Source of the DNA: Alphaproteobacteria bacterium
GTDB lineage: Bacteria; Pseudomonadota; Alphaproteobacteria; Sphingomonadales; Kordiimonadaceae
Direction: 5' to 3'
Assembly (NCBI GenBank): GCA_006226495.1
Contig: SBGU01000007.1
Coordinates: forward strand, 62,001-126,000
Length of the DNA stretch: 64,000 nucleotides
Made by a program: the position numbers and the translations under genes. The first letter of the stretch is position 1; each line of letters opens with the position of its first letter. Of this stretch, positions 1 to 64,000 are shown in pieces. Under the pieces are notes generated by a model. It made no database searches and was not told the DNA's origin. It saw only the letters and a list, made by a program, of their open reading frames with translations.

Positions 1-300
1 GAAGCTGATCAGCTTCTGGCGTCCGTCCGGGCCGGGACTGGCTTCCACATAACCCAGCTTCACCAGTTTCTTGACCGCCTGGCTGACCGCCGAATGGGAA
101 AATCCCGCCAGCCGGGCGATCTCGCCAATGGTCATTGGGCCACGTTCGGCCAGCGCATAAACCACATAAAAGAAGCTGGATTTGAAGCTCATGCCCGCTT
201 CTTCATACAGGCGTTCAGCATCGGGGCTCAGTTTTTCAAGCAGACGGCGCATGCGCGTACCCAGGCCCAGTTCGAAATAAAGCTCGGTGGAAGGCTGCAT
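1..300 (-). CDS. MarR-family transcriptional regulator (C-terminus cut by window edge)
   Basis: About 100 residues are visible, read from the ATG at 298-300 and running off the left edge. The segment from residue ~60 (motifs MTIGEIA, SHSAVSQAVKKL) is a winged helix-turn-helix followed by the start of the wing (GPDGRQKLI), as in MarR-type repressors. The N-terminal helix preceding it is the family dimerisation region. A GGACC ribosome site lies 6 nt before the start. A promoter and a perfect palindrome sit immediately upstream, so autorepression is likely. The gene follows the SH3-like gene on the same strand. Ligand and targets cannot be told from this sequence. Confidence 0.85.
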   Translation of the reverse strand, partial: MQPSTELYFELGLGTRMRRLLEKLSPDAERLYEEAGMSFKSSFFYVVYALAERGPMTIGEIARLAGFSHSAVSQAVKKLVKLGYVEASPGPDGRQKLISF

Positions 301-331
301 CTGTCGGTCCTTGGTATCATTTATATAACGC

Positions 332-361
332 ATTATGTAAGTGCTTACATAAATGGGTCAA
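332..361 (-). promoter_or_regulatory. Promoter with embedded palindromic operator for the MarR-type gene
   Basis: On the minus strand a -35 box TTGACC (356-361) and a -10 box CATAAT (332-337) are separated by 18 nt. A perfect 9-bp inverted repeat, TTATGTAAG and CTTACATAA with a 2-nt centre (333-352), fills the spacer and overlaps the -10 box. A bound dimer would block RNA polymerase, the usual arrangement for MarR autoregulation. The boxes and palindrome are read directly; the function is inferred. Confidence 0.65.
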
Positions 362-425
362 GCAAGATTATCTTGCTGTGCGCATGAACCGATTTTCGGA
401 AATGGGATTCGGGGCCGGTGTGGCC

Positions 426-929
426 TCAGTCGATGGTCTCGTCGCGGTAGACGCCCCAGAGGAAGCGGCGTTCGATCCAGGCTTCGGTGCCATCGATCTC
501 AAGCTGGCACCAGGCACCCTTACAGGCTTTTACCAATCCAATGACGCCCGGGTCGGCGGTCAGGCGCAGGGCGGCACCGGCTTCGGGGTCCGCATACAGG
601 CTGCGCATGCGGTCCAGAATCAGGGCGGTGCGGCGCGACGACAACAGCGAAACATGAATCCAGCCTTTCACCCCTTCGGGGTCGCGCACCTGGCGCCAGG
701 GGCCTTCTTCATCGACCACTTCAAGCGGCATGCCGTCGCGCACATACACCCATTCGATGGGATACTGACGACCGGGACCGGTGCGCATATAGGCTTTTTC
801 GGTGCTTAGGGACACAAATCGCGGCAAGGGGGCGCCGCTCGGGCCGGTGGTCTGCATCAGTGCCATTGCACCCATGCTGTGGCCGGCCAGAAACAGGACC
901 ATCGTCAAAATGCCGAAAAAGCGCCTCAT
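426..929 (-). CDS. Exported SH3-like domain protein
   Basis: A 167-residue protein with an N-terminal signal peptide (hydrophobic residues 5-22). Residues ~38-100 and ~105-160 look like two bacterial SH3-like units: the first has the typical MRTGPGRQYPIEWVY and GWIHVSLL motifs, the second the ADPEAGA and GAWCQLEIDG motifs ending in AWIERRFLWGVY. Family members act in the periplasm and bind cell-wall or protein partners; they are not enzymes. It lies on the same strand as the MarR-type gene, 125 bp upstream of it, with the latter's own promoter in between. No specific partner can be named. Confidence 0.8.
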   Translation of the reverse strand: MRRFFGILTMVLFLAGHSMGAMALMQTTGPSGAPLPRFVSLSTEKAYMRTGPGRQYPIEWVYVRDGMPLEVVDEEGPWRQVRDPEGVKGWIHVSLLSSRRTALILDRMRSLYADPEAGAALRLTADPGVIGLVKACKGAWCQLEIDGTEAWIERRFLWGVYRDETID

Positions 930-1042
930 CTGCCCATGCCCCCTGTCGCTTGGCGTTTGAAACGGTCGCCACCTTCTGGTACAGAAGCCTGAGTCTGAAA
1001 CCGGGTGGCTGTCGCGCCCGTCAGAAAAGGTTATTTTGCCGC

Positions 1043-2035
1043 ATGAGTCAAACAGGAAACCGTAACCGCCCGAAGGTTGTTGTCACGCGCAAGCTGCCGG
1101 ACATTATCGAAACCCGGATGGCCGAACTTTTTGACGTCACGCTCAATCTGGCGGACAAGCCGCTCGACAAAGCCGGCCTCAAGGCGGCGGTCGCGGATGC
1201 CGACGTGCTGGTGCCCACGGTGACCGACACCATCGATGCCGAGATCATCGAAGCCGCCGGTAAAAAACTGAAATTGATCGCCAACTTCGGCGCCGGCGTG
1301 AACCATATCGACCTGGCGGCTGCGCAAGGAAAAGGCATCACGGTCACCAACACGCCGGGTGTGCTGACCGAAGATACCGCCGACCTGACGATGGCGCTGC
1401 TTCTCTCGGTGCCGCGCCGCCTTTTTGAAGGTGAGAAGATCCTGCGTGCCGGGGAATGGACCGGCTGGACGCCGACTTTCCTGATGGGCCACCGCATCCA
1501 GGGCAAACGTCTGGGTATCATCGGCATGGGCCGCATCGGTCGCGCCGTTGCGCGCCGCGCCAAGGCCTTCAATATGGCTGTGCACTATCACAAGCGCACG
1601 CGCCTGCCGGTCGAGGTGGAAGCCGAGATGGAAGCCACCTACTGGGCCGATCTGGACCAGATGCTGGCGCGCATGGACTTTGTGTCCATCAATTGCCCGC
1701 TGACGGAAGAAACCCATCATCTCTTGAACCGCGACAGGCTGAAGAAACTGCAGCCCCACGCCGTGATCATCAACACCGCCCGCGGTGAGATCATCGACGA
1801 GGAAGCGCTGGCCGACCTTATCGAGGTGGGCCGCATCGCCGGTGCCGGCCTTGATGTGTTCGAAGCCGAACCGCAGATCAACCCCAAGCTTCTGGGCCTC
1901 GACAATGTGGTGCTGACCCCGCACATGGGTTCCGCCACCATCGAAGCCCGGGTCGCGATGGGGGAAAAGGTGCTGATCAATATCCGCACCTTTGTCGACA
2001 AGCACCGGCCGCCGGATCGGGTTCTGCCCTACTAG
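1043..2035 (+). CDS. D-isomer-specific 2-hydroxyacid dehydrogenase (glyoxylate/hydroxypyruvate reductase type)
   Basis: A 330-residue cytoplasmic NAD(P)-dependent oxidoreductase. The Rossmann motif GIIGMGRIGRAVA lies near residues 155-167. Catalytic positions are visible as the Arg in NTARGEI, the Glu in the EAEPQIN segment and the His in TPHMGSAT. The sequence resembles D-glycerate dehydrogenase/glyoxylate reductase more than SerA, since it has no C-terminal ACT domain. The start at 1043 (MSQTGNR) was chosen because the frame open further upstream overlaps the divergent SH3-like gene. Substrate specificity is inferred from family resemblance only. Confidence 0.85.
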   Translation: MSQTGNRNRPKVVVTRKLPDIIETRMAELFDVTLNLADKPLDKAGLKAAVADADVLVPTVTDTIDAEIIEAAGKKLKLIANFGAGVNHIDLAAAQGKGITVTNTPGVLTEDTADLTMALLLSVPRRLFEGEKILRAGEWTGWTPTFLMGHRIQGKRLGIIGMGRIGRAVARRAKAFNMAVHYHKRTRLPVEVEAEMEATYWADLDQMLARMDFVSINCPLTEETHHLLNRDRLKKLQPHAVIINTARGEIIDEEALADLIEVGRIAGAGLDVFEAEPQINPKLLGLDNVVLTPHMGSATIEARVAMGEKVLINIRTFVDKHRPPDRVLPY

Positions 2036-2139
2036 CGGCGCACAAAACCAGGGTGCATCAAACAGGGGGCGGTCATGTAGGCCGTCCTTCTTGTGTTCCG
2101 GCAAGCCGGGACAAACTTTAGACGAGTGTTAAAACGGCC

Positions 2140-3942
2140 ATGACCGAACTGAAGAATATTCGCAACTTTTCCATCATTGCCCACATCGACCATGGCAAGT
2201 CGACCCTGGCTGACCGGTTGATCCAGTCCACCGGCGCGCTGACCGACCGGGAGATGAAGGCCCAGATCCTGGATTCGATGGAAATCGAACGCGAACGCGG
2301 CATTACCATCAAGGCCCAGACGGTCCGGCTCGAATATGTCGCCAAGGATGGCGAGCATTATGTGCTCAACCTCATGGACACACCCGGCCACGTTGACTTT
2401 GCCTATGAGGTCAGCCGCTGTCTGGCCGCCTGCGAAGGTTCGATCCTGGTGGTGGACGCCAGCCAGGGTGTGGAAGCACAAACCCTCGCCAACGTCTATC
2501 AGGCCATCGAAAACGACCATGAAATCGTGCCGGTCCTGAACAAGATCGACCTGCCGGCCGCGGAACCCGACCGCGTGCGCCAGCAGATCGAGGACGTGAT
2601 CGGCCTTGATGCCTCGGATGCCGTCCTGTGTTCGGCCAAGTCAGGCATCGGTATCGACGAAGTGCTGGAAGCCATCGTTACCCGTCTGCCGGCGCCGGAA
2701 GGCGACCCCGAGGCCCCCCTCAAAGCCATGCTGATCGATAGCTGGTACGACAGCTACCTGGGTGTCGTGGTACTGGTGCGCGTGATCGACGGCAAGATCA
2801 AGAAAGGCCAGACCGTCAAGATGATGGCGGCCAAGACCGAACATATGATCGACCGTGTTGGTGTGTTCACCCCCAAGGGCGTGATGATCCCCGAACTGGG
2901 CCCGGGTGAGGTCGGTTTTATCACCGCATCCATCAAGGAAGTGGCCGACACCCATGTGGGTGATACCATCACCGACGTGCGCCGACCCTGTGCCGAAGCG
3001 CTGCCGGGCTTCAAACCCAGCCGGTCGGTGGTTTTCTGTGGCCTGTTCCCCGCCGATGCATCGGAGTTTGAACGCCTGCGCGATGCGCTGCAGAAACTGC
3101 GCCTCAATGACGCCAGCTTCGAGTTCGAGCCCGAAAGCTCGGCGGCACTGGGCTTCGGCTTCCGCTGCGGTTTCCTGGGCATGCTGCACCTCGAAATCAT
3201 CCAGGAACGCCTGTGGCGCGAGTTTGACCTCGAGCTGATTACGACGAGCCCGAGCGTTATCTACAAGATCTACAAGACCGACCGCACCATGGTCGAACTG
3301 CACAACCCGGCAGACATGCCGGATGTGGTGCGTATCGAACGTATCGAGGAACCTTGGATCAATGCCACGATCCTGCTGCCGGACGAATATCTGGGCGCGA
3401 TCCTGAAGCTGTGCGAAGACAAACGCGGCATCCAGGAAGACCTGACCTATGCCGGCAACCGCGCCATGCTGAAATACCGCCTGCCGCTCAACGAAGTTGT
3501 TTACGACTTCTACGATCGCCTGAAATCGGTCAGCCGTGGTTATGCCAGCTTCGATTATGACCTGGCGGGGTATGAAGAGTCCGACCTTGTGAAAATGTCG
3601 ATCCTGGTGAATGCCGAACCGGTGGATGCCCTGTCGATGCTGGTGCACCGCAGCCAGGCCGAAGGTCGTGGCCGCGCGCTGTGCGAGCGCCTCAAAGACC
3701 TGATCCCGCGGCAACTGTTCAAGATCCCGATCCAGGCTGCCATCGGCGGCCGTGTGATCGCGCGGGAAACCATTTCCGCCATGCGCAAGGACGTGACCGC
3801 CAAATGTTATGGCGGCGACGTGACCCGGAAGAAAAAGCTGCTCGAGAAGCAGAAGAAGGGCAAGGCCAAGATGCGCATGTATGGCAAGGTGGAAATCCCA
3901 CACGATGCGTTTATCGCCGCCCTCAAGATGCGCGAGAGCTGA
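2140..3942 (+). CDS. lepA: Elongation factor 4 (ribosome-associated GTPase LepA)
   Basis: 600 residues, the standard LepA length. The G1 motif AHIDHGKST is at residues ~13-21, the G3 motif DTPGHVDF near 81, and NKID (G4) near 132. The C-terminal domain ends in the Lys-rich stretch [24 protein letters not shown], typical of LepA and absent from EF-G. It binds the 70S ribosome and influences translocation and initiation. It stands alone and is followed by a strong terminator at 4110-4154. Confidence 0.97.
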
Positions 3943-4017
3943 CCAGAGTCCTCGCGCACCGGTGAACTTGGCGGCATTTGCGGGCCAATACTGACAATTT
4001 GAAAAAAATAGTACAGG

Positions 4018-4038
4018 AACGGGTTTTGTTTACCCGTT
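4018..4038 (+). other. Stem-loop in the lepA 3' region
   Basis: A perfect 7-bp inverted repeat, AACGGGT and ACCCGTT, around a 7-nt T-rich loop. No U-tract follows, so it is not a standard terminator. It lies 75 bp past the lepA stop and 72 bp before the true terminator; it could protect the lepA mRNA 3' end or be part of a short RNA. Confidence 0.45.
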
Positions 4039-4109
4039 GTTAACAGCCGCGCATGTATAACGAAGATGCTGATACAGCCTAAATAGCTCCCTTGATCTGA
4101 CTGTGTCGC

Positions 4110-4154
4110 GCGGAACCGCATGTCCTCCCCCGATTGCGGTTCCGCATTTTTTTT
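4110..4154 (+). terminator. Rho-independent terminator after lepA
   Basis: A perfect 11-bp stem (GCGGAACCGCA with TGCGGTTCCGC) has a 14-nt loop and is followed by A then eight T (4147-4154). It rules out the in-frame ATG at 4120, inside the stem, as the start of the next gene. Confidence 0.9.
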
Positions 4155-4236
4155 CTGCGGCAGCCCAAGCCAATCCCTTGCATCCAAAGTTGGAATGAAC
4201 TTCAATAGGCAAGGGGAAATGTTGCAGGGTCGAAGA

Positions 4237-5100
4237 ATGTCGCCACTCCGGAAACTGGTCTTTGTTTTATTTGCGTCCATTTGCACTGCTGCCGGTGCTT
4301 CCGCGCAAATACTGGATATTCAGAATGACCCGCGCCAGCTCGGGCTGGACATCTTTGGTGGCATCAACCGCGAGGTTCCGCCCGCCACCACGGCCTTGAA
4401 ACTCAGCCAGCTCATCCAGATTTACCGGTTCCGCTGTACGCGCGTCACCGACTTCCAGCTTTATAATGTCCGGCCCAATCTCATCGACATGAAGGTCAAA
4501 TGCAGCGGCGACCCGCTGTATGGGGTGACCGTGGCCTCGAACGGCTATGTGGCGGTATATGGCGGCAACGGCATGCTGGCGGGGCTCGACCGCCGTGATT
4601 CGGTGATCTACAGCGTTGCAGCCGACGGTACGGTGGAAGGTGTGTCCCGCATTTCGGCGGACGAGGCGCTGGAAGAAACCCTCACGCGCCTGCAGCAGGG
4701 CGACGACTTCAACCTCGCCTATATGGGCGGTATGCTGGGCATGATCGCCTTTGTCATCCTTGCGGGTAGCCTGATCTGGTTCAAGGCCTGGAAAAACCGC
4801 AAGGGCAAGCCGCGCAAGCGCCGCACGGTCGAGCCGCTCCGCCGCACCGCGTCGGTTGCGTCCACAGCCGCCAAGGATATCCTGATCCTGCAAAGCGAAC
4901 GCATCATGCCGCACATCTACAAACACCCGTCCGGCATTTTCATTGCACAGGGGCGGCGCGGCAAACGCCGGTTTTTCTCGTCGCTGTTGTGGGCGGTGGC
5001 CTACCGCTCGCTGGGCTGGAAACTGTTCCAGACCATTCCGCCCAAGGCGGAGGATTTTGGGCCGGTCGACGAAGCCGTCGGTAGCGAAGAATCCGCCTGA
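4237..5100 (+). CDS. Predicted single-pass membrane protein of unknown function
   Basis: 287 residues from the ATG at 4237, chosen for the AGGG site 7 nt upstream and because it gives a clean signal peptide (MSPLRKLVFV, hydrophobic core, ASA|Q at residue ~24). In-frame ATGs at 4219 and 4195 are alternatives. Residues 25-158 would be periplasmic and hold two Cys (67, 89) that could pair. A transmembrane segment follows (~162-183), then a very basic cytoplasmic tail of about 100 residues. I recognise no family. The two-sided layout suggests a connector between envelope and cytoplasm, but that is inference only. Confidence 0.75.
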   Translation: MSPLRKLVFVLFASICTAAGASAQILDIQNDPRQLGLDIFGGINREVPPATTALKLSQLIQIYRFRCTRVTDFQLYNVRPNLIDMKVKCSGDPLYGVTVASNGYVAVYGGNGMLAGLDRRDSVIYSVAADGTVEGVSRISADEALEETLTRLQQGDDFNLAYMGGMLGMIAFVILAGSLIWFKAWKNRKGKPRKRRTVEPLRRTASVASTAAKDILILQSERIMPHIYKHPSGIFIAQGRRGKRRFFSSLLWAVAYRSLGWKLFQTIPPKAEDFGPVDEAVGSEESA

Positions 5101-5113
5101 GCCGGTTCAGGCA

Positions 5114-5329
5114 TCAGAAATGATGTTGCGGGTTTTTCCAGTCGACACCTGTTGCAAGTGCAACAAGATTAGCGGCCAGTGCCAGGAACACAACCAGGGC
5201 AAAAAACTGGATATAGATGGCCGGGATCAGGGGCACGTCACCGATCCGGTGGCGCTTTTCTCGCCAGCGGCCAAAACCCCACAAGCCAAGGGCCGCAACA
5301 AGCCCGATCACATTCTGCCAAACTGTCAT
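5114..5329 (-). CDS. Small two-helix membrane protein
   Basis: 71 residues from the ATG at 5327-5329. Two hydrophobic segments (residues ~5-20 and ~36-58) flank a basic loop (GRWREKRHRIGD), so both termini should face the same side. It lies 94 bp downstream of the serine hydrolase gene on the same strand and may share its transcript. The frame extends upstream to 5443 but that portion is Arg/Pro-rich low-complexity sequence overlapping the hydrolase end and is unlikely to be translated. Function unknown. Confidence 0.6.
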   Translation of the reverse strand: MTVWQNVIGLVAALGLWGFGRWREKRHRIGDVPLIPAIYIQFFALVVFLALAANLVALATGVDWKNPQHHF

Positions 5330-5423
5330 TCCACCGGTCCCAAGGCAAAGCCGGCCCCGCACTGGAGCCAGCTTCCGTCGCCTAAAGCTTTTTGGCCCCG
5401 CAGGCAAGGCCAATAGCGGCAGC

Positions 5424-6512
5424 CTACCGTCCGTCAGCGACAAGACGTGGCAGGATTTCGGTATCGAAAAAGGCCTGGGCTGCCTCGTGCATGCCGCGGG
5501 TGTTGAAGTCGGTCTTGGTCAGGACGATGGTCAGGCCAAAGTCGGGCAGCACCCAGACGCGGTTGCCACCATTGCCGCTCATGGCTGCGGCGATATAGGT
5601 CTTGCCGCCCACCTCGTAAGGCTGCAGCCACCATAGGTACCCATAGTCGAAGGGCGTGTCCGGCACGTGGGCATGGGGCGTGATTGCGGCCTTCGCCCAG
5701 TCTTCGGAATAGACGCGCCTGCCGCCCGCCATGCCCTTCAGGCGTTCGATTTCACCAAGGCGGCCCAGGCTTCTGGTGCTGAGGAGCAGGCCGCCGCCCA
5801 TATGGGCCTGTCCCAGGCCGTTGCGCTGCCATTTGAAATCGGTCACGCCGGCGGGGGCAAACAGGGACCGTTCGACAAAGTCGGTAAAGGGCTCGCCGGC
5901 CGCCCGTTCCACCGTTTCACCCAAAAGCTGCACGCCGGCGGTGCAATAGGAAAACGCCCTGCCATAGGGCGCCTGTGCCGGTGGTTTCTGCCATGCCGGG
6001 AAACCGCGTGCCGGCAGGCCCCAGTAGAAGGCCGTCCAGTCCTCGATGATATACATGCGTTCTTCATTGCCGCGCGAGAAACTGTTCCAGTCGTCGCACT
6101 CCAGCGGTCCGCTCATGGTCAGGAGATCCTCGATGCGGATATCGGCCTTGCGCGGATCGGATTTGATGAGGGCATCATATTGCGGGAAATAGGGTGCGAT
6201 AAGCATGCCGGCATCCCTGATCAGTCCCTGTTCAATGGCGGCGCCGACCGCCATGCTGACCACCGTTTTGGTAGCGGAGCGCGTGTCATGCAGGGTGCCG
6301 GCGTCGGCGCCAGCAAAATATCCCTCATAGACGGTGGCGCCATTTTCCAGCACCAGCACGCTGGTGACAGTCTGGTACGTGCCTTTTGAAATGGTTTCCG
6401 CGAGCCGTGCGGACGCTTCACCTTCCCAATTGATGCCGTTCGCGCCGGCAGTTGTGGTCCAGAGTGGTGTTGCGATCAGGGCGACCAGCCCGATAAACTG
6501 TTTCAGCTTCAT
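5424..6512 (-). CDS. Exported serine hydrolase, beta-lactamase/class C penicillin-binding-protein family
   Basis: 362 residues with a signal peptide (residues 1-24). The nucleophile motif SATK (Ser79-Lys82) is the SxxK signature of this fold. The second motif appears as YCTAG where YxN is usual, and GNGGN stands in the position of the KTG/HxG motif. Such proteins are mostly esterases or D-Ala peptidases rather than true beta-lactamases. The start at 6510-6512 was chosen for the signal peptide; upstream extension is not supported. It is divergent from the winged-helix/TPR regulator gene, with 135 bp between the two starts, so it may be that regulator's target. Confidence 0.8.
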   Translation of the reverse strand: MKLKQFIGLVALIATPLWTTTAGANGINWEGEASARLAETISKGTYQTVTSVLVLENGATVYEGYFAGADAGTLHDTRSATKTVVSMAVGAAIEQGLIRDAGMLIAPYFPQYDALIKSDPRKADIRIEDLLTMSGPLECDDWNSFSRGNEERMYIIEDWTAFYWGLPARGFPAWQKPPAQAPYGRAFSYCTAGVQLLGETVERAAGEPFTDFVERSLFAPAGVTDFKWQRNGLGQAHMGGGLLLSTRSLGRLGEIERLKGMAGGRRVYSEDWAKAAITPHAHVPDTPFDYGYLWWLQPYEVGGKTYIAAAMSGNGGNRVWVLPDFGLTIVLTKTDFNTRGMHEAAQAFFDTEILPRLVADGR

Positions 6513-6647
6513 TCGATATCCTTTCCCCGGTGCGTGGCCATTGGATGGTGGCACCCACTGTCGTGATTGCAGTTGCAAACAGGCGCCCGCATGCCGACAA
6601 TGTCACTTGAAGAAACCTGAATTTTCCTGAAAGCGTTCCTGAAAGCC

Positions 6648-8186
6648 GTGACAGAGCAGCATGTTATCCAGTCTGGCGACCTGAGCCTGGACCCGGTGAA
6701 CCAGCGTGTTTTCCGGGACGGGCTGCCGCTTGATATCAGCGGCCTCACCGCCAGCCTGTTTTTTGTGCTTCATGACCGCAGCCCCGCAATCGTGCCGGGC
6801 GACGACCTGGTGCGGGACGTCTGGCAGGGCGTGTTTGTCAGCGAAGAAACCATCGCCCAGCGCGTGCGGCTGTTGCGCAAAGCCCTGGGCGATGATGCCA
6901 AAGCTCCACGCTACATTGAAACCGTGCGCGGGCGGGGCTACCGTTTCATCGCGCCTGCGGTGGAAAACGCGCCGCGGCAGGCCGGGCGGTGGCGTCCGGT
7001 CCTTGCTGCCGCCCTGGCGCTGGGTGCTGCCGTGGTGGCGGTGGTCGCCTATGGCCCATCCCGGGCACCGGCAGAGATGCCGGCTGCGCAGCCCGGCGGC
7101 GCGACCCTGGATGCCCCCACCCTGACCAGGCAGGCACGCAGCTATTTGTCGGGCCACCGGATCGAGGATATCGATACTGCCATTGCCCTTTTTGAAAAAG
7201 CGCTGGCGGTTGCACCGGATGACGGCGCCGCAAGCCTTGGCCTCAGTTTCGCGCTGTCGACCCGGGCGACCAAATTCAGCACCGAAGCGGGCGATATCGG
7301 TCGCGCTGAACAGCTTGCGCGCGCGGTGCTGGCGGGCGACAGCCAGCACGGGCAGGCCTGGCATGCGCTGGCTTACGCACTGGATGGCCAGGGGCGGCTG
7401 GATGAAGCCCTGTCGGCCTATCTGCGGGCAGCGGAACTGATGCCCGACGACAAGGCCGCAGCATCAAGCGCGGCCTATCTTCTCAGCATACGCGGACGGC
7501 TGTATGAAGCACTCAAGCTGGAGGCGGCGACCCTGAATACGGCGGGTCGCTCGCGCTATACCGATATCCAGATCGCCCTTGACCTTGAACTGCTCGGTTT
7601 TACCGATGCATCCGCAAAATGGCTTGAAAAGGCACAGGTGCTGAACCCGCGCGACCCGGTCGTCACCACGGCCGCCATATATGCGGCCCTGCGCCAGCAG
7701 GATGTGGCAGGCGCTGATCAGTTGTTCCGGGCCCTGCCCGAAGGCGCGCGCACCGCCCCCAGGCTCAAGGCGGTATTGGCGGACATACGGCTGGCCGAGG
7801 GGCAGCCTGATGCCGCCTATGTGGCGCTTCAGGGCAGCAACACCATTCTTGAACGCGCAGCCGCTGTGCTGGCGGGCATCGACGTGCATGCCACGGGCGA
7901 CGGCCCGGATGCCGATGACGCCAGCACCTGGCCGGATATCTATCTGCATCAGGCTTGCCTTCGGGCAGCGCTTGGCGACAGGGCCGGCGCCCTTGAAGCC
8001 CTGTCCCATGCCGTGGACCTTGGCTGGCGCGACCGGCGGCTTCAAGTGGCCAATGTCTTTTTCACAGACTATTCGGACGATCCGGCCTATGCGGCGATCC
8101 TGGCCCGCATGGCGCGGGAGACCGGGTCCCAGCGCGCGCTTGTGCAATCAGACGCGCCGCTCAGGGCGGCACTCGGGATTGAATAG
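6648..8186 (+). CDS. Winged-helix (OmpR/CadC-type) regulator with membrane segment and TPR domain
   Basis: 512 residues from a GTG start at 6648. Residues ~5-100 form an OmpR/PhoB-type DNA-binding domain, ending in the characteristic TVRGRGYRFIAP. One transmembrane helix follows at ~115-135. The rest is rich in TPR-like helical repeats (e.g. AWHALAYALDGQGRLDEALSA). No receiver domain is present, so this is a one-component membrane-bound regulator like CadC/ToxR. It is divergent from a serine hydrolase gene, its most obvious candidate target. The signal sensed by the TPR part is unknown. Confidence 0.82.
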   Translation: MTEQHVIQSGDLSLDPVNQRVFRDGLPLDISGLTASLFFVLHDRSPAIVPGDDLVRDVWQGVFVSEETIAQRVRLLRKALGDDAKAPRYIETVRGRGYRFIAPAVENAPRQAGRWRPVLAAALALGAAVVAVVAYGPSRAPAEMPAAQPGGATLDAPTLTRQARSYLSGHRIEDIDTAIALFEKALAVAPDDGAASLGLSFALSTRATKFSTEAGDIGRAEQLARAVLAGDSQHGQAWHALAYALDGQGRLDEALSAYLRAAELMPDDKAAASSAAYLLSIRGRLYEALKLEAATLNTAGRSRYTDIQIALDLELLGFTDASAKWLEKAQVLNPRDPVVTTAAIYAALRQQDVAGADQLFRALPEGARTAPRLKAVLADIRLAEGQPDAAYVALQGSNTILERAAAVLAGIDVHATGDGPDADDASTWPDIYLHQACLRAALGDRAGALEALSHAVDLGWRDRRLQVANVFFTDYSDDPAYAAILARMARETGSQRALVQSDAPLRAALGIE

Positions 8187-8194
8187 GCTGCAAC

Positions 8195-9808
8195 TCAGTT
8201 GGTTTTGGGGCTGAAGTCCGGTTTGCCGAAATAGAAACCCTGGCCAAAATGAACCCCCAGCGAGCGCAGGAAGTCGGCCTGGAAACGGGTTTCCACATGT
8301 TCACCGATGGTCCTGATGCCCAGGTCGTCGCACAGGCGCACGATCGACAACAGGAAGGTGGGTTTGTAGTTCGGCTTGTTCATGTCGCGCACATAGGAGC
8401 CGTCGATCTTGACAAAATCCACATTGAAGGCCCGCAGATACTGGTAGCCCGACGCCCCGGCGCCAAAATCGTCCAGGCAGATCTGGTATTCCATCGCCTT
8501 CAGGTCGTTCAGGATAGCCTGTACTTTCTCAAGATTATGGATGGCGGCGGTTTCCGTGAGCTCCAGCATGACCGAGCGCGCCACGTCCTTGGCACCCGTG
8601 AGCAGTTTCACGAGTTGCTGCACGTAGCGGCCGCTGTCGAGCGTGCGGCCCGACAGATTGAGCGCAAGGGTAACCGGCGTGCCCAGTTTTTTCATCTTGC
8701 GCACATAGTCGGTGGCCTTGTGGCACAGCGCGAGGTCAAATTCCTCGATAATGCCGACATCTTCGGCGAAGCGGATCACTTCCAGGGGCGTGCTGTCGGC
8801 GATGCGGTTGTCAAACCGGCTCAGCACCTCGTTATGGTGGATGTCGCCGGTCGACAGCGATACCACGGGCTGGAAGGCGATCTTGAAGTTGCCGGTCTCG
8901 ATCATCGATCGCATGCTGCTGACCCGGCGCTGGGCTTCGCCGGCCATGCCCTCATAGGCGGTGGAAAGCTTGTCGAAGCTGATGCTGCCCGGATCGTCGC
9001 AGAAGCGGGTCAGGATATAGGACAGGGTCCGCAGTACCTGATCCTCCGAAATCTGGCCGGTGTCCGACGCCAGGGTCGAATAGGCGGCTTTCAGTTTCAC
9101 GTTGTCATCGACATGGCCGAGGGTTTCGCCAAGTTGGGACCCGTCCGATTTGGCCCGGTGCAGGAAGGCAAAATGCTTGTCGCTGATCTGGCCAGCCAGT
9201 TCACCGTCAACCGACAGGGTCTTCAGGTGCGCCGCAACCCGGTTCAGAAGCTTGCGCATATATTTGGGGCCAAATTTCTTGCGGGCCTCCTCAAGGCCCT
9301 CCACTTCGACCGCGGTCATGTATAGGTTACTGCCGACCGGATTTTCCTTCATGGTGCGGGCGGCCAGGTCCATGAAGCTTTCCCGGTTCAGAAGGCCGGT
9401 CTCGGCGTCCACACTGTCGTCGCGGATGCCGCTGCCACCCAGGGGCGCAGCGCGCAGCGCCAGGAAAATGCGCCCGTCCTCACCCGGCATGCGCAGGGCA
9501 AAAAGCCTGAGGGCAAAGCCGCGGCCGCCACCCGATACAAACCTGATCGGCAAGGGCCCGATGCGGCCCTTATGGGTCAGGTGCAACAGCAGGGCTGAGA
9601 AAACATCGCGGTCGTCGGGGTCGATCTGGTCGTAGATATTGTCGCCAATCAGGCTGACGCCGGGTTTGGCGCCGACGCGCTCCACGGCACCACCTTCGAA
9701 CAGGATGCGGCCATCCTTGTCGATCTCGAAAAAGATTTCGGCGGCGGCAAATGCGAACGCGACAAAGCGTTCCCGTTCCTTTTTCAATTCGTCCATCAGG
9801 CTTGACAT
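8195..9808 (-). CDS. c-di-GMP phosphodiesterase (PAS, degenerate GGDEF, EAL)
   Basis: 537 residues from the ATG at 9808. Residues ~15-120 look PAS-like. Residues ~130-225 keep the start of a GGDEF domain (DAETGLLNRESF) but have SDKHF where GGDEF should be, so cyclase activity is lost. The EAL domain spans ~300-530: the signature reads EVL (residues 327-329), while LNLSG, ELTET, DDFGAG, KIDGS, GEHVET and GQG are all present, so hydrolysis of c-di-GMP is likely. No membrane helix, hence cytoplasmic. It is convergent with the upstream regulator gene, with 8 bp between their stops. Confidence 0.88.
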   Translation of the reverse strand: MSSLMDELKKERERFVAFAFAAAEIFFEIDKDGRILFEGGAVERVGAKPGVSLIGDNIYDQIDPDDRDVFSALLLHLTHKGRIGPLPIRFVSGGGRGFALRLFALRMPGEDGRIFLALRAAPLGGSGIRDDSVDAETGLLNRESFMDLAARTMKENPVGSNLYMTAVEVEGLEEARKKFGPKYMRKLLNRVAAHLKTLSVDGELAGQISDKHFAFLHRAKSDGSQLGETLGHVDDNVKLKAAYSTLASDTGQISEDQVLRTLSYILTRFCDDPGSISFDKLSTAYEGMAGEAQRRVSSMRSMIETGNFKIAFQPVVSLSTGDIHHNEVLSRFDNRIADSTPLEVIRFAEDVGIIEEFDLALCHKATDYVRKMKKLGTPVTLALNLSGRTLDSGRYVQQLVKLLTGAKDVARSVMLELTETAAIHNLEKVQAILNDLKAMEYQICLDDFGAGASGYQYLRAFNVDFVKIDGSYVRDMNKPNYKPTFLLSIVRLCDDLGIRTIGEHVETRFQADFLRSLGVHFGQGFYFGKPDFSPKTN

Positions 9809-9992
9809 AGATACCCCGCGAAAGGACCCCTTGTGTGTTAACCTATCCACAGCCATGGGCTTTCGCAAACACCATTCTGCGGCGGGCTGGTATATTTTTC
9901 TGGTCCGTACACCAGGATTTTACTTGCCCGTCCCGGAGGGGCGTGGCTTGTGGTAGCCCATGGGAAAAACAACACCTAAGGGGGAAACAGCG

Positions 9993-12035
9993 ATGAAATT
10001 GCCCGTTATTTTCGCGACCTTGCTGGCCACGGCCGGCTTTGGTGCCGTCAGTGCGGATGCCACGAAGGTCGACTATCAGGATATCTTCGATCTCGAATAT
10101 GCGGCGGCGCCCGAAGTGGCGCCGGACGGAAAATCGGTCGTCTATGAACGCCATTCCATGGATATCATGACCGACAGTGGCCGTTCGAACATCTGGACCG
10201 TGAACATGGACGGCACGGAGCACCGGCCGCTCCTGTCCGGCAAGGCCAATTTCCGCATGCCGCGCTTTTCGCCGGACGGCAAGCGGCTCGCGTATGTGTC
10301 CACCGTCGAAGGCAAGGCGCAGATTTATGTGCGCTGGCTCGATACCGGCCAGACCGCGCGCGTGACCGACCTTGAGCGCGGGCCGAACGCCCTCAGTTGG
10401 TCGCCGGACGGGACACAGATCGCCTTTACGATGTTTGTGCCCAAGTCCGGCAAGCCGCTGTTTACCCTGCCGCCCAAGCCCCAGGGCGCCGAATGGGCCG
10501 GCAATGCCAAAGTGATCGACAAGGTGACCTACCGTGCCGACGGCGCGGGCTACCTGCCGCAGGGTTACACCCATGTGTTTGTGGTGCCGGCAGATGGCGG
10601 CACGCCCCGGCAGGTAACGTCCGGCGATTATAATTATGGGGGTGTTGTCAGTTGGATGCCGGACTCGAAAAGTGTGCTCCTGTCCGCGAACCGCAGCGAA
10701 AACTGGCAGATGAATCCGCGTGAAAGCGAAGTTTATGCCCTCAGCCTTACCGACGGCAACCTGACGCAACTGACCAACCGTGTTGGCCCCGACGCCGGCC
10801 CGCAGATTTCGCCCGACGGCAAGATGATCGCTTATGTCGGCTTTGACGACAAAGGGCTGTCGAGCCAGAACAGCCAACTATATGTGATGGCGACCGACGG
10901 CAGCGGTGTCAAAACGCTGACACCTGATCTGGACCGCAATGTCGACGACTATCAGTGGGGCGAAGACGGCAAGGGCCTTTATTATTCCTTCGACGACCAT
11001 GGCACCCGCCATGTGGGTTATGTGTCGCTTTCGGGCGCGGGCCGCAAGATCACCGGCAAGGTTGGCGGCACCTCGATCAGCCGCCCTTATACCAGTGGCG
11101 ACTTCAAGGCGGGGCCCGATGGCCGTGTTGTCATCACCCTGGGCCGCAGCGACCGCCCGGCAGACCTTGCGGTTGTCGACCGGCTTGGCCGCGTGACCCC
11201 GATCACGGCGCTCAATGAAGATGTCTTCGGCCACAAGAAAATGGCGACGGTGGAAGAGCTGAATTTTGACGCCTCTGCCGGGGGCCAGCCGATCCAGGCC
11301 TGGCTGATGAAGCCGGCCGATTTCGACGCCAGCAAAAAATATCCCATGATCCTCGAGATCCATGGTGGCCCGCATGCGGCCTATGGCCCCGATTTTGCGA
11401 TCGAGGACCAGCTTTATGCGGCCAACGGTTATGTGGTCCTGTACGTAAACCCGCGCGGCAGCACGTCTTACGGCGAGGACTTTGCCAACCTGATCCACCA
11501 TAACTATCCGTCCAGCGACTATGACGACCTGATGGATGCGGTGAACTTGGTTCTGGGCAAGGGCTTTGTCGACCCGGACCAGATGTATGTCACCGGCGGC
11601 TCGGGCGGTGGTGTGCTGACCGCCTGGATCGTTGGCAAGACCGACCGCTTCCGCGCGGCGGTTGTGGCCAAGCCGGTGATCAACTGGACCAGCTTTGTGC
11701 TGACCGCCGACTTCAGCCCCTATTTCGCCAAATACTGGTTCCCGGACATGCCCTGGAACGCGCAGGAGCATTATTGGAAACATTCGCCCCTGTCGCTGGT
11801 GGGTAACGTCAAGACACCGACCATGCTGCTGACCGGCGAAAACGACTATCGCACCCCGATTTCGGAAACCGAACAATACTATCAGGCCCTGAAGCTGCAG
11901 GGTGTCGATTCGGTGATGGTCCGTATTCCGCTGTCGGGCCATGGTATCGCGAACAAACCCAGCAACCTGATCCAGAAGGTGGGCAACATCCTGGCCTGGT
12001 TCAAGAATCACAGCCTGGAAGCCGCCAAGGATTAG
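9993..12035 (+). CDS. Exported S9-family prolyl oligopeptidase-like peptidase
   Basis: 680 residues with a signal peptide (1-22). The N-terminal half is a WD40/TolB-like beta-propeller with repeated SPDGK-type motifs, the C-terminal half an alpha/beta hydrolase. The predicted triad is Ser537 in GGSGGG, Asp618 in GENDYRTP and His650 in SGHGIA. This is the S9C acylaminoacyl-peptidase/dipeptidyl-peptidase type, acting on short peptides in the periplasm. The start at 9993 follows a GGGGG ribosome site. It is monocistronic and ends at a bidirectional terminator shared with the facing amidohydrolase gene. Confidence 0.92.
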   Translation: MKLPVIFATLLATAGFGAVSADATKVDYQDIFDLEYAAAPEVAPDGKSVVYERHSMDIMTDSGRSNIWTVNMDGTEHRPLLSGKANFRMPRFSPDGKRLAYVSTVEGKAQIYVRWLDTGQTARVTDLERGPNALSWSPDGTQIAFTMFVPKSGKPLFTLPPKPQGAEWAGNAKVIDKVTYRADGAGYLPQGYTHVFVVPADGGTPRQVTSGDYNYGGVVSWMPDSKSVLLSANRSENWQMNPRESEVYALSLTDGNLTQLTNRVGPDAGPQISPDGKMIAYVGFDDKGLSSQNSQLYVMATDGSGVKTLTPDLDRNVDDYQWGEDGKGLYYSFDDHGTRHVGYVSLSGAGRKITGKVGGTSISRPYTSGDFKAGPDGRVVITLGRSDRPADLAVVDRLGRVTPITALNEDVFGHKKMATVEELNFDASAGGQPIQAWLMKPADFDASKKYPMILEIHGGPHAAYGPDFAIEDQLYAANGYVVLYVNPRGSTSYGEDFANLIHHNYPSSDYDDLMDAVNLVLGKGFVDPDQMYVTGGSGGGVLTAWIVGKTDRFRAAVVAKPVINWTSFVLTADFSPYFAKYWFPDMPWNAQEHYWKHSPLSLVGNVKTPTMLLTGENDYRTPISETEQYYQALKLQGVDSVMVRIPLSGHGIANKPSNLIQKVGNILAWFKNHSLEAAKD

Positions 12036-12060
12036 GCCTTGGCCTCAGCCATAGAAACAA

Positions 12061-12092
12061 AAAGGGCCCCGGTTGGGGCCCTTTCCTTTTTT
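12061..12092. terminator. Bidirectional terminator between two convergent genes
   Basis: A perfect 10-bp stem (AAAGGGCCCC and GGGGCCCTTT) with a GGTT loop, flanked by A-rich sequence on the left and CCTTTTTT on the right, so it can stop transcription from both sides. Confidence 0.9.
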
Positions 12093-12106
12093 GGCGATAC
12101 GTCCGC

Positions 12107-13792
12107 CTATTGCTCTTCAAACACCACCGCGCCGTCGACCACGGTCAGGACTGCATGGCCCTTGGGGATGGCGGCTTCGTCTGCGGTCATCAGGTCGATG
12201 TTGAAAGCCGTCAGGTCCGCTTCCTTGCCAACCGTGATGCTGCCCAGCCGGTCTTCGGCGAAGGATGCAATCGCCGGCCACAGGGTGAACATTTTCAGCG
12301 CCTGGCCGCGGGTGACCGCTTCCTCCGGGTGCCAGTCGGGACCCTGGAAACCTTTCAGGTCCTTGCGCGCCACGGCGGCGTAAAATTCGATCAGCGGGTC
12401 GCCGCGTTCCACCGGCGCGTCCGAGCCGCCGGGGATGATGCTGCCGGCTTTGATCAGGCTGGCCCAGGCATAGGCGCCGTTCAGCCGGTCTTCACCCAGC
12501 CGTGCGGGGGCGAAGAAAAAGTCGCCGATGGCGTGCGACGGCTGCATGGACGGGATGACACCCAACCGGGCAAAACGCGGGATATCGGCCCGGTTGACAA
12601 TCTGGCTGTGTTCATCACGCCAGCGCGGTTCGGCCACGGCACGTTCGATGCTTGGCACGCTTGTGAAGGCTTCTTCGAACCAGTCCAGCAGCAGCCGGTT
12701 GCCACGGTCGCCGATGGCATGCATGTTGATCTGGATGCCGTTCGCCAGCGCACGCCTGAGGATCGGCATCGTGTTTTCCTTGGTGGTCAACAACAGGCCG
12801 CTGGTGTCGGCATCCGAATAGGGTTCCAGAAGCGCGGCGCCGCGCGACCCCAGGGCACCGTCCATATAAAGTTTGATGGCGCGGGTCACGATATGGCCGT
12901 TTCGGCTGGTGCTCATGCCGCCGGTGAACAGTTGCTCAGCATCCTTCGGTTCGATGCTGTTATAGACACGAATGCCGACGTCACCCTCGTCCGACAGGCG
13001 TTCCAGAATTTTCACGTCGGTCCAGGGTACGGACATATTGTGGGTGCCGGTCCAGCCGTATCGTGCATAGACCTGCGCGCCGGTTGTCAGTTCCTGGGCG
13101 CGGCTTTCGGGCGTGGCCGCCGGGATCAGGCCGGAGACCAGGTCCTGCGCGGCGTCGATCAGCATGCCCGTGGCTTCTCCCAGCGCATTCTTGATGATAT
13201 CGCCGCCATAGGGCGGGGTGGTGGTGCCGTCGATGCCGGCTTTTGAAAGCGCGAGGCTGTTGGCCACCAGCGCATGGCCGTCGGCGCGCACCAGGATCAC
13301 CGGAATATCGGGCACCACGTCATCCAGGTCCCAGCGCGACGGGAAGCGGCCTTCCGGCCAGTGGGTTTCGATCCAGCCGCGACCGACCAGCACATCCGGC
13401 CGGTTGGTCATGCGCCAGGACTGGATGGCCTCCTTCAGGGCCGCCAGCGACGGTGTGCCTTCAAGATTCAGGGTCAACTCGCGCTCACCAATGCCTGCCA
13501 GGTGCGCATGGGCATCGACAAATCCGGGGAACAGGGCCGCACCGTCAAGGGATATGACGCGGGTATCAGGCCCCACCAGCAACTGTGCGTCCGCGCGGGC
13601 GCCGACAAAGATGAAATGCCCGTCGCGGATGGCCACGGCTTCCGCGGTCGGCTGGCTGTCGTCGGCGGTATAGATGGGGCCGCCCCATACGACCATGTCT
13701 GCGACCTGAGGTGCGGTTGCGGTCTCGTCCGATTGTGCGAAGGCGGCGCCCGAAAGCGCGATGGCCGCACAAAGCGTGCTGATGAAGCGCAT
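12107..13792 (-). CDS. Exported metal-dependent amidohydrolase (YtcJ-like)
   Basis: 561 residues from the ATG at 13792, chosen for the signal peptide MRFISTLCAAIALSG...FAQ and the GGGAG site upstream. The first metal-binding motif DAHAHL is near residue 85. Further His and Asp ligands appear in NMHAIGD (near 350) and GGSDAPVE (near 470). The motifs and length fit the YtcJ/amidohydrolase-3 group, which cleaves N-acyl or formamide bonds. The physiological substrate is unknown. It is convergent with the S9 peptidase gene; a link in peptide scavenging is possible but not shown. Confidence 0.9.
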   Translation of the reverse strand: MRFISTLCAAIALSGAAFAQSDETATAPQVADMVVWGGPIYTADDSQPTAEAVAIRDGHFIFVGARADAQLLVGPDTRVISLDGAALFPGFVDAHAHLAGIGERELTLNLEGTPSLAALKEAIQSWRMTNRPDVLVGRGWIETHWPEGRFPSRWDLDDVVPDIPVILVRADGHALVANSLALSKAGIDGTTTPPYGGDIIKNALGEATGMLIDAAQDLVSGLIPAATPESRAQELTTGAQVYARYGWTGTHNMSVPWTDVKILERLSDEGDVGIRVYNSIEPKDAEQLFTGGMSTSRNGHIVTRAIKLYMDGALGSRGAALLEPYSDADTSGLLLTTKENTMPILRRALANGIQINMHAIGDRGNRLLLDWFEEAFTSVPSIERAVAEPRWRDEHSQIVNRADIPRFARLGVIPSMQPSHAIGDFFFAPARLGEDRLNGAYAWASLIKAGSIIPGGSDAPVERGDPLIEFYAAVARKDLKGFQGPDWHPEEAVTRGQALKMFTLWPAIASFAEDRLGSITVGKEADLTAFNIDLMTADEAAIPKGHAVLTVVDGAVVFEEQ

Positions 13793-13926
13793 GTATTTTC
13801 TCCCGAATTGTCCCACCCGCATGCTATGGCCGAAAACGGACCTGTCAAGCGATTGGCTTGATGCGGGCAGGGCAAATCGGGCAGTATGGGCGCAACCGGC
13901 GTTCATGCCTCAGGGGAAAGGATCTC

Positions 13927-15276
13927 ATGCGCGGTCTGTTGATTGCACTGTTGATTGCGGTTTGGCTGCCGTTTGCGGTTTTCAAGCCGCATGTGGGCAT
14001 CCTTGTGTGGGACTGGATTTCCCACATGAACCCGCACAAACAGGCCTACGGCTTCGCGCAGACCTTCAACTTCCTCGACTATACGGCAATCCTCACGATT
14101 CTCGGCATCGTGATCGGCAAGGACCAGAAACGGCTGCCGATGCACCCGATCGTGATCCTGTTTTTCCTCTATTTGTTCTGGGTGATTGTCACGACACTGC
14201 TTGGCTACCTGCCGTCCTACAGCATCAACAAGCTGACCCAGTTCTTCAAGGTGATCCTGTTTGCGTCCATGTCGATCCTGGTCATGCAGTCGCCGAACCG
14301 GCTCAGGGCCTTTGTGTGGGTTATGGCGCTGTCGATGGCTTTCATCGGGGTCAAGGGCGGCCTGTTCACGGTCTTTACGGGCGGTACCGGTCGTGTGCAG
14401 GGTGCCGGCGGCATGATGACCGACAATAACCAACTGGCTATGGCCATGGCGATGACCGTGCCGATCCTCTTGTATCTGTCGCGCTTTCCGCCCCACCCCA
14501 AACTGCGCCTGCCGTTCCTGGCGGGCGGCATCCTGACGATGGTGTCCATCCTGGGCACCCAGTCCCGCGGCGGCTTTGCCGCCATCGCCGCCGTGACCTT
14601 CATGATGCTGCTGAAAACCAAGCGCAAGATCGCCATGATCGCACTTCTGATACCGCTTGCGATCGGTGCCTATGCCTTCATGCCGGACAGTTACCGGAAC
14701 CGGATCAAGAGCTCGGAAAACGCGACCGAGGATTCGAGCTTCATGGGCCGTGTGGTCATGTGGAGATTTTCATCGAACGTGGCGGACGACAATCCGATCG
14801 AGGGCGGCGGGTTCGACGTCTTTTATGTCAAGCGCGCGCAGGAACTTTACATGCCGCCGGGCCATACGCCGCGGGCGCCGCACTCCTCCTACTTCGAGGT
14901 GCTGGCCGAGCATGGTTATACCGGCCTCCTGTTGTTCCTGACCATTCTGTTTACCGGCTATTATTCGGCCGGCACAAACGCCAAGCGATACCGACAATAT
15001 GAAGAGACAGCCTGGATCGGCGAGATGTGCGCGGCCATACAGCTCAGCATCATCGGCTATGCGGTCGGCAGCCTGACCGTGAATATTGCCACCTTCGACT
15101 ATTTCTACCATATGCTGGCGGTGGTTGTGATGTGCTCGGTTGTGGGGGAAAAGATCATACTGAAGGGCGAAACCACGGCACGGGCGGCCAAGGGTCCGGC
15201 CGATCAGCCAAAACAGCCGAAATCGAAAAAATGGTCGCCCTATAACCAGCCGAACCGGCCGGTTCTGAACCGTTAG
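13927..15276 (+). CDS. O-glycosylation ligase, exosortase A-associated type
   Basis: 449 residues with about ten hydrophobic helices and a Wzy/WaaL-type O-antigen ligase region. The N-terminus (KPHVGILVWDWISHMNPHK) strongly resembles the family TIGR03097, usually encoded near exosortase A/PEP-CTERM exopolysaccharide loci. Polar loop motifs TQSRGG (~residue 213) and PHSSYFEVLAEHG (~319) match ligase loops. The ribosome site GGGAAAGGA precedes the ATG at 13927. No exosortase or glycosyltransferase gene lies within this window, so it is an outlier here. The stop codon overlaps that of the convergent gene by 2 bp. Confidence 0.85.
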   Translation: MRGLLIALLIAVWLPFAVFKPHVGILVWDWISHMNPHKQAYGFAQTFNFLDYTAILTILGIVIGKDQKRLPMHPIVILFFLYLFWVIVTTLLGYLPSYSINKLTQFFKVILFASMSILVMQSPNRLRAFVWVMALSMAFIGVKGGLFTVFTGGTGRVQGAGGMMTDNNQLAMAMAMTVPILLYLSRFPPHPKLRLPFLAGGILTMVSILGTQSRGGFAAIAAVTFMMLLKTKRKIAMIALLIPLAIGAYAFMPDSYRNRIKSSENATEDSSFMGRVVMWRFSSNVADDNPIEGGGFDVFYVKRAQELYMPPGHTPRAPHSSYFEVLAEHGYTGLLLFLTILFTGYYSAGTNAKRYRQYEETAWIGEMCAAIQLSIIGYAVGSLTVNIATFDYFYHMLAVVVMCSVVGEKIILKGETTARAAKGPADQPKQPKSKKWSPYNQPNRPVLNR

Positions 15277-15647
15277 GGCTGCGGGTCCGTGGGCGTGTCT
15301 GTATGGACAGCGGCATCATCGGCGGGCGGCGTGCGCAGCGCGTTTTCATAGCGTTCGGTAAAGGCCCCGGTGCGGCGCCGGCGCAAGAGCGATGTGAGCA
15401 CGCCACCGATGGCCCCTGCCGCGATGATGACCCCGAACATGATGGCGAAACCAAGGGCCAGCGCCAGCCAACTGTGCATGGAACCACAATTGTCGCCGCA
15501 CAATTCTTCAGTCGGGTTGCCGATCCAGAAGCGGAAAGCGCCGTAAACGGCAATGCTGAGCGCCACCAGGCCGAAGATGCGGCGGGTGGTCACCAGGGCC
15601 TTGTTGCGCTGCCTGCGGCGCTTTTCGATGAACAGATGCTCGGACAT
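15273..15647 (-). CDS. Small two-helix membrane protein downstream of pspF
   Basis: 124 residues starting with the ATG at 15645-15647. Two transmembrane helices (residues ~24-42 and ~62-88) are joined by a loop with two Cys (CGDNCG), and the C-terminal 30 residues are acidic and Pro-rich. It follows pspF by 43 bp on the same strand and probably shares its mRNA. I recognise no family; a role in the envelope-stress response is suggested only by position. Confidence 0.7.
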   Translation of the reverse strand: MSEHLFIEKRRRQRNKALVTTRRIFGLVALSIAVYGAFRFWIGNPTEELCGDNCGSMHSWLALALGFAIMFGVIIAAGAIGGVLTSLLRRRRTGAFTERYENALRTPPADDAAVHTDTPTDPQP

Positions 15648-15690
15648 GGCGCGCACTATGGGCGGGCGCGGTGTAACAATCAAGTCACGA

Positions 15691-16737
15691 TCACAACAGC
15701 CCGTGTTTCTTGAGGCCGTGGCGGAACTGGTCGTAGCTGAGGCCGGCATGGTGGGCGGCGGCGCGCTGGTTGTAGCGGCAGGCTTCGAGCGCCCGTTCAT
15801 AGAGGTTCTTTTCCTGCGCCGCGACCTCGGCCCGAAGGTCGAAAGGGCCGTCCGGAAGGGTGCATGAAGTTGTTGCATCTGCAACAGAAGCGGCCCCTTG
15901 TGCAACAGTTTGCACCACAATGGGGGCAGGTGCCGCCCTGTTGCGTTTCACCGGTGGGCGGAACGGGCTGTCGAACGGGTCGAAGACAATATCGCACACC
16001 GGTTTTTCACCGTCCCAGGCACGATAGAGCGCGCGGTCGACCACATTCTTGAGTTCCCGCACATTGCCCGGCCAATTATAGCCGAGCATCTGGTCAAGCG
16101 CCTTGTCGCTGAAGCCGGGGAAATGCAGCCACTCGAGTTCGCCCGCCATGGCGCGGCCAAAATGGTTGGCGAGCTGGGGGATATCTTCGGGCCGGTCCCT
16201 GAGCGGCGGCACGGTGATGACATCGAACGCCAGCCGGTCCAGAAGGTCGTGCCGGAACTCGCCGGCATCCGCCGCGGCCGGCAGGTCGATGTTGGTGGCG
16301 CCGATCACCCGCACATCAACCGCGATGGTTTCGGTGCCGCCGACCCGTTCAAATTCGCCATATTCGATGACCCGCAGCAGTTTTTCCTGGGCCGCCATGC
16401 TCATGGTGCCGATCTCGTCCAGGAACAGGCTGCCGGTGTCGGCGGCTTCGAAGCGACCGGCGCGGCGGTTGCGGGCGCCGGTGAAGGCGCCGGGTTCATA
16501 GCCGAACAGTTCGCTTTCGAGCAAGCTTTCGGCGAGCGCGGCACAGTTCATCTTCTGGAACGGCTGGTTCCAGCGGTTCGACAGATAATGCAGGCGCGCG
16601 GCGATCAGTTCCTTGCCGGTACCGCGTTCGCCGATCACCAGCATGGGCCGGTCGAGGGGGGCGGCGCGGCTGATCTGGTCCATCATGTCGAGGAACGCCG
16701 GCGATGAGCCGATAATCTGGTCGCGGTTCTGTGCCAT
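15691..16737 (-). CDS. pspF: Sigma-54 activator of the phage-shock operon, PspF
   Basis: 348 residues. The AAA+ domain (residues ~7-235) has Walker A GERGTGKE (36-43), the sigma-54-contacting loop GAFTGA (83-88), Walker B LFLDEIG (~104-110) and the NWPGNVRELKN segment near 222-232. A Fis-type helix-turn-helix (YNQRAAAHHAGLSYDQFRHGLKKHGL) closes the protein. There is no N-terminal receiver or GAF domain, as in PspF, which is instead held inactive by PspA. It is divergent from the psp operon; its probable binding sites lie directly upstream of its own start. Confidence 0.93.
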   Translation of the reverse strand: MAQNRDQIIGSSPAFLDMMDQISRAAPLDRPMLVIGERGTGKELIAARLHYLSNRWNQPFQKMNCAALAESLLESELFGYEPGAFTGARNRRAGRFEAADTGSLFLDEIGTMSMAAQEKLLRVIEYGEFERVGGTETIAVDVRVIGATNIDLPAAADAGEFRHDLLDRLAFDVITVPPLRDRPEDIPQLANHFGRAMAGELEWLHFPGFSDKALDQMLGYNWPGNVRELKNVVDRALYRAWDGEKPVCDIVFDPFDSPFRPPVKRNRAAPAPIVVQTVAQGAASVADATTSCTLPDGPFDLRAEVAAQEKNLYERALEACRYNQRAAAHHAGLSYDQFRHGLKKHGLL

Positions 16738-16740
16738 ATG

Positions 16741-16771
16741 CCAACTATTGGTGAAAAGTGCTAACTATTAG
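16741..16771. promoter_or_regulatory. Two PspF-type upstream activator sites
   Basis: Two 11-bp elements, CCAACTATTGG (16741-16751) and CTAACTATTAG (16761-16771), are each symmetric around CTA and lie exactly 20 bp apart, two helical turns. They sit between pspF and the sigma-54 promoter about 90-130 bp upstream of it, and share the GCTAACT core known from enterobacterial PspF sites. Binding is inferred. Confidence 0.7.
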
Positions 16772-16857
16772 AGATATAGCTGGCAATATTTTGGCAAATT
16801 TTCAAGGGAAAAATAAAAAATCGTTTAAAAACAACACGTTAAAAATTTTTCAAAAAC

Positions 16858-16873
16858 TGGCACGCCCCCTGCT
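16858..16873 (+). promoter_or_regulatory. Sigma-54 promoter of the psp operon
   Basis: TGGCACG-N4-CTGCT matches the -24/-12 consensus TGGCACG-N4-TTGCW in all but one position; the GG and GC pairs have the required spacing. The AT-rich stretch 16780-16856 upstream would suit an IHF-induced bend between PspF and the polymerase. Transcription should start near 16884, leaving a leader of about 60 nt. Confidence 0.9.
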
Positions 16874-16946
16874 AATAGAAAGCCGTCAGCGAGCAAAAAG
16901 ACTGACAAACAAAATGACAGCGAAACGAGACTGAAGGACCAACGCG

Positions 16947-17114
16947 ATGAACAAGATGATGCACCTGACCCCGGCTTTGAGCACGATCAACAGTGCCACC
17001 CGGGAATTTGATGGCCTGATCGCCTGTTTCGGCCTGACGCGCAAGAGCGAGGAGCGCGCCCCGGAAGCCGGTCGCCGCCAGCGTCGTCAAGCCCGCCGCC
17101 GCCGTCTTTCATAA
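16947..17114 (+). CDS. 55-residue Arg-rich small protein, first gene of the psp transcript
   Basis: An ATG at 16947 preceded by GAAGGA (8-nt spacing) opens a 55-codon frame ending at the TAA at 17112-17114. The first half is an ordinary mixed sequence (TPALSTINSATREFDGLIA), with one Cys in ACFGL, and the last 16 residues are mostly Arg/Gln (GRRQRRQARRRRLS). It lies 74 bp after the sigma-54 promoter and 153 bp before pspA, so it is stress-induced if real. I recognise no family. The basic tail could bind RNA or acidic membrane lipids; neither is shown. Confidence 0.6.
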   Translation: MNKMMHLTPALSTINSATREFDGLIACFGLTRKSEERAPEAGRRQRRQARRRRLS

Positions 17115-17129
17115 GGTCTTGTACCTTGG

Positions 17130-17161
17130 GGCCCGGTTCCCCCTTCGTGGGGTGCCGGGCC
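17130..17161 (+). other. Stem-loop between the small ORF and pspA
   Basis: GGCCCGG pairs with CCGGGCC, and an inner CCCC with GGGG, leaving a short loop. No T-run follows (AGCGAAAAAAG), so it is unlikely to be a strong terminator. An RNA processing or partial attenuation site between the two genes is plausible. Confidence 0.6.
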
Positions 17162-17267
17162 AGCGAAAAAAGAGGCCAAAGCCCATTCGCTCAGTGAGGA
17201 AGTCCTAAAAAATGGCTCAAAAAAAGCCCGGGACACATAGCGAGGAAAAAACAGAAAGGACTGTAAC

Positions 17268-18002
17268 ATGGGTATCTTCTCCCGCCTGACCGACATCATC
17301 AACTCGAACATCAACGCCATCCTGGACAAAGCGGAAGATCCGGAAAAAATCATCCGCATGGTGATCCAGGAAATGGAAGACACCCTGGTGGAAGTCCGCT
17401 CCAGCGCGGCAAAAACCATCGCCGACCGCAAGGATATCGAGCGCCGGCTGAGCAAACTGGCCCATGTCCAGCGCGACTGGGAGAAAAAGGCGGAACTGGC
17501 CATCTCCAAGGGCCGTGACGATCTTGCCAAAGGCGCGCTGATCGAAAAGTCCAAGGTTGCCGACATGGCTGCCAACCTGGCCGACGAGCTGAAACATATC
17601 GACGAGGCGCTGGTGCGCACCGAAGAGGATGTGGTCAAGCTTGAAGCCAAGCTGCGCGAAGCCCGTGCCAAGAAAGCCAGCCTGCAGGCGCGCCACAAGT
17701 CGGTATCGAACCAGGTGCGTGTGCGCAAGAACCTGTATGACAACCGCATCCAGGATGCGTTCGAGCGTTTCGAGAAAGTCGAAAACCGCCTCGACCGTAT
17801 GGAAGGTGAAGCCGAAGCCCTGGTTATGGGTCGCGGTGAAACCCTGGCCGAGCAGATCGGTGCCCTTGAAGCCGATGACGATATCGAGCAGGAACTGGCA
17901 GCCCTGAAGGCCCGCGCGTCCGGCAAGTCGACCGCATCGGTACCGGCCAGCGAACCGGCCCCGGCACCGAAAGCCCCCGCAAAAAAATCGGCGTCGAAGT
18001 AA
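17268..18002 (+). CDS. pspA: Phage shock protein A (membrane-repair scaffold, PspF inhibitor)
   Basis: 244 residues, nearly all alpha-helical coiled coil (residues ~25-215), starting with the amphipathic helix MGIFSRLTDIINSNINAIL that binds stressed membrane. The motif DPEKIIRMVIQEME is typical of PspA/IM30/ESCRT-III. Compared with the 222-residue Escherichia coli protein it has an extra C-terminal tail rich in Ala, Pro and Lys. Under rest it inhibits PspF; under envelope stress it polymerises on the inner membrane. First of the pspABC run, 42 bp before pspB. Confidence 0.96.
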   Translation: MGIFSRLTDIINSNINAILDKAEDPEKIIRMVIQEMEDTLVEVRSSAAKTIADRKDIERRLSKLAHVQRDWEKKAELAISKGRDDLAKGALIEKSKVADMAANLADELKHIDEALVRTEEDVVKLEAKLREARAKKASLQARHKSVSNQVRVRKNLYDNRIQDAFERFEKVENRLDRMEGEAEALVMGRGETLAEQIGALEADDDIEQELAALKARASGKSTASVPASEPAPAPKAPAKKSASK

Positions 18003-18043
18003 TTCGACGCCTCCCATAACAAGAATAAAGGGAGGCCAAAACA

Positions 18044-18265
18044 ATGGAAGTCGTACTGATACTGCTGGTGACCATCGTTCTGCCCGTGTGGATCATCTTC
18101 CACTATGTGACCAAATGGAAACAGATGAAGGGCATCTCGGCAGAAGACGAAGCGTCGCTTGGCGACTTGCGGAATTCGGCCGACCGCCTGGAAGACCGCC
18201 TGCGTACCATGGAACGCATCCTTGACGATGAAGTTCCGGACTGGAGGAGCCGTCATCATGACTAA
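18044..18265 (+). CDS. pspB: Phage shock protein B
   Basis: 73 residues: an N-terminal transmembrane helix (1-22) and a cytoplasmic coiled coil with the family motif ADRLEDRLRTMERILDDE. With PspC it senses inner-membrane damage and draws PspA away from PspF. AGGGAGG lies about 8 nt before the start. Its end overlaps the pspC start by 8 bp, so the two are translationally coupled. Confidence 0.92.
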   Translation: MEVVLILLVTIVLPVWIIFHYVTKWKQMKGISAEDEASLGDLRNSADRLEDRLRTMERILDDEVPDWRSRHHD

Positions 18266-18650
18266 CAATTTCAGCAAACGTCCCACCCGTCTCTATAAAG
18301 ACCCGCGTCGCGGGCGTGTGATGGGGGTCTGTGCCGGCCTTGGTGACTATTTCAGCGTCAATGTCAGCGCGGTCCGGTTCGTCCTGATCATCGGTGTGAT
18401 CATGAGCGGCGGCTGGCTCCTCCTGGGTTATCTGGCGCTCGGGTTTGCCCTCGATCCCAAACCGGAAGACCTGTACGCAGACACCCGGGAAGAGGAATTC
18501 TGGCGCCAGACCCGCCGGTCCCCGGACTATACCGCCGCCGAGATGCGCCGCCGGTTCCGCGACATCGAACGCCGCACCGCCGACATGGAGGCCTACATGA
18601 CCAGCAAGCGTTTCCGCCTGGAGCGCGAACTGAGGGCCCTTGAGGACTGA
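18258..18650 (+). CDS. pspC: Phage shock protein C
   Basis: 130 residues. A PspC domain spans ~8-70: the motif RLYKDPRRGRVMGVCAGLGDYF, then a transmembrane segment (~40-65). The cytoplasmic remainder is charged and helical (RRRFRDIERRTADMEAYM). It partners PspB as the stress sensor. The start overlaps the pspB stop. No pspD, pspE or pspG follows; a terminator closes the operon. Confidence 0.93.
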   Translation: MTNNFSKRPTRLYKDPRRGRVMGVCAGLGDYFSVNVSAVRFVLIIGVIMSGGWLLLGYLALGFALDPKPEDLYADTREEEFWRQTRRSPDYTAAEMRRRFRDIERRTADMEAYMTSKRFRLERELRALED

Positions 18651-18694
18651 AGACACCTGACCTGCCTTTCCTGCCCACCGCAGTGAAAGCAAAT

Positions 18695-18732
18695 GGGTAG
18701 GCACCCCTACGGGAGCCTGCCCTCTTTTTTTT
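18695..18732 (+). terminator. Terminator of the psp operon
   Basis: GGGTAGGC and GCCTGCCC form an 8-bp stem with one G-U pair, followed by TC and eight T. It separates pspC from the PAS_5 gene. Confidence 0.85.
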
Positions 18733-18799
18733 GGTTTTTATCCGGCCCGTTAAACGTTAGGCTCAGGCACTGGTCAGTGTCTGTGTTTCGAGCGAGTGT

Positions 18800-19354
18800 A
18801 TGATTCAAGCGATCAACGACAGCCCCATCTTTCGTGCGGTTTACGAGGTTTGGGACAGTCTCAGGGCGGATGGCGAAACGGTGCCGACGCGGGACAGGTT
18901 CAACCCCATGGCCCTGGGGGCTGTGTTGCCGAACGTGGTGCTGGTCGAACGCACGGAGCCAGGCTCCTACATCTACAGGGTTGCCGGCACGGCGGTGAAT
19001 GAACGCATGAAGGTCGATGCGGTCGGTGTCAATATGCTCGACTATTTTGTCGCAGACGTGCGCCCGTTCCTGACCACCTGGTTCGAAGCCATGCTGTCGC
19101 ACGCCTGTGGCACCATCACCCGCATGGACCTTGTGCATCAGAACGATCCCAAACGCTCGGTCCAGGTTTTAGGCCTGCCCATGTTCGGCAGGGGCGGCCA
19201 CGGGGTCTATTATCTGTTCGGCAATGATGCCTGGCATCCGAAGGTTACCGACGATTATGGCCAATTTGTCAATGCCGGCGGCCATTATCTCGAATGCCAT
19301 GGTGTCGATATCGGCGCCGGAATCCCGGACCTGCCGAACGTCCCGGAAAACTGA
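18800..19354 (+). CDS. PAS_5-type domain protein, copy 1
   Basis: 184 residues. The motifs VYEVWDSLRA, TRDRFNPMAL and YRVAGTAVNERM, and the GVNMLDYF turn, fit the alphaproteobacterial PAS_5 family (PF07310), stand-alone PAS-like domains with no output module. About half of the residues match the gene immediately downstream, so the two arose by duplication. Cytoplasmic, no membrane segment. The ligand and partner are unknown; such proteins are often found in many copies per genome. Confidence 0.8.
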   Translation: MIQAINDSPIFRAVYEVWDSLRADGETVPTRDRFNPMALGAVLPNVVLVERTEPGSYIYRVAGTAVNERMKVDAVGVNMLDYFVADVRPFLTTWFEAMLSHACGTITRMDLVHQNDPKRSVQVLGLPMFGRGGHGVYYLFGNDAWHPKVTDDYGQFVNAGGHYLECHGVDIGAGIPDLPNVPEN

Positions 19355-19429
19355 GGCCGGCCATCGGCCCGGTTGCCTGACGGGTGCCACACGTCTAGGA
19401 TGGTTGCAGGTCAGTTTGGGGGCATGTTT

Positions 19430-19996
19430 ATGAATGAAGTCGTTCGCCAGAACCGCGTTTTCAGTGCGGTCTATGACGTGTGGGACAAGCTGCGCAAGCC
19501 CGGCGAGTTGGTGCCCACGCGCGACAGATTCAACCCGATGGCCCTGTCTGAAGCGCTGCCCGAAGTCGTGCTGGTCGAACGGGTGGCCCGCGGGCGTTAT
19601 GAATACCGGCTTCTGGGCACCGCCATCAACGAACGGCTGGGCGACAACCCGGTCGGCGTGAACATGCTGGACTATTTTGCGCCAAAGGTGCGGGCATTTG
19701 TGACCGACTGGTTCGAAGCCATTGCCTTCCATCCCTGCGGCGCCGCCACGCGCGCCGACATGGAGTTTGAAAACGACCCCGACAGGTTTGTGCATGCCTT
19801 TGGCCTGCCGCTTTTGGGCAAGGGCGGCGAGGGGCAGTTCTATCTTTATTGCCATGACGCCTGGCGACCGCAGCCCGGCGACAATCTGGGCCATATCGTC
19901 AGTGTCGGGGGCAGCTATATCGAAACCGAGGCTGTCGACATCGGCGCCGGGCGGCCGCTCCTGCCCAATATGCCCGGATCGGGGCCTAAGCCCTGA
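19430..19996 (+). CDS. PAS_5-type domain protein, copy 2
   Basis: 188 residues, paralogous to the preceding gene along its full length (shared VYDVWDKLRK, TRDRFNPMAL, VVLVER, NERL, GVNMLDYF, VDIGAG). The start at 19430 was chosen because it aligns with the start of copy 1, with GGGGG upstream; in-frame ATGs at 19424 and 19400 are alternatives. The gap of 75 bp to copy 1 shows no terminator, so co-transcription is likely. Function unknown. Confidence 0.8.
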   Translation: MNEVVRQNRVFSAVYDVWDKLRKPGELVPTRDRFNPMALSEALPEVVLVERVARGRYEYRLLGTAINERLGDNPVGVNMLDYFAPKVRAFVTDWFEAIAFHPCGAATRADMEFENDPDRFVHAFGLPLLGKGGEGQFYLYCHDAWRPQPGDNLGHIVSVGGSYIETEAVDIGAGRPLLPNMPGSGPKP

Positions 19997-20011
19997 GTCT
20001 AAGTCCGGAGT

Positions 20012-21340
20012 CTAAGCCCTGAGCCGGTCCTCTTCCGCCACCACGGCGGCGGCGAACGCCTTCCGGCTCCAGGCCAGAAGGCCGATGCTCAGGGGTGTGG
20101 CAATAGCCGCCACCAGCGCCAGCGCGTAATTCAGCTTCATTTCGTCCCCGAACAGATGGTCGGTGAAAAAGCCGATCAGCCACGGGCCCGAGCCATAACC
20201 GATGATGTTGGTACACAGCACATAAAGCGCGGTCACCTGCCCGCGCATCTGGTTGGGGGTAATGATCTGCAGGCCCGCAAAGGCAACTCCCGACGGCAGG
20301 TTCAGGAACAGGTTGGAAATGGCCAGCAGCCCCCATACGGTGGTCGTATCCGCCACAAAGGGCGTGATGATGGCGGGAATGGCAAAACCAAGCGGCGACA
20401 CCAGAAGCGCCCTGATATGGGCATCCTTGCGGCCCTGGCTGTACCAGCGGTCGGCCAGCCAGCCGCCGAGGATCAGGCCCATGGGGCCGGTGATCACCGA
20501 AATGATGCCGAAGACGACCCCCACCTGGCCCGGCGCCACATCATGGAAGCGCGCAAAAAAGAAAGCGAGGAAGATAAGGGTGCCAAAACCCAGCATGGCG
20601 ATGGCGGACACACCAAAAAAGATGCCGCCATAGGCCCGGAAGCGCGATCCGACAAAGGCCAGCACCTCGCGTACCGGCAGGGCGGCTGCCGTGCCCTTCA
20701 GGCCCTTGCGTTCCGGTTCGCGGACGGTGGCCATCAGGACGGTCAGCAAAATGCCGGGCAGGCCGACAATCAGCATGGCCTTTTGCCAGGTGGCGATTTC
20801 GCCGACACCAGGCAGGACAACGGCCGGCATCTCGCTGGCCACGCCGATGACATAACCGCCGACAATAAAGGCCAGCGCCGAGCCGACGGGAATACCCATG
20901 GAATAGACGCTCAGCGCCATGGCCAGCCGGTGCGCCGGGAAACTGTCGGCCAGCAGCGAATTGGCCGCGGGCGCCAGGGTGGCTTCCCCGACCCCGACCC
21001 CGATGCGCATCAGGAACAGTTGTCCGTAATTGCGTGCCAGGGCGCCCATGGCGGTCATCACGCTCCAGACCAGAAGGCCAACCGCGATCAGGCCGCGCCG
21101 GCTGCGGCTGTCGGCGATGCGGGCGCAAAACAGCCCGAAGAATGTGTAGAAAACCGCAAAGGCATAGCCGGTCAGGATGCCGAATTCGGTGTCGCTGATC
21201 TGGAAGTCGGCTTTGATCATGGGGCCAAGCAGCCCGAGAATCTGGCGGTCGATGAAAGAAAAGGTATAGATAACCAGCAGCAGAAATACCATGTACCAGG
21301 CATAGGCTGGTTTCGGATAACCGGTCGGCCGGTCTGACAT
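20012..21340 (-). CDS. MFS transporter, spinster-like
   Basis: 442 residues with 12 predicted transmembrane helices. Early motif FIDRQILGLLGPMIK and the loop RIADSRSRRG (MFS motif A position), then GVGVGEATLAPAANSLLADSFP, are characteristic of the spinster-type MFS group common in alphaproteobacteria. The start at 21340 follows GGGGGAGC. It faces sufE across a short divergent region. The substrate cannot be assigned; lipids, sugars and phosphate-containing molecules have all been proposed for relatives. Confidence 0.87.
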   Translation of the reverse strand: MSDRPTGYPKPAYAWYMVFLLLVIYTFSFIDRQILGLLGPMIKADFQISDTEFGILTGYAFAVFYTFFGLFCARIADSRSRRGLIAVGLLVWSVMTAMGALARNYGQLFLMRIGVGVGEATLAPAANSLLADSFPAHRLAMALSVYSMGIPVGSALAFIVGGYVIGVASEMPAVVLPGVGEIATWQKAMLIVGLPGILLTVLMATVREPERKGLKGTAAALPVREVLAFVGSRFRAYGGIFFGVSAIAMLGFGTLIFLAFFFARFHDVAPGQVGVVFGIISVITGPMGLILGGWLADRWYSQGRKDAHIRALLVSPLGFAIPAIITPFVADTTTVWGLLAISNLFLNLPSGVAFAGLQIITPNQMRGQVTALYVLCTNIIGYGSGPWLIGFFTDHLFGDEMKLNYALALVAAIATPLSIGLLAWSRKAFAAAVVAEEDRLRA

Positions 21341-21485
21341 AAAGCTCCCCCGTGCTGCGTGGCGCGTGTCGGACCCGGCCACAGACATTTTGCCTTTTCA
21401 CAGGGCCGCCGATCCGATAGACACTGGCGTCATTAGGTTCGCCTTGTGGGCGGCCTGTCAAGGACGAGTTGGAACGGGATACCGC

Positions 21486-21902
21486 ATGAGCCTCGCAGAT
21501 ACATCGCTGGACGACGTTCTGGACACTTTCGATTTTCTCGACGACTGGGAAGAACGCTACCGGTATGTCATCGACCTCGGGCGCAAGCTGCCGCCGCTCG
21601 ATGCCTCCGAGATGACCGACACCTACAAGGTGCGCGGCTGCCAAAGCCAGGTCTGGCTGGTGCCGGACGTGGATGCGGATGGCCGCATCAACCTGCGCGG
21701 CGACAGCGACGCCCATATCGTCAAGGGCCTGGTGGCCTTGATGCTGCTCATTTATTCCGGCAAGACACCGGCTGAAATCCTGGCCACCGACGCCCGCGCG
21801 ATCCTCGACCGCATGGGCCTGTCGGCGCACCTGTCGCCCATGCGCGCCAACGGCCTGTTTTCCATGGTCGAACGCATCCGGGACATGGCCGAAGCCGCCT
21901 GA
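21486..21902 (+). CDS. sufE: Cysteine desulfuration protein SufE
   Basis: 138 residues. The sulfur-accepting Cys lies in VRGCQSQVW (near residue 50), the hallmark of SufE. It takes persulfide sulfur from the desulfurase SufS for Fe-S cluster assembly. The ATG at 21486 matches the usual length; the frame open upstream overlaps the divergent transporter gene's leader. No other suf genes are in the window. A strong terminator follows. Confidence 0.92.
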   Translation: MSLADTSLDDVLDTFDFLDDWEERYRYVIDLGRKLPPLDASEMTDTYKVRGCQSQVWLVPDVDADGRINLRGDSDAHIVKGLVALMLLIYSGKTPAEILATDARAILDRMGLSAHLSPMRANGLFSMVERIRDMAEAA

Positions 21903-21928
21903 CCGGGCGGGCTGAAACCCGGCATGAA

Positions 21929-21958
21929 AAAAGGGGCCGCAGGGGCCCCTTTTCTTTT
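21929..21958. terminator. Bidirectional terminator between sufE and the NSS transporter gene
   Basis: A perfect 10-bp stem (AAAAGGGGCC and GGCCCCTTTT) with a 5-nt loop, A-rich on one side and TTTTCTTTT on the other. Confidence 0.9.
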
Positions 21959-21975
21959 GTCTGTGTGCTTTTGCC

Positions 21976-23358
21976 TCAGCCGGCCATCATCGGCGCGATG
22001 ATGGTGTCATAGATGATGTTGGCGAACACGGCGAAGATCGCGACCGGGCAGATGAACCGCACCAGGAAATACCAGATGCGGAACGACCGGTCCTCGATCG
22101 CCAGTTCGTCCATCATCGCCTTGCGGCTGACGAACCAGCCGACAAAGATCATCATGAACATGGCGCCCACGGGCATGATGATATTGTTGGTCAGGTAATC
22201 CTTCACATCCATGATCGACATGCCGCCGAAGAAATGCACGTCGCCCAAGAGGTTGCCCGGCTGGCCGAAGGACGACAGGGTGCCCAGAAGGAAGGCCAGC
22301 AAACCGATGATGGCGGTCACCTTCTTGCGGTCCATGCCCGTGCGTTCCTCGATATAGGATACACCCGGCTCCAGAAGCGAGATCGAGCTGGTGATCGCGG
22401 CCACGGCCAGAAGTGCGAAGAACAGGGTGCCAACCACGATGCCCAGCGGCATCTGGCCAAAGGCGATCGGCAGGGTCATGAACACCAGGCCGCCACCGCC
22501 GCCCGGGTTCAGGCCATAGGCGAACACGATCGGGAAGATGGCAAGGCCGGCCATCAGGGCCACGGCACTGTCGGCGGCGGCGATGGTGATGGCCGATTTC
22601 GGGATGTTCACATCCTTCGGCAGGTAGGAACCATAGGTCATGATCGAGCCCATCGCCAGAGAGAGCGAGAAGAAGGAAAGCCCGAGGGCGTTCAGGATCT
22701 TGTCGCCGGTCAGGGCGTGGAAGTTCGGCTCGAACAGGAACGCCAGCGCCTGGGTGAACTCGCCGGTTACACCGGAATAGACGACCAGCAAGAGCAGGAT
22801 CACAAACAGCGCCGGCATCAGCACGGTCACGGCCTTCTCAAGCCCGCCCTGCACGCCGCGCGCCACGATGCCCACGGTAATGGCCATGAAGCAGAAATGC
22901 GCGATGATCGGTTTCACCGGATCGGCGATGAAGGTCAGGAACGTCTCGGTCGATGCGGCGGCATCAAGGCCGGCGAAACCCGATGCGGCTTTCACCATAT
23001 AGGCCAGCACCCAGCCGCCCACCAGCGAATAGAAGCTGATGATGATGAAGGCGCCAATGATGCCGGACCAGCCCAGCAGGCCCCACAGCTTGCTGCGGCC
23101 CTCTTCCTCGGCGATCGACTTCATGGTCATGACCGGCGACTTCTGGCCGCGGCGGCCCAGCGACAGCTCGGCCACAAGGCACGGCACACCGATCACCAGT
23201 ACAAACAACAGATACAGGATCACAAAGGCGCCACCGCCGCCTTCGCCTGCCTCATACGGAAATTTCCAGATATTGCCCAGCCCGACGGCGCTGCCGACGG
23301 CGGCCATGATAAATGCCCAGCGCGAAGACCATTGCGCATGTTGTGCAGATCCAGCCAT
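21976..23358 (-). CDS. Sodium-dependent transporter, NSS/SNF family
   Basis: 460 residues, 11-12 predicted helices. The first helix has the unwound Na+-binding motif GSAVGLGNIWKFPY of LeuT-type symporters, and further conserved turns include ITSSISLLEP. It moves an amino acid or related compound into the cell with Na+. The start at 23358 was chosen because GGGGAG is 10 nt upstream; ATG 23367 and TTG 23376 are also in frame. Substrate not predictable from sequence alone. Confidence 0.92.
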   Translation of the reverse strand: MAGSAQHAQWSSRWAFIMAAVGSAVGLGNIWKFPYEAGEGGGGAFVILYLLFVLVIGVPCLVAELSLGRRGQKSPVMTMKSIAEEEGRSKLWGLLGWSGIIGAFIIISFYSLVGGWVLAYMVKAASGFAGLDAAASTETFLTFIADPVKPIIAHFCFMAITVGIVARGVQGGLEKAVTVLMPALFVILLLLVVYSGVTGEFTQALAFLFEPNFHALTGDKILNALGLSFFSLSLAMGSIMTYGSYLPKDVNIPKSAITIAAADSAVALMAGLAIFPIVFAYGLNPGGGGGLVFMTLPIAFGQMPLGIVVGTLFFALLAVAAITSSISLLEPGVSYIEERTGMDRKKVTAIIGLLAFLLGTLSSFGQPGNLLGDVHFFGGMSIMDVKDYLTNNIIMPVGAMFMMIFVGWFVSRKAMMDELAIEDRSFRIWYFLVRFICPVAIFAVFANIIYDTIIAPMMAG

Positions 23359-23523
23359 GGAACCCATTCTCCCCAACTATGTTTATTTGTCAGTCCCGCT
23401 TCCCCAGCCTGCGGGTGTGAATCGGGCGCCATCATAGGGGCAGCTTGGCCGTTGGGCCAGCCTGAAAATGGTTGGGGCCGGGGCGGTGCCCGGCCCGGTT
23501 TCTTGCTGCTTGGCGGCGCAGTA

Positions 23524-23571
23524 TCAGGGCCGGGGTCAGGGCCGGGGTCAGGCCCGGGATCAGGACTGGGT
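23524..23571. repeat. Four tandem 12-bp repeats at a gene end
   Basis: Unit TCAGGGCCGGGG occurs perfectly at 23524-23535 and 23536-23547, then in degenerate form at 23548-23559 and 23560-23571. The last copy contains the stop codon of the SPOR gene. On that gene's strand every unit begins with TGA in the same frame, so the stop is backed up by three further stops. Confidence 0.8.
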
Positions 23572-24378
23572 GTCAAGCACCGCGCAGTAGGCCCCCTGGC
23601 TCTTGATGCTGTTGCACAGGGCCCTGGCTTCGTCCCGGCTGTCGACCCGCACACCGATGCGGATGGCAAGGCCGTTCACGTCCACTTCCCACTGGTCCAG
23701 CACGCCGGCCAGTGCCGGAAACTGTTTTTCGAGCGTCACCTTGTTTTCGCGCACATGGTCGACCGACCGGTAGGACGCCAGATGCACGAACCAGCGCCCG
23801 AGCGGGGTCTGGGACGACGGACGGGTCACGGTCATCGGGCTCGTGTTCGCCGATGCCCGGTGTACGACAGCACCGCTTGTGGTGCCGCTTGCCGGGTTTG
23901 TGCTCGACAGGCTGGGCAGGCCGTCCCCCAGCCGGGTCGCGGGTGCCATGGCGACATCCATGGCCTGCAATGTGCGGGCGATCATGGCCAGGTGTTTGCC
24001 GGCTTCTTCCGAAATCGGGCCGTTGGCCTTGTATTCCTTGCCGCAGCGGATACTGACCCAGTCGTCATAACCCGCGCTCATCAGGTCGGCATACATGCGG
24101 CGCGCGCGCACGGCCTGGCCGGCTTCCTCAAGCGCAAGCGCGGTATAAAAACGGTCGGACGGCGCGGCCAGCGGTTCGGCCGCCATGGTCAGGACCGCGT
24201 CGGCCGCGCGGCCTTCACACAGCGCCGCCTGCACGGTGGCGGGCGCGCTGCGCACCTTGGCGCCAGGCGTCACGCGCGCGGGCGACGGGCCGTCCATACA
24301 GGCCGACAGGGTCAAAAGCGACATCAGGCCGGCAATCGCAAGCCGGCTGGTGATCTTGTTGTTATTGTGTTTGTGCAT
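23560..24378 (-). CDS. SPOR-domain lipoprotein
   Basis: 272 residues. The N-terminus has a lipoprotein signal (basic start, hydrophobic core, LTLSAC with Cys at ~27). Residues ~45-150 resemble a short tetratricopeptide/Sel1-like helical region; residues ~190-270 form a SPOR-like domain (GRWFVHLASYRSVDHV...), which binds denuded peptidoglycan at division sites. The start codon lies within the last 17 bp of the carbonic anhydrase gene, so the two are translationally coupled. The repeat at its stop codon suggests a recently altered end. Confidence 0.75.
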   Translation of the reverse strand: MHKHNNNKITSRLAIAGLMSLLTLSACMDGPSPARVTPGAKVRSAPATVQAALCEGRAADAVLTMAAEPLAAPSDRFYTALALEEAGQAVRARRMYADLMSAGYDDWVSIRCGKEYKANGPISEEAGKHLAMIARTLQAMDVAMAPATRLGDGLPSLSSTNPASGTTSGAVVHRASANTSPMTVTRPSSQTPLGRWFVHLASYRSVDHVRENKVTLEKQFPALAGVLDQWEVDVNGLAIRIGVRVDSRDEARALCNSIKSQGAYCAVLDTQS

Positions 24379-25102
24379 CGAGGATGATCCGGTTGTTGCG
24401 GGCGGCGCGCGGACGGGCCGTATCGCCGGTAATGCCCTTCAGGGCGCCAATCTGCTGTTCCGAAAATTCGACCGGGGCCTTCAGCACATACCAGTTCACG
24501 CCTTCGGCGCACGGCGGTGTGGTCATGGACCCCATGTAGCGGTAATAGGATTTGTCGTTCGGCATCAGGTCGCGGGCGTTGATCTTGATGTCAGGCCGGC
24601 TTGTGTTCTGGTCGGGCTCCAGGGGCAGGTTCGGCCAGATTTCCTCGGCCGCCGGGTTGGCCGCCCCCGCGCGCACCAGCACGGCCACAGTGGCCACGCT
24701 GCCATCGGCGGCGACATGGTCGAAATGAATTTCCATCGGGAAGATCGCATCCATCACCGAATGTTCGCTGGGTGTATGGAAATGGAAGCCGGCCAGTTGG
24801 TAACGCTTGTTGCCAACCACCAGGAAACTGCCGCCGGGATAGTCCATGCGGATGCCGTGCCGGTCGTTGAACAACGCCAAGGGCGCAACCTGATACTGCA
24901 TGTCCAGCCGGTGCATCAGCGCCGGTTCGGTGCCTTCGATATCGATGGGGGACTGCATGGTGCCAACCGCACAGGTGCCGCCCCAGGATGCGGGGCCGGC
25001 GCCGCCATAGCTCCAGTTATCGTCGGCCAGGGCCGGTGCCGCGGCTGCCACAACAAGGGCCGAAAGGCCGGCGAATGCGCCAAGCGCTTGTGTGCGAAGC
25101 AT
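24362..25102 (-). CDS. Alpha-type carbonic anhydrase, exported
   Basis: 246 residues with a signal peptide (1-26). The zinc ligands are seen in AGFHFHTPSEH (two His) and MEIHFDH (third). The motifs QSPIDI and TTPPCAEGVNW are diagnostic of the alpha class, and Cys in GGTCAVG and PPCAEG would form its conserved disulfide. It interconverts CO2 and bicarbonate in the periplasm. Alpha enzymes are less common in bacteria than beta and gamma ones. The 3' end overlaps the SPOR gene. Confidence 0.95.
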   Translation of the reverse strand: MLRTQALGAFAGLSALVVAAAAPALADDNWSYGGAGPASWGGTCAVGTMQSPIDIEGTEPALMHRLDMQYQVAPLALFNDRHGIRMDYPGGSFLVVGNKRYQLAGFHFHTPSEHSVMDAIFPMEIHFDHVAADGSVATVAVLVRAGAANPAAEEIWPNLPLEPDQNTSRPDIKINARDLMPNDKSYYRYMGSMTTPPCAEGVNWYVLKAPVEFSEQQIGALKGITGDTARPRAARNNRIILDAQTQ

Positions 25103-25198
25103 AAATTTCCTCCCAATGCCGGGCGTTGCTGGTGGCGGGCCCGGTGTCGAACTGTGCCACAGGTTCGCCTGGACAAGGCTACTATGGCGCCGCGCCGA

Positions 25199-26632
25199 TT
25201 AAAAGCCCGTTTCTTGCGCTATGGCATGGCCCAAGCTCTTGAGCCGGTTATCGATTTCGTCGTCCGCCATGTTGGCGAAACCCACCAGCAGGCCCTGCTG
25301 CGGTGTGATTGTGCAATAGCTTGCCGACAGGGGCACCGCCCCCACGCCCGCCCGGTGCGCGAGCGCTGCAAGCATGGTATCCGCCAGCGGCACAGTATCG
25401 TGCCGGTGCGCCACCACATGCAGCCCGGCATCGGTTTCATCAAAGCTGAAATAGCGCGCGAGGTGGGCCCTGGCCGCGGCCTGGAACAGCGCCAGCCGGC
25501 GCCGGTGGATATTGCGCAGGTGCCGTAGGTGCCGCGCGAAATGGCCTTCCTCGATGAAACGGGTCAGCAGCATCTGGGGCGCGATCGCCGGGAAACTGTC
25601 GGTCGCGGACCGGTAGCGCACCACCCGCTCGGCCAGATGTGCGGGCAACACCAGATACCCGAGCCTGAGCGCAAGATAGAGCGATTTGGAGAAGCTGCCG
25701 CCATAGATGACATGCCGCCCGCCATCCAGTCCCTGCAGGGAGCTGACCGGCCGCCCGGCATAACGGAATTCGCTGTCATAATCGTCCTCGAGCACCAGGG
25801 CGTCCGTCCGGCGTGCCCAGTCGAGGATTTCAAGCCGGCGGCGGAGCGGCATGGTCTGGCCGAGCGGATACTGGCGCGACGGGCTGACGACCATCAGCCC
25901 GGGTGCCCGGATGCCGGCGGGCGGTACCACGGCGCCGTCCGTGTCGACCCCGGTGAATTCAAGCGGATGCGGCAAGGGTTCCACCGCGTGCCTGAGGCCG
26001 GGATAGCCGGGGTCCTCAAGCACGATGGCATGGTCCTTCGGCACGATGCTTTCGGCCAGCAGCTTCAGCCCCGGCTGCAGGCCACTGACGATCAATATTT
26101 GTTCCGGTTCCGAAACAACACCTCGTGCCGCGCCCAGATACTGGCTGATCGCGGCCCGCAGCGGCAGGTACCCCGCAGGGTCGTTATGCTGCAGATGTTC
26201 AGGGCCCGCGCGGCGCCACACACTGCCGGACAGGCGCGCCCACAGGGCGGTCGGGAACTGGTCAAGGGCCGGCATGCCAGCGAGCGGCCGCCTGAGGCCC
26301 GGTGCGCGCGGCAATGCCGCCGGCGCTGGCGCTGGTGTCGGGCTGATTTCCATATAGCTGTCCGGCAGGTCGGCGGCCACGAAGGTGCCGGCACCGTGCC
26401 GGGTTTCGAGATAGCCTTCCGCGATCAACTGGTCATAGGCTGCAAGCACGGTATTGCGTGAAATGGACAGGCGTGTCGCCAAGTCCCGGCTGGACGGCAG
26501 GCGTGTGCCCGGCCCGATCTGGCCCTTGAGCACCGTTTGCCGGAGAAGCTGGGCCAGTTGTTCATTGAGCGGCGTGGCGCTGGCGGCATCCAGCCCCGGC
26601 GCCAGCAGGGACGCGACCAACTGTTTCATCAA
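25199..26632 (-). CDS. MocR-family regulator (GntR helix-turn-helix fused to aminotransferase domain)
   Basis: 477 residues. The N-terminal GntR winged helix spans residues ~18-85 (GTRLPSSRDLATRLSISRNTV). The remainder is a fold-type I aminotransferase domain with the PLP lysine in GGSFSKSLYL (~residue 318). Such proteins bind PLP or an adduct and usually regulate a divergent gene, often of vitamin B6 or amino-acid metabolism. Here the divergent gene is a flavin-dependent split-barrel protein of the pyridoxamine-oxidase type, 102 bp away, which fits that scheme. PLP binding is inferred. Confidence 0.92.
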   Translation of the reverse strand: MMKQLVASLLAPGLDAASATPLNEQLAQLLRQTVLKGQIGPGTRLPSSRDLATRLSISRNTVLAAYDQLIAEGYLETRHGAGTFVAADLPDSYMEISPTPAPAPAALPRAPGLRRPLAGMPALDQFPTALWARLSGSVWRRAGPEHLQHNDPAGYLPLRAAISQYLGAARGVVSEPEQILIVSGLQPGLKLLAESIVPKDHAIVLEDPGYPGLRHAVEPLPHPLEFTGVDTDGAVVPPAGIRAPGLMVVSPSRQYPLGQTMPLRRRLEILDWARRTDALVLEDDYDSEFRYAGRPVSSLQGLDGGRHVIYGGSFSKSLYLALRLGYLVLPAHLAERVVRYRSATDSFPAIAPQMLLTRFIEEGHFARHLRHLRNIHRRRLALFQAAARAHLARYFSFDETDAGLHVVAHRHDTVPLADTMLAALAHRAGVGAVPLSASYCTITPQQGLLVGFANMADDEIDNRLKSLGHAIAQETGF

Positions 26633-26681
26633 ACTGGTACCTTCATTTTCACGATATTGGCCCTTTTTATGGGCTCAATAT
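26633..26681. promoter_or_regulatory. Candidate MocR operator between the divergent genes
   Basis: Half-sites ACTGGTACC (26633-26641) and ATTGGCCC (26656-26663) lie in the same orientation about 23 bp apart. In addition ATATTG (26654-26659) and CAATAT (26676-26681) form an inverted pair with imperfect extension GCCC/GGGC. MocR proteins typically bind direct repeats of this size and spacing. The assignment is inference. Confidence 0.45.
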
Positions 26682-26734
26682 TGCCGGAAACTCAAGTCCA
26701 ATAACAGCCGGGTCGCGACCAAGAGGAAAAGTTC

Positions 26735-27403
26735 GTGAGCGAATATTCGAAAACCGAGCGCAACAGGGTCAAGCGCGGGCACAAACGCGCGCTTTATGAC
26801 CATGAAACCGTGCATGCCATCCTGGACAGCCATTTCCTGTGCCATGTCGGCTTCGAACTGGATGGCCAGCCCCATGTCATTCCCACAAGCTTCTGGCGCG
26901 AAGGCAACCGGCTTTATTGGCACGGCTCGTCCGCCAGCCGCATGGTGCGGCACCTGGCGGCGGGCAACCGCGCCTGTGTGACGGTCAGCCACCTGGATGG
27001 CCTGGTGCTGGCGCGGTCGGCCTTTTCCCACAGCGCCAATTACCGGTCGGTCGTCTGTTACGGCAGCCCCGAACTGGTGACCGACGACGCCGAGTTCGAC
27101 CGGCAGATGATCCTGTTCATGGAACGGCTGGCGCCCGGGCGCTGGCCACAGCTTCGCCCCATGACCGCCCAGGAACGCAAGGCCACCGCCATGCTGGTGA
27201 TGGAGATCGAGGAAGCCGCCGCCAAGGTGCGCGCGGGCGCGCCGGGCGATCCGGAAGAGGCATCCTGGCCCGTGTGGGCCGGCCATGTGCCGATATCCAT
27301 GGTGCAGGGTACACCGGTAATTGCCGACGACAGTGCGTCCGCCAGCATGGACCATGGCCTGATGCAGGGCTACGACTGGTCCCGGGAACAGGGAGCCGAA
27401 TAA
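26735..27403 (+). CDS. Flavin split-barrel protein, pyridoxamine 5'-phosphate oxidase-related
   Basis: 222 residues from a GTG start at 26735 with AAGAGGAAAAG upstream. A split beta-barrel is indicated by ILDSHFLCHVGFELDGQPHVIPTSFWR and LYWHGSSASRMVRHL; the GSSASRM part would bind FMN phosphate. This is the Nim/PNPOx-like group rather than PdxH itself. It is the first gene of a three-gene run (then DUF1272 and GNAT genes, gaps 1 and 3 bp) divergent from a MocR regulator. It may handle a B6-like or nitro/amine compound. Confidence 0.85.
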   Translation: MSEYSKTERNRVKRGHKRALYDHETVHAILDSHFLCHVGFELDGQPHVIPTSFWREGNRLYWHGSSASRMVRHLAAGNRACVTVSHLDGLVLARSAFSHSANYRSVVCYGSPELVTDDAEFDRQMILFMERLAPGRWPQLRPMTAQERKATAMLVMEIEEAAAKVRAGAPGDPEEASWPVWAGHVPISMVQGTPVIADDSASASMDHGLMQGYDWSREQGAE

Positions 27404-27404
27404 C

Positions 27405-27713
27405 TTGCTGAGCCTGCGGCCAAGTTGTGAACATTGCGCCAAAGCCCTGCCGGCAGACAGCGGCGAGGCGATGATCTGTTCCTATGAATGCACCTTCTGC
27501 GCGGACTGTGTGGAACATGTGCTTGAAGGCGTGTGCCCGAACTGCGGCGGCAATTTTGTGCCCCGGCCCATTCGCCCGCGCACCGCATGGCGGCCAGGTG
27601 TGTCGCTGAAGTTCCAGCCGGCGTCCGAAAAGGCGGTGCATATCCCGGTGGATCGGGAAACGCAGCGCGAGTTTGCCCGCAAGATCAAGACCCTGGAACC
27701 GGGGGAACGCTGA
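27405..27713 (+). CDS. DUF1272 zinc-finger-like protein
   Basis: 102 residues starting with TTG at 27405, the position matching the usual family beginning (LxLRPxCExC). Cys pairs CEHC, CTFC, CADC and CPNC suggest two zinc knuckles in residues 8-48. The remaining half is basic and likely unstructured. It starts 1 bp after the upstream stop, so it is expressed with the split-barrel protein. Function unknown for the whole family. Confidence 0.88.
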   Translation: MLSLRPSCEHCAKALPADSGEAMICSYECTFCADCVEHVLEGVCPNCGGNFVPRPIRPRTAWRPGVSLKFQPASEKAVHIPVDRETQREFARKIKTLEPGER

Positions 27714-27716
27714 AGC

Positions 27717-28394
27717 ATGCCGAAGGATTTGCACACATGGGCCGCCTGCGCCCGACCGGGAAACACGGCGCTGGTCGGCCACTATGCCCGGCTGGAACCG
27801 CTGGACTGGGCCAAACACGGCACCGGGCTGCATGCCGCCGTGTGCGGGCCTGACCGTGCCGGGCTGTGGGACTATCTGCCCTTCGGCCCCTTTGCTGACC
27901 GGGCCGCGTTCGAAGCCGGTTTTGCGGCAGCGGCCCGCGCCGGCGACTGGGCAACCATGGTGATCAGGAGCGGCAATGCGGCGGATGCCACCATCACCGG
28001 CATGGCCAGCTACATGCGCCTGCGTGAGGCCCATGGCAGCGCCGAGGTGGGCGCGGTGGTGTTCGGCCCCGACCTCCAGAAGACCCGCGCGGCAACCGAA
28101 GCGATTTACCTGATGGCGGCGCATGTGTTCGACGACCTGGGTTACCGCCGCTTCGAATGGAAATGCAACAATGCCAACGAAGCCTCGCGCCGGGCCGCCG
28201 TGCGTTTCGGGTTCCGCTTCGAAGGCGTGTTCCGGAACGACATGGTGGTAAAGGGCAAAAACCGCGACACCGCCTGGTTTGCCATGACCGACGACGACTG
28301 GCCGGATGTGCGGGCCCGCTTCATGGGCTGGCTGGACCCGGCGAATTTTGACGAAACCGGCCAACAGCAACGTCCGTTAGCCGCACAGGGCTGA
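27717..28394 (+). CDS. GNAT acetyltransferase, RimJ/RimL-like
   Basis: 225 residues. The GNAT core includes GSAEVGAVVFGPDLQKTRAATEA (acetyl-CoA pyrophosphate loop region) and NNANEASRRAAVRFGFRFEG, as in N-terminal protein acetyltransferases of the RimL type. Third gene of the MocR-associated operon, 3 bp after the DUF1272 gene. A toxin- or amine-inactivating role next to the split-barrel protein is conceivable, but the target is unknown. Confidence 0.85.
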   Translation: MPKDLHTWAACARPGNTALVGHYARLEPLDWAKHGTGLHAAVCGPDRAGLWDYLPFGPFADRAAFEAGFAAAARAGDWATMVIRSGNAADATITGMASYMRLREAHGSAEVGAVVFGPDLQKTRAATEAIYLMAAHVFDDLGYRRFEWKCNNANEASRRAAVRFGFRFEGVFRNDMVVKGKNRDTAWFAMTDDDWPDVRARFMGWLDPANFDETGQQQRPLAAQG

Positions 28395-28491
28395 TGCCCG
28401 CTGGACAGTGCCGCGAATTTAGGTCATGGATTCTGCGGGGGGCGCTGCCAGGGAAAGCCAGCGCCAGGGGCAGCTTCGGGGGCATTTGAAC

Positions 28492-29394
28492 ATGACCGCT
28501 CCGCTTGACCGCTGGCCCGCCAAAGTGCGGGACATGCATAACCATCATTTCGATTCCACCATCTGGGACGAGTTCAATTTCCGGGACGATGATATTTTCA
28601 TCGGCACCTACGCAAAATCGGGCACGACCTGGACCCAGCAGATTGTCTCGCAGTTGATATTCGGCGGTGCCGAAGGCATCAATGTGCCGGAAATCTCGCC
28701 GTGGCTGGACCTTAGGGTGCCACCGCGCGAGATCAAGCTGCCGGCGGTTGAAGCCCAGACCCACAGGCGTTTCATCAAGACGCACCTGCCGGTCGATGCT
28801 TTGCGCGTGCATGAAAAGGCGCGTTACATCTATATCGGCCGCGACGGTCGCGATGTGGTCTGGAGCATGTATAACCACCATGCCAACGCCAATGCAGGCT
28901 TCTATGAAGCGCTCAACGGCCCCGGCCTTGTGGGCGACCCGATCCAGCCGCCGCCTGCCGATGTGCGGCAATATTTCATCGACTGGCTGGACCGGGACGG
29001 CCATCCCTTCTGGCCCTTCTGGGAAAATATCCATAGCTGGTGGCAGGTGCGCGAACTGGACAATATGCTGCTGATCCATTTCAACGACCTGAAGGCCGAC
29101 CTGCCGGGCAATATCCGGCGCATTGCCGCCTTCCTGGATATCGGGATAGACCCTGCGCGCTTTGACGATATCGTTCTTCATTGCACCTTCGACTATATGA
29201 AGGAAAATGCCGCCAACGCCGCCCCTTTGGGTGGTGCCTTCTGGGAAGGCGGGGCCAAAACCTTCATCAACAAGGGCACCAACGAACGCTGGCGCGATGT
29301 GCTGACGGACGCCGACAATGCGCGCTACGAGGCCATGGCGGTCGAAAAGCTGGGCGAAGCCTGCGCCCACTGGCTGAAAACCGGCGAACGCTAG
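28492..29394 (+). CDS. PAPS-dependent sulfotransferase
   Basis: 300 residues from the ATG at 28492. The 5'-phosphosulfate loop is TYAKSGTTWTQQ (~residue 36-47) and the 3'-phosphate motif YIGRDGRDVVWSMYNH lies near 107-122, both typical of cytosolic sulfotransferases. A His in the KTHLP segment (~88-92) fits the catalytic base. It transfers sulfate to a hydroxyl or amine of a small molecule; such enzymes are less common in bacteria than in animals. It stands alone; no PAPS-synthesis genes are near. Confidence 0.9.
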   Translation: MTAPLDRWPAKVRDMHNHHFDSTIWDEFNFRDDDIFIGTYAKSGTTWTQQIVSQLIFGGAEGINVPEISPWLDLRVPPREIKLPAVEAQTHRRFIKTHLPVDALRVHEKARYIYIGRDGRDVVWSMYNHHANANAGFYEALNGPGLVGDPIQPPPADVRQYFIDWLDRDGHPFWPFWENIHSWWQVRELDNMLLIHFNDLKADLPGNIRRIAAFLDIGIDPARFDDIVLHCTFDYMKENAANAAPLGGAFWEGGAKTFINKGTNERWRDVLTDADNARYEAMAVEKLGEACAHWLKTGER

Positions 29395-29403
29395 GCGGCA
29401 CCT

Positions 29404-29451
29404 TGCGCCGTGCCATGCGCCGTGCCATGCGCCGTACCTTGTGTCGTGACC
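29404..29451. repeat. Four tandem 12-bp repeats after the sulfotransferase gene
   Basis: Unit TGCGCCGTGCCA is exact at 29404-29415 and 29416-29427, with degenerate copies at 29428-29439 and 29440-29451. It begins 10 bp past the stop codon, in the gap before the small basic gene. Confidence 0.8.
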
Positions 29452-29515
29452 TTGTGGCGCCCATATGCTATAGCGGTCGCCCCGGATGTTCCGGGCAAAC
29501 GCAAGGAGACGCAGC

Positions 29516-29698
29516 ATGGGCAAAAAACGCGCCCGCGTCGTCCCGCGTAATCCGGTGGTGCAAATGGCCACCGTGCTGCGCAAGGGCGGCGCCCACACAA
29601 AAAGCCGCAAGGCCATCCGACTGGCTGAAAAGCTGAAATGGAAAAGGGAGATCAACCGCACCGGTGATCTCCCTTCTTCTTTTGTGGGCGCGGCCTGA
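29516..29698 (+). CDS. Small basic conserved-type protein
   Basis: 60 residues from the ATG at 29516 after AAGGAGACGCAGC. It is rich in Lys/Arg (KKRARVVPRN, LRKGGAHTKSRKAIRLAEKLKWKRE) and resembles a small alphaproteobacterial family with an RNP-VVQMAT-like core, though I cannot name it. A rho-independent terminator is embedded in its last 18 codons. The composition suggests nucleic-acid or ribosome contact. Confidence 0.65.
   Translation: MGKKRARVVPRNPVVQMATVLRKGGAHTKSRKAIRLAEKLKWKREINRTGDLPSSFVGAA
29646..29682 (+). terminator. Terminator overlapping the end of the small basic gene
   Basis: GGGAGATCA and TGATCTCCC form a perfect 9-bp stem with a 10-nt loop, followed by TTCTTCTTTT. It lies inside the reading frame, about 16 nt before the stop codon. 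Confidence 0.75.
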
Positions 29699-29739
29699 AA
29701 AAAGGGCCCGGTATCCCTTGCGGGGACCCGGGCCGAGGC

Positions 29740-29784
29740 GCTCTGGGGTAAAGAGCTTTGGGGTAAAGAGCTTTGGGGTAGGTA
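29740..29784. repeat. Three tandem 15-bp repeats
   Basis: Unit GCTYTGGGGTAAAGA occurs at 29740-29754 and 29755-29769, with a third copy at 29770-29784 whose last four bases differ. A GGGCCCGG/CCGGGCC-type stem precedes it (29703-29734). The array sits just outside the stop of the EamA gene. Confidence 0.8.
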
Positions 29785-29800
29785 GGGTAGGCAGGTTCGT

Positions 29801-30775
29801 TTACTTGTGGATGGTCCAGCTATAGTCGGGTTTCAGGAGCGCGTCCGACAGCGCCTTGCCGGCACGGGCAAGGGTTTTCCAGCCGCGCCGCGCCAGCGGG
29901 CGCACACTGATCTTCAGCGCCGTGCCCATGCCGCTGACAATCAGCGCCAGGCCCAGCCATTCGGGCAGGCCGGGTTCCGCACCCAGCACCAGGATGGCAA
30001 GCAGCAGGGTCACACCCGGCGTTGCGGTATTCAGGACCGACGCACGGCCCGCGCCCAGGGTGGCGATGGCATGGCCGAACAGGATGACCGCCACAACGGA
30101 CGACATCACGCCCTGCCACACGCCCTGCAGCAGCAGTTCACCCACAGGCAGCGCCATGATGGTGGACCAGTGGCTCACCGTAACCGGCAGCAACAACAGG
30201 CCGGACAGCACGGACACCCGCGCGGTTGCGGTCAGCGCATTCAGGCGCCAGCGTTTCATCAGCACCGTGAAGGTGCCCCACAATATGCCGCCGGCCATGA
30301 ACAGTAGGTCGCCGATAAAACTTTTGCCGTCGCCCAGCGAACTGCCGGCCAGGGTGGCGATACCCGCGAGGATCAGAAGCGCGCCGGCGATACGGTGCCA
30401 GCTCAGCCGGTCCCCCAGCACGAAGTGGCCGGCCACAAGGCCGACGATCATCACGGTCGACGGGATGATCAGCCCGGCGTGGCTGGCGGGCGCGAACACC
30501 AGCCCTTCGGCTGTGGTGAGCGTGTAACCCGCGCCCGCCACCATGGTCAGCGCCAGCGCCTGGCTCCAGTCCTTCGCGCTCAGCCGTGTGCGGAAGGCAA
30601 AGGGCAGCAGGATCAGGCCGGCGATGCTGAAGCGGATCAGGGTGATATAAAGCGGCGGGAAATGGCCCCCGACCCCAAGAGCGGTGACAATGGGCCAGCC
30701 GCCCCAGATGACGGCGGCGGTGATGCCGGCCAAGAGGCCGGCGCGTGACGGAGTATCCTCATTCAGGTGCGACAT
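29801..30775 (-). CDS. EamA/DMT-superfamily exporter
   Basis: 324 residues with ten predicted transmembrane helices in two EamA repeats (residues ~10-140 and ~155-290; paired motifs AAVIWGGWPIVTAL and GGILWGTFTVLMKR). The start at 30775 follows AGGAGAGACAAA; the open frame further upstream overlaps the divergent regulator gene and is rejected. DMT carriers of this type commonly export amino acids or metabolites. It is divergent from an Lrp/AsnC regulator, the usual controller of amino-acid exporters. Confidence 0.87.
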   Translation of the reverse strand: MSHLNEDTPSRAGLLAGITAAVIWGGWPIVTALGVGGHFPPLYITLIRFSIAGLILLPFAFRTRLSAKDWSQALALTMVAGAGYTLTTAEGLVFAPASHAGLIIPSTVMIVGLVAGHFVLGDRLSWHRIAGALLILAGIATLAGSSLGDGKSFIGDLLFMAGGILWGTFTVLMKRWRLNALTATARVSVLSGLLLLPVTVSHWSTIMALPVGELLLQGVWQGVMSSVVAVILFGHAIATLGAGRASVLNTATPGVTLLLAILVLGAEPGLPEWLGLALIVSGMGTALKISVRPLARRGWKTLARAGKALSDALLKPDYSWTIHK

Positions 30776-30919
30776 TTTGTCTCTCCTCGCTGTTTTTGAA
30801 AATATAGGCAGCGCGGATGGATGTTTCTTCGCAAACATCGCGGTTTCATGATAAAATTCGTCGAGTTTTTGGCAATGGAAGTCGAAAAAAATAAACAAGT
30901 GGCCGGATGGATAGTTTTT

Positions 30920-31387
30920 ATGAACGCGCTGGATAGTTTTGATATCAAGATCATGAATTGCCTGCAGGAAAACAGCCGCCAGACCGCGGAAGTGATCGCG
31001 GCCAGGGTCGGCCTGTCGCCGGCGGCGACCCAGCGGCGCATCAAGGCGCTCAGGGACAATGGCAGCATCCGCAAGGAGGTGGCGATCCTGTGCCCGGACG
31101 CGCTCGGCGGTCGCACCACGTTGATCGTGCAGGTGAATTTTTCCTGCGGTGGCGAGGTGTCTGTCGAAACCTTCAAACAGCAGATGCTGCAGGTGCCTGA
31201 GGTACAACAGTGTTATTATGTGACCGGCGAGTTCGATTTCATCCTGATCATGACCGTGAAGGACATGAAGGATTACGACCGCATCACCCGCCAGTGGTTC
31301 TTCAAGAATTCAGCCATCGGCCGCTTCCAGACCATCGTCGCCATCGACACCTACAAACAGGGTTTCACCATCCCGCTGGCGGTGTGA
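30920..31387 (+). CDS. Lrp/AsnC-family regulator
   Basis: 155 residues from the ATG at 30920, chosen to match the family start (LDSFDIKIMNCLQ). Residues 1-60 are the winged helix (AEVIAARVGLSPAATQRRIKAL); residues ~70-150 form the RAM effector domain (PEVQQCYYVTGEFDFILIM). It probably binds an amino acid and regulates the divergent EamA gene. Its last 10 codons are duplicated downstream as part of a 164-bp tandem repeat. Confidence 0.9.
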   Translation: MNALDSFDIKIMNCLQENSRQTAEVIAARVGLSPAATQRRIKALRDNGSIRKEVAILCPDALGGRTTLIVQVNFSCGGEVSVETFKQQMLQVPEVQQCYYVTGEFDFILIMTVKDMKDYDRITRQWFFKNSAIGRFQTIVAIDTYKQGFTIPLAV

Positions 31388-31685
31388 GGTTTCTCGCGTG
31401 GCATCCCGGGCTTCGACAAGCTCAGCCCGAACGGCGGTGAGATTTGGGGCCAGCTGTTCCAAGGATTTGTGCCAGCCGTTCGCCCTGAGCCTGTCGAAGG
31501 GCAGGATGCAGGGCACAGGGTCAGGGTTTCACCATCCCGCTGGCGGTGTGAGGTTTCTCGCGCGGCATTCTGGGCTTCGACAGGCTCAGCCCGAACGGTT
31601 GTGAGATTTGGGGCCTGCTGTTCCAAGGATTTGTGCCAGCCGTTCGCCCTGAGCTTGTCGAAGGGCAGGATGCAGAGCAGGATAT
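31358..31685. repeat. 164-bp tandem duplication with REP-like inverted repeats
   Basis: Copy 1 (31358-31521) and copy 2 (31522-31685) are direct repeats at a period of 164 bp with scattered mismatches. Each begins with the last 30 bp of the Lrp-type gene. Each carries an inverted pair of a 23-bp palindromic element with core TTCGACARGCTCAG: 31412-31434 facing 31476-31498, and 31576-31598 facing 31640-31662. This core is like REP elements scattered in many proteobacterial genomes. Between 31388 and 31739 I see no gene. Confidence 0.9.
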
Positions 31686-31739
31686 ATTCCAGGTTTCTGG
31701 GCACGGACCGGCGCAACCGGCCCGCACAGCCTCAGGCCC

Positions 31740-32252
31740 TCAGGCCTTGTCTTTCAAGAGGTCATAGGCGGTCTGGATGGCGTGGAAACGTTCTGCCGCC
31801 GCCGGGTCGCCGGGGTTGGCGTCCGGGTGGTAGATCTTGGCCAGCTTGCGATACTGTTTTTTCACGGCTTCCGGCCCGGAACCGGGGTCCAGTTCCAAGG
31901 CGTCATAGGCCGAATGTTCGGCGCCGGTGAAACCGTCCTCGTCCTTGGCGCCACCCCATTCGAACGGGTTCGCGCGCGCGAAGGCTTCCGACGACTGGCT
32001 GCCGTCATTCATGTGGCGCTTGGCCTCTTCTTCGCTCATGCCCGCGAAAAAATCCCAGTTGCGGTTATATTCGGCGGCATGCGGGCGGCAGAAATACCAG
32101 CGCTCGCGTGTGCCCGGCGATTTTGGGGCCGGATGGTCGCCGCGTTCGCTGCAGCCCGTATAGTCGCACATGCGCACGGGTTCGGCGTCCGTATTGCGGC
32201 CGTATTCGCCCCAGCGGGGAAACCCGAAACTCTTGATATGATCGCTTGCCAT
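31740..32252 (-). CDS. J-domain (DnaJ-like) co-chaperone
   Basis: 170 residues from the ATG at 32252. The C-terminal J domain (~residues 108-168: AYDALELDPG, YRKLAKIYHPDANPGD) has the HPD motif needed to stimulate DnaK. The N-terminal half has a Cys/His cluster (CDYTGC, CRPHAAEYN) that could bind zinc, and lacks the Gly-rich region of DnaJ itself. It follows the REP-like repeats at its 3' end. The client protein is unknown. Confidence 0.88.
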   Translation of the reverse strand: MASDHIKSFGFPRWGEYGRNTDAEPVRMCDYTGCSERGDHPAPKSPGTRERWYFCRPHAAEYNRNWDFFAGMSEEEAKRHMNDGSQSSEAFARANPFEWGGAKDEDGFTGAEHSAYDALELDPGSGPEAVKKQYRKLAKIYHPDANPGDPAAAERFHAIQTAYDLLKDKA

Positions 32253-32490
32253 GGGTCCAGTATAACAGGTCAGCATTAAAATTTCGCTAGTGCCCGAACG
32301 GTGTCGCAGGGGTGCGGCGGGGCCGGGCAGGCCATCGTTTAACGCAAAAATGCTCGCCAGTCCATGCCGGTGGCGGCAGGGTTTGGTGCGGGTCTCTCTC
32401 GGGCCTCTCTCGGGCCTGTGGCGGAAAAGACGGCTTGAAAAACTCCATGTGGGCGCCAAGATGGGAAAGATCAAGTGGGGGAGGAATAAA

Positions 32491-33162
32491 GTGCGCACAT
32501 TCGATGAAATCTGGGCCATTGCCGCCGCGCGCAAGGGTGGTGACGACGCGCTGGAGGCCATGCTGCCCGTGATGAAAAGCCCGGACGAACTGGCCGCAAT
32601 CGGCGACGACCGCATCCTGTCGATGATGACACGCATGGTCTTTTGCGCCGGCTTCAACTGGAAGGTCATCGAGCATAAATGGGCGGGTTTCGAGGAAGCC
32701 TTCGAAGGTTTCGACCCCGCACGCTGGCATTTCATGTCGGACGACGACCTGGACAGCCTCCTCAAAGACACCCGCATCGTGCGCAATGGCCCCAAGATCC
32801 TGACCGTGCGGGACAATGCGTCTTTTGTTCTCGACCTCGCGGACCGGTATGGCAGTGCCGCCAGGGCCATCGCCCAGTGGCCGGCGAGCGATTTCATCGG
32901 GCTTCTGGACCTGCTCAAGAAGGGTGGCAGTCGGCTGGGCGGCAATACCGGGCCCTATTTCCTGCGTTTCCTCGGCAAGGACGGTTTTGTGATCTCGCAG
33001 GATGTCACCGCCGCCCTCATCCGCGAAGGGGTGGTCGACAAGGCGCCCACGGGCAAGGCGGCGATGAAGGCGGTGCAACAGGCGTTCGACACCTGGCAGG
33101 CAGAAAGTGGCCGCCCGCTCGCCCATATTTCGCGCACCCTGTCTTATTCGGTGGGGGTGTAG
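32491..33162 (+). CDS. DNA-3-methyladenine glycosylase I-type protein, alphaproteobacterial branch
   Basis: 223 residues from GTG 32491, which has a textbook GGAGG site 8 nt upstream; an ATG at 32461 is in frame but poorly placed. Core motifs VFCAGFNWKVIEHKWAGFEEAF and IVRNGPKILTVRDNA match the Tag family (PF03352). The N-terminal Cys/His zinc ligands of Escherichia coli Tag are missing. It should excise 3-methyladenine from alkylated DNA. The divergent neighbour is the J-domain gene; a short CTCTCTCGGGC direct repeat lies between. Confidence 0.85.
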   Translation: MRTFDEIWAIAAARKGGDDALEAMLPVMKSPDELAAIGDDRILSMMTRMVFCAGFNWKVIEHKWAGFEEAFEGFDPARWHFMSDDDLDSLLKDTRIVRNGPKILTVRDNASFVLDLADRYGSAARAIAQWPASDFIGLLDLLKKGGSRLGGNTGPYFLRFLGKDGFVISQDVTAALIREGVVDKAPTGKAAMKAVQQAFDTWQAESGRPLAHISRTLSYSVGV

Positions 33163-33264
33163 GGCCACCCGTCGCAGCCAGGGGTCGGCCCGCCGCGCGC
33201 GGGCTTTCCATTTTTGCCATATTCCCCAAATAAAGGAACAGGATGAAACACAGGCAACGGAACC

Positions 33265-33702
33265 ATGTTTGAACGCATTACCGAAATTCTGGGCCTGAAG
33301 GCCGACACCCAAAAGGACGGCGGCCTCGCGCTGGCGACCGCGGCCTTGCTGGTGCAGGTCTCGAAGGCCGATGGCGATTTTTCGTCTGCCGAACGCGCGC
33401 GGTTGACCGACTGCCTGACCGACCATTTTGGCCTTGCCCACGATGCCGCCACCGAAATCCTTACCCGCGCGGAAACCGAACTGGCGGACGCGCCCAGCCT
33501 TTATGATTTCACCCGTGTGGTGACGAAGGAACTGGACCAGGAAGAACGGCAGGAAATCGTGCGGCTTCTGTGGCGGGTCGCCAACGCCGATCACCATATC
33601 GACAATTTCGAAGCCAATGCGCTCGCCAAGATCGCCGGCCTTCTGGGTGTCGCCACCCACGACCGCATCCGCCTCAAACACGAGGTCGAGGCGGAAGGTT
33701 AG
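33265..33702 (+). CDS. TerB-family protein
   Basis: 145 residues, all helical. The pattern LLVQVSKADGDFSSAERARL and VANADHHIDNFEANALAKI is the duplicated acidic/metal-binding signature of TerB-like proteins, linked to tellurite resistance or stress in some organisms but widespread as stand-alone genes. Here it has no other ter gene nearby. It is 102 bp after the glycosylase gene and may be co-transcribed. Confidence 0.87.
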   Translation: MFERITEILGLKADTQKDGGLALATAALLVQVSKADGDFSSAERARLTDCLTDHFGLAHDAATEILTRAETELADAPSLYDFTRVVTKELDQEERQEIVRLLWRVANADHHIDNFEANALAKIAGLLGVATHDRIRLKHEVEAEG

Positions 33703-33706
33703 GATG

Positions 33707-33955
33707 TCATTTGGGCTCTTGGATTTTTTCCAAGCGCACCTGAATAAGCGTCGACGAAATACTCTTAAATGCTGACCAACAGGCGAAGGCGGCAGTCGGG
33801 ATAGCCCATGGCCAAGATGTGAGCCAAAACAGAAGTGCGGTAGTTACCAAAAAAGCCCAGAATAAATTAGCATGCTGCTGGGCAGCGACTGCGAATTGGT
33901 CCGCTGTGCGCCCAGTATGGTATGCGTGTTCAGCCAAGCGATCATGTAATCCCAA
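33707..33955 (-). CDS. Small predicted membrane protein in a lower-GC patch
   Basis: 82 codons from a TTG at 33955 with AAGGA 9 nt upstream. Residues ~30-50 and ~52-70 are hydrophobic (LFWAFLVTTALLFWLTSWPWAIPTAAFACW), the tail is Lys/Glu-rich. Base composition and codon use in 33703-34030 are visibly more AT-rich than in the neighbours, hinting at acquired DNA. A second overlapping frame from 34029 is also open. I do not recognise it; it may not be a real gene. Confidence 0.45.
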   Translation of the reverse strand: MGLHDRLAEHAYHTGRTADQFAVAAQQHANLFWAFLVTTALLFWLTSWPWAIPTAAFACWSAFKSISSTLIQVRLEKIQEPK

Positions 33956-34034
33956 TAAGCCGCTTCCTTAAGACAATATGTTGACGACTCTAGAATATTA
34001 GCATCTTTAAGGGACATGAAGGTACACAAAAGGA

Positions 34035-34071
34035 AAACGCGGGAACCAGGGGCTCCCGCGTTTCTGTTTTT
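34035..34071. terminator. Terminator between pckA and the small membrane ORF
   Basis: A perfect 10-bp stem (AAACGCGGGA and TCCCGCGTTT) with a 9-nt loop, followed by CTGTTTTT on the plus strand and preceded by AAAAGGAAA, which reads as TTTCCTTTT for pckA transcripts. It can act in both directions. Confidence 0.85.
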
Positions 34072-34086
34072 GGTTGGTCCTGTCGC

Positions 34087-35691
34087 TTATGCAGCTTTAG
34101 GGGCGGCGGCGATGACCTTGGCGTCCACATGGGCGGCGAAGGTTTCGAAGTTTTCGATGAACAGCTTCACCAGATGGGCGGCCTTGGCGTCATAGGCGGC
34201 TTTGTCGGCCCAGGTTTCGCGCGGGTTCAGGATCGTGGTATCGACACCCGGCACCACTTCCGGCACTTCGAAACCGAAATGCGGGTCGATGCGCATGGGC
34301 GCGGCATTCAGGCTGCCGTCAAGTGCCGCGTGGAGGAGCGCCCGCGTGGCCTTGATCGGCATCCTGTGCCCGACGCCGTAAACGCCGCCGGTCCAGCCGG
34401 TGTTCACCAGCCAGCAGTTGACCCCGCCTTCGGCGATCTTCTTCCTGAGAAGGTCGCCATAAACGCTTGGATGCCGCGGCATGAAGGGCGCACCAAAACA
34501 GGTTGAGAAGGTCGCCTGCGGCTCCTTCACGCCGATTTCGGTGCCGGCCACCTTGGCGGTGTAACCACTGAGGAAGTGGTACATGGCCTGTTCGGGTGTC
34601 AGCCGCGCAATCGGCGGCAGCACACCGAAGGCGTCTGCCGTCAGCATGATGATGTTCTTGGGCTTGCCGCCGCGGTTATGTTCCGACGTGTTCGGGATGA
34701 AATTGATCGGATAGGCACCGCGGGTGTTCTCTGCCAGCGTATTGTCGTCGAGGTCCAGTTCCCTGCTCTCGTCGTCCATCACCACGTTTTCAAGCACGGT
34801 GCCGAAACGTTTGGTGGTGGCGTAAATCTCGGGCTCGGCCTCTGCCGACAGGCGGATCATCTTGGCGTAACAGCCGCCTTCGAAGTTGAAGACGCTGTCG
34901 TCGGACCAGCCATGTTCGTCGTCCCCGATCAGGGTGCGGCTGCTGTCAGCCGACAGGGTGGTCTTGCCGGTGCCGGAAAGGCCGAAGAAGATGGCGACAT
35001 CGCCTTCGGGCCCGATGTTGGCGGAACAGTGCATCGGCATGATGCCTTTTTCCGGCAACAGGTAATTGAGGATCGAGAAGACCGATTTCTTGTTTTCGCC
35101 CGCATATTCGGTGCCGCCGATCAGGACCAGGCCGCGCTTGAAATTGACCGCGATCACGGTTTCCGAATTGGTGCCCATGGTGGCGGGGTCAGCCCGGAAG
35201 CTCGGCAGGTTGATGATGGTGAACTGGGGCGCCATGCCGGCCAGCTCGTCTTTTGTGGGGCGCACCAGAAGCGTGCGGCAAAAGAGGCTGTGCCAGGCAT
35301 ATTCGCCCACGGTGCGCACGGCCACGCGGTGCGCGGGGTCGGAACCGCCCCACAGGTCCTGAACAAAAACGTCCTTGCCTTTGATGTGGGCAAGGAACGC
35401 CTGGTAAATGGTCTCGAAATGATCCGGGGTCATGGGCTTGTTGGTTTTGCCCCACCAGACCGTGTTTTCGGTCATGTCGTCGCGCACGGTGAATTTGTCG
35501 TTCGCGGAACGGCCGGTGTGTTTGCCGGTTTTCACCACCAGCGGGCCGTCTTTGGCGAGACGGCCTTCGCCGCGACGAATCGCTTCTTCATAAAGGGCGG
35601 CGGTTTCAAGATTCCAATATTGGTTTTGGGTGCCGGTGATACCCTGGTCTTCCAGGCCGACATTGCTCAGACGGGCGCCAAAGACTTGCAA
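34087..35691 (-). CDS. pckA: ATP-dependent phosphoenolpyruvate carboxykinase
   Basis: 534 residues from a TTG at 35691, which is preceded by GGAGG (8-nt spacing) and gives the usual N-terminus; an upstream ATG (35748) would add a tail with no ribosome site. Motifs include [11 protein letters not shown] (P-loop), [18 protein letters not shown] (metal/substrate segment) and [10 protein letters not shown]. It makes PEP from oxaloacetate, the entry to gluconeogenesis. Two LacI-like palindromes lie upstream. It is divergent from chvI. Confidence 0.95.
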
Positions 35692-35881
35692 CGTCTTGTC
35701 CTCCAAGTGATTAGTTAGGGGCGGTTCGCGCCGTGCCGGTGCGAACATTTTATTGCCGGTCCCTCCCGCCCTTCCGCTTCGGGGTCCGGTCATTTTATGG
35801 TCCCGGCATCAGGGCCGGGAATGAGGGCTAAAGTTGCGGAAACCACCCCCAAAATCAACTTGATTCTGAGCCGTAAATAAT

Positions 35882-35916
35882 TGATAGCGCTGTCATTTTT
35901 AATGATAGCGCTGTCA
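35882..35916. promoter_or_regulatory. Twin palindromic operators between pckA and chvI
   Basis: Element TGATAGCGCTGTCA occurs at 35882-35895 and again at 35903-35916, 21 bp apart. Each is a near-perfect palindrome around AGCGCT, a form typical of LacI-family sites. The spacing of two helical turns suggests cooperative binding. The sites lie 191-225 bp upstream of the pckA start and 158-192 bp upstream of chvI, so either could be the target. Confidence 0.65.
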
Positions 35917-36073
35917 TTTGCGGGATCGTGCGGAAAAGCTCTTTTTATAGACGGACTTGCCGTTGCCGCGAGCCTGCCGCCTCCGGGCCACGATTTTGTC
36001 GCAAATGCTTCTTAGGTCTGGCAATCTAGGTGGTTCAGAGTAAAAAGAATGAGACGCAAGAGGGGGATACACC

Positions 36074-36784
36074 ATGACTGCATCAATTGCCCTGGTGGAC
36101 GACGACCGCAATATCCTGACTTCGGTGACCATCGCGCTTGAAGCCGAAGGCTTCCGCGTGCGCACCTATCCGGACGGCCAGAAAGCCTGGGATGCCCTGA
36201 GCAGCAACCCGGCCGACCTTGCCGTGCTCGATATCAAGATGCCGCGCATGGACGGCATGGAGCTTCTGCGGAAGCTCCGGGAAGTGACCGACATGCCGGT
36301 GATTTTCCTGACCTCGAAAGACGAGGAAATCGACCAGCTTCTGGGCCTCAGGATGGGGGCCGACGATTATATCGGCAAACCCTTCTCCCAGCGCCTGTTG
36401 ATCGAACGCATCCGCGCCCTTCTTCGCCGGGTGGAGATGAGCAAGCGCGAACCCGTGGAAGGCGAGGTCGAGGAAGTTGAAGAGATCATGATGCGCGGCA
36501 AGCTGGTCCTTGACCCCTTGCGCCACCGTGTCACCTGGGACGGCAAGGATGTCACCCTGACCGTGACCGAATTCCTGATCCTGCAGACCCTGGCCCAGCA
36601 CCCGGGCCATGTGAAAAGCCGCGACCAGTTGATGGATGCCGCCTATACCGACGATGTCTATGTGGACGACCGCACCATCGACAGCCACATCAAGCGCCTG
36701 CGCAAGAAATTCCGCGCCGTCGCCGACGATTTCACCGCCATCGAAACCTTGTATGGGGTCGGTTACCGTTACCGTGACGCGTGA
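36074..36784 (+). CDS. chvI: Response regulator ChvI
   Basis: 236 residues. The receiver domain (1-120) has the acidic pocket VDDD (8-11), the phospho-acceptor Asp53 in [11 protein letters not shown], the Thr in FLTSKD and Lys in GKPF. Residues ~135-235 are an OmpR/PhoB winged helix ending in YGVGYRYRD. It is the partner of ChvG, whose gene overlaps its stop by 4 bp. In alphaproteobacteria this pair controls envelope, acid and exopolysaccharide responses. Confidence 0.94.
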
Positions 36785-38445
36785 GCCCGGTGAAGAACCT
36801 GGCGGAGCATAGGCAGGACGAAGACCGGCTCGGGGATACCGGACCGGCGCCCCGGCATTATACCCGGGGCATTTCGCCCCTGATGGTGCGCATCATGGTG
36901 ATCAACGCCATCGCGCTCCTGATCCTGGTGGGCGGCGTGTTGTACCTGAACCAGTTTCGCCAGAATCTGGTGAACGCCCGCGTCGATGCCCTGACCGTGC
37001 AGGCCGAAATCATCGCCGGCGCGCTGGGTGAAGCGGCGGCGGGTGGCCCCGAAAGCACGGAAATCGACCTTGCGACCGCGCGCCAGATCCTGATCCGGCT
37101 CGTCAGCCCCACCGACAACCGCGCGCGCCTGTTCGCGAACGACGGCCGCATGATCGCCGACAGCCGGTTCCTTTCGGGCGACAAGCGCCTGGTCGAAGAG
37201 GAATTGCCGCGGCTCGATGACAAACCCACTTTCTCCGCCCAGGTGACCGATGCCCTGCACCGGTTCCTTGACAGCATCACCCGCGATATCGAGGTACCAT
37301 CAAGCGTGGACCGGCCCGGCATGCGGGCCGAGGATTTCCTCGAGGTCGGCGCAGCACTCGAAGGTACCCTCGAAGCCCAGATCCGCCAGCGCGCCGATGG
37401 CAAGCTGGTGATCAATATCGCCGCCCCGGTGCAGCGCTTCCGCCGCGTGCTGGGGGTTCTGCTTCTAACCGCGCAGACCGACGATATCGACGCCATCGTG
37501 CGGTCGGAACAGATGCTGACCGTGAAGGTGTTTTTTGGCGCCCTTCTGGCCACGATCCTGTTGTCCTTTTTCCTGGGCCGCACGCTCGTGCGCCCGATCC
37601 GGGTGCTGGCACGGGCCGCCGAACGGGTGCGCCGCGGCATCGGGCGCGAAGAAAACATCCCCGAATTTGCCGAACGGCTGGACGAGATCGGCGACCTGTC
37701 GCGCTCGCTCAGCGACATGACCCGGGCGCTTTACCGCCAGATCGATGCGGTCGAACAATTCGCCGCCGACGTGGCGCATGAAATCAAGAACCCGCTGTCG
37801 TCCATGCGCAGTGCGCTCGACACCCTGCCGCTCGCCAAAAAACCGGAACAGCAGGCCAAGCTGTTGGCCATTTTGCATGAAGACGTGAAACGCATCGACA
37901 GGCTGATCACCGATATTTCCGATGCCTCGCGCCTGGATGCCGAACTGACGCGCGGGGACGCAGAGGCCGTGGACCTTGGCTACATGCTGTCGGTGCTGGT
38001 CGATGCCTACCGCACCACGCAGTTGCCGGAAGGGGTGACCATCGCGTTCGAAGAAGGTGTGTCCGGTGTCTATAAAGTGCGCGGCATCGAGGCCCGGCTG
38101 GGGCAGGTGTGGCGCAACTTTATCGACAATGCCATCAGCTTCAGCCCCGAAGGCGGCACCATCCGGGTGCAACTGGCGGTGCGCGACGGTTTTGTGATCA
38201 TGGCGGTCGAGGACGATGGCCCCGGCATGCCGGACGGCGCCGAGGAAAAAGTGTTCCGGCGCTTCTATTCCGAACGTCCGGTCACCGAAGCCTTCGGCGG
38301 CCACTCGGGCCTTGGGCTGGCCATCTCGAAACAGGTGATCGAAGCCCATGGCGGCTGGATACGGGCCGAAAACCGCCGCGACGAGGACGGCAAGGTGCTG
38401 GGCGCGCGTTTCAGCGCCGGCATGCCGCTCGCGAAAGGCATCTAG
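36781..38445 (+). CDS. chvG: Sensor histidine kinase ChvG
   Basis: 554 residues from the GTG overlapping the chvI stop. Two transmembrane helices (~40-60 and ~240-262) flank a periplasmic sensor of about 175 residues. A HAMP region (~264-315) follows, then the phospho-acceptor His333 in DVAHEIKNP, the N box [10 protein letters not shown] (~445) and the G boxes DDGPGMP and GHSGLGLAI. It phosphorylates ChvI; in relatives the periplasmic regulator ExoR inhibits it. No exoR gene is in this window. Confidence 0.93.
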
Positions 38446-38919
38446 ATGTCGGGCACAAACCCCCAGCCGCTGCATGGCACCGTGGTTGCGATCGACGATA
38501 TCGGTGTTTTGATCACCGGGCCATCGGGCGCCGGCAAATCCGACCTTGCGCTCAGGCTGATCGACCGGGGTGCAAAGCTGGTGGCGGACGACCAGGTGCT
38601 GCTGACCGCCGCCGATGGCCAGTTGGTCGCCGGCCCGCCAGAGCGCCTGGCCGGCTTTCTGGAAGTGCGCGGCATCGGCATCATTCCGCAGGCCCATACT
38701 GCAAACGTGCCCCTTGGCCTGATGGTCGAGCTGGTGCCTTCGGACACCGTGGAACGCCTGCCGGAACGGACGGCCAGCCGCATTCTGGATGTGCCCTTGC
38801 TGAGCATGCGCCTGAATGCATTTGAAGTTTCCACGCCGATTAAAATAGAATTGGCGCTCCGACATCCGGAATGGATTGCAAGCGGGGGCCCTGATGACCG
38901 AGACGACAACAACCGATAG
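38446..38919 (+). CDS. hprK: HPr kinase/phosphorylase, short alphaproteobacterial form
   Basis: 157 residues, lacking the N-terminal domain of the Firmicute enzyme. The P-loop is GPSGAGKS (25-32); VADDQVLL and EVRGIGI match the catalytic and signature segments. It phosphorylates HPr on Ser and reverses this, tying PTS state to carbon. It starts right after chvG and overlaps rapZ by 26 bp, all in one operon. Confidence 0.92.
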   Translation: MSGTNPQPLHGTVVAIDDIGVLITGPSGAGKSDLALRLIDRGAKLVADDQVLLTAADGQLVAGPPERLAGFLEVRGIGIIPQAHTANVPLGLMVELVPSDTVERLPERTASRILDVPLLSMRLNAFEVSTPIKIELALRHPEWIASGGPDDRDDNNR

Positions 38920-39826
38920 TGCTGCAGAAGAAAAGCCGGTGAATGTGCCGCCGGGGCGACGGCGTTTCGTGATCGTGACCGGCCTCTCTGGCGCGGGCAA
39001 AAGCTCGGCCCTCAATGCGTTCGAGGATATCGGCTTCCAGGCCATCGACAACCTGCCGCTGACGTTGCTGCCTGAACTGTTGCAGGCGCCGACACGCTCG
39101 GACGACGACAGGCCCATCGCCATCGGCATCGATTCGCGCACCCTGCATTTTTCGCCCGAACAGTTCCGCCTGGCGGTGAAGGAACTGAAAAGCCGGGACG
39201 ATATCCACCTGCATGTGCTGTTCATGGAAGCTTCCGACGATGTGCTGATGAAGCGATTCTCGGAAACCCGGCGTGTACACCCGCTTGGCGAAGGCAAACT
39301 GCTGCGCGCCGCCATCCGGCAGGAACGCGACCTGATGGCGCCGATCCGGCCGGTGATCGACGGGCTGATCGATACCAGCGCGCGCACGGGGGCGGAAACC
39401 CGGCGGGTGGTCATCAGCCGGTTCGCGGCCGACAAGGCGCCGAAGATGATTGTCACCTGCATGTCGTTCGGATTCGCGAACGGCGTACCCCGCGACGCCG
39501 ACCTGGTGTTCGATGTGCGGTTTCTCAGGAACCCCCATTATGTGCCGGACCTGAAGCCCATGACCGGGCGCGAGGAACCGGTGGCCAACTATGTGCGCGC
39601 CGATGAAGCCTTTGCGCCTTTCCTCGAGAAAGTGCGGGACCTGATCAGCTTTTTGCTGCCGCGCTACCGGGCAGAGGGCAAATCCTATCTCACGCTTGCA
39701 TTTGGCTGCACGGGCGGCAAACATCGGTCGGTAACGATGGCGGAAACCGTTGCGGCTCAAATGTCGCTGGACGACATGGCCGTCAACCTGTACCACAGGG
39801 AACTCAGCGGCGACGAAGGGCGCTGA
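38894..39826 (+). CDS. rapZ: RapZ-type nucleotide-binding RNase adapter
   Basis: 310 residues. P-loop GLSGAGKSSA (30-39), Walker B-like region QAIDNLPLTLL, and the C-terminal segment FGCTGGKHRSV are diagnostic of the RapZ/YvcJ family. In enterobacteria it presents small RNAs of the glmS pathway to RNase E; in other bacteria it is linked to the PTS operon as here. The start at 38894 was chosen for the GGGGG site and overlap with hprK. Confidence 0.94.
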   Translation: MTETTTTDSAAEEKPVNVPPGRRRFVIVTGLSGAGKSSALNAFEDIGFQAIDNLPLTLLPELLQAPTRSDDDRPIAIGIDSRTLHFSPEQFRLAVKELKSRDDIHLHVLFMEASDDVLMKRFSETRRVHPLGEGKLLRAAIRQERDLMAPIRPVIDGLIDTSARTGAETRRVVISRFAADKAPKMIVTCMSFGFANGVPRDADLVFDVRFLRNPHYVPDLKPMTGREEPVANYVRADEAFAPFLEKVRDLISFLLPRYRAEGKSYLTLAFGCTGGKHRSVTMAETVAAQMSLDDMAVNLYHRELSGDEGR

Positions 39827-39879
39827 GGGAAGTCGCGGGCGCACAAGGGCTGGAGCGCCGACGAGGGAGAGGCGAATTT

Positions 39880-40278
39880 ATGATTGGTATGGTGTTGGTA
39901 ACCCACGGGCGGCTGGCGGAAGAATTCATCGCCGCGACCGAACATGTGGTGGGCGGGCAGGACCAGATCAGGGCGATCTGCATCGGCCCCGATGACGATA
40001 TGGAACGCCGCCGGCAGGAAATCATGGACGCGGTCAATGATGTCGATACCGGCACGGGGGTTGTGCTGTTGACCGACATGTTCGGCGGCACGCCGTCGAA
40101 CCTGGCCATCTCGCTTCTCGAAAAAGGCCGGGTCGAAGTCATCGCCGGCATCAACCTGCCGATGCTGATCAAGCTGGCCAGCGTGCGCCAGGGTTCGGAC
40201 CTTGCCGAAGCGGTCGAGGCCGCCAAGGAAGCCGGCATCAAATATATCAATGTCGCAAGCCAGGTGCTGGGCGCCTGA
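39880..40278 (+). CDS. PTS EIIA component, mannose family
   Basis: 132 residues. The phosphorylated His9 lies in VTHGRLAEE; the GGTPSN motif (~65-70) is also typical of the EIIA-Man fold. No EIIB or EIIC transporter gene is present, so it likely acts in a regulatory phosphorelay with HPr rather than in sugar uptake, as in other alphaproteobacteria with hprK-ptsM-ptsH clusters. Confidence 0.92.
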   Translation: MIGMVLVTHGRLAEEFIAATEHVVGGQDQIRAICIGPDDDMERRRQEIMDAVNDVDTGTGVVLLTDMFGGTPSNLAISLLEKGRVEVIAGINLPMLIKLASVRQGSDLAEAVEAAKEAGIKYINVASQVLGA

Positions 40279-40292
40279 GCCCCCATGACATC

Positions 40293-40574
40293 ATGAGCGG
40301 CGACAAACTTTCCTCAGACGTCCAGATCGTCAACAACCGCGGCCTGCATGCGCGGGCCTCGGCCCGTTTTGCGCGTGAAGCCGGCAGCTTCGATGCCCGT
40401 GTCACTGTTTCGAAGGACGGCACCGAAGTGGTCGGCACCTCGATCATGGGGCTGATGATGCTGGGTGCCGCCAAGGGCGAAAGCATCCATATCGCAACCG
40501 AAGGACCCGCGGCCGCCGCCGCGCTCAACGCCCTTGTGGGCCTGGTCTCCGACCGGTTCGGCGAGGATGAATAA
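40293..40574 (+). CDS. ptsH: Phosphocarrier protein HPr
   Basis: 93 residues. His19 in NRGLHARASARF is the site phosphorylated by enzyme I, and Ser50 in VGTSIMGLMM the equivalent of regulatory Ser46 phosphorylated by HprK. It completes the regulatory PTS next to its kinase gene; enzyme I (ptsP) is not in the window. The gene starts 14 bp after the EIIA stop. Confidence 0.95.
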   Translation: MSGDKLSSDVQIVNNRGLHARASARFAREAGSFDARVTVSKDGTEVVGTSIMGLMMLGAAKGESIHIATEGPAAAAALNALVGLVSDRFGEDE

Positions 40575-40604
40575 CGCTTGGTGTGCGGGTGCCCCGGCTT
40601 GTAT

Positions 40605-40644
40605 ATAAAGAAATCTTTATCTTCAGTCGCCGGCCTGCTATAAG
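40605..40644 (+). promoter_or_regulatory. Palindromic operator over the likely ahcY promoter
   Basis: A 16-bp palindrome with arms ATAAAGA and TCTTTAT (40605-40620) is followed, after 18 nt, by a -10-like TATAAG (40639-40644). The palindrome covers the -35 position, so a bound repressor would block transcription. Its A+T-rich arms resemble sites of ArsR-type SAH-cycle repressors (SahR), a guess from memory of those motifs. Confidence 0.5.
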
Positions 40645-40668
40645 GAACGCCAACGTTCCAGGAAGTAA

Positions 40669-41967
<1,299 letters not shown>

Positions 41968-42000
41968 CCCCAGAAACGGCCGCCGAAAGGACTTAGCTGA

Positions 42001-43170
<1,170 letters not shown>

Positions 43171-43196
43171 GGCCTTCTTTTGAAAGCATGCCTTGT

Positions 43197-43219
43197 GTAG
43201 CCCGTGCCTTGCGGGCTAC
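43197..43219 (+). terminator. Stem-loop after metK (weak terminator candidate)
   Basis: GTAGCCCG and CGGGCTAC form a perfect 8-bp stem with a 7-nt loop, followed by TCTCTCCCC, not a clear T-run. It touches the next hairpin at 43220 directly. Confidence 0.45.
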
Positions 43220-43248
43220 TCTCTCCCCGTCGCAACGGCGGGGGGAGA
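43220..43248 (+). promoter_or_regulatory. Hairpin burying the divL ribosome-binding site
   Basis: A 13-bp stem (TCTCTCCCCGTCG with CGGCGGGGGGAGA, two G-U pairs, CAA loop). The 3' arm contains GGGGAG, the likely Shine-Dalgarno sequence 10 nt before the GTG start at 43258. In the folded form the ribosome site would be hidden, which suggests translational control or dependence on ribosomes or a helper. Confidence 0.65.
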
Positions 43249-43257
43249 CAGGCTGCG

Positions 43258-45630
43258 GTGATACCCTATACCTGGTCCAGTTTCTGGCTTTGGCTTGTGG
43301 TCGGCCTTGTGCTTGCCGCCTGGCTTGGCCTGACCCTCTATGCGCTGTGGCGCGCCGGGCGCATGACCGACCGGGCCCATTCACTGCAGGACCTGGCCGA
43401 CTTCCTCGACAGCATGATCCGCACCGACCACCGCCATCCGGTGTGGCTGTGGGCCGATGGCCGCCTGCAGGCTGACGCCGGCACCCTGGCGCTTGCCGGT
43501 TCGCCCATGGCCAACCGGCTCACGGACCTCGGCCTGCCCACAGGCGACCTGCCGGGCCAGATCATCGAAGAAATCCGCGCCGGGCTCGAAAAAGGCGGCG
43601 ACGTCAAGACACCGCTTGTGGTCGAACGCGGTCAGGGGCGCCCGCGCCTGATTATCGATATCCAGTGGCTGCCGGTCCGGCACGACCGCTGGCCCGGCTG
43701 TATCCTGTGGCTCGAGGAATCGCTGGACCGCCCGACCCGCACCAACCGGCTGGGCGTGCGCGCGCTTGAACTCAGGCTCAAGGACCTGACGCGCGTGTTC
43801 AACAGCGTGCCTTTCCCTGTGTGGGTGCGCGGGCCCGACTATGCGATCATCGAGGTCAACCAGGCCTATGTGGATGCGGTTGACGGCGAAAGCGCCATCG
43901 ACACCATCGAACGCGGGCTGGAACTGTTCGACCGCGGCAGCCTGGCCGCCGCCCGCAAGGCGCGGGAAAGCAAGGGCAGGGTACGCGAACGGCGTTTTGG
44001 CGTGATCGACGGCCAGCGCCGGGCCTTTTCCATCACCTACCTGCCGCTGGATGACGAAGGCAATATCATGGGCATCGCGGTTGACGTGACCGGCGAGGAA
44101 GAGGCGCTCAACGAACTTTCCCGCGTGCTGGAGGCCCAGTCCGAAACCCTGAACCGGCTCAGAAGCCCGGTCGCCATTTTTGGCCCTGGCCAGACGCTCC
44201 GTTTCTACAACAGCGCGTTTGCGCGCCTGTCGCATATTTCGGAAGACCTGCTGTCGTCGGAAATCCGCCATGGCGAACTTCTGGATGCCATGCGTGAACG
44301 CCGGCGCCTGCCCGAACAGATCGATTTCCCGGCCTGGAAAAAAAGCGTGCTCAGGCACTATACCTCGCTCCTTGAACCGTTCGAGGAAATGTGGCACCTG
44401 CCGGACGGCACCGCGCACCGGGTCGTCACCCAGCCGCACCCCCTGGGCGGCCTCCTGATCCTGTTCGAGGATGTAACCGACCGCCTGGCGCTCGAGCGTT
44501 CCTACAACACCCTGATTGCGGTACAGCAGGAAACGCTCGACAACATGCGCGAAAGCATCGCGGTGTTTGGCACCAATGGCCGGCTGCAGTTGTCGAACCC
44601 CGCCTTCCAGGGCCTGTGGAAACTCAGTGATGCCGTGCTCGACGGCAACCCGCACCTCGCGGACCTCGTCAAGAAAATGCCGGCCAAGCCGGACCTGGCG
44701 TCCGGCAAGCGCAAGGCCGATGTGAAGGCCGACATTGTCAACTGGGTTGCGGCGCGCGCCCACAAGACCGGCCGCTGGTACCGGCAGGACGGCATGGTGG
44801 TCGATTTCGCCGTGGTGCCGCTGCCGGACGGCGGCGTGATGCTGACCCAAAGCGACGTCACCGACAGTTTCAAGGTCGAACAGGCACTTCGGGAACGTTC
44901 CAGCGCGCTTGAAGCCGCCGACCGGCTCAAAAGCGAATTCATCACCAACATGTCCTACGAACTCAGGACCCCGCTCAATTCCATCATCGGTTTCACCGAA
45001 CTTCTGGACCAGAAGATATTCGGTGACCTGAACAGCCAGCAGGCGGCCTATGTGAAGGACATCCTTTCCGCCGCGGGCAGCCTGAAGGACCTGGTGGCCG
45101 ACGTTCTGGAACTGGCGGTCATCGACGCGGGTGAAGCCCGGCTCGAGCTTGAGGAGGTCGAGGTCGAAAGCGCGCTCAAGGACGCCGGCACCCTTGCGCA
45201 GGAACTGGCGCGCAAGGTGGATGTGAAGCTGAAGATCAGTTGTCCCGTGCCCGTGGGCGCCATCCAGGCAGACGAACGCCGCATGCGGCAGGCTTTCTAC
45301 AACATGGTCTCCTCCATGCTGAATTTCGGCCGTTATGGGGGCGAGCTGGAGATCACGCTGACCGGCACACGGCGCGATGTCACCGTGGCCATTTCGAACG
45401 CCGATAGCGGCCTCACGCCGCGCGAACGCGACCGTCTGGTCGACACGGTCGCCATGGGCGCAAGCCCGGGCGGGCGCCGCGCCACCGGCCTTGATTTGGC
45501 GCTGGTTCGCAGTATTGTGGGCCTTCACCATGGCAGCGTCCGGCTCGACCCGTTCGAGGTGGAGGGTCTGCTCCTCAGCCTGACCCTGCCGCGCCGCCAG
45601 CCGGCAGTAATCGACACCGCAGCGAAGTAA
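43258..45630 (+). CDS. divL: DivL-type PAS sensor kinase with Tyr in place of His
   Basis: 790 residues from GTG 43258; Caulobacter DivL has 769. One transmembrane helix near the N-terminus (residues ~7-28), then three PAS-like regions (~175-285, ~300-425, ~430-550), and a dimerisation/kinase core. The H-box reads NMSYELRTPLNS with Tyr567 where kinases have His, as in DivL. In Caulobacter DivL binds DivK and steers CckA and thereby CtrA. Genes tsaE, murU, addB, addA follow, the order seen near divL in other alphaproteobacteria. Confidence 0.85.
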   Translation: MIPYTWSSFWLWLVVGLVLAAWLGLTLYALWRAGRMTDRAHSLQDLADFLDSMIRTDHRHPVWLWADGRLQADAGTLALAGSPMANRLTDLGLPTGDLPGQIIEEIRAGLEKGGDVKTPLVVERGQGRPRLIIDIQWLPVRHDRWPGCILWLEESLDRPTRTNRLGVRALELRLKDLTRVFNSVPFPVWVRGPDYAIIEVNQAYVDAVDGESAIDTIERGLELFDRGSLAAARKARESKGRVRERRFGVIDGQRRAFSITYLPLDDEGNIMGIAVDVTGEEEALNELSRVLEAQSETLNRLRSPVAIFGPGQTLRFYNSAFARLSHISEDLLSSEIRHGELLDAMRERRRLPEQIDFPAWKKSVLRHYTSLLEPFEEMWHLPDGTAHRVVTQPHPLGGLLILFEDVTDRLALERSYNTLIAVQQETLDNMRESIAVFGTNGRLQLSNPAFQGLWKLSDAVLDGNPHLADLVKKMPAKPDLASGKRKADVKADIVNWVAARAHKTGRWYRQDGMVVDFAVVPLPDGGVMLTQSDVTDSFKVEQALRERSSALEAADRLKSEFITNMSYELRTPLNSIIGFTELLDQKIFGDLNSQQAAYVKDILSAAGSLKDLVADVLELAVIDAGEARLELEEVEVESALKDAGTLAQELARKVDVKLKISCPVPVGAIQADERRMRQAFYNMVSSMLNFGRYGGELEITLTGTRRDVTVAISNADSGLTPRERDRLVDTVAMGASPGGRRATGLDLALVRSIVGLHHGSVRLDPFEVEGLLLSLTLPRRQPAVIDTAAK

Positions 45631-45636
45631 ACACCC

Positions 45637-46116
45637 ATGGCCGCCACCGTGCTTCTGGAGACCGATTGCCCGACCGAAGCCGCAACCGCGTCGCTTGCAG
45701 CAGCGCTCGCCGCCCGCCTGCGCGCGGGCGATATGCTGGCGCTGACCGGCGACCTGGGCGCGGGCAAAAGCACCTTCGCCCGTGCTTTCATCCGGGCCCG
45801 CCTCGGGGATGCCGATGCCGAAGTGCCCAGCCCGACCTTCACCCTGGTGCAATCCTACGAAGACGGGGATGGCGTGGAAATCTGGCACGCCGACCTGTAC
45901 CGCCTCAGCGAACCCGAAGAAGCCTACGAACTGGGCCTTGACGATGCGCGCGAGGCCGGCATCTGCCTGATCGAATGGCCCGACCGCATGCCCGCCGACT
46001 GGTGGCAGGGTGCGCTTGAAATCACCTTCACCATCGGCGGCAAGGGCGAACGCCATGTGCGTTTTTCGTCTGACGATGCCGCATGGGCCGGTCGCCTGCA
46101 GGGGTTGGTGGCATGA
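45637..46116 (+). CDS. tsaE: tRNA threonylcarbamoyladenosine ATPase TsaE
   Basis: 159 residues. P-loop GDLGAGKST (~38-46), SPTFTLVQSYE and HADLYRL are hallmark TsaE motifs. It works with TsaB and TsaD in t6A tRNA modification. In several relatives it is fused or adjacent to the aminoglycoside-phosphotransferase-like kinase AmgK; here it is alone and its stop overlaps the murU start by 4 bp. Confidence 0.93.
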   Translation: MAATVLLETDCPTEAATASLAAALAARLRAGDMLALTGDLGAGKSTFARAFIRARLGDADAEVPSPTFTLVQSYEDGDGVEIWHADLYRLSEPEEAYELGLDDAREAGICLIEWPDRMPADWWQGALEITFTIGGKGERHVRFSSDDAAWAGRLQGLVA

Positions 46117-46841
46117 TCCCGCTCGCCGACATGAAAGCCATGGTGCTGGCCGCCGGCAAGGGCACGCGCATGGGCGCGATTTCCGACACCCTGCCGAAGC
46201 CGATGGTGCCGGTCGCCGGCCGCACGCTTATCGACCGTATCCTCGATCATCTGGCGGCGGCCGGTATCCATAAGCCCGTGATCAATGTGCATCATCTGGC
46301 CGATATGCTGGAAGATCACCTTGCTGGCCGTGCGGTCATTTCCGACGAACGCGACCAGCTTCTGGAAACCGGGGGTGGTGTCAAAAAGGCCCTGCCGCTG
46401 TTGGGCCGCGATCCGGTGTTCCTGATCAACAGCGATGCGCTGTGGACCGACGGCGAAACAAGCCTTCTCGCGCGTATGCATGATTGTTTCGATACCGAAA
46501 CAATGGATGTTCTCCTGATGCTGGTGCGGCGCGAAGATGCTTTGGGCCATGAAGGTGCGGGGGATTTCCTGTGCGATATCATGCCGGGCAGACCGGTGCC
46601 GCTCGCCTTCCGGGGCACAGCACCCACCGCGCCGGTCATCTTCGCGGGGGTGCAGGTCGTGAACCCCGCCATGTATGACGACATGCCGGAAGGCCGCTGG
46701 TCCAACAAGCTGATCTTCGAGAAAGCGCAGGCCTCGGGCCGGCTTTATGGCCTGTTGCACGACGGCGACTGGATGCATGTGGGCACGCCCGAAGCGATCC
46801 GCGAAGCCGAAGCCCGGCTGGCCGCGCTGGGGGCCGCCTGA
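46113..46841 (+). CDS. murU: Nucleotidyltransferase, MurU-type (MurNAc-1-phosphate uridylyltransferase)
   Basis: 242 residues. The nucleotidyltransferase motif VLAAGKGTRMGAISDTLPKPMVPV (N-terminus) binds the NTP and the sugar phosphate. Position between tsaE and addB is that of murU, part of the peptidoglycan recycling shortcut with AmgK. The predicted kinase partner AmgK is not encoded next to it here. The start overlaps the tsaE stop; the stop overlaps the addB start (TGATG). Confidence 0.85.
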   Translation: MIPLADMKAMVLAAGKGTRMGAISDTLPKPMVPVAGRTLIDRILDHLAAAGIHKPVINVHHLADMLEDHLAGRAVISDERDQLLETGGGVKKALPLLGRDPVFLINSDALWTDGETSLLARMHDCFDTETMDVLLMLVRREDALGHEGAGDFLCDIMPGRPVPLAFRGTAPTAPVIFAGVQVVNPAMYDDMPEGRWSNKLIFEKAQASGRLYGLLHDGDWMHVGTPEAIREAEARLAALGAA

Positions 46842-49800
46842 TGGCCGCCGCCCTGCCCGTTTATACCATCGCACCCACCGAGGCCTTTGCCGACGCGCTG
46901 GCGGCCGGCCTGCTGGCCGATGCCCGCGGCGACCTGATGGCGCTCGTCGACATGACCATCCTGCTGCCGAACCGCCGCGCCTGCCGTGCGCTCCGCGACG
47001 CCTTTCTGCGGCTGGGCGGCAACCGGCCCATGCTGTTGCCTGCCATGCGCCCGATCGGCGACATCGAGGACGAGGACATCAGTTTCCTGGGCGCGGGTTT
47101 TGGTCTCGACCCATCGGCGCTGCCACCCGCCATCCACCCGGTCAGGCGGCAGGCGCTTCTTATGCTGCAGGTGGACCGCTGGACCCGGCTCAGGGGCGAG
47201 GCGGTGGCGCCGGCGCAGGCCTGGCGGCTGGCCGGTGAACTGGCGCGGCTGATGGACCAGGTCGAAACCGAAGGCAAATCCTTCGACGACCTCGTCAAAC
47301 TGGTGCCTGAAGGCCTGGCCGCGCACTGGGATATCACGCTCGATTTCCTGAAAATCGTTTCCGAAACCTGGCCGCTGATCCTGGCGGACGAAAAAACCAT
47401 GAACCCCGCCGCGCGGCGCGACCGGCTCATTCGCATGCTGGCGGAGGCCTGGGCCAAAAACCCGCCCAAGGGCCGGGTGATCGCGGCGGGTTCGACCGGC
47501 TCGATCCCCGCGACGGCGGAGCTGTTGTCCGTGATCGCACGGTTGCCGGACGGCATGGTGGTGCTGCCGGGCCTTGACCTCGGCATCGGCGATGCGGCCT
47601 GGGACGCCATCGATATCGACGACCCCAAGGCGCGCACCTCCGCCGTCACCCACCCGCAAGCCGCGCTCAAAGCCCTGTTGCATACCATGGGCGTGAACCG
47701 GCACGAGGTGCAGCCCTGGCCCGAGCATGCCAAAAGCACGCCTGCCGTGCGCGCGCGGCTGATCCGCGATGCGCTGTTGCCTGCGCGCGAGACCGACAGT
47801 TGGCAGGCCATGGGTTACCGGTCCCTGCCGGATGCGGAATTGTTCAGTGGCCTCAGCAGCCTGGTCGCCCCGACCCGGCGCGAAGAAGCCGACGCCATCG
47901 CGGTCATGATGCGCGAAGCCATTGAGGTGCCGGGCCGCACCGTGGCGCTTGTCACCCCCGACCGCCAGCTTGCCCGCCATGTGCAGGCGTCGCTGGCACG
48001 CTGGCAGATCAGCATCGACGACACAGGCGGCACCCGGGCGCTGGCCACCAAACCGGGCCGTTTCCTGGGCCTGATCGCCACTGCGGCGGGCGAGGCGTTT
48101 GCGCCGGTGCCCCTGTTGGCGCTGCTGCAACATCCCCTGTGCGCGGCGGGCATGGCGCGGGAAAGCTTCCTTGCCGCCGTGCGCCGGTTCGACCAGTTTG
48201 TGCTGCGCGGCGTGCGCCCGGCCGGTGGCCTGAAGGGCCTGATGGCCCGCGCCGAACAGGTGGCGGCGGACAAGAAGGCCGAGTTTGACCGCGACGACCT
48301 GGCGCTCATCAAACGAGCGACCACCGCGCTCGAACCGTTCGAAGAAGCGTTCGCCAGTGACGCTCGCTTGGCGCAGCTTCTGCACGCGCACCTGAGTGCG
48401 GCTGAAGCCCTTGCAGCGGACGGCGACCATGAAGGCGCGGACACTCTCTGGAAAGGCGAGGCCGGCGGTGCGCTCGCAGATGCGCTCACCAACCTGATGG
48501 CCGAGGCGGACATGCTGGGTGTGGTGGCGGCGGAAGGCTATGGCGCCCTGTTCGCCGAACTGTTGGCCGAGGTGACGATCCGCCCGGTCTGGGGCCGGCA
48601 TCCACGGCTCTATATCTGGAGCCCGGTGGAAGCCCGCCTGCAGCGTGCGGACCTGATGATCCTCGGTGGTCTGAACGAAGGCACCTGGCCGGGCGAGGTG
48701 AAGCCCGACCCCTGGATGAACCGGCACATGCGCGCCGAATTTGGCCTCAGCCCGCACGAACGCCGCATCGGCCAGTCGGCGCACGATTTTGTGCAGGCGG
48801 CATCCGCGCCCACGGTGGTGCTGACCCGCGCCGAAAAGGTCGACGGTTCACCCACCGTGCCCAGCCGCTGGTGGTTCCGGCTGGTGGCGCTTGCCGGCCG
48901 GCCTCTGCCGCATGCGGACCGCTACCTCGTGTGGGGCGAAGCCTTGTCGGACGCCGGCAAACCGGTGCCCTGCAAACCGCCGGCGCCCCGGCCGCCCTTG
49001 CCCGCCCGGCCCGACAAGCTTTCAGTCACGCAGGTGGAAACCTGGATGCGCGACCCATACAGCCTGTATGCCCAGAAGGTGCTGGCCCTGAAGGCGCTCG
49101 ATCCCATCGACGACAAACCGAACGCCGCCAAGAAGGGCACCCTGCTGCACGAGGCACTGGAACGGTTCCTGAAGGAACCCGGCCCCGTGGTTGGCCCGGC
49201 GGGGCGCGAACGGCTGTTGGCTGTGGGGAGGGAGGTGTTCGACACGGTCGCAACCCAGCCGGCTGTCTATGCCTTCTGGTGGCCGCGTTTTGTGCGCATC
49301 GCCGACTGGTTCGTCGAACATGAAGCCGTCCGCGGCCAAACGTTCGAAGTGGCGGGTGTGGAAAAATGGGCGGAGATGAAACTGGCAGGCGCCGACTTCA
49401 CCCTGGTCGCCAAGGCCGACCGTATCGACCGCCGCCGCGACACGGGGGACCTGACCATCATCGATTATAAAACCGGCAACGTGCCGTCGGCCAAACGCGT
49501 GGTGGCGGGCTTTGCCCCCCAGTTGCCGCTTGAAGGCCTGCTGGCGGAACATGGCACGTTCGACGGCATCCCGGCGGCGGATGTCGAGGATATGGTATTC
49601 TGGGAACTGAAGGGCGGCGACCCGGTGCAGAAACAGAGCCGGCCGATCAAGGATGTGCCCGCCGCCATCGCGGGCGCCGAGGCCGGCCTGCGCCGCCTGA
49701 TCGCGGCCTTCGCGAACGAGGATACGCCTTATCTTTCGAACCCCCGCCCCAGTGTCACCGGATATGGCGACTATGACCATCTGGCGCGGGTGAAGGAATG

Positions 49801-49849
49801 GCGCAATGCCGAGGACCCGTTTGGGGATGACGGGGAGGGTGGCGCATGA
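46841..49849 (+). CDS. addB: AddB, double-strand break repair nuclease subunit
   Basis: 1002 residues, the alphaproteobacterial AddB length. The N-terminal part is a degenerate helicase fold (no canonical Walker A; LLPNRRACRALR present). The RecB-type nuclease motif DLTIIDYKTGNVPS lies near residues 867-880, with upstream LLHEALERFL. With AddA it resects broken DNA ends for RecA loading. It lacks the Cys residues of the iron-sulfur Firmicute form as far as I can see. Overlaps addA by 4 bp. Confidence 0.93.
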   Translation: MAAALPVYTIAPTEAFADALAAGLLADARGDLMALVDMTILLPNRRACRALRDAFLRLGGNRPMLLPAMRPIGDIEDEDISFLGAGFGLDPSALPPAIHPVRRQALLMLQVDRWTRLRGEAVAPAQAWRLAGELARLMDQVETEGKSFDDLVKLVPEGLAAHWDITLDFLKIVSETWPLILADEKTMNPAARRDRLIRMLAEAWAKNPPKGRVIAAGSTGSIPATAELLSVIARLPDGMVVLPGLDLGIGDAAWDAIDIDDPKARTSAVTHPQAALKALLHTMGVNRHEVQPWPEHAKSTPAVRARLIRDALLPARETDSWQAMGYRSLPDAELFSGLSSLVAPTRREEADAIAVMMREAIEVPGRTVALVTPDRQLARHVQASLARWQISIDDTGGTRALATKPGRFLGLIATAAGEAFAPVPLLALLQHPLCAAGMARESFLAAVRRFDQFVLRGVRPAGGLKGLMARAEQVAADKKAEFDRDDLALIKRATTALEPFEEAFASDARLAQLLHAHLSAAEALAADGDHEGADTLWKGEAGGALADALTNLMAEADMLGVVAAEGYGALFAELLAEVTIRPVWGRHPRLYIWSPVEARLQRADLMILGGLNEGTWPGEVKPDPWMNRHMRAEFGLSPHERRIGQSAHDFVQAASAPTVVLTRAEKVDGSPTVPSRWWFRLVALAGRPLPHADRYLVWGEALSDAGKPVPCKPPAPRPPLPARPDKLSVTQVETWMRDPYSLYAQKVLALKALDPIDDKPNAAKKGTLLHEALERFLKEPGPVVGPAGRERLLAVGREVFDTVATQPAVYAFWWPRFVRIADWFVEHEAVRGQTFEVAGVEKWAEMKLAGADFTLVAKADRIDRRRDTGDLTIIDYKTGNVPSAKRVVAGFAPQLPLEGLLAEHGTFDGIPAADVEDMVFWELKGGDPVQKQSRPIKDVPAAIAGAEAGLRRLIAAFANEDTPYLSNPRPSVTGYGDYDHLARVKEWRNAEDPFGDDGEGGA

Positions 49850-52800
49850 GCAAGCATCGCATGACCCCCGAACAGGCACGCGCGACCGTGCCGGGCCTCA
49901 CCGCCTGGGTGGGCGCCTCCGCTGGCACCGGCAAGACGCATGTTTTGACCGCGCGGGTGCTCAGGCTGATGCTGACCGGCACCCGGCCCGAAAATATCCT
50001 GTGCCTGACCTTCACCAAGGCTGCCGCCGCCGAGATGAAGAACCGCATCTTCGCGGAACTTGGCCGCTGGGCGTTGATGCCGGATGACGAACTGGCGACC
50101 GAGATCCATGTGCGCACCGACGAACTGGCGGACGGCGCCATGCTGCGCCGCGCGCGGCAATTGTTCGCCGAGGTGCTGGACCTGTCGGGCGGGCTGCAGA
50201 TCCAGACCTTCCATAGTTTCTGCCAGGCGCTTCTGGGCCGTTTCCCGCTGGAGGCCGGCATGGCGCCCGGTTTTGAAGGCATGGATGAAGCCGAAGCGCG
50301 CGAGGCCATGGCATCGGCGCGCGACCGCATGCTGGCCGCCACCCGCACGCCTGCGGGCCTGCCGCTCAGGGCCGCGCTCGACACTGTCGCAGGGCTGGTG
50401 ACCGAAAACACCTTCGACGAGGTGATGGCGGGCCTCAGTTTCGAAGCCGACACCATCGCGCGCGCCGACCGTGCCTATGGCGGCTTGCTGGGCATGACCG
50501 CGGCACTGTATCACGCGCTGGACCTGACGCCGGGCGAGCGGGAGGCCGACCTGATCGCGGATGCGGTGGCGGACAGCGCCTTCGATGCCGCCGGTGTGCG
50601 CGCGCTGATGACCGGGCTTCTGGCCGGCAGCAAGGCCGAGGCCGCGATGGGCCAGACCTTGGCGGACTTTCTGGCCGCCGCCGACCGCGTGTCGCTGTTC
50701 GATGCCTATGCCGGTGTGTTCCTGACCCAAAAGCACGAACCGCGCGCCCGGGTCGCCAACAAGGGCACCCTCGAGGCGGACCCCGGCCTTCCGGGTATCA
50801 TCGACAAGGAACAGGCGCGGCTGATGCGCCTGATGGACCATATCAAGCGCCTGCGCATTGCGGTGGCGACCACCGCGCTGATGACCCTTGGGCATGAACA
50901 GCTTGGTCTGTATCGCAGCATGAAACACGAGCGTGGCCTTGTCGATTTCGACGACATGATCACCCGCACGGTGAAACTCTTGGATACCGCTGCAGTCGCA
51001 CCCTGGGTCTTGTTCAAGCTGGATGCCGCCATCGACCATATCCTGGTGGACGAGGCACAGGACACCAACGCCCTGCAGTGGCGGGTGGTCGAGACCCTGG
51101 CCGCAGAATTTTTTGCGGGCGAGGGCGCGCGCGATATCACCCGCACCCTGTTCGCGGTGGGCGATGCCAAACAGTCGATCTTTTCGTTCCAGCGTGCCGA
51201 CCCGCGTGAATTTGTCGCCGCGCGCGACCGCGTGTTCGCCCGCGCATACGAAGCCGATTATGAGGCAGAGGCCGTGCCCCTGAACCTCTCCTTCCGTTCG
51301 GGCGGCGCCGTGCTCGGGCTTGTGGATGCCGTGTTCGACCGTGAAGCCCCGGCCTGGCATGGCCTGAGCGCGGACGGCGAGATCGTGCGCCACGATTTTG
51401 TGCGTAAAGGCCAGGGCGGGCTTGTGGAACTGTGGCCCCTCGAAGAAGCGACGCCCGAGGCTGACGATGCCGCCGAGGACGAAGGCTGGGTGCCACCCGT
51501 GGTGCAGGAAAGTGCCCATGATGCCGAACAGCGCACCGCCTGGCGCATCGCCCGCCGGGTGCGGCAGATGCTGGATGATGGCGAGGAGCTGGCCTCGAAA
51601 GCCCGGCCGATCCGGGCGGGCGATATTCTGGTGCTGGTGCGCCGGCGCACGGCCTTTGTCGACCATCTGGTTCGGGCGCTGAAGGCCACCGGCATTCCGG
51701 TTGCGGGCCGCGACCGCATGGTGCTGACCGACGAGCTGCCGGTCATGGACCTGTTGGCCCTGTGCCATTTTGCCCTGTTGCCGACCGACGACCTGACCCT
51801 CGCCACTGTGCTCAAAAGCCCGTTTGTGGGGCTGGATGACGATGCCCTGTTCCGGCTGGCGCACGGGCGGCGCGGCACCCTGTGGCTGGCGCTTCGCGAC
51901 AAGGCGAAGGCGGATGTCGAATTTGCCGCCGCCTACCAGACGCTTACGGACATCCTGAATGCGGCAGACACGCGCACGCCGTTCGAGTTCCTGAACCATG
52001 TGCTGACCGACCTGGATGGCCGGCGCAAGCTGGCGGCCCGGCTGGGTGCCGAAATCCATGACCCGGTTGATGAACTGCTGGAGGAAGCGCTCAGGTTCGA
52101 GATGCAGACCTCCGCATCCTTGCAGGCTTTTGTGCAACGGGTCGAAGGCGGCGCCACCCAGATCAAGCGCGACATGGAAGCCGCGGGCGACATGGTGCGT
52201 ATCATGACCGCGCACAGCGCCAAGGGCCTGCAGGCGCCCATTGTGTTCCTGTCCGACCTTGTGGGCCTGCCCGATGTCGGGCGTGATGCCCGCATTCTGG
52301 AATTGCCGGCGTCCGACCCCGATGCGCCGCCCCTCCTTGTCTGGACATCCGCCGCCAGGGATGTCGCTTTTGTCGACGAAATGAAGACCGAGCTGAAGGC
52401 CAGGCAACTGGCGGAATATCGCCGGCTTCTCTATGTCGCGCTCACCCGCGCCGAGGACCGGCTGTATGTCGCCGGCTGGCAGGGCGCACAGGCGCCGTCC
52501 GACGATTGCTGGTTCGCGGCCATCGAACAGGGTTTCGACCGGCTGGGCTCGGATACGATTGAACTGGCCCCCGGCTACAAGGTGCGCCGCCATATGGTCG
52601 CCCAGACCGCCGCCGTGAAGCCTGAAACAACCATGGCCGAAGCCGTGGCCGACCACAGCCTGCCCGGCTGGCTGTTCACCGCCAAACCGGCGGAACCCGA
52701 CCCGCCACGTCCGCTCGCACCCTCGCGCCCCGATGACGAGGAACCGGCGGTGGCCAGTCCGCTGCGTGCCGCCGGGCGCGGGCGCTTCTTCCGGGGGCGG

Positions 52801-53283
52801 GTGATTCACGCGCTGCTGGAATGGTTGCCGGATCTGGCGCCCGCCGACCGCGCGGCGGCGGCGAAAGCCTATCTGGCCGGCCTTGGCGACCTGCCGGACG
52901 GCGAAGCCGCCCGTCTGTGGCGCGAAGTGGCGGGCATTATGGACGACCCGGCGCTTGGCCCCCTGTTCGGCCCCGCAAGCCGGGCCGAGGTGCCGATTGC
53001 CGGCATCGTCGGCGGTCGGGTGATTTCGGGTCAGGTCGACCGGCTGGTGGCAACGCCGGATCAGGTGTTGATCATCGATTACAAGACCAACCGCCCGCCG
53101 CCCGCCGATGCCACGGGGGTTGCGCCGGTGTATCTGAAACAGATGGGGCTTTATGTGCGCGCGCTTGAAGCGGTCTATCCGGGCCGCACCGTGCGCGCGG
53201 CGCTCCTTTGGACCGACGAAGCCAGATTGATGGAACTGCCAAAAAACCTGCTGGATGAAGCACTTGCCGATATGGGCTTTTAG
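49846..53283 (+). CDS. addA: AddA, UvrD-like helicase/nuclease subunit
   Basis: 1145 residues. Walker A GASAGTGKTHVL (~23-34), helicase motif II DEAQDTNALQW (~402), motif VGDAKQSIFSFQRA and TAHSAKGLQAP, and YVALTRAEDRLYVAG are the superfamily-1 set. The C-terminal nuclease motif is LIIDYKTNRPPP (~1077). It forms the AddAB complex with the overlapping upstream gene. trxA follows with its own promoter. Confidence 0.96.
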   Translation: MSKHRMTPEQARATVPGLTAWVGASAGTGKTHVLTARVLRLMLTGTRPENILCLTFTKAAAAEMKNRIFAELGRWALMPDDELATEIHVRTDELADGAMLRRARQLFAEVLDLSGGLQIQTFHSFCQALLGRFPLEAGMAPGFEGMDEAEAREAMASARDRMLAATRTPAGLPLRAALDTVAGLVTENTFDEVMAGLSFEADTIARADRAYGGLLGMTAALYHALDLTPGEREADLIADAVADSAFDAAGVRALMTGLLAGSKAEAAMGQTLADFLAAADRVSLFDAYAGVFLTQKHEPRARVANKGTLEADPGLPGIIDKEQARLMRLMDHIKRLRIAVATTALMTLGHEQLGLYRSMKHERGLVDFDDMITRTVKLLDTAAVAPWVLFKLDAAIDHILVDEAQDTNALQWRVVETLAAEFFAGEGARDITRTLFAVGDAKQSIFSFQRADPREFVAARDRVFARAYEADYEAEAVPLNLSFRSGGAVLGLVDAVFDREAPAWHGLSADGEIVRHDFVRKGQGGLVELWPLEEATPEADDAAEDEGWVPPVVQESAHDAEQRTAWRIARRVRQMLDDGEELASKARPIRAGDILVLVRRRTAFVDHLVRALKATGIPVAGRDRMVLTDELPVMDLLALCHFALLPTDDLTLATVLKSPFVGLDDDALFRLAHGRRGTLWLALRDKAKADVEFAAAYQTLTDILNAADTRTPFEFLNHVLTDLDGRRKLAARLGAEIHDPVDELLEEALRFEMQTSASLQAFVQRVEGGATQIKRDMEAAGDMVRIMTAHSAKGLQAPIVFLSDLVGLPDVGRDARILELPASDPDAPPLLVWTSAARDVAFVDEMKTELKARQLAEYRRLLYVALTRAEDRLYVAGWQGAQAPSDDCWFAAIEQGFDRLGSDTIELAPGYKVRRHMVAQTAAVKPETTMAEAVADHSLPGWLFTAKPAEPDPPRPLAPSRPDDEEPAVASPLRAAGRGRFFRGRVIHALLEWLPDLAPADRAAAAKAYLAGLGDLPDGEAARLWREVAGIMDDPALGPLFGPASRAEVPIAGIVGGRVISGQVDRLVATPDQVLIIDYKTNRPPPADATGVAPVYLKQMGLYVRALEAVYPGRTVRAALLWTDEARLMELPKNLLDEALADMGF

Positions 53284-53322
53284 GGCATATCTGGGGTTTT
53301 TTCACAGGCACGTTACTAAACC

Positions 53323-53351
53323 TTGACCCGCGATGGGTGCCTTCTTACCTT
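53323..53351 (+). promoter_or_regulatory. Putative trxA promoter
   Basis: A -35 element TTGACC (53323-53328) and a -10-like TACCTT (53346-53351) are spaced 17 nt, about 80 bp before the trxA start. The -35 is strong; the -10 is weak. Confidence 0.45.
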
Positions 53352-53429
53352 AGATGCCGAAGCGCCCCGTGGGGCCGAAAAAGTATCCGTTCCGTATGCA
53401 TGCGGAACCCACTTATGGAAAGATGTAGT

Positions 53430-53747
53430 ATGGCAACCATCAATGTTACCGACGAGGATTTCGAAGCCAAGGTTCTGAAGTCCGACAAACCCGTTCTCCT
53501 GGACTTCTGGGCCCAGTGGTGCGGCCCCTGTAAGATGATCGGCCCGGTTCTCGAGCAAATCTCCGGCGAGCGTGACGATATCATCATCGCCAAGATGGAT
53601 ATCGACGAAAACCCGGAAACGCCCACGAGCTTCGGCGTGCGTTCGATCCCGACCATGCTGATCTTCAAGGACGGCGAAGCCGTTGCCACCACCATGGGCG
53701 CCAAGCCGCGCGCGGCCCTCGAAGCCTGGATCAACCAGTCGATCTGA
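53430..53747 (+). CDS. trxA: Thioredoxin
   Basis: 105 residues with the active site WCGPCK (~29-34) and the cis-Pro in SIPTML (~72-77). It is the general cytoplasmic disulfide reductant. The ATG at 53430 gives the usual length; upstream open frame is Arg-rich leader sequence. A strong terminator follows. Confidence 0.96.
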   Translation: MATINVTDEDFEAKVLKSDKPVLLDFWAQWCGPCKMIGPVLEQISGERDDIIIAKMDIDENPETPTSFGVRSIPTMLIFKDGEAVATTMGAKPRAALEAWINQSI

Positions 53748-53774
53748 TCGGCTGCAGGGTTTCAACAAATACGG

Positions 53775-53805
53775 AAAAGGCGCCTAACCGGGCGCCTTTT
53801 TTGTT
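53775..53805 (+). terminator. Terminator after trxA
   Basis: A perfect 10-bp stem (AAAAGGCGCC and GGCGCCTTTT) with a 6-nt loop, followed by TTGTTT. Confidence 0.93.
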
Positions 53806-53887
53806 TGGCACGATTCGGGTGCCTGCCGCGCGATTGCCGGTCGGGGCCATCCTGTGCCATGCTTCCTGCACAAGGCGGGAGGATGTG

Positions 53888-54337
53888 ATGCAAACCCTTT
53901 ATGAAGCTGTTGGTGGCATGGACGGGCTCAGGCGGCTCGCGGCCGTCTGGCACAGGCGTGTTATGGCGGATGAAGTGGTTGAGCATGCGTTCAGCCATGG
54001 TTTCCATCCCGACCATACCGAACGGCTGGCGGCCTACTGGGCCGAGGCGCTGGGTGGCCCCAAGGCCTATACCGGGGTCTATGGCGACGAAACTGCGGTT
54101 GTCAGGATGCATAGCGGCAATGGCGTACACGCGGAAATGGACCGGCGTGCCATTGCCTGCTTCGACCAGGCGCTCGAGGACATCGGCCTCGCGAATGGCG
54201 ACAGGCTCAGGCAGGCGCTGTTCGACTATTTCGCCTGGGCGACGACAACGACCATGGCGCGGTACCACCGGTCCAAAGACGATGTGCCGGTGGGCCTCAG
54301 CATTCCACAATGGTCATGGGACGGCCTTCAGGTCTGA
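53888..54337 (+). CDS. Truncated haemoglobin (group II type)
   Basis: 149 residues. YEAVGGMDGLRRLAAVWHRRVMADEVVEHAF is the N-terminal helical segment of 2-on-2 globins; the His in VRMHSGNG is the likely haem-binding proximal residue and the AYWAEALGGP stretch precedes it. The Trp at position G8 seen in many group II globins appears as Phe (ACFDQAL). Binds O2 or NO; a protective role is inferred. The start at 53888 follows GGGAGGATGTG. Confidence 0.85.
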   Translation: MQTLYEAVGGMDGLRRLAAVWHRRVMADEVVEHAFSHGFHPDHTERLAAYWAEALGGPKAYTGVYGDETAVVRMHSGNGVHAEMDRRAIACFDQALEDIGLANGDRLRQALFDYFAWATTTTMARYHRSKDDVPVGLSIPQWSWDGLQV

Positions 54338-54349
54338 AGGCCGTGCGCC

Positions 54350-54691
54350 CTAATGCATCGGGGTTTCTTCGAACGGGATATAGGTGCGGTCGACATTGTC
54401 GAACACCAGGGTCACACGCGCGGGCGCATGCGGGTGGTTGACGATCTCGTGCGGGGTGTCCTTGGCGACAAGGTAGCTTTCGCCGGTGTGCAGGGTGACG
54501 GTGTCGCCGTCTTCGAAATGCAGTTCGATGCTGCCGGCGCTCACGATCACCATTTCATCGGCATTGTCGTGGCAGTGTTTGCCGCAGTGGGCACCCGAAT
54601 GGATGAACATGCTGGCTGCCGTAAAGGGGGCCGGGCTGGCCTTGTGCCAGATCATGTCGCCCCACGGGTAGGTTTCTGTTGTGTCGCTCAT
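54350..54691 (-). CDS. Cupin-domain protein
   Basis: 113 residues forming one cupin barrel. Metal ligands are in HSGAHCGKHCHDNADE (His, His, Glu) and the second motif HEIVNHPHAP. Its start overlaps the folC stop (TGATG), so it is the last gene of the trp/folC run. Substrate unknown; may be a dioxygenase or isomerase, or a metal-binding regulator. Confidence 0.85.
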   Translation of the reverse strand: MSDTTETYPWGDMIWHKASPAPFTAASMFIHSGAHCGKHCHDNADEMVIVSAGSIELHFEDGDTVTLHTGESYLVAKDTPHEIVNHPHAPARVTLVFDNVDRTYIPFEETPMH

Positions 54692-56010
54692 CAGGCCGGA
54701 AACTCCCCTATCTCCCGAAGCACATTACCAGCAAGATAGAGCGATCCGCCGATAAGTACAAACGGCGGGCGGTCGGCATGCGATTTTTCGGCCACCAGTT
54801 TGAGCGCAGACGGTACATCCCTGGCCAGCACACCGCTGATGCCGACATCGGTCGCGGCGGCGGCCAGGGCGGCGGGGTTCGCGGCCCCTTCCTCGCCTTC
54901 GATCGGCACGGCGATCACGCGCTCGACTAGGCCGACAAGCTGTTTCAGGTATCCCGGTGCATCCTTGGTGCCCATCATGCCGATGATCAGGGTGGCGGGG
55001 TTCGCGACCGTATCGACGCGCTTCAGATAGTCGCGGATCACCTCTGCGGCCCCGGGGTTGTGGCCACCGTCCAGCATCAGGGTCGCGCCTTCGGGCAGCA
55101 GGTCGTTATAGGTACCGTGTTTCAGTTCCTGCAGGCGTGCGGGCCAGCGCACCCAGCCAAGGCCGGCGCGGATGGCGGCTTCGGGGATGTTGACCGCGTC
55201 CTGCGCGTGCGCCAGCGCGATGGCCATGCCGGCATTCGAAATCTGGTGCGCACCCGGCAGCACCGGCATCGGCAATTCGATGGCCGAACGCCAGTCCTCA
55301 TACAGGAAAGCCTTGCCGCCCGGCATGGCCTTGGCCTGCCAGTCGCGCCCGAACAGTTTCGGTTTCACGCCGTGGGTGGCGGCAACGGCCTTGATGCAGG
55401 TCAGGCCTTCGGCAGACTGCGGGCCCACCACAAGGGGCGCACCGGTTTTGATGATGCCGGCCTTTTCGCCCGCAATGTCGGTGACCGTATTGCCCAGGAA
55501 CTGCTGATGATCGAGGCTGACGGGCGTGATGCCGGTCGCGACCGGGTGTGCCACTACATTGGTGGCATCCAGCCGGCCGCCCAGGCCAACCTCAAGGATG
55601 CACAGGTCCGCCGGCTCGCGCGAGAAGGCGAGGATGGCGGCTGCGGTCGTCACCTCGAAAAAGGTGATGGCGTCTGGGCCGTTCGCGCGTTCGCATTCTT
55701 TCAGAAGCGCGGTCAGATCGTCTTCATGGATCAACTGCCCGGCGACCCGGATGCGTTCGTTGAAGCGCACCAGATGTGGCGAGGTATAGACATGCACCCG
55801 GTGCCCGGCGGCTTCGGCAAACGCGCGCAGGGTGGCGACCGTGGAGCCCTTGCCGTTGGTGCCGGCGATATGCACCACGGGCGGCAGTTTCTTTTCCGGG
55901 TTGCCCAGCTTGTTCAGAAGCCGCTGCATGCGGCCAAGGGACAGGTCGATCTTCTTGGGATGCAGGCCCATAAGGCGGGCCAGAACGGCGTCGCTGGCGT
56001 TTGAACTCAT
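54691..56010 (-). CDS. folC: Folylpolyglutamate synthase/dihydrofolate synthase
   Basis: 439 residues. P-loop GTNGKGSTVATLR (~48-60), and the motif SPHLVRFNERI match FolC. It adds glutamate residues to folates. Placed after accD with a 73-bp gap; both are the tail of the trp operon as in many alphaproteobacteria. Its stop is shared with the cupin start. Confidence 0.94.
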   Translation of the reverse strand: MSSNASDAVLARLMGLHPKKIDLSLGRMQRLLNKLGNPEKKLPPVVHIAGTNGKGSTVATLRAFAEAAGHRVHVYTSPHLVRFNERIRVAGQLIHEDDLTALLKECERANGPDAITFFEVTTAAAILAFSREPADLCILEVGLGGRLDATNVVAHPVATGITPVSLDHQQFLGNTVTDIAGEKAGIIKTGAPLVVGPQSAEGLTCIKAVAATHGVKPKLFGRDWQAKAMPGGKAFLYEDWRSAIELPMPVLPGAHQISNAGMAIALAHAQDAVNIPEAAIRAGLGWVRWPARLQELKHGTYNDLLPEGATLMLDGGHNPGAAEVIRDYLKRVDTVANPATLIIGMMGTKDAPGYLKQLVGLVERVIAVPIEGEEGAANPAALAAAATDVGISGVLARDVPSALKLVAEKSHADRPPFVLIGGSLYLAGNVLREIGEFPA

Positions 56011-56083
56011 GATGCTGCCTTGTAACCCTGGCCCTTATGGTAAGGGGGCCAGAAGGCCCCCGTGAACTGATTGTTCGTGCGGT

Positions 56084-56956
56084 CTATTCCGCGGCGCGGC
56101 GGCTTTTGCGCCCGCCCATCAGAAGGCCGAGCATGGTGCCCAGCTTTTCGCGCATTTCATGCCGGTGGATCACCATATCGACCATGCCATGTTCCTGCAG
56201 ATATTCGGCGGTCTGGAACCGCTCCGGCAGCTTTTCACGGATGGTCTGTTCGATCACCCGCTGGCCGGCGAAGCCGATCATCGCACCCGGTTCGGACACA
56301 TGCACGTCACCCAGCATGGCGTAGGATGCGGACACGCCACCGGTGGTCGGGTCGCTGAGGAGCACGATATACGGCAGGCCGGCGTCCCTGAGCATCTGCA
56401 CGGCAACGGTGGTGCGCGGCATCTGCATCAGCGACAGGATGCCTTCCTGCATGCGGGCGCCGCCGGATGCGGTGATCATCACAAACGGGGTTTCCAGCTT
56501 CAGCGCCTGCTTGATGCCGGTGATGATGCCTTCACCCACGGCCATGCCCATCGAGCCACCCATGAAGAAGAAATTCTGGATCGCGACCACGGTTTCCGTG
56601 CCGCCGATCTTGCCGACAGCCACATGGATGGCGTCTTCGTCGCCCGATGCGGCGCGGGCGGCCTTCAGGCGGTCGGTATATTTTTTGGTGTCCTTGAACT
56701 TCAGCGGGTCCTGCTTCACCGACGGCAGCTCGAGCATTTCATAGACTGCATTGTCGAAAATGCTGTCGAAACGGGCGGCCGGCGGCATGCGGTCATGATG
56801 GTCGCAGTGGGCGCAGACATACTGGTTGGCGACGAATTCCTTCTGGAAGATCATCTGGCCGCAGTTCTTGCACTTGTGCCACAGGTTGTCCGGGGTTTCC
56901 CGGGCGTTCAGGACCTTTTGCAGCTTCGGTTTGACATAGTTGGTGAGCCAGCTCAT
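56084..56956 (-). CDS. accD: Acetyl-CoA carboxylase carboxyltransferase beta subunit
   Basis: 290 residues from the ATG at 56956. An N-terminal Cys4 zinc ribbon (CKNCGQMIF...VCAHCDHH, ~29-52) is followed by a crotonase-like core with [16 protein letters not shown] and [15 protein letters not shown]. It pairs with AccA to transfer carboxyl from biotin to acetyl-CoA in fatty acid synthesis. The start overlaps the trpA stop (TGATG). Confidence 0.96.
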
Positions 56957-57795
56957 CAGCAGCACCCCTTTTCCTGTTGGGCGGACTTCACACCTTCCGC
57001 CAGCTTGCGGGTAAAGTCCAGTACCTGTTCGACCATGCCGTCTTTGGCATTGCCTTCTTCATCCAGGCCGTCCGCAATCATCTGCACGATGGCCGAGCCG
57101 ACAACGGCGGCATCGGCGACGGACGCTACGGAACCGGCCTGTTCGGGCGTGCGGATACCGAATCCGACAGCCACTGGCAAGGATGTTTTTGCCTTGATGC
57201 GTTTCACCGCCGCGGCGATGTCATCCGTGGTGGCCGACTTTCCGCCGGTTACACCCGCCACGGCAACATAATAGACGAAACCGCTGGCGCCCGAAAGCAC
57301 GGTGCCGAGACGGTGGTCGTCCGAAGTCGGGGTCGCCAGGCGGATCACGTCGATGCCGGCGGCGTTTGCGGGCAGGCGCAGTTCTTCATCTTCCTCGGGC
57401 GGCAGGTCGACAATGATCAGGCCGTCGACACCGGCTTTTGTTGCATCGGCAACAAAACGGTCGATGCCGTAGGCATAAACCGGGTTGAAATAGCCCATCA
57501 GCACGATGGGGGTTGTTGCATCGTCCACACGGAAACTGCGCACCATCTCAAGGGTGTTTTTCATGCTGCCGCCGGCCTTCAGCGCGCGCTGGGCGGCCTT
57601 GTCGATGGCCGGGCCGTCGGCGGACGGGTCGGTGAAGGGCATGCCCAGTTCGATGATGTCGGCACCCGCCCCGGGCAGGCCCTTCAGGATGGCAAGCGAG
57701 GCGTCATAGCCCGGGTCGCCGGCGGTGACGAAGGTCACGAAAGCGGAACGGCCCTCGGCCTTCAGCGCCTCAAATTTCGCGGAAAGACGGCTCAT
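56956..57795 (-). CDS. trpA: Tryptophan synthase alpha subunit
   Basis: 279 residues, TIM barrel. Catalytic Glu in [17 protein letters not shown] (~48) and Asp in [11 protein letters not shown] (~128) are present. It releases indole from indole-glycerol phosphate for TrpB. Four bp separate it from trpB, and its stop overlaps accD. Confidence 0.96.
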
Positions 57796-57799
57796 AACC

Positions 57800-59008
57800 T
57801 CAAATCTCCTGACCGAGTGCCTGGGCGACGGTGAAAATGTCCTTGTCGCCGCGGCCGGACAGGTTCAGCACAATGATATGGTCCTTGGGAAGATCGGGCG
57901 CCATACGGATGATATGGGCAAGCCCGTGGCTGGATTCCAGTGCAGGGATGATGCCTTCGGTCTTGCAGCAGAGCTGGAAGGCCGACAGCGCCTCGTCATC
58001 GGTGGCGGAAACATAATTCACGCGGCCCTGTTCATGCAGCCACACATGTTCTGGCCCGATGCCGGGATAATCCAGGCCCGCCGAAATCGAATGCGCTTCG
58101 ATGATCTGGCCGTCCTCGTCCTGCAAAAGGTAGGTGCGGTTGCCATGCAGCACGCCCGCGCGGCCACCGGTGATCGATGCCGCGTGTTTGTCGGTGTCGA
58201 CCCCATGGCCTGCGGCTTCGACCGCATACATGGCGACATCGGCATCATCCAGGAACGGATGGAACAGGCCGATGGCGTTCGAGCCACCACCCACACAAGC
58301 CACAAGGCTGTCGGGCAGGCGGCCTTCGGCGGCCATGATCTGTTCCCTGGTTTCGCGGCCGATGATCGACTGGAAATCGCGCACCATCATCGGATAGGGG
58401 TGCGGGCCCGCCACCGTGCCGATGATGTAGAAAGTGTCATGCACGTTGGTGACCCAGTCGCGGAGCGCATCGTTCATCGCGTCTTTGAGCGTCGCTGACC
58501 CGGAGGTCACCGGGCGGACTTCGGCGCCCAGCAGTTTCATGCGGAACACGTTGGGCTTCTGACGTTCGATATCCACGGCACCCATGAACACCGTGCATTC
58601 AAGGCCGAAGCGCGCCGCCACGGTGGCGGTGGCCACACCGTGCTGGCCGGCGCCGGTTTCGGCGATCACGCGGGTTTTGCCCATGCGTTTGGCCAGCAGC
58701 ACCTGCCCGATGGCATGGTTGATCTTGTGCGCGCCGGTGTGGTTCAGTTCCTCGCGCTTGAAATAGATTTTGGCGCCGCCCAGATGTTCGGTCAGGCGTT
58801 CGGCATAATAGAGGGGGCTTGGCCGGCCGATATAGACCCGGTTCAGGTAATCCAGTTCCTTGAGGAATTCCGGGTCCTTGATGGCCTTGCGATATTCCTG
58901 TTCGACCTCATGCACCAGGGGCATCAGGGTTTCGGACACATACCGTCCACCATATTTTCCGAAATGGCCCTTTTCATCGGGGCCGGTACGATAACTGTTC
59001 AGCGACAT
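57800..59008 (-). CDS. trpB: Tryptophan synthase beta subunit
   Basis: 402 residues from ATG 59008, the usual start ([11 protein letters not shown]); in-frame ATG 59014 and GTG 59020 are also possible. The PLP lysine is in [15 protein letters not shown] (~79-93), and [10 protein letters not shown] binds PLP phosphate. It joins indole and serine to give tryptophan. It follows trpF by 44 bp; no strong ribosome site is visible. Confidence 0.96.
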
Positions 59009-59052
59009 GACCATACTCACGAAAAAATACCGGGTTTCTGCTGTTCGGGTTC

Positions 59053-59700
59053 CTAGGTAACGGCTTTTGCCGCCTGAAGGAAGGCCTCAATTTTATCACC
59101 GGACTTCTGGCCCGGCGCATCTTCGACGCCGGACGACACATCCACCGCGCGTGCGCCACTTTGCCGGGCCGCTTCGGCGACATTGCCGGCATTCAGTCCA
59201 CCGGCCAGCAGCCAGGGGAAATCCAGTTCGCGGGCGCGCATCAGGCCCCAGGGGAAACTGACGGCATTGCCGCCCGGCAGGGCACCCGGCCCCTTGGGCG
59301 GCTTGGCGTCATACAGCATGGCATCGGCATGCGGCAGGTATGCGAACGAGGCATCGATATCCTCGACCGACGACACACCGACCGCCTTGATGACCGAAAC
59401 CCCGAGCCGGCGTTTAATGAGCGCCACCTCGTGCGGATATTCGTCGCCGTGCAATTGCACCCAGTCGAGGTCAAGGGCGTCGACCGCGTCCTCGATATAA
59501 TCGGGGTCGGCGTTCACGAACACACCCACCCGTTCGGTGCTGCGCGGCAAATGCCGGCGCATGGCGCGGGCGACATCGATCGGCAGGTGCCGGGGTGAGG
59601 GCTCGTAGAAGACAAAACCCAGCCAGCGCGCGCCATAATGGGCGGCGAGATTGGCATGGGCGGCATCGCTGATGCCGCAGACCTTGACCCGGATTGCCAT
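59053..59700 (-). CDS. trpF: Phosphoribosylanthranilate isomerase
   Basis: 215 residues from ATG 59700. VKVCGISD (Cys base) near the start, [21 protein letters not shown] and [12 protein letters not shown] (phosphate binding) are TrpF signatures. First trp gene of the run trpF-trpB-trpA. It lies 7 bp downstream of the TolB/TM2 fusion gene and may share its mRNA. Confidence 0.94.
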
Positions 59701-59707
59701 GATGGGA

Positions 59708-60619
59708 TCAGGCCGTCTGCGGCGCGTCGTCCGGCAGCCAGACGCGGATGGGGCGGTTCCTGCCATCGGTCAGCGCGCCCAGCGGGATCAGGATCATGTC
59801 CATCAGCCAGCCGATGCCAAAAAGGCCGAGGGTCAAGAGGTAAATGATGCCGGTGAACCAGCGCCCGATATAAAAGCGGTGCACGCCAAAAACGCCCACC
59901 ATGAAACACAGGATCAGCGCCACAAGCCGGCTTTTGGGCGACCAGGACAGGCGGCGCGCGGCCAGGGCTTCAGCCTGGGTGCGGTAGGCGGCGGGCGCGT
60001 CTGCCGTGGCGGCCTTCAAGGGGCCCTTGTGCTGGGATGCGATGCCTTCGGCGATCTTGCCCGCCAGCGATTCCTGCATCGCCATCAGGTCGTCGCCCGC
60101 CACATTGAAACGGTCCGACCACAGGATGGCGGCGCTATGGTCCATCATCTGGGCCGCGACGCGGAATTTCTGGTCCTGCATGCGCACGCTGCCCTCGATC
60201 ACATAGGCGACCCCGAGGTCGCGGGCGATGCGGTGGGCATCGGCCCCGTCGTCGAGCAGGCGTTGCAGTGCGGTGCGGCCCGGCGTGGCGAAGCCGGCTT
60301 TCTGCAGGTCGGCGATCAGGTCTTCTATCAGGCCGTCGGTAAAATGCTCGGGCACGGCGCCCAGTTCCTTGAAGGGCAGCACGGCAACACCGGTACGGCC
60401 GCCATAATCGGGCGACGGCGGCGGAGCATCCACCATGGGGTAATCGCCGTTCGAGCCGCTGTAGGGCACGACCGAAAGGCCCGGTGTCTTGTCCCCGCGC
60501 GAACGCTGCCACAGGGCGCGGCCATTGGTGACCAGAAAGGTCGCCAGCGCGAATAGGGTGCCAAGGCCGCCCAGAAGGTCGGCGTTTTCAGTAAGCCATG
60601 CAATGGCGCTATCGAACAT
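59708..60619 (-). CDS. TolB-like/FlgO-like domain fused to TM2 domain membrane protein
   Basis: 303 residues. One transmembrane helix at ~16-34; residues ~75-195 resemble the TolB-like domain found beside adenylate cyclases (VAVLPFKELGAVPEHFTDGLIEDL, VAYVIEGSVRMQDQKFRVAAQM, ILWSDRF). The C-terminal part (~225-285: CFMVGVFGVHRFYIGRWFTGIIYLLT) is a TM2 domain with two helices. I know of no standard name for this pairing. Its place next to trpF is normally held by other genes in relatives. Function unknown. Confidence 0.78.
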   Translation of the reverse strand: MFDSAIAWLTENADLLGGLGTLFALATFLVTNGRALWQRSRGDKTPGLSVVPYSGSNGDYPMVDAPPPSPDYGGRTGVAVLPFKELGAVPEHFTDGLIEDLIADLQKAGFATPGRTALQRLLDDGADAHRIARDLGVAYVIEGSVRMQDQKFRVAAQMMDHSAAILWSDRFNVAGDDLMAMQESLAGKIAEGIASQHKGPLKAATADAPAAYRTQAEALAARRLSWSPKSRLVALILCFMVGVFGVHRFYIGRWFTGIIYLLTLGLFGIGWLMDMILIPLGALTDGRNRPIRVWLPDDAPQTA

Positions 60620-60663
60620 GCCCCAATCGTCCCTTGATCACAAAGCCGGCCGGGGCTGGTGCC

Positions 60664-61503
60664 TCAGGCCGGGTCGTCGCTTTCCAGAAGGCCGGCGAAC
60701 GAAACTTCCGCGCGCGTGAGTGCCGCGCTTGCCGCCTTCATCAGGTCCTCGCCCAACAGCATGCCGCTGTTCCAGGTGGCAACATAGTCCAGTCCGTCCG
60801 CGACCGTATGGTCCCGTGCATGATTCAGTACCGCTTTTGTACCTGCAACCGCAAGGGGACTTTTGGACGCAATCTGGGCCGCAAGCGCCATGGCGGCGGC
60901 GATGGCAGCATCGCGGTCGGGGGCGATCTGGTTCACGAAACCATATTTGTCGGCTTCCTGGACCGTGAATTTACGGCCCGTCAGCGCCAGTTCCCTGAGA
61001 ATGCCGTTCGGCAGCAGATAGGGTGCGCGCTGCAACGTGCCCACATCCGCCACGATGGCGACATTGATTTCCTGGATCGCAAACCAGGTGTCGGCGGTGG
61101 CGACCCGGATATCGCAGGCTGACGTGAGGTCGATACCCGCGCCCAGGCAGGCACCATGGATCGCTGCAATCACCGGCGCGCGGCATTCTTCAAGCGCGGT
61201 GAAACAGTCCTGCAGCCACAGGATGTGGCGGCGGAGCTTTTCGCGCACGCGGGCCGGGTCGGTGCCGCCGGTGTCGCCCAGCACGCTGCCGCTTTCCTTG
61301 AGGTCAAGGCCGGCGGTGAAATGTTTGCCGTTGGCCGACAGCACGATCGCGCGCACGTCCGTGTCGCTGTCCAGATGCCGGAACACCGCGCCGATTTCAT
61401 GGAACATGGCATGGTTCATGGCATTCAGTTTGTCGGGCCGGTTCAGGCTGACATGGGCGATATGCCCCTCGATCGACAAGGTGAGGGTTTCATATTCTGG
61501 CAT
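60664..61503 (-). CDS. Enoyl-CoA hydratase/isomerase, dienoyl-CoA isomerase-like
   Basis: 279 residues, crotonase fold. CoA-binding/oxyanion motifs HFTAGLDLKES (~61) and GACLGAGIDL (~117) are clear. The segment QEINVAIVADVGTLQRAP (~144) closely matches delta3,5-delta2,4-dienoyl-CoA isomerases, with the catalytic Glu and Asp in place. It would act in oxidation of unsaturated fatty acids. It lies upstream of the TolB/TM2 gene by 44 bp. General hydratase activity cannot be excluded. Confidence 0.87.
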   Translation of the reverse strand: MPEYETLTLSIEGHIAHVSLNRPDKLNAMNHAMFHEIGAVFRHLDSDTDVRAIVLSANGKHFTAGLDLKESGSVLGDTGGTDPARVREKLRRHILWLQDCFTALEECRAPVIAAIHGACLGAGIDLTSACDIRVATADTWFAIQEINVAIVADVGTLQRAPYLLPNGILRELALTGRKFTVQEADKYGFVNQIAPDRDAAIAAAMALAAQIASKSPLAVAGTKAVLNHARDHTVADGLDYVATWNSGMLLGEDLMKAASAALTRAEVSFAGLLESDDPA

Positions 61504-61551
61504 GGTCGCAGTCCTTCCTGTTCCGGTTTTGGCGTCAGGAAAGAATATTGG

Positions 61552-62946
61552 TCATTGCGGCGTGCCGGCCAGTCGGGTGACCGAATTTTTCAGAAGCGCG
61601 TCATAACCGGCGGCGGACCTGATCTCGTCCGGTGCGGCGCCGCCGATCAGCCAGGCGTCAACCAGCGCCACGGCTTCGGGTTTGTCGAGCGTATCCATCA
61701 GGTAGCCCGCCACCGTGCCGGTGTCGGCGCTGAAACTGGCAAATTCCGTGCGCAGGTCACGCACCATCGCAAAAAAGGCGCGTTCGCCCACCAGGTCCTC
61801 CAGCACATGGAAGAAAAGGGTGGCTGCCTGCATGTCAAGGCCATCGGCCACCGGCCCGCCGGCAAGGGCTGCCCGGGCGCGGTCAAGGCTGGCCATACGG
61901 TCATCGGTGCCGCCGGCAAGCTTGGCGGCCAAGAGGGCGGCCAGCCCGTCGCGCCAACTGCCGCGGGCGTTGGGCGGGGCGGGCGGCAGCCACATGGCCG
62001 CCAGTTCGCGGTAGAGGGCGGCATCACCCGCTGTGGCCGAAAGCGGCATCAGCACCAGGCCCGGCCGTTCCGTGGGCACCACGCCCGGGGGCATGTCCGC
62101 CACCACAAGGGGGCGGCCCGTCGGTGCGTCGCCCAGCCACTGGCCCAGCATGGCCGATGCGGCATCCAGCCGGGTGGCCAGTTTCTGTGCGGCGGTTTCA
62201 TTGCCGGGCAGGGGCAGAATGGTCGCCGCCGCAGCACTGACTGACCCAAAGGGCGCGATGCTGAACACCGGGGGTGGCAGCGGCTTGTCGCCGCCCAGGT
62301 CGAACTCGACCCGGTCGCCCACAAGCTTGCGGCCCCGGGTGGGCAGGTTGCTCGCGATCACAAAACCATCCGGCAGTTCGACCGTCAGGCGCTGCGGGTT
62401 GGTGGAAACCATATAGACGGCTTCAAGGTCCGCGCGCCGGGGGGCGGCGGGGATGGGATAGGCATAATTCCAGTAGCCGACGATGGCCTGGTGCGTGCTG
62501 TCCGCGCCGGCCATGGGCCTGATGCTGCCATCATAATAGACCATCAGTTCCAGATCGCGGCCCGCGCCCAGGGGGTCCCGCAGGGTTACCGTGGCTTCGG
62601 TCACCAAGGGCCGGTCGGGGCCATAAAGTTCGGTCTGTTTCTGGCTGAATTTCAGCTCGCGGTTCTTCTGGTCGGTGATGCGGGTGATCTTCAGGCCGCT
62701 GTTCAGCACAAAAGGCAGGCGCGCACTTGTCTCGCCCGACAGGTTGCGAAGCCTGAGCCAGGACGCACCGACCAGTTTTGTGCCCGCCGCTTCGGGCTGC
62801 AGCTTGACCACCAGGTAACTGTTCAGGATGCGATAATCGGCGGCGCCGCCGGCATACGCCGGTGCAGTCGTGCAAAGGAACAGGGCCAGAAGGGCCAGAA
62901 CCGGAAAATATGCAAACCAGTGTCGGCTATACTCAGCTTTCACCAT
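61552..62946 (-). CDS. Exported M1-peptidase-like protein lacking the zinc motif
   Basis: 464 residues with a signal peptide (1-32). Residues ~38-230 look like the beta-sandwich N-terminal domain of M1 aminopeptidases; ~240-450 like their helical catalytic half. Where HELAHQW should be, the sequence reads YRELAAMW (residues 312-319), so both zinc His are replaced, and W-RDGLA (331-336) stands for the following WxxEGxA. It is therefore probably an inactive relative, maybe a binding protein. Located between the crotonase and B3/B4 genes; no clear operon. Confidence 0.65.
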   Translation of the reverse strand: MVKAEYSRHWFAYFPVLALLALFLCTTAPAYAGGAADYRILNSYLVVKLQPEAAGTKLVGASWLRLRNLSGETSARLPFVLNSGLKITRITDQKNRELKFSQKQTELYGPDRPLVTEATVTLRDPLGAGRDLELMVYYDGSIRPMAGADSTHQAIVGYWNYAYPIPAAPRRADLEAVYMVSTNPQRLTVELPDGFVIASNLPTRGRKLVGDRVEFDLGGDKPLPPPVFSIAPFGSVSAAAATILPLPGNETAAQKLATRLDAASAMLGQWLGDAPTGRPLVVADMPPGVVPTERPGLVLMPLSATAGDAALYRELAAMWLPPAPPNARGSWRDGLAALLAAKLAGGTDDRMASLDRARAALAGGPVADGLDMQAATLFFHVLEDLVGERAFFAMVRDLRTEFASFSADTGTVAGYLMDTLDKPEAVALVDAWLIGGAAPDEIRSAAGYDALLKNSVTRLAGTPQ

Positions 62947-63042
62947 AAAAGTCGTCCCCCCGAACGGCTGTAGAAATGATATATTATTACATAATCAGAA
63001 TTGCCCCATCGGGATCAAGGCAAAAATGACATCCGGGCCGGA

Positions 63043-63696
63043 TCAGGCTTCGGCCTGTTCCCGATCCTGACAATAGGCCGTGATCAGGGTATCGGCAATT
63101 TCGGCGGCGGCTTCGACATGCGCCACATCCACATTCAGGCCATACAGCACAAAATAGATGCGGCGTGTCGCTTCTGTAACGGCTGTGCGGCCGCTATCGG
63201 AAAACGGGCTGCCAAACGGGCCCTTGTCGTCGAACAGCACCGGCAGGCCTTCAAGGTTTATGGCACCGCGCCCGACGCCGTCATAGTTTTCGCCTTCAAG
63301 GCCGACACGCAACAGCATGTCGCCTTCCACCTTGTCGGCGTCGTAACAGCCGACCGGCAGGCCGGTGACCAGGGATACAAGGTTGCCGCTGTCGACCACA
63401 TTATTGACCGCATACAGACCCTTGCCGGCGACCACACGGCGGGTCAGCGCCTCGGACGACGGGCGGTACCGGCTCGGGTCCTTGCCGGTCAGCTTGAAGG
63501 CCATGCGCACGGCGGCGATCACGGGGTCGGTGCTGGCGGCTTCGCCCATCAGTTCCTCCATGCGCATGTCGCAACCTTCCTTGACCGACAGTTTCAGCCC
63601 CTCGCTTGCGGGTGCCACCGCTACGTCATAGTCCAGCATGCCCACATGGACCGGAAAACCCATTCCGGCAAACGCCGGGTCGATCAGAAACGCCAT
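63043..63696 (-). CDS. B3/B4-domain protein (PheRS beta-subunit-like tRNA-binding fold)
   Basis: 217 residues from ATG 63696, with GGGAG 7 nt upstream. The motifs TGKDPSRYRPSSEALTRRV, GLYAVNNVVDSGNLVSL and GCYDADKVEGD are those of the B3/B4 domain (PF03483, COG3382), related to the editing domain of phenylalanyl-tRNA synthetase beta. Stand-alone forms may edit or deacylate tRNA or bind amino-acid-like ligands. Cytoplasmic. The last 300 bp of the window follow its leader. Confidence 0.87.
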   Translation of the reverse strand: MAFLIDPAFAGMGFPVHVGMLDYDVAVAPASEGLKLSVKEGCDMRMEELMGEAASTDPVIAAVRMAFKLTGKDPSRYRPSSEALTRRVVAGKGLYAVNNVVDSGNLVSLVTGLPVGCYDADKVEGDMLLRVGLEGENYDGVGRGAINLEGLPVLFDDKGPFGSPFSDSGRTAVTEATRRIYFVLYGLNVDVAHVEAAAEIADTLITAYCQDREQAEA

Positions 63697-64000
63697 AGAA
63701 TACTCCCTTTGCCGCCCCAGCCTAGCCTGCCCCGGCGTGCCATGAAAGGGCCGAACACGGATATTTGGCACAAGGCATCTTGCCGTTTCCCGTCCGCCAT
63801 GTTCAGGCGACGTTCAGCGGCCATGGGGCAGGGTGGGCACGGACTGGCAGGTAGGCGCATTTCCCTGCCATTCAGCGACCGCGGCCTGTTGGAGCACAGC
63901 CCGTGGTATGCTGGCCGCCCCGGTTCCGGCCGGGGCGGCTTCCCTTATTGGCAGGTTGCCCGCGACAGGCTGTAAGATTCGCTGTGGGTGCCGCTCGACA
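63697..64000. other. Non-coding end of window
   Basis: No supported gene is visible here. The only clear structure is a perfect 10-bp stem, GCCGCCCCGG and CCGGGGCGGC, with a 6-nt loop at 63914-63939, followed by TTCCCTT on the plus strand. It could be a weak terminator or leader structure of a gene beyond the edge. Confidence 0.5.

Follow-up and report, generated by a model that had tools for sequence, protein, structure and literature searches.

A likely new leader microprotein in the psp operon of Kordiimonas and related families, with candidate small RNA pairing sites at two start codons

The psp operon of Kordiimonas and related families likely opens with a new microprotein gene, whose product would be co-induced with PspA and is probably co-regulated with it by a small RNA (sRNA). 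Computation shows a coding leader cistron upstream of pspA, a conserved sRNA-like locus elsewhere in the genome, and sites complementary to that locus at matching distances from the start codons of the cistron and of pspA. The psp system is among the best-studied envelope stress systems. These observations add a new conserved protein to it and provide evidence at the sequence level, part of it covariation of two distant loci, for sRNA control of the psp mRNA. A leader micro-ORF did not turn up in word searches of two comparative psp surveys (PMC9239133, PMC11237479), and no report of sRNA control of psp was found in the titles and opening abstracts of the open-access literature searched, which is not proof of absence. 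Within the limits of this search, the leader microprotein and sRNA sites together likely constitute a psp operon variant that is apparently undescribed.

The psp locus and its leader cistron

The window, that is, the whole stretch of 64,000 nucleotides that was analysed, contains a psp locus of classical type, in which a minus-strand pspF is followed by a sigma-54 site and then by pspA, pspB and pspC. Its features are as follows.

15691..16737, minus strand: pspF, divergent, sigma-54 enhancer-binding activator (Pfam Sigma54_activat, 4.2e-62)
16858..16873, plus strand: sigma-54 promoter TGGCACGCCCCCTGCT, identified by sequence
16933..16938, plus strand: Shine-Dalgarno sequence GAAGGA of the micro-ORF, 8 nt upstream of its ATG
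16947..17114, plus strand: 55-aa leader microprotein with an Arg-rich C-terminus (conservation, coding selection, two predicted helices)
17130..17161, plus strand: GC-rich hairpin 3' of the micro-ORF
17254..17260, plus strand: pspA Shine-Dalgarno sequence GAAAGGA, held in the loop of a weak ACAG/CTGT stem
17268..18002, plus strand: pspA (Pfam PspA_IM30, 2.4e-42)
18044..18265, plus strand: pspB (Pfam PspB, 1.9e-26)
18258..18650, plus strand: pspC (Pfam PspC, 1.2e-12)

The locus meets the criteria for pspFABC membership (divergent PspF, sigma-54 site, PspA, PspB and PspC domains), and the nearest named psp locus is that of Kordiimonas marina, with a PspA identity of 86%; the genome belongs to a Kordiimonas-like alphaproteobacterium. 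Transcription of the operon is inferred to start near 16883, and the TGGCA(C/T) of the sigma-54 site retains its position in nearly all loci. The hairpin at 17130..17161 varies in sequence, and a hairpin occupies the same place in many loci of the same family. No Rfam family matched the psp leader. Two adjacent, similar genes of the PAS_5 type lie 3' of the operon (window positions 18800-19354 and 19434-19996, with PF07310 in the first).

An earlier note on this stretch had claimed an Arg-rich ORF of 55 residues, with a good ribosome site, between the sigma-54 promoter and pspA, and this is confirmed. The product, MNKMMHLTPALSTINSATREFDGLIACFGLTRKSEERAPEAGRRQRRQARRRRLS, used alone as a query against 60 related genomes, gave matches between pspF and pspA in over 20 of them. 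Every psp leader of the sampled order was read. Of the 44 psp loci in five families (f1, f2, f3, f6 and f7), 40 have a frame of about 37 to 64 codons at this place, roughly 60 to 110 nt downstream of the promoter. The frame is lost or unrecognisable in the other four (L041, L044, L047 and L059) and shortened to 37 aa in two (L042 and L046), while two f6 loci (L065 and L069) carry divergent versions counted as members on position and Arg tail only. Named carriers include K. marina, K. gwangyangensis, K. aquimaris and K. sediminis, as well as Eilatimonas milleporae, Pseudokordiimonas caeni and Rhodothalassium salexigens. No micro-ORF was seen in the psp loci of family f8, in which the whole intergenic region is only about 200 nt, and the micro-ORF family is absent from those of family f5, which have an unrelated membrane micro-ORF instead. 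In the f5 (Sphingomonad-like) leaders L077-L079 and L167, this small ORF has an N-terminal hydrophobic segment. A profile search of 387 genomes of the class returned only noise apart from the query genome; thus, detection of the family does not extend beyond the order.

The micro-ORF evolves as a protein-coding gene. The dN/dS ratio is 0.06-0.31 in close pairs and higher in distant pairs, and differences at codon positions 1, 2 and 3 number 48, 46 and 125 in five independent pairs (third-position excess, p = 5e-13). The earlier note had named two outcomes that would refute a coding role, namely a lack of conservation upstream of pspA in relatives and a non-coding dN/dS pattern; neither appeared. 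Given this conservation of frame, position and sequence ahead of pspA, and the low dN/dS, the micro-ORF is very probably translated as a leader cistron of this operon, although no ribosome-profiling or expression data exist. The suggestion that the ORF, if translated, is a new member of the phage-shock response is likewise supported by its conservation and coding selection. A spurious ORF in a GC-rich leader would be consistent with the shortness of the frame and its loss in four loci, but is all but ruled out by conservation, synteny and codon-position bias.

Another explanation is that the ORF is a cis-regulatory leader peptide: slowing of the ribosome at the Arg run would control the downstream hairpins and pspA, and the peptide itself would be inert. 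The leader position, the Arg-rich end and the structured RNA downstream speak for it. However, both halves of the protein are constrained, so that amino acid selection, with dN well below dS, spans the whole length including the N-terminal half, and Arg residues shared between members are often encoded by different synonymous codons. In addition, between about 34 and 238 nt separate the ORF stop from pspA in different loci, and where the ORF is missing the RNA elements persist, with the short leader motifs GACAGCGA, GCCYGAGTNACGACAGC and AGCGAGGA retained. The criterion for a cis attenuator, selection on codons or translation and not on the peptide, is not met, and this explanation is unlikely.

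The encoded proteins share a common pattern, consisting of an MNxLxxL N-terminus, a neutral or acidic middle and an RRxRRxxRxRR C-terminus, and have net charges of +3 to +8. AlphaFold2 predicts helices at residues 3-27 and 39-54 with moderate confidence (pLDDT 74, pTM 0.34). No transmembrane segment is present in the protein, no relative was found in the PDB, and none of 31 members matched a Pfam or NCBIfam family above cut-off, including the Psp accessory proteins and DUF1127. A Pfam Terminase_4 match (E 0.006, below cut-off) was rejected, since only one of the 31 members shows it. In the clade L049/L054 the Arg tail is lost, yet the ORF is strongly constrained (dN/dS 0.06); therefore, the tail is not the whole function. 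Binding of RNA or acidic lipids by the basic tail, as proposed in the earlier note, is still an inference.

An sRNA-like gene and its complementary sites in the psp leader

A conserved stem in the leader was at first taken as a cis element alone, a reading that was dropped because its motif recurs once per genome as the antisense of a terminator. A whole-genome search with GCCYGAGTNACGACAGC identified one perfect extra copy in nearly every f1, f2, f6 and f7 genome, against near zero for a reversed-pattern control. Read on the opposite strand, the extra copy forms the 3' portion of an sRNA-like gene about 110 nt long, of which genome G053 has two copies. This gene consists, in order, of a conserved TTGA element, two stem-loops, an unpaired UCCUCGCUGUCGUGACUC and a GC-rich terminator with a U run. 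The seed, UCCUCGCUGUCGUGACUC, is identical in all 33 sampled sRNA loci (L179, at G000:C47 near 194600-194620, L181-L186, L188-L191, L193, L195 and L197-L216). No Rfam family matched the gene at gathering score. A standard sigma-70 scan of the locus returned no complete promoter; thus, the assignment of the TTGA element as an sRNA promoter is tentative. Conservation of the locus is shown by computation, while expression of the sRNA is inferred. In several loci the gene is convergent with its upstream gene, which by eye is AhpD-like.

The psp leader of the window contains the following counterparts of the sRNA-like gene, which the earlier note had missed.

16887..16893, plus strand: seed-complementary site CAGCGAG
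16916..16923, plus strand: seed-complementary site GACAGCGA, 23 nt upstream of the micro-ORF ATG
17202..17234, plus strand: nested stem-loop GTCCTAAAAAATGGC...GCCCGGGAC, a conserved element with complementarity to the sRNA's terminator arm and U tail
17239..17246, plus strand: seed-complementary site AGCGAGGA, 21 nt upstream of the pspA ATG

Sites, defined as perfect complements of the seed of seven bases or longer, are enriched on both sides of the micro-ORF, with expectations taken from shuffles. Upstream of the micro-ORF there are 36 sites against 4.2 +/- 1.9 (present in 29 of 41 loci), and between the micro-ORF and pspA there are 79 against 7.5 +/- 2.6 (40 of 41 loci); inside the micro-ORF there is no enrichment (6 against 4.7 +/- 2.2). 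Leaders from lineages without the sRNA show no clear excess in 29 other alphaproteobacterial loci (5 sites, 6.2 expected), in 11 gammaproteobacterial loci (0 sites, 1.1 expected) or in f5 (4 sites, 3.1 expected); f8 leaders have one site against 0.1 expected, in only 191 bases. The last site lies mostly 18-27 nt from the micro-ORF ATG, with a peak at 23-24 nt, and mostly 17-28 nt from the pspA ATG, with a peak at 21-22 nt. The four loci that lack the ORF keep the sRNA sites; therefore, RNA control would be independent of the protein.

In the genome of the window itself, the seed-only duplex is not outstanding relative to shuffles (z -0.9), and the longer sRNA-leader pairing, at -46.4 kcal/mol, has no shuffle control. 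The case for the sRNA thus rests on the cross-genome pattern and the longer pairing. A Shine-Dalgarno hairpin before pspA, formed by a covarying stem around AAAGGA, was seen by eye in only around half the loci, and no claim is made for it. In L044 the conserved leader stem apparently occurs in about three tandem copies within the last 150 bases upstream of pspA.

The leader stem in Kordiimonas mirrors the terminator arm and U tail of the sRNA (AAAAARUGGC versus GCCAYUUUUU), and the two loci covary. An sRNA with GGCCAC-U(n) is accompanied by AAAAAGUGG in the leader in G003, G007, G008, G012, G016, G021 and G028, so that C in the sRNA tail accompanies G in the leader in all seven genomes having the stem. 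An sRNA with GGCCAU-U(n) goes with AAUGG or AUGG in the leader in ten genomes; U in the tail accompanies A in 10 of 11 cases, and the exception, G024, forms a G-U pair. Two changes of the sRNA C/U state are needed on a PspF+PspA tree, and a third paired change, GCCUGAG with CUCAGGC, marks family f2. The covariation therefore amounts to at least three events, which are few. It likely reflects physical pairing of the sRNA with the leader; there are no binding data, and a DNA site common to both loci cannot be formally ruled out.

Such a DNA element, for example a regulator site present in both loci without any RNA-RNA pairing, would also give two loci identical as reverse complements, since the shared site is double-stranded, and covariation by itself cannot separate the two cases. 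At the sRNA locus, however, the motif finishes with an intrinsic terminator and its U run; in the psp leader its spacing to two start codons is fixed; and its other genomic copies include two that are also at ORF ribosome sites (L219 and L221), all of which make a DNA element unlikely.

In the genome of the window, the sRNA-complementary motif of L219 is at or near the ribosome site of a membrane protein and that of L221 at or near the site of a secreted hydrolase-like ORF; the copy in L220 precedes an HlyD-like gene, and that in L218 falls within the 3' region of a putative regulator. These four loci may be additional sRNA targets. In L187 (1905-2170), away from psp, a perfect copy of the motif has an Arg-rich micro-ORF on either side (29 and 35 aa). 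Several GACACGACAGC repeats lie upstream of an ABC transporter ATPase gene in L196 (2041-2130).

Proposed mechanism and role of the microprotein

In the proposed mechanism, the micro-ORF would be the first psp cistron in Kordiimonas and related families, and PspF and sigma-54 would induce the microprotein together with PspA, as inferred from the promoter. The invariant unpaired seed of the sRNA would pair about 23 nt upstream of both start codons, and pairing would block or destabilise translation initiation of the two cistrons together. Both sRNA regulation of the psp mRNA and repression as its direction are inferences. Support for the microprotein and for the sRNA alike comes from sequence comparison, without expression, ribosome-profiling or binding data.

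A less likely alternative is that the psp mRNA is a sponge that titrates the sRNA upon psp induction, not a regulated target. The occurrence of four or more sites in some leaders and the extended complementarity, U tail included, are consistent with a sponge, whereas the constant distance from site to start codon is that expected of a translation target. The two roles are compatible, and both may hold.

The protein, with its N-terminal helix and basic C-terminal helix as predicted by the model, would be a small RNA-binding or regulatory factor of the psp stress circuit, in which the N-terminal helix may offer a protein-contact surface and the Arg helix a polyanion contact. This biochemical role is the favoured one but falls slightly short of being probable; it is inferred by analogy with small basic proteins of alphaproteobacterial sRNA circuits, CcaF1 among them, and lacks binding data. 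Nearly as credible, and still rather more doubtful than not, is a membrane or PspA accessory role, in which an amphipathic N-terminal helix and the basic tail would bind stressed anionic membrane or PspA oligomers. The psp context, a moderate hydrophobic moment in several members and the fact that other alphaproteobacteria have a tail-anchored membrane micro-ORF at this place favour this role; the lack of a transmembrane segment and the modest, non-uniform hydrophobic moment (0.27-0.51) speak against it. Under the regulatory role, a bolder reading is conceivable, in which one sRNA pairs beside both starts and the Arg-rich microprotein feeds back on the pairing. If true, the psp response of this order would contain a built-in post-transcriptional switch.

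Comparison with known systems

CcaF1 (DUF1127) is a small alphaproteobacterial RNA-binding protein encoded with stress-sRNA circuitry, the CcsR sRNAs (PMC10253847). The micro-ORF product is likewise a small alphaproteobacterial protein encoded with putative stress-sRNA circuitry; however, it has no DUF1127 match (0 of 31 members), is located in the psp leader and not with CcsR sRNAs, and has only a predicted basic helix, from which RNA binding is inferred.

The sRNA-like gene resembles SorX and SorY (RF02784, RF02651), stress-linked alphaproteobacterial sRNAs of Rhodobacter sphaeroides (PMC8307010, PMC8625941), in its stem-loop, an unpaired stretch of the CCUC(C/G)CUGU(U/C)G type and a GGCCG terminator with a U run. 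Its scores against their Rfam models are below gathering (33.6 versus 46.6 and 35 versus 111 bits), and SorX and SorY differ in having another seed and in their known targets, which are transporter mRNAs and not psp.

In other alphaproteobacteria (L117, L121, L126, L128 and L131), a tail-anchored micro-ORF occupies the same slot between the sigma-54 promoter and pspA, but has a C-terminal membrane segment and no evident sequence similarity to the Kordiimonas micro-ORF. Micro-ORFs of about 47-68 aa with a YLxxRxxExWxFFxAGxxxGxxL membrane segment were observed in these loci and in L122 and L129, and none of the tail-anchored micro-ORFs scanned matched a Pfam family.

The gammaproteobacterial pspF-pspABC system shares with the locus described here a divergent PspF, a sigma-54 promoter and the gene order pspA-pspB-pspC. 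Gammaproteobacterial loci (L168-L178) have short leaders in which no micro-ORF was found, whereas the present locus has a leader of about 385 nt and a conserved micro-ORF ahead of pspA.
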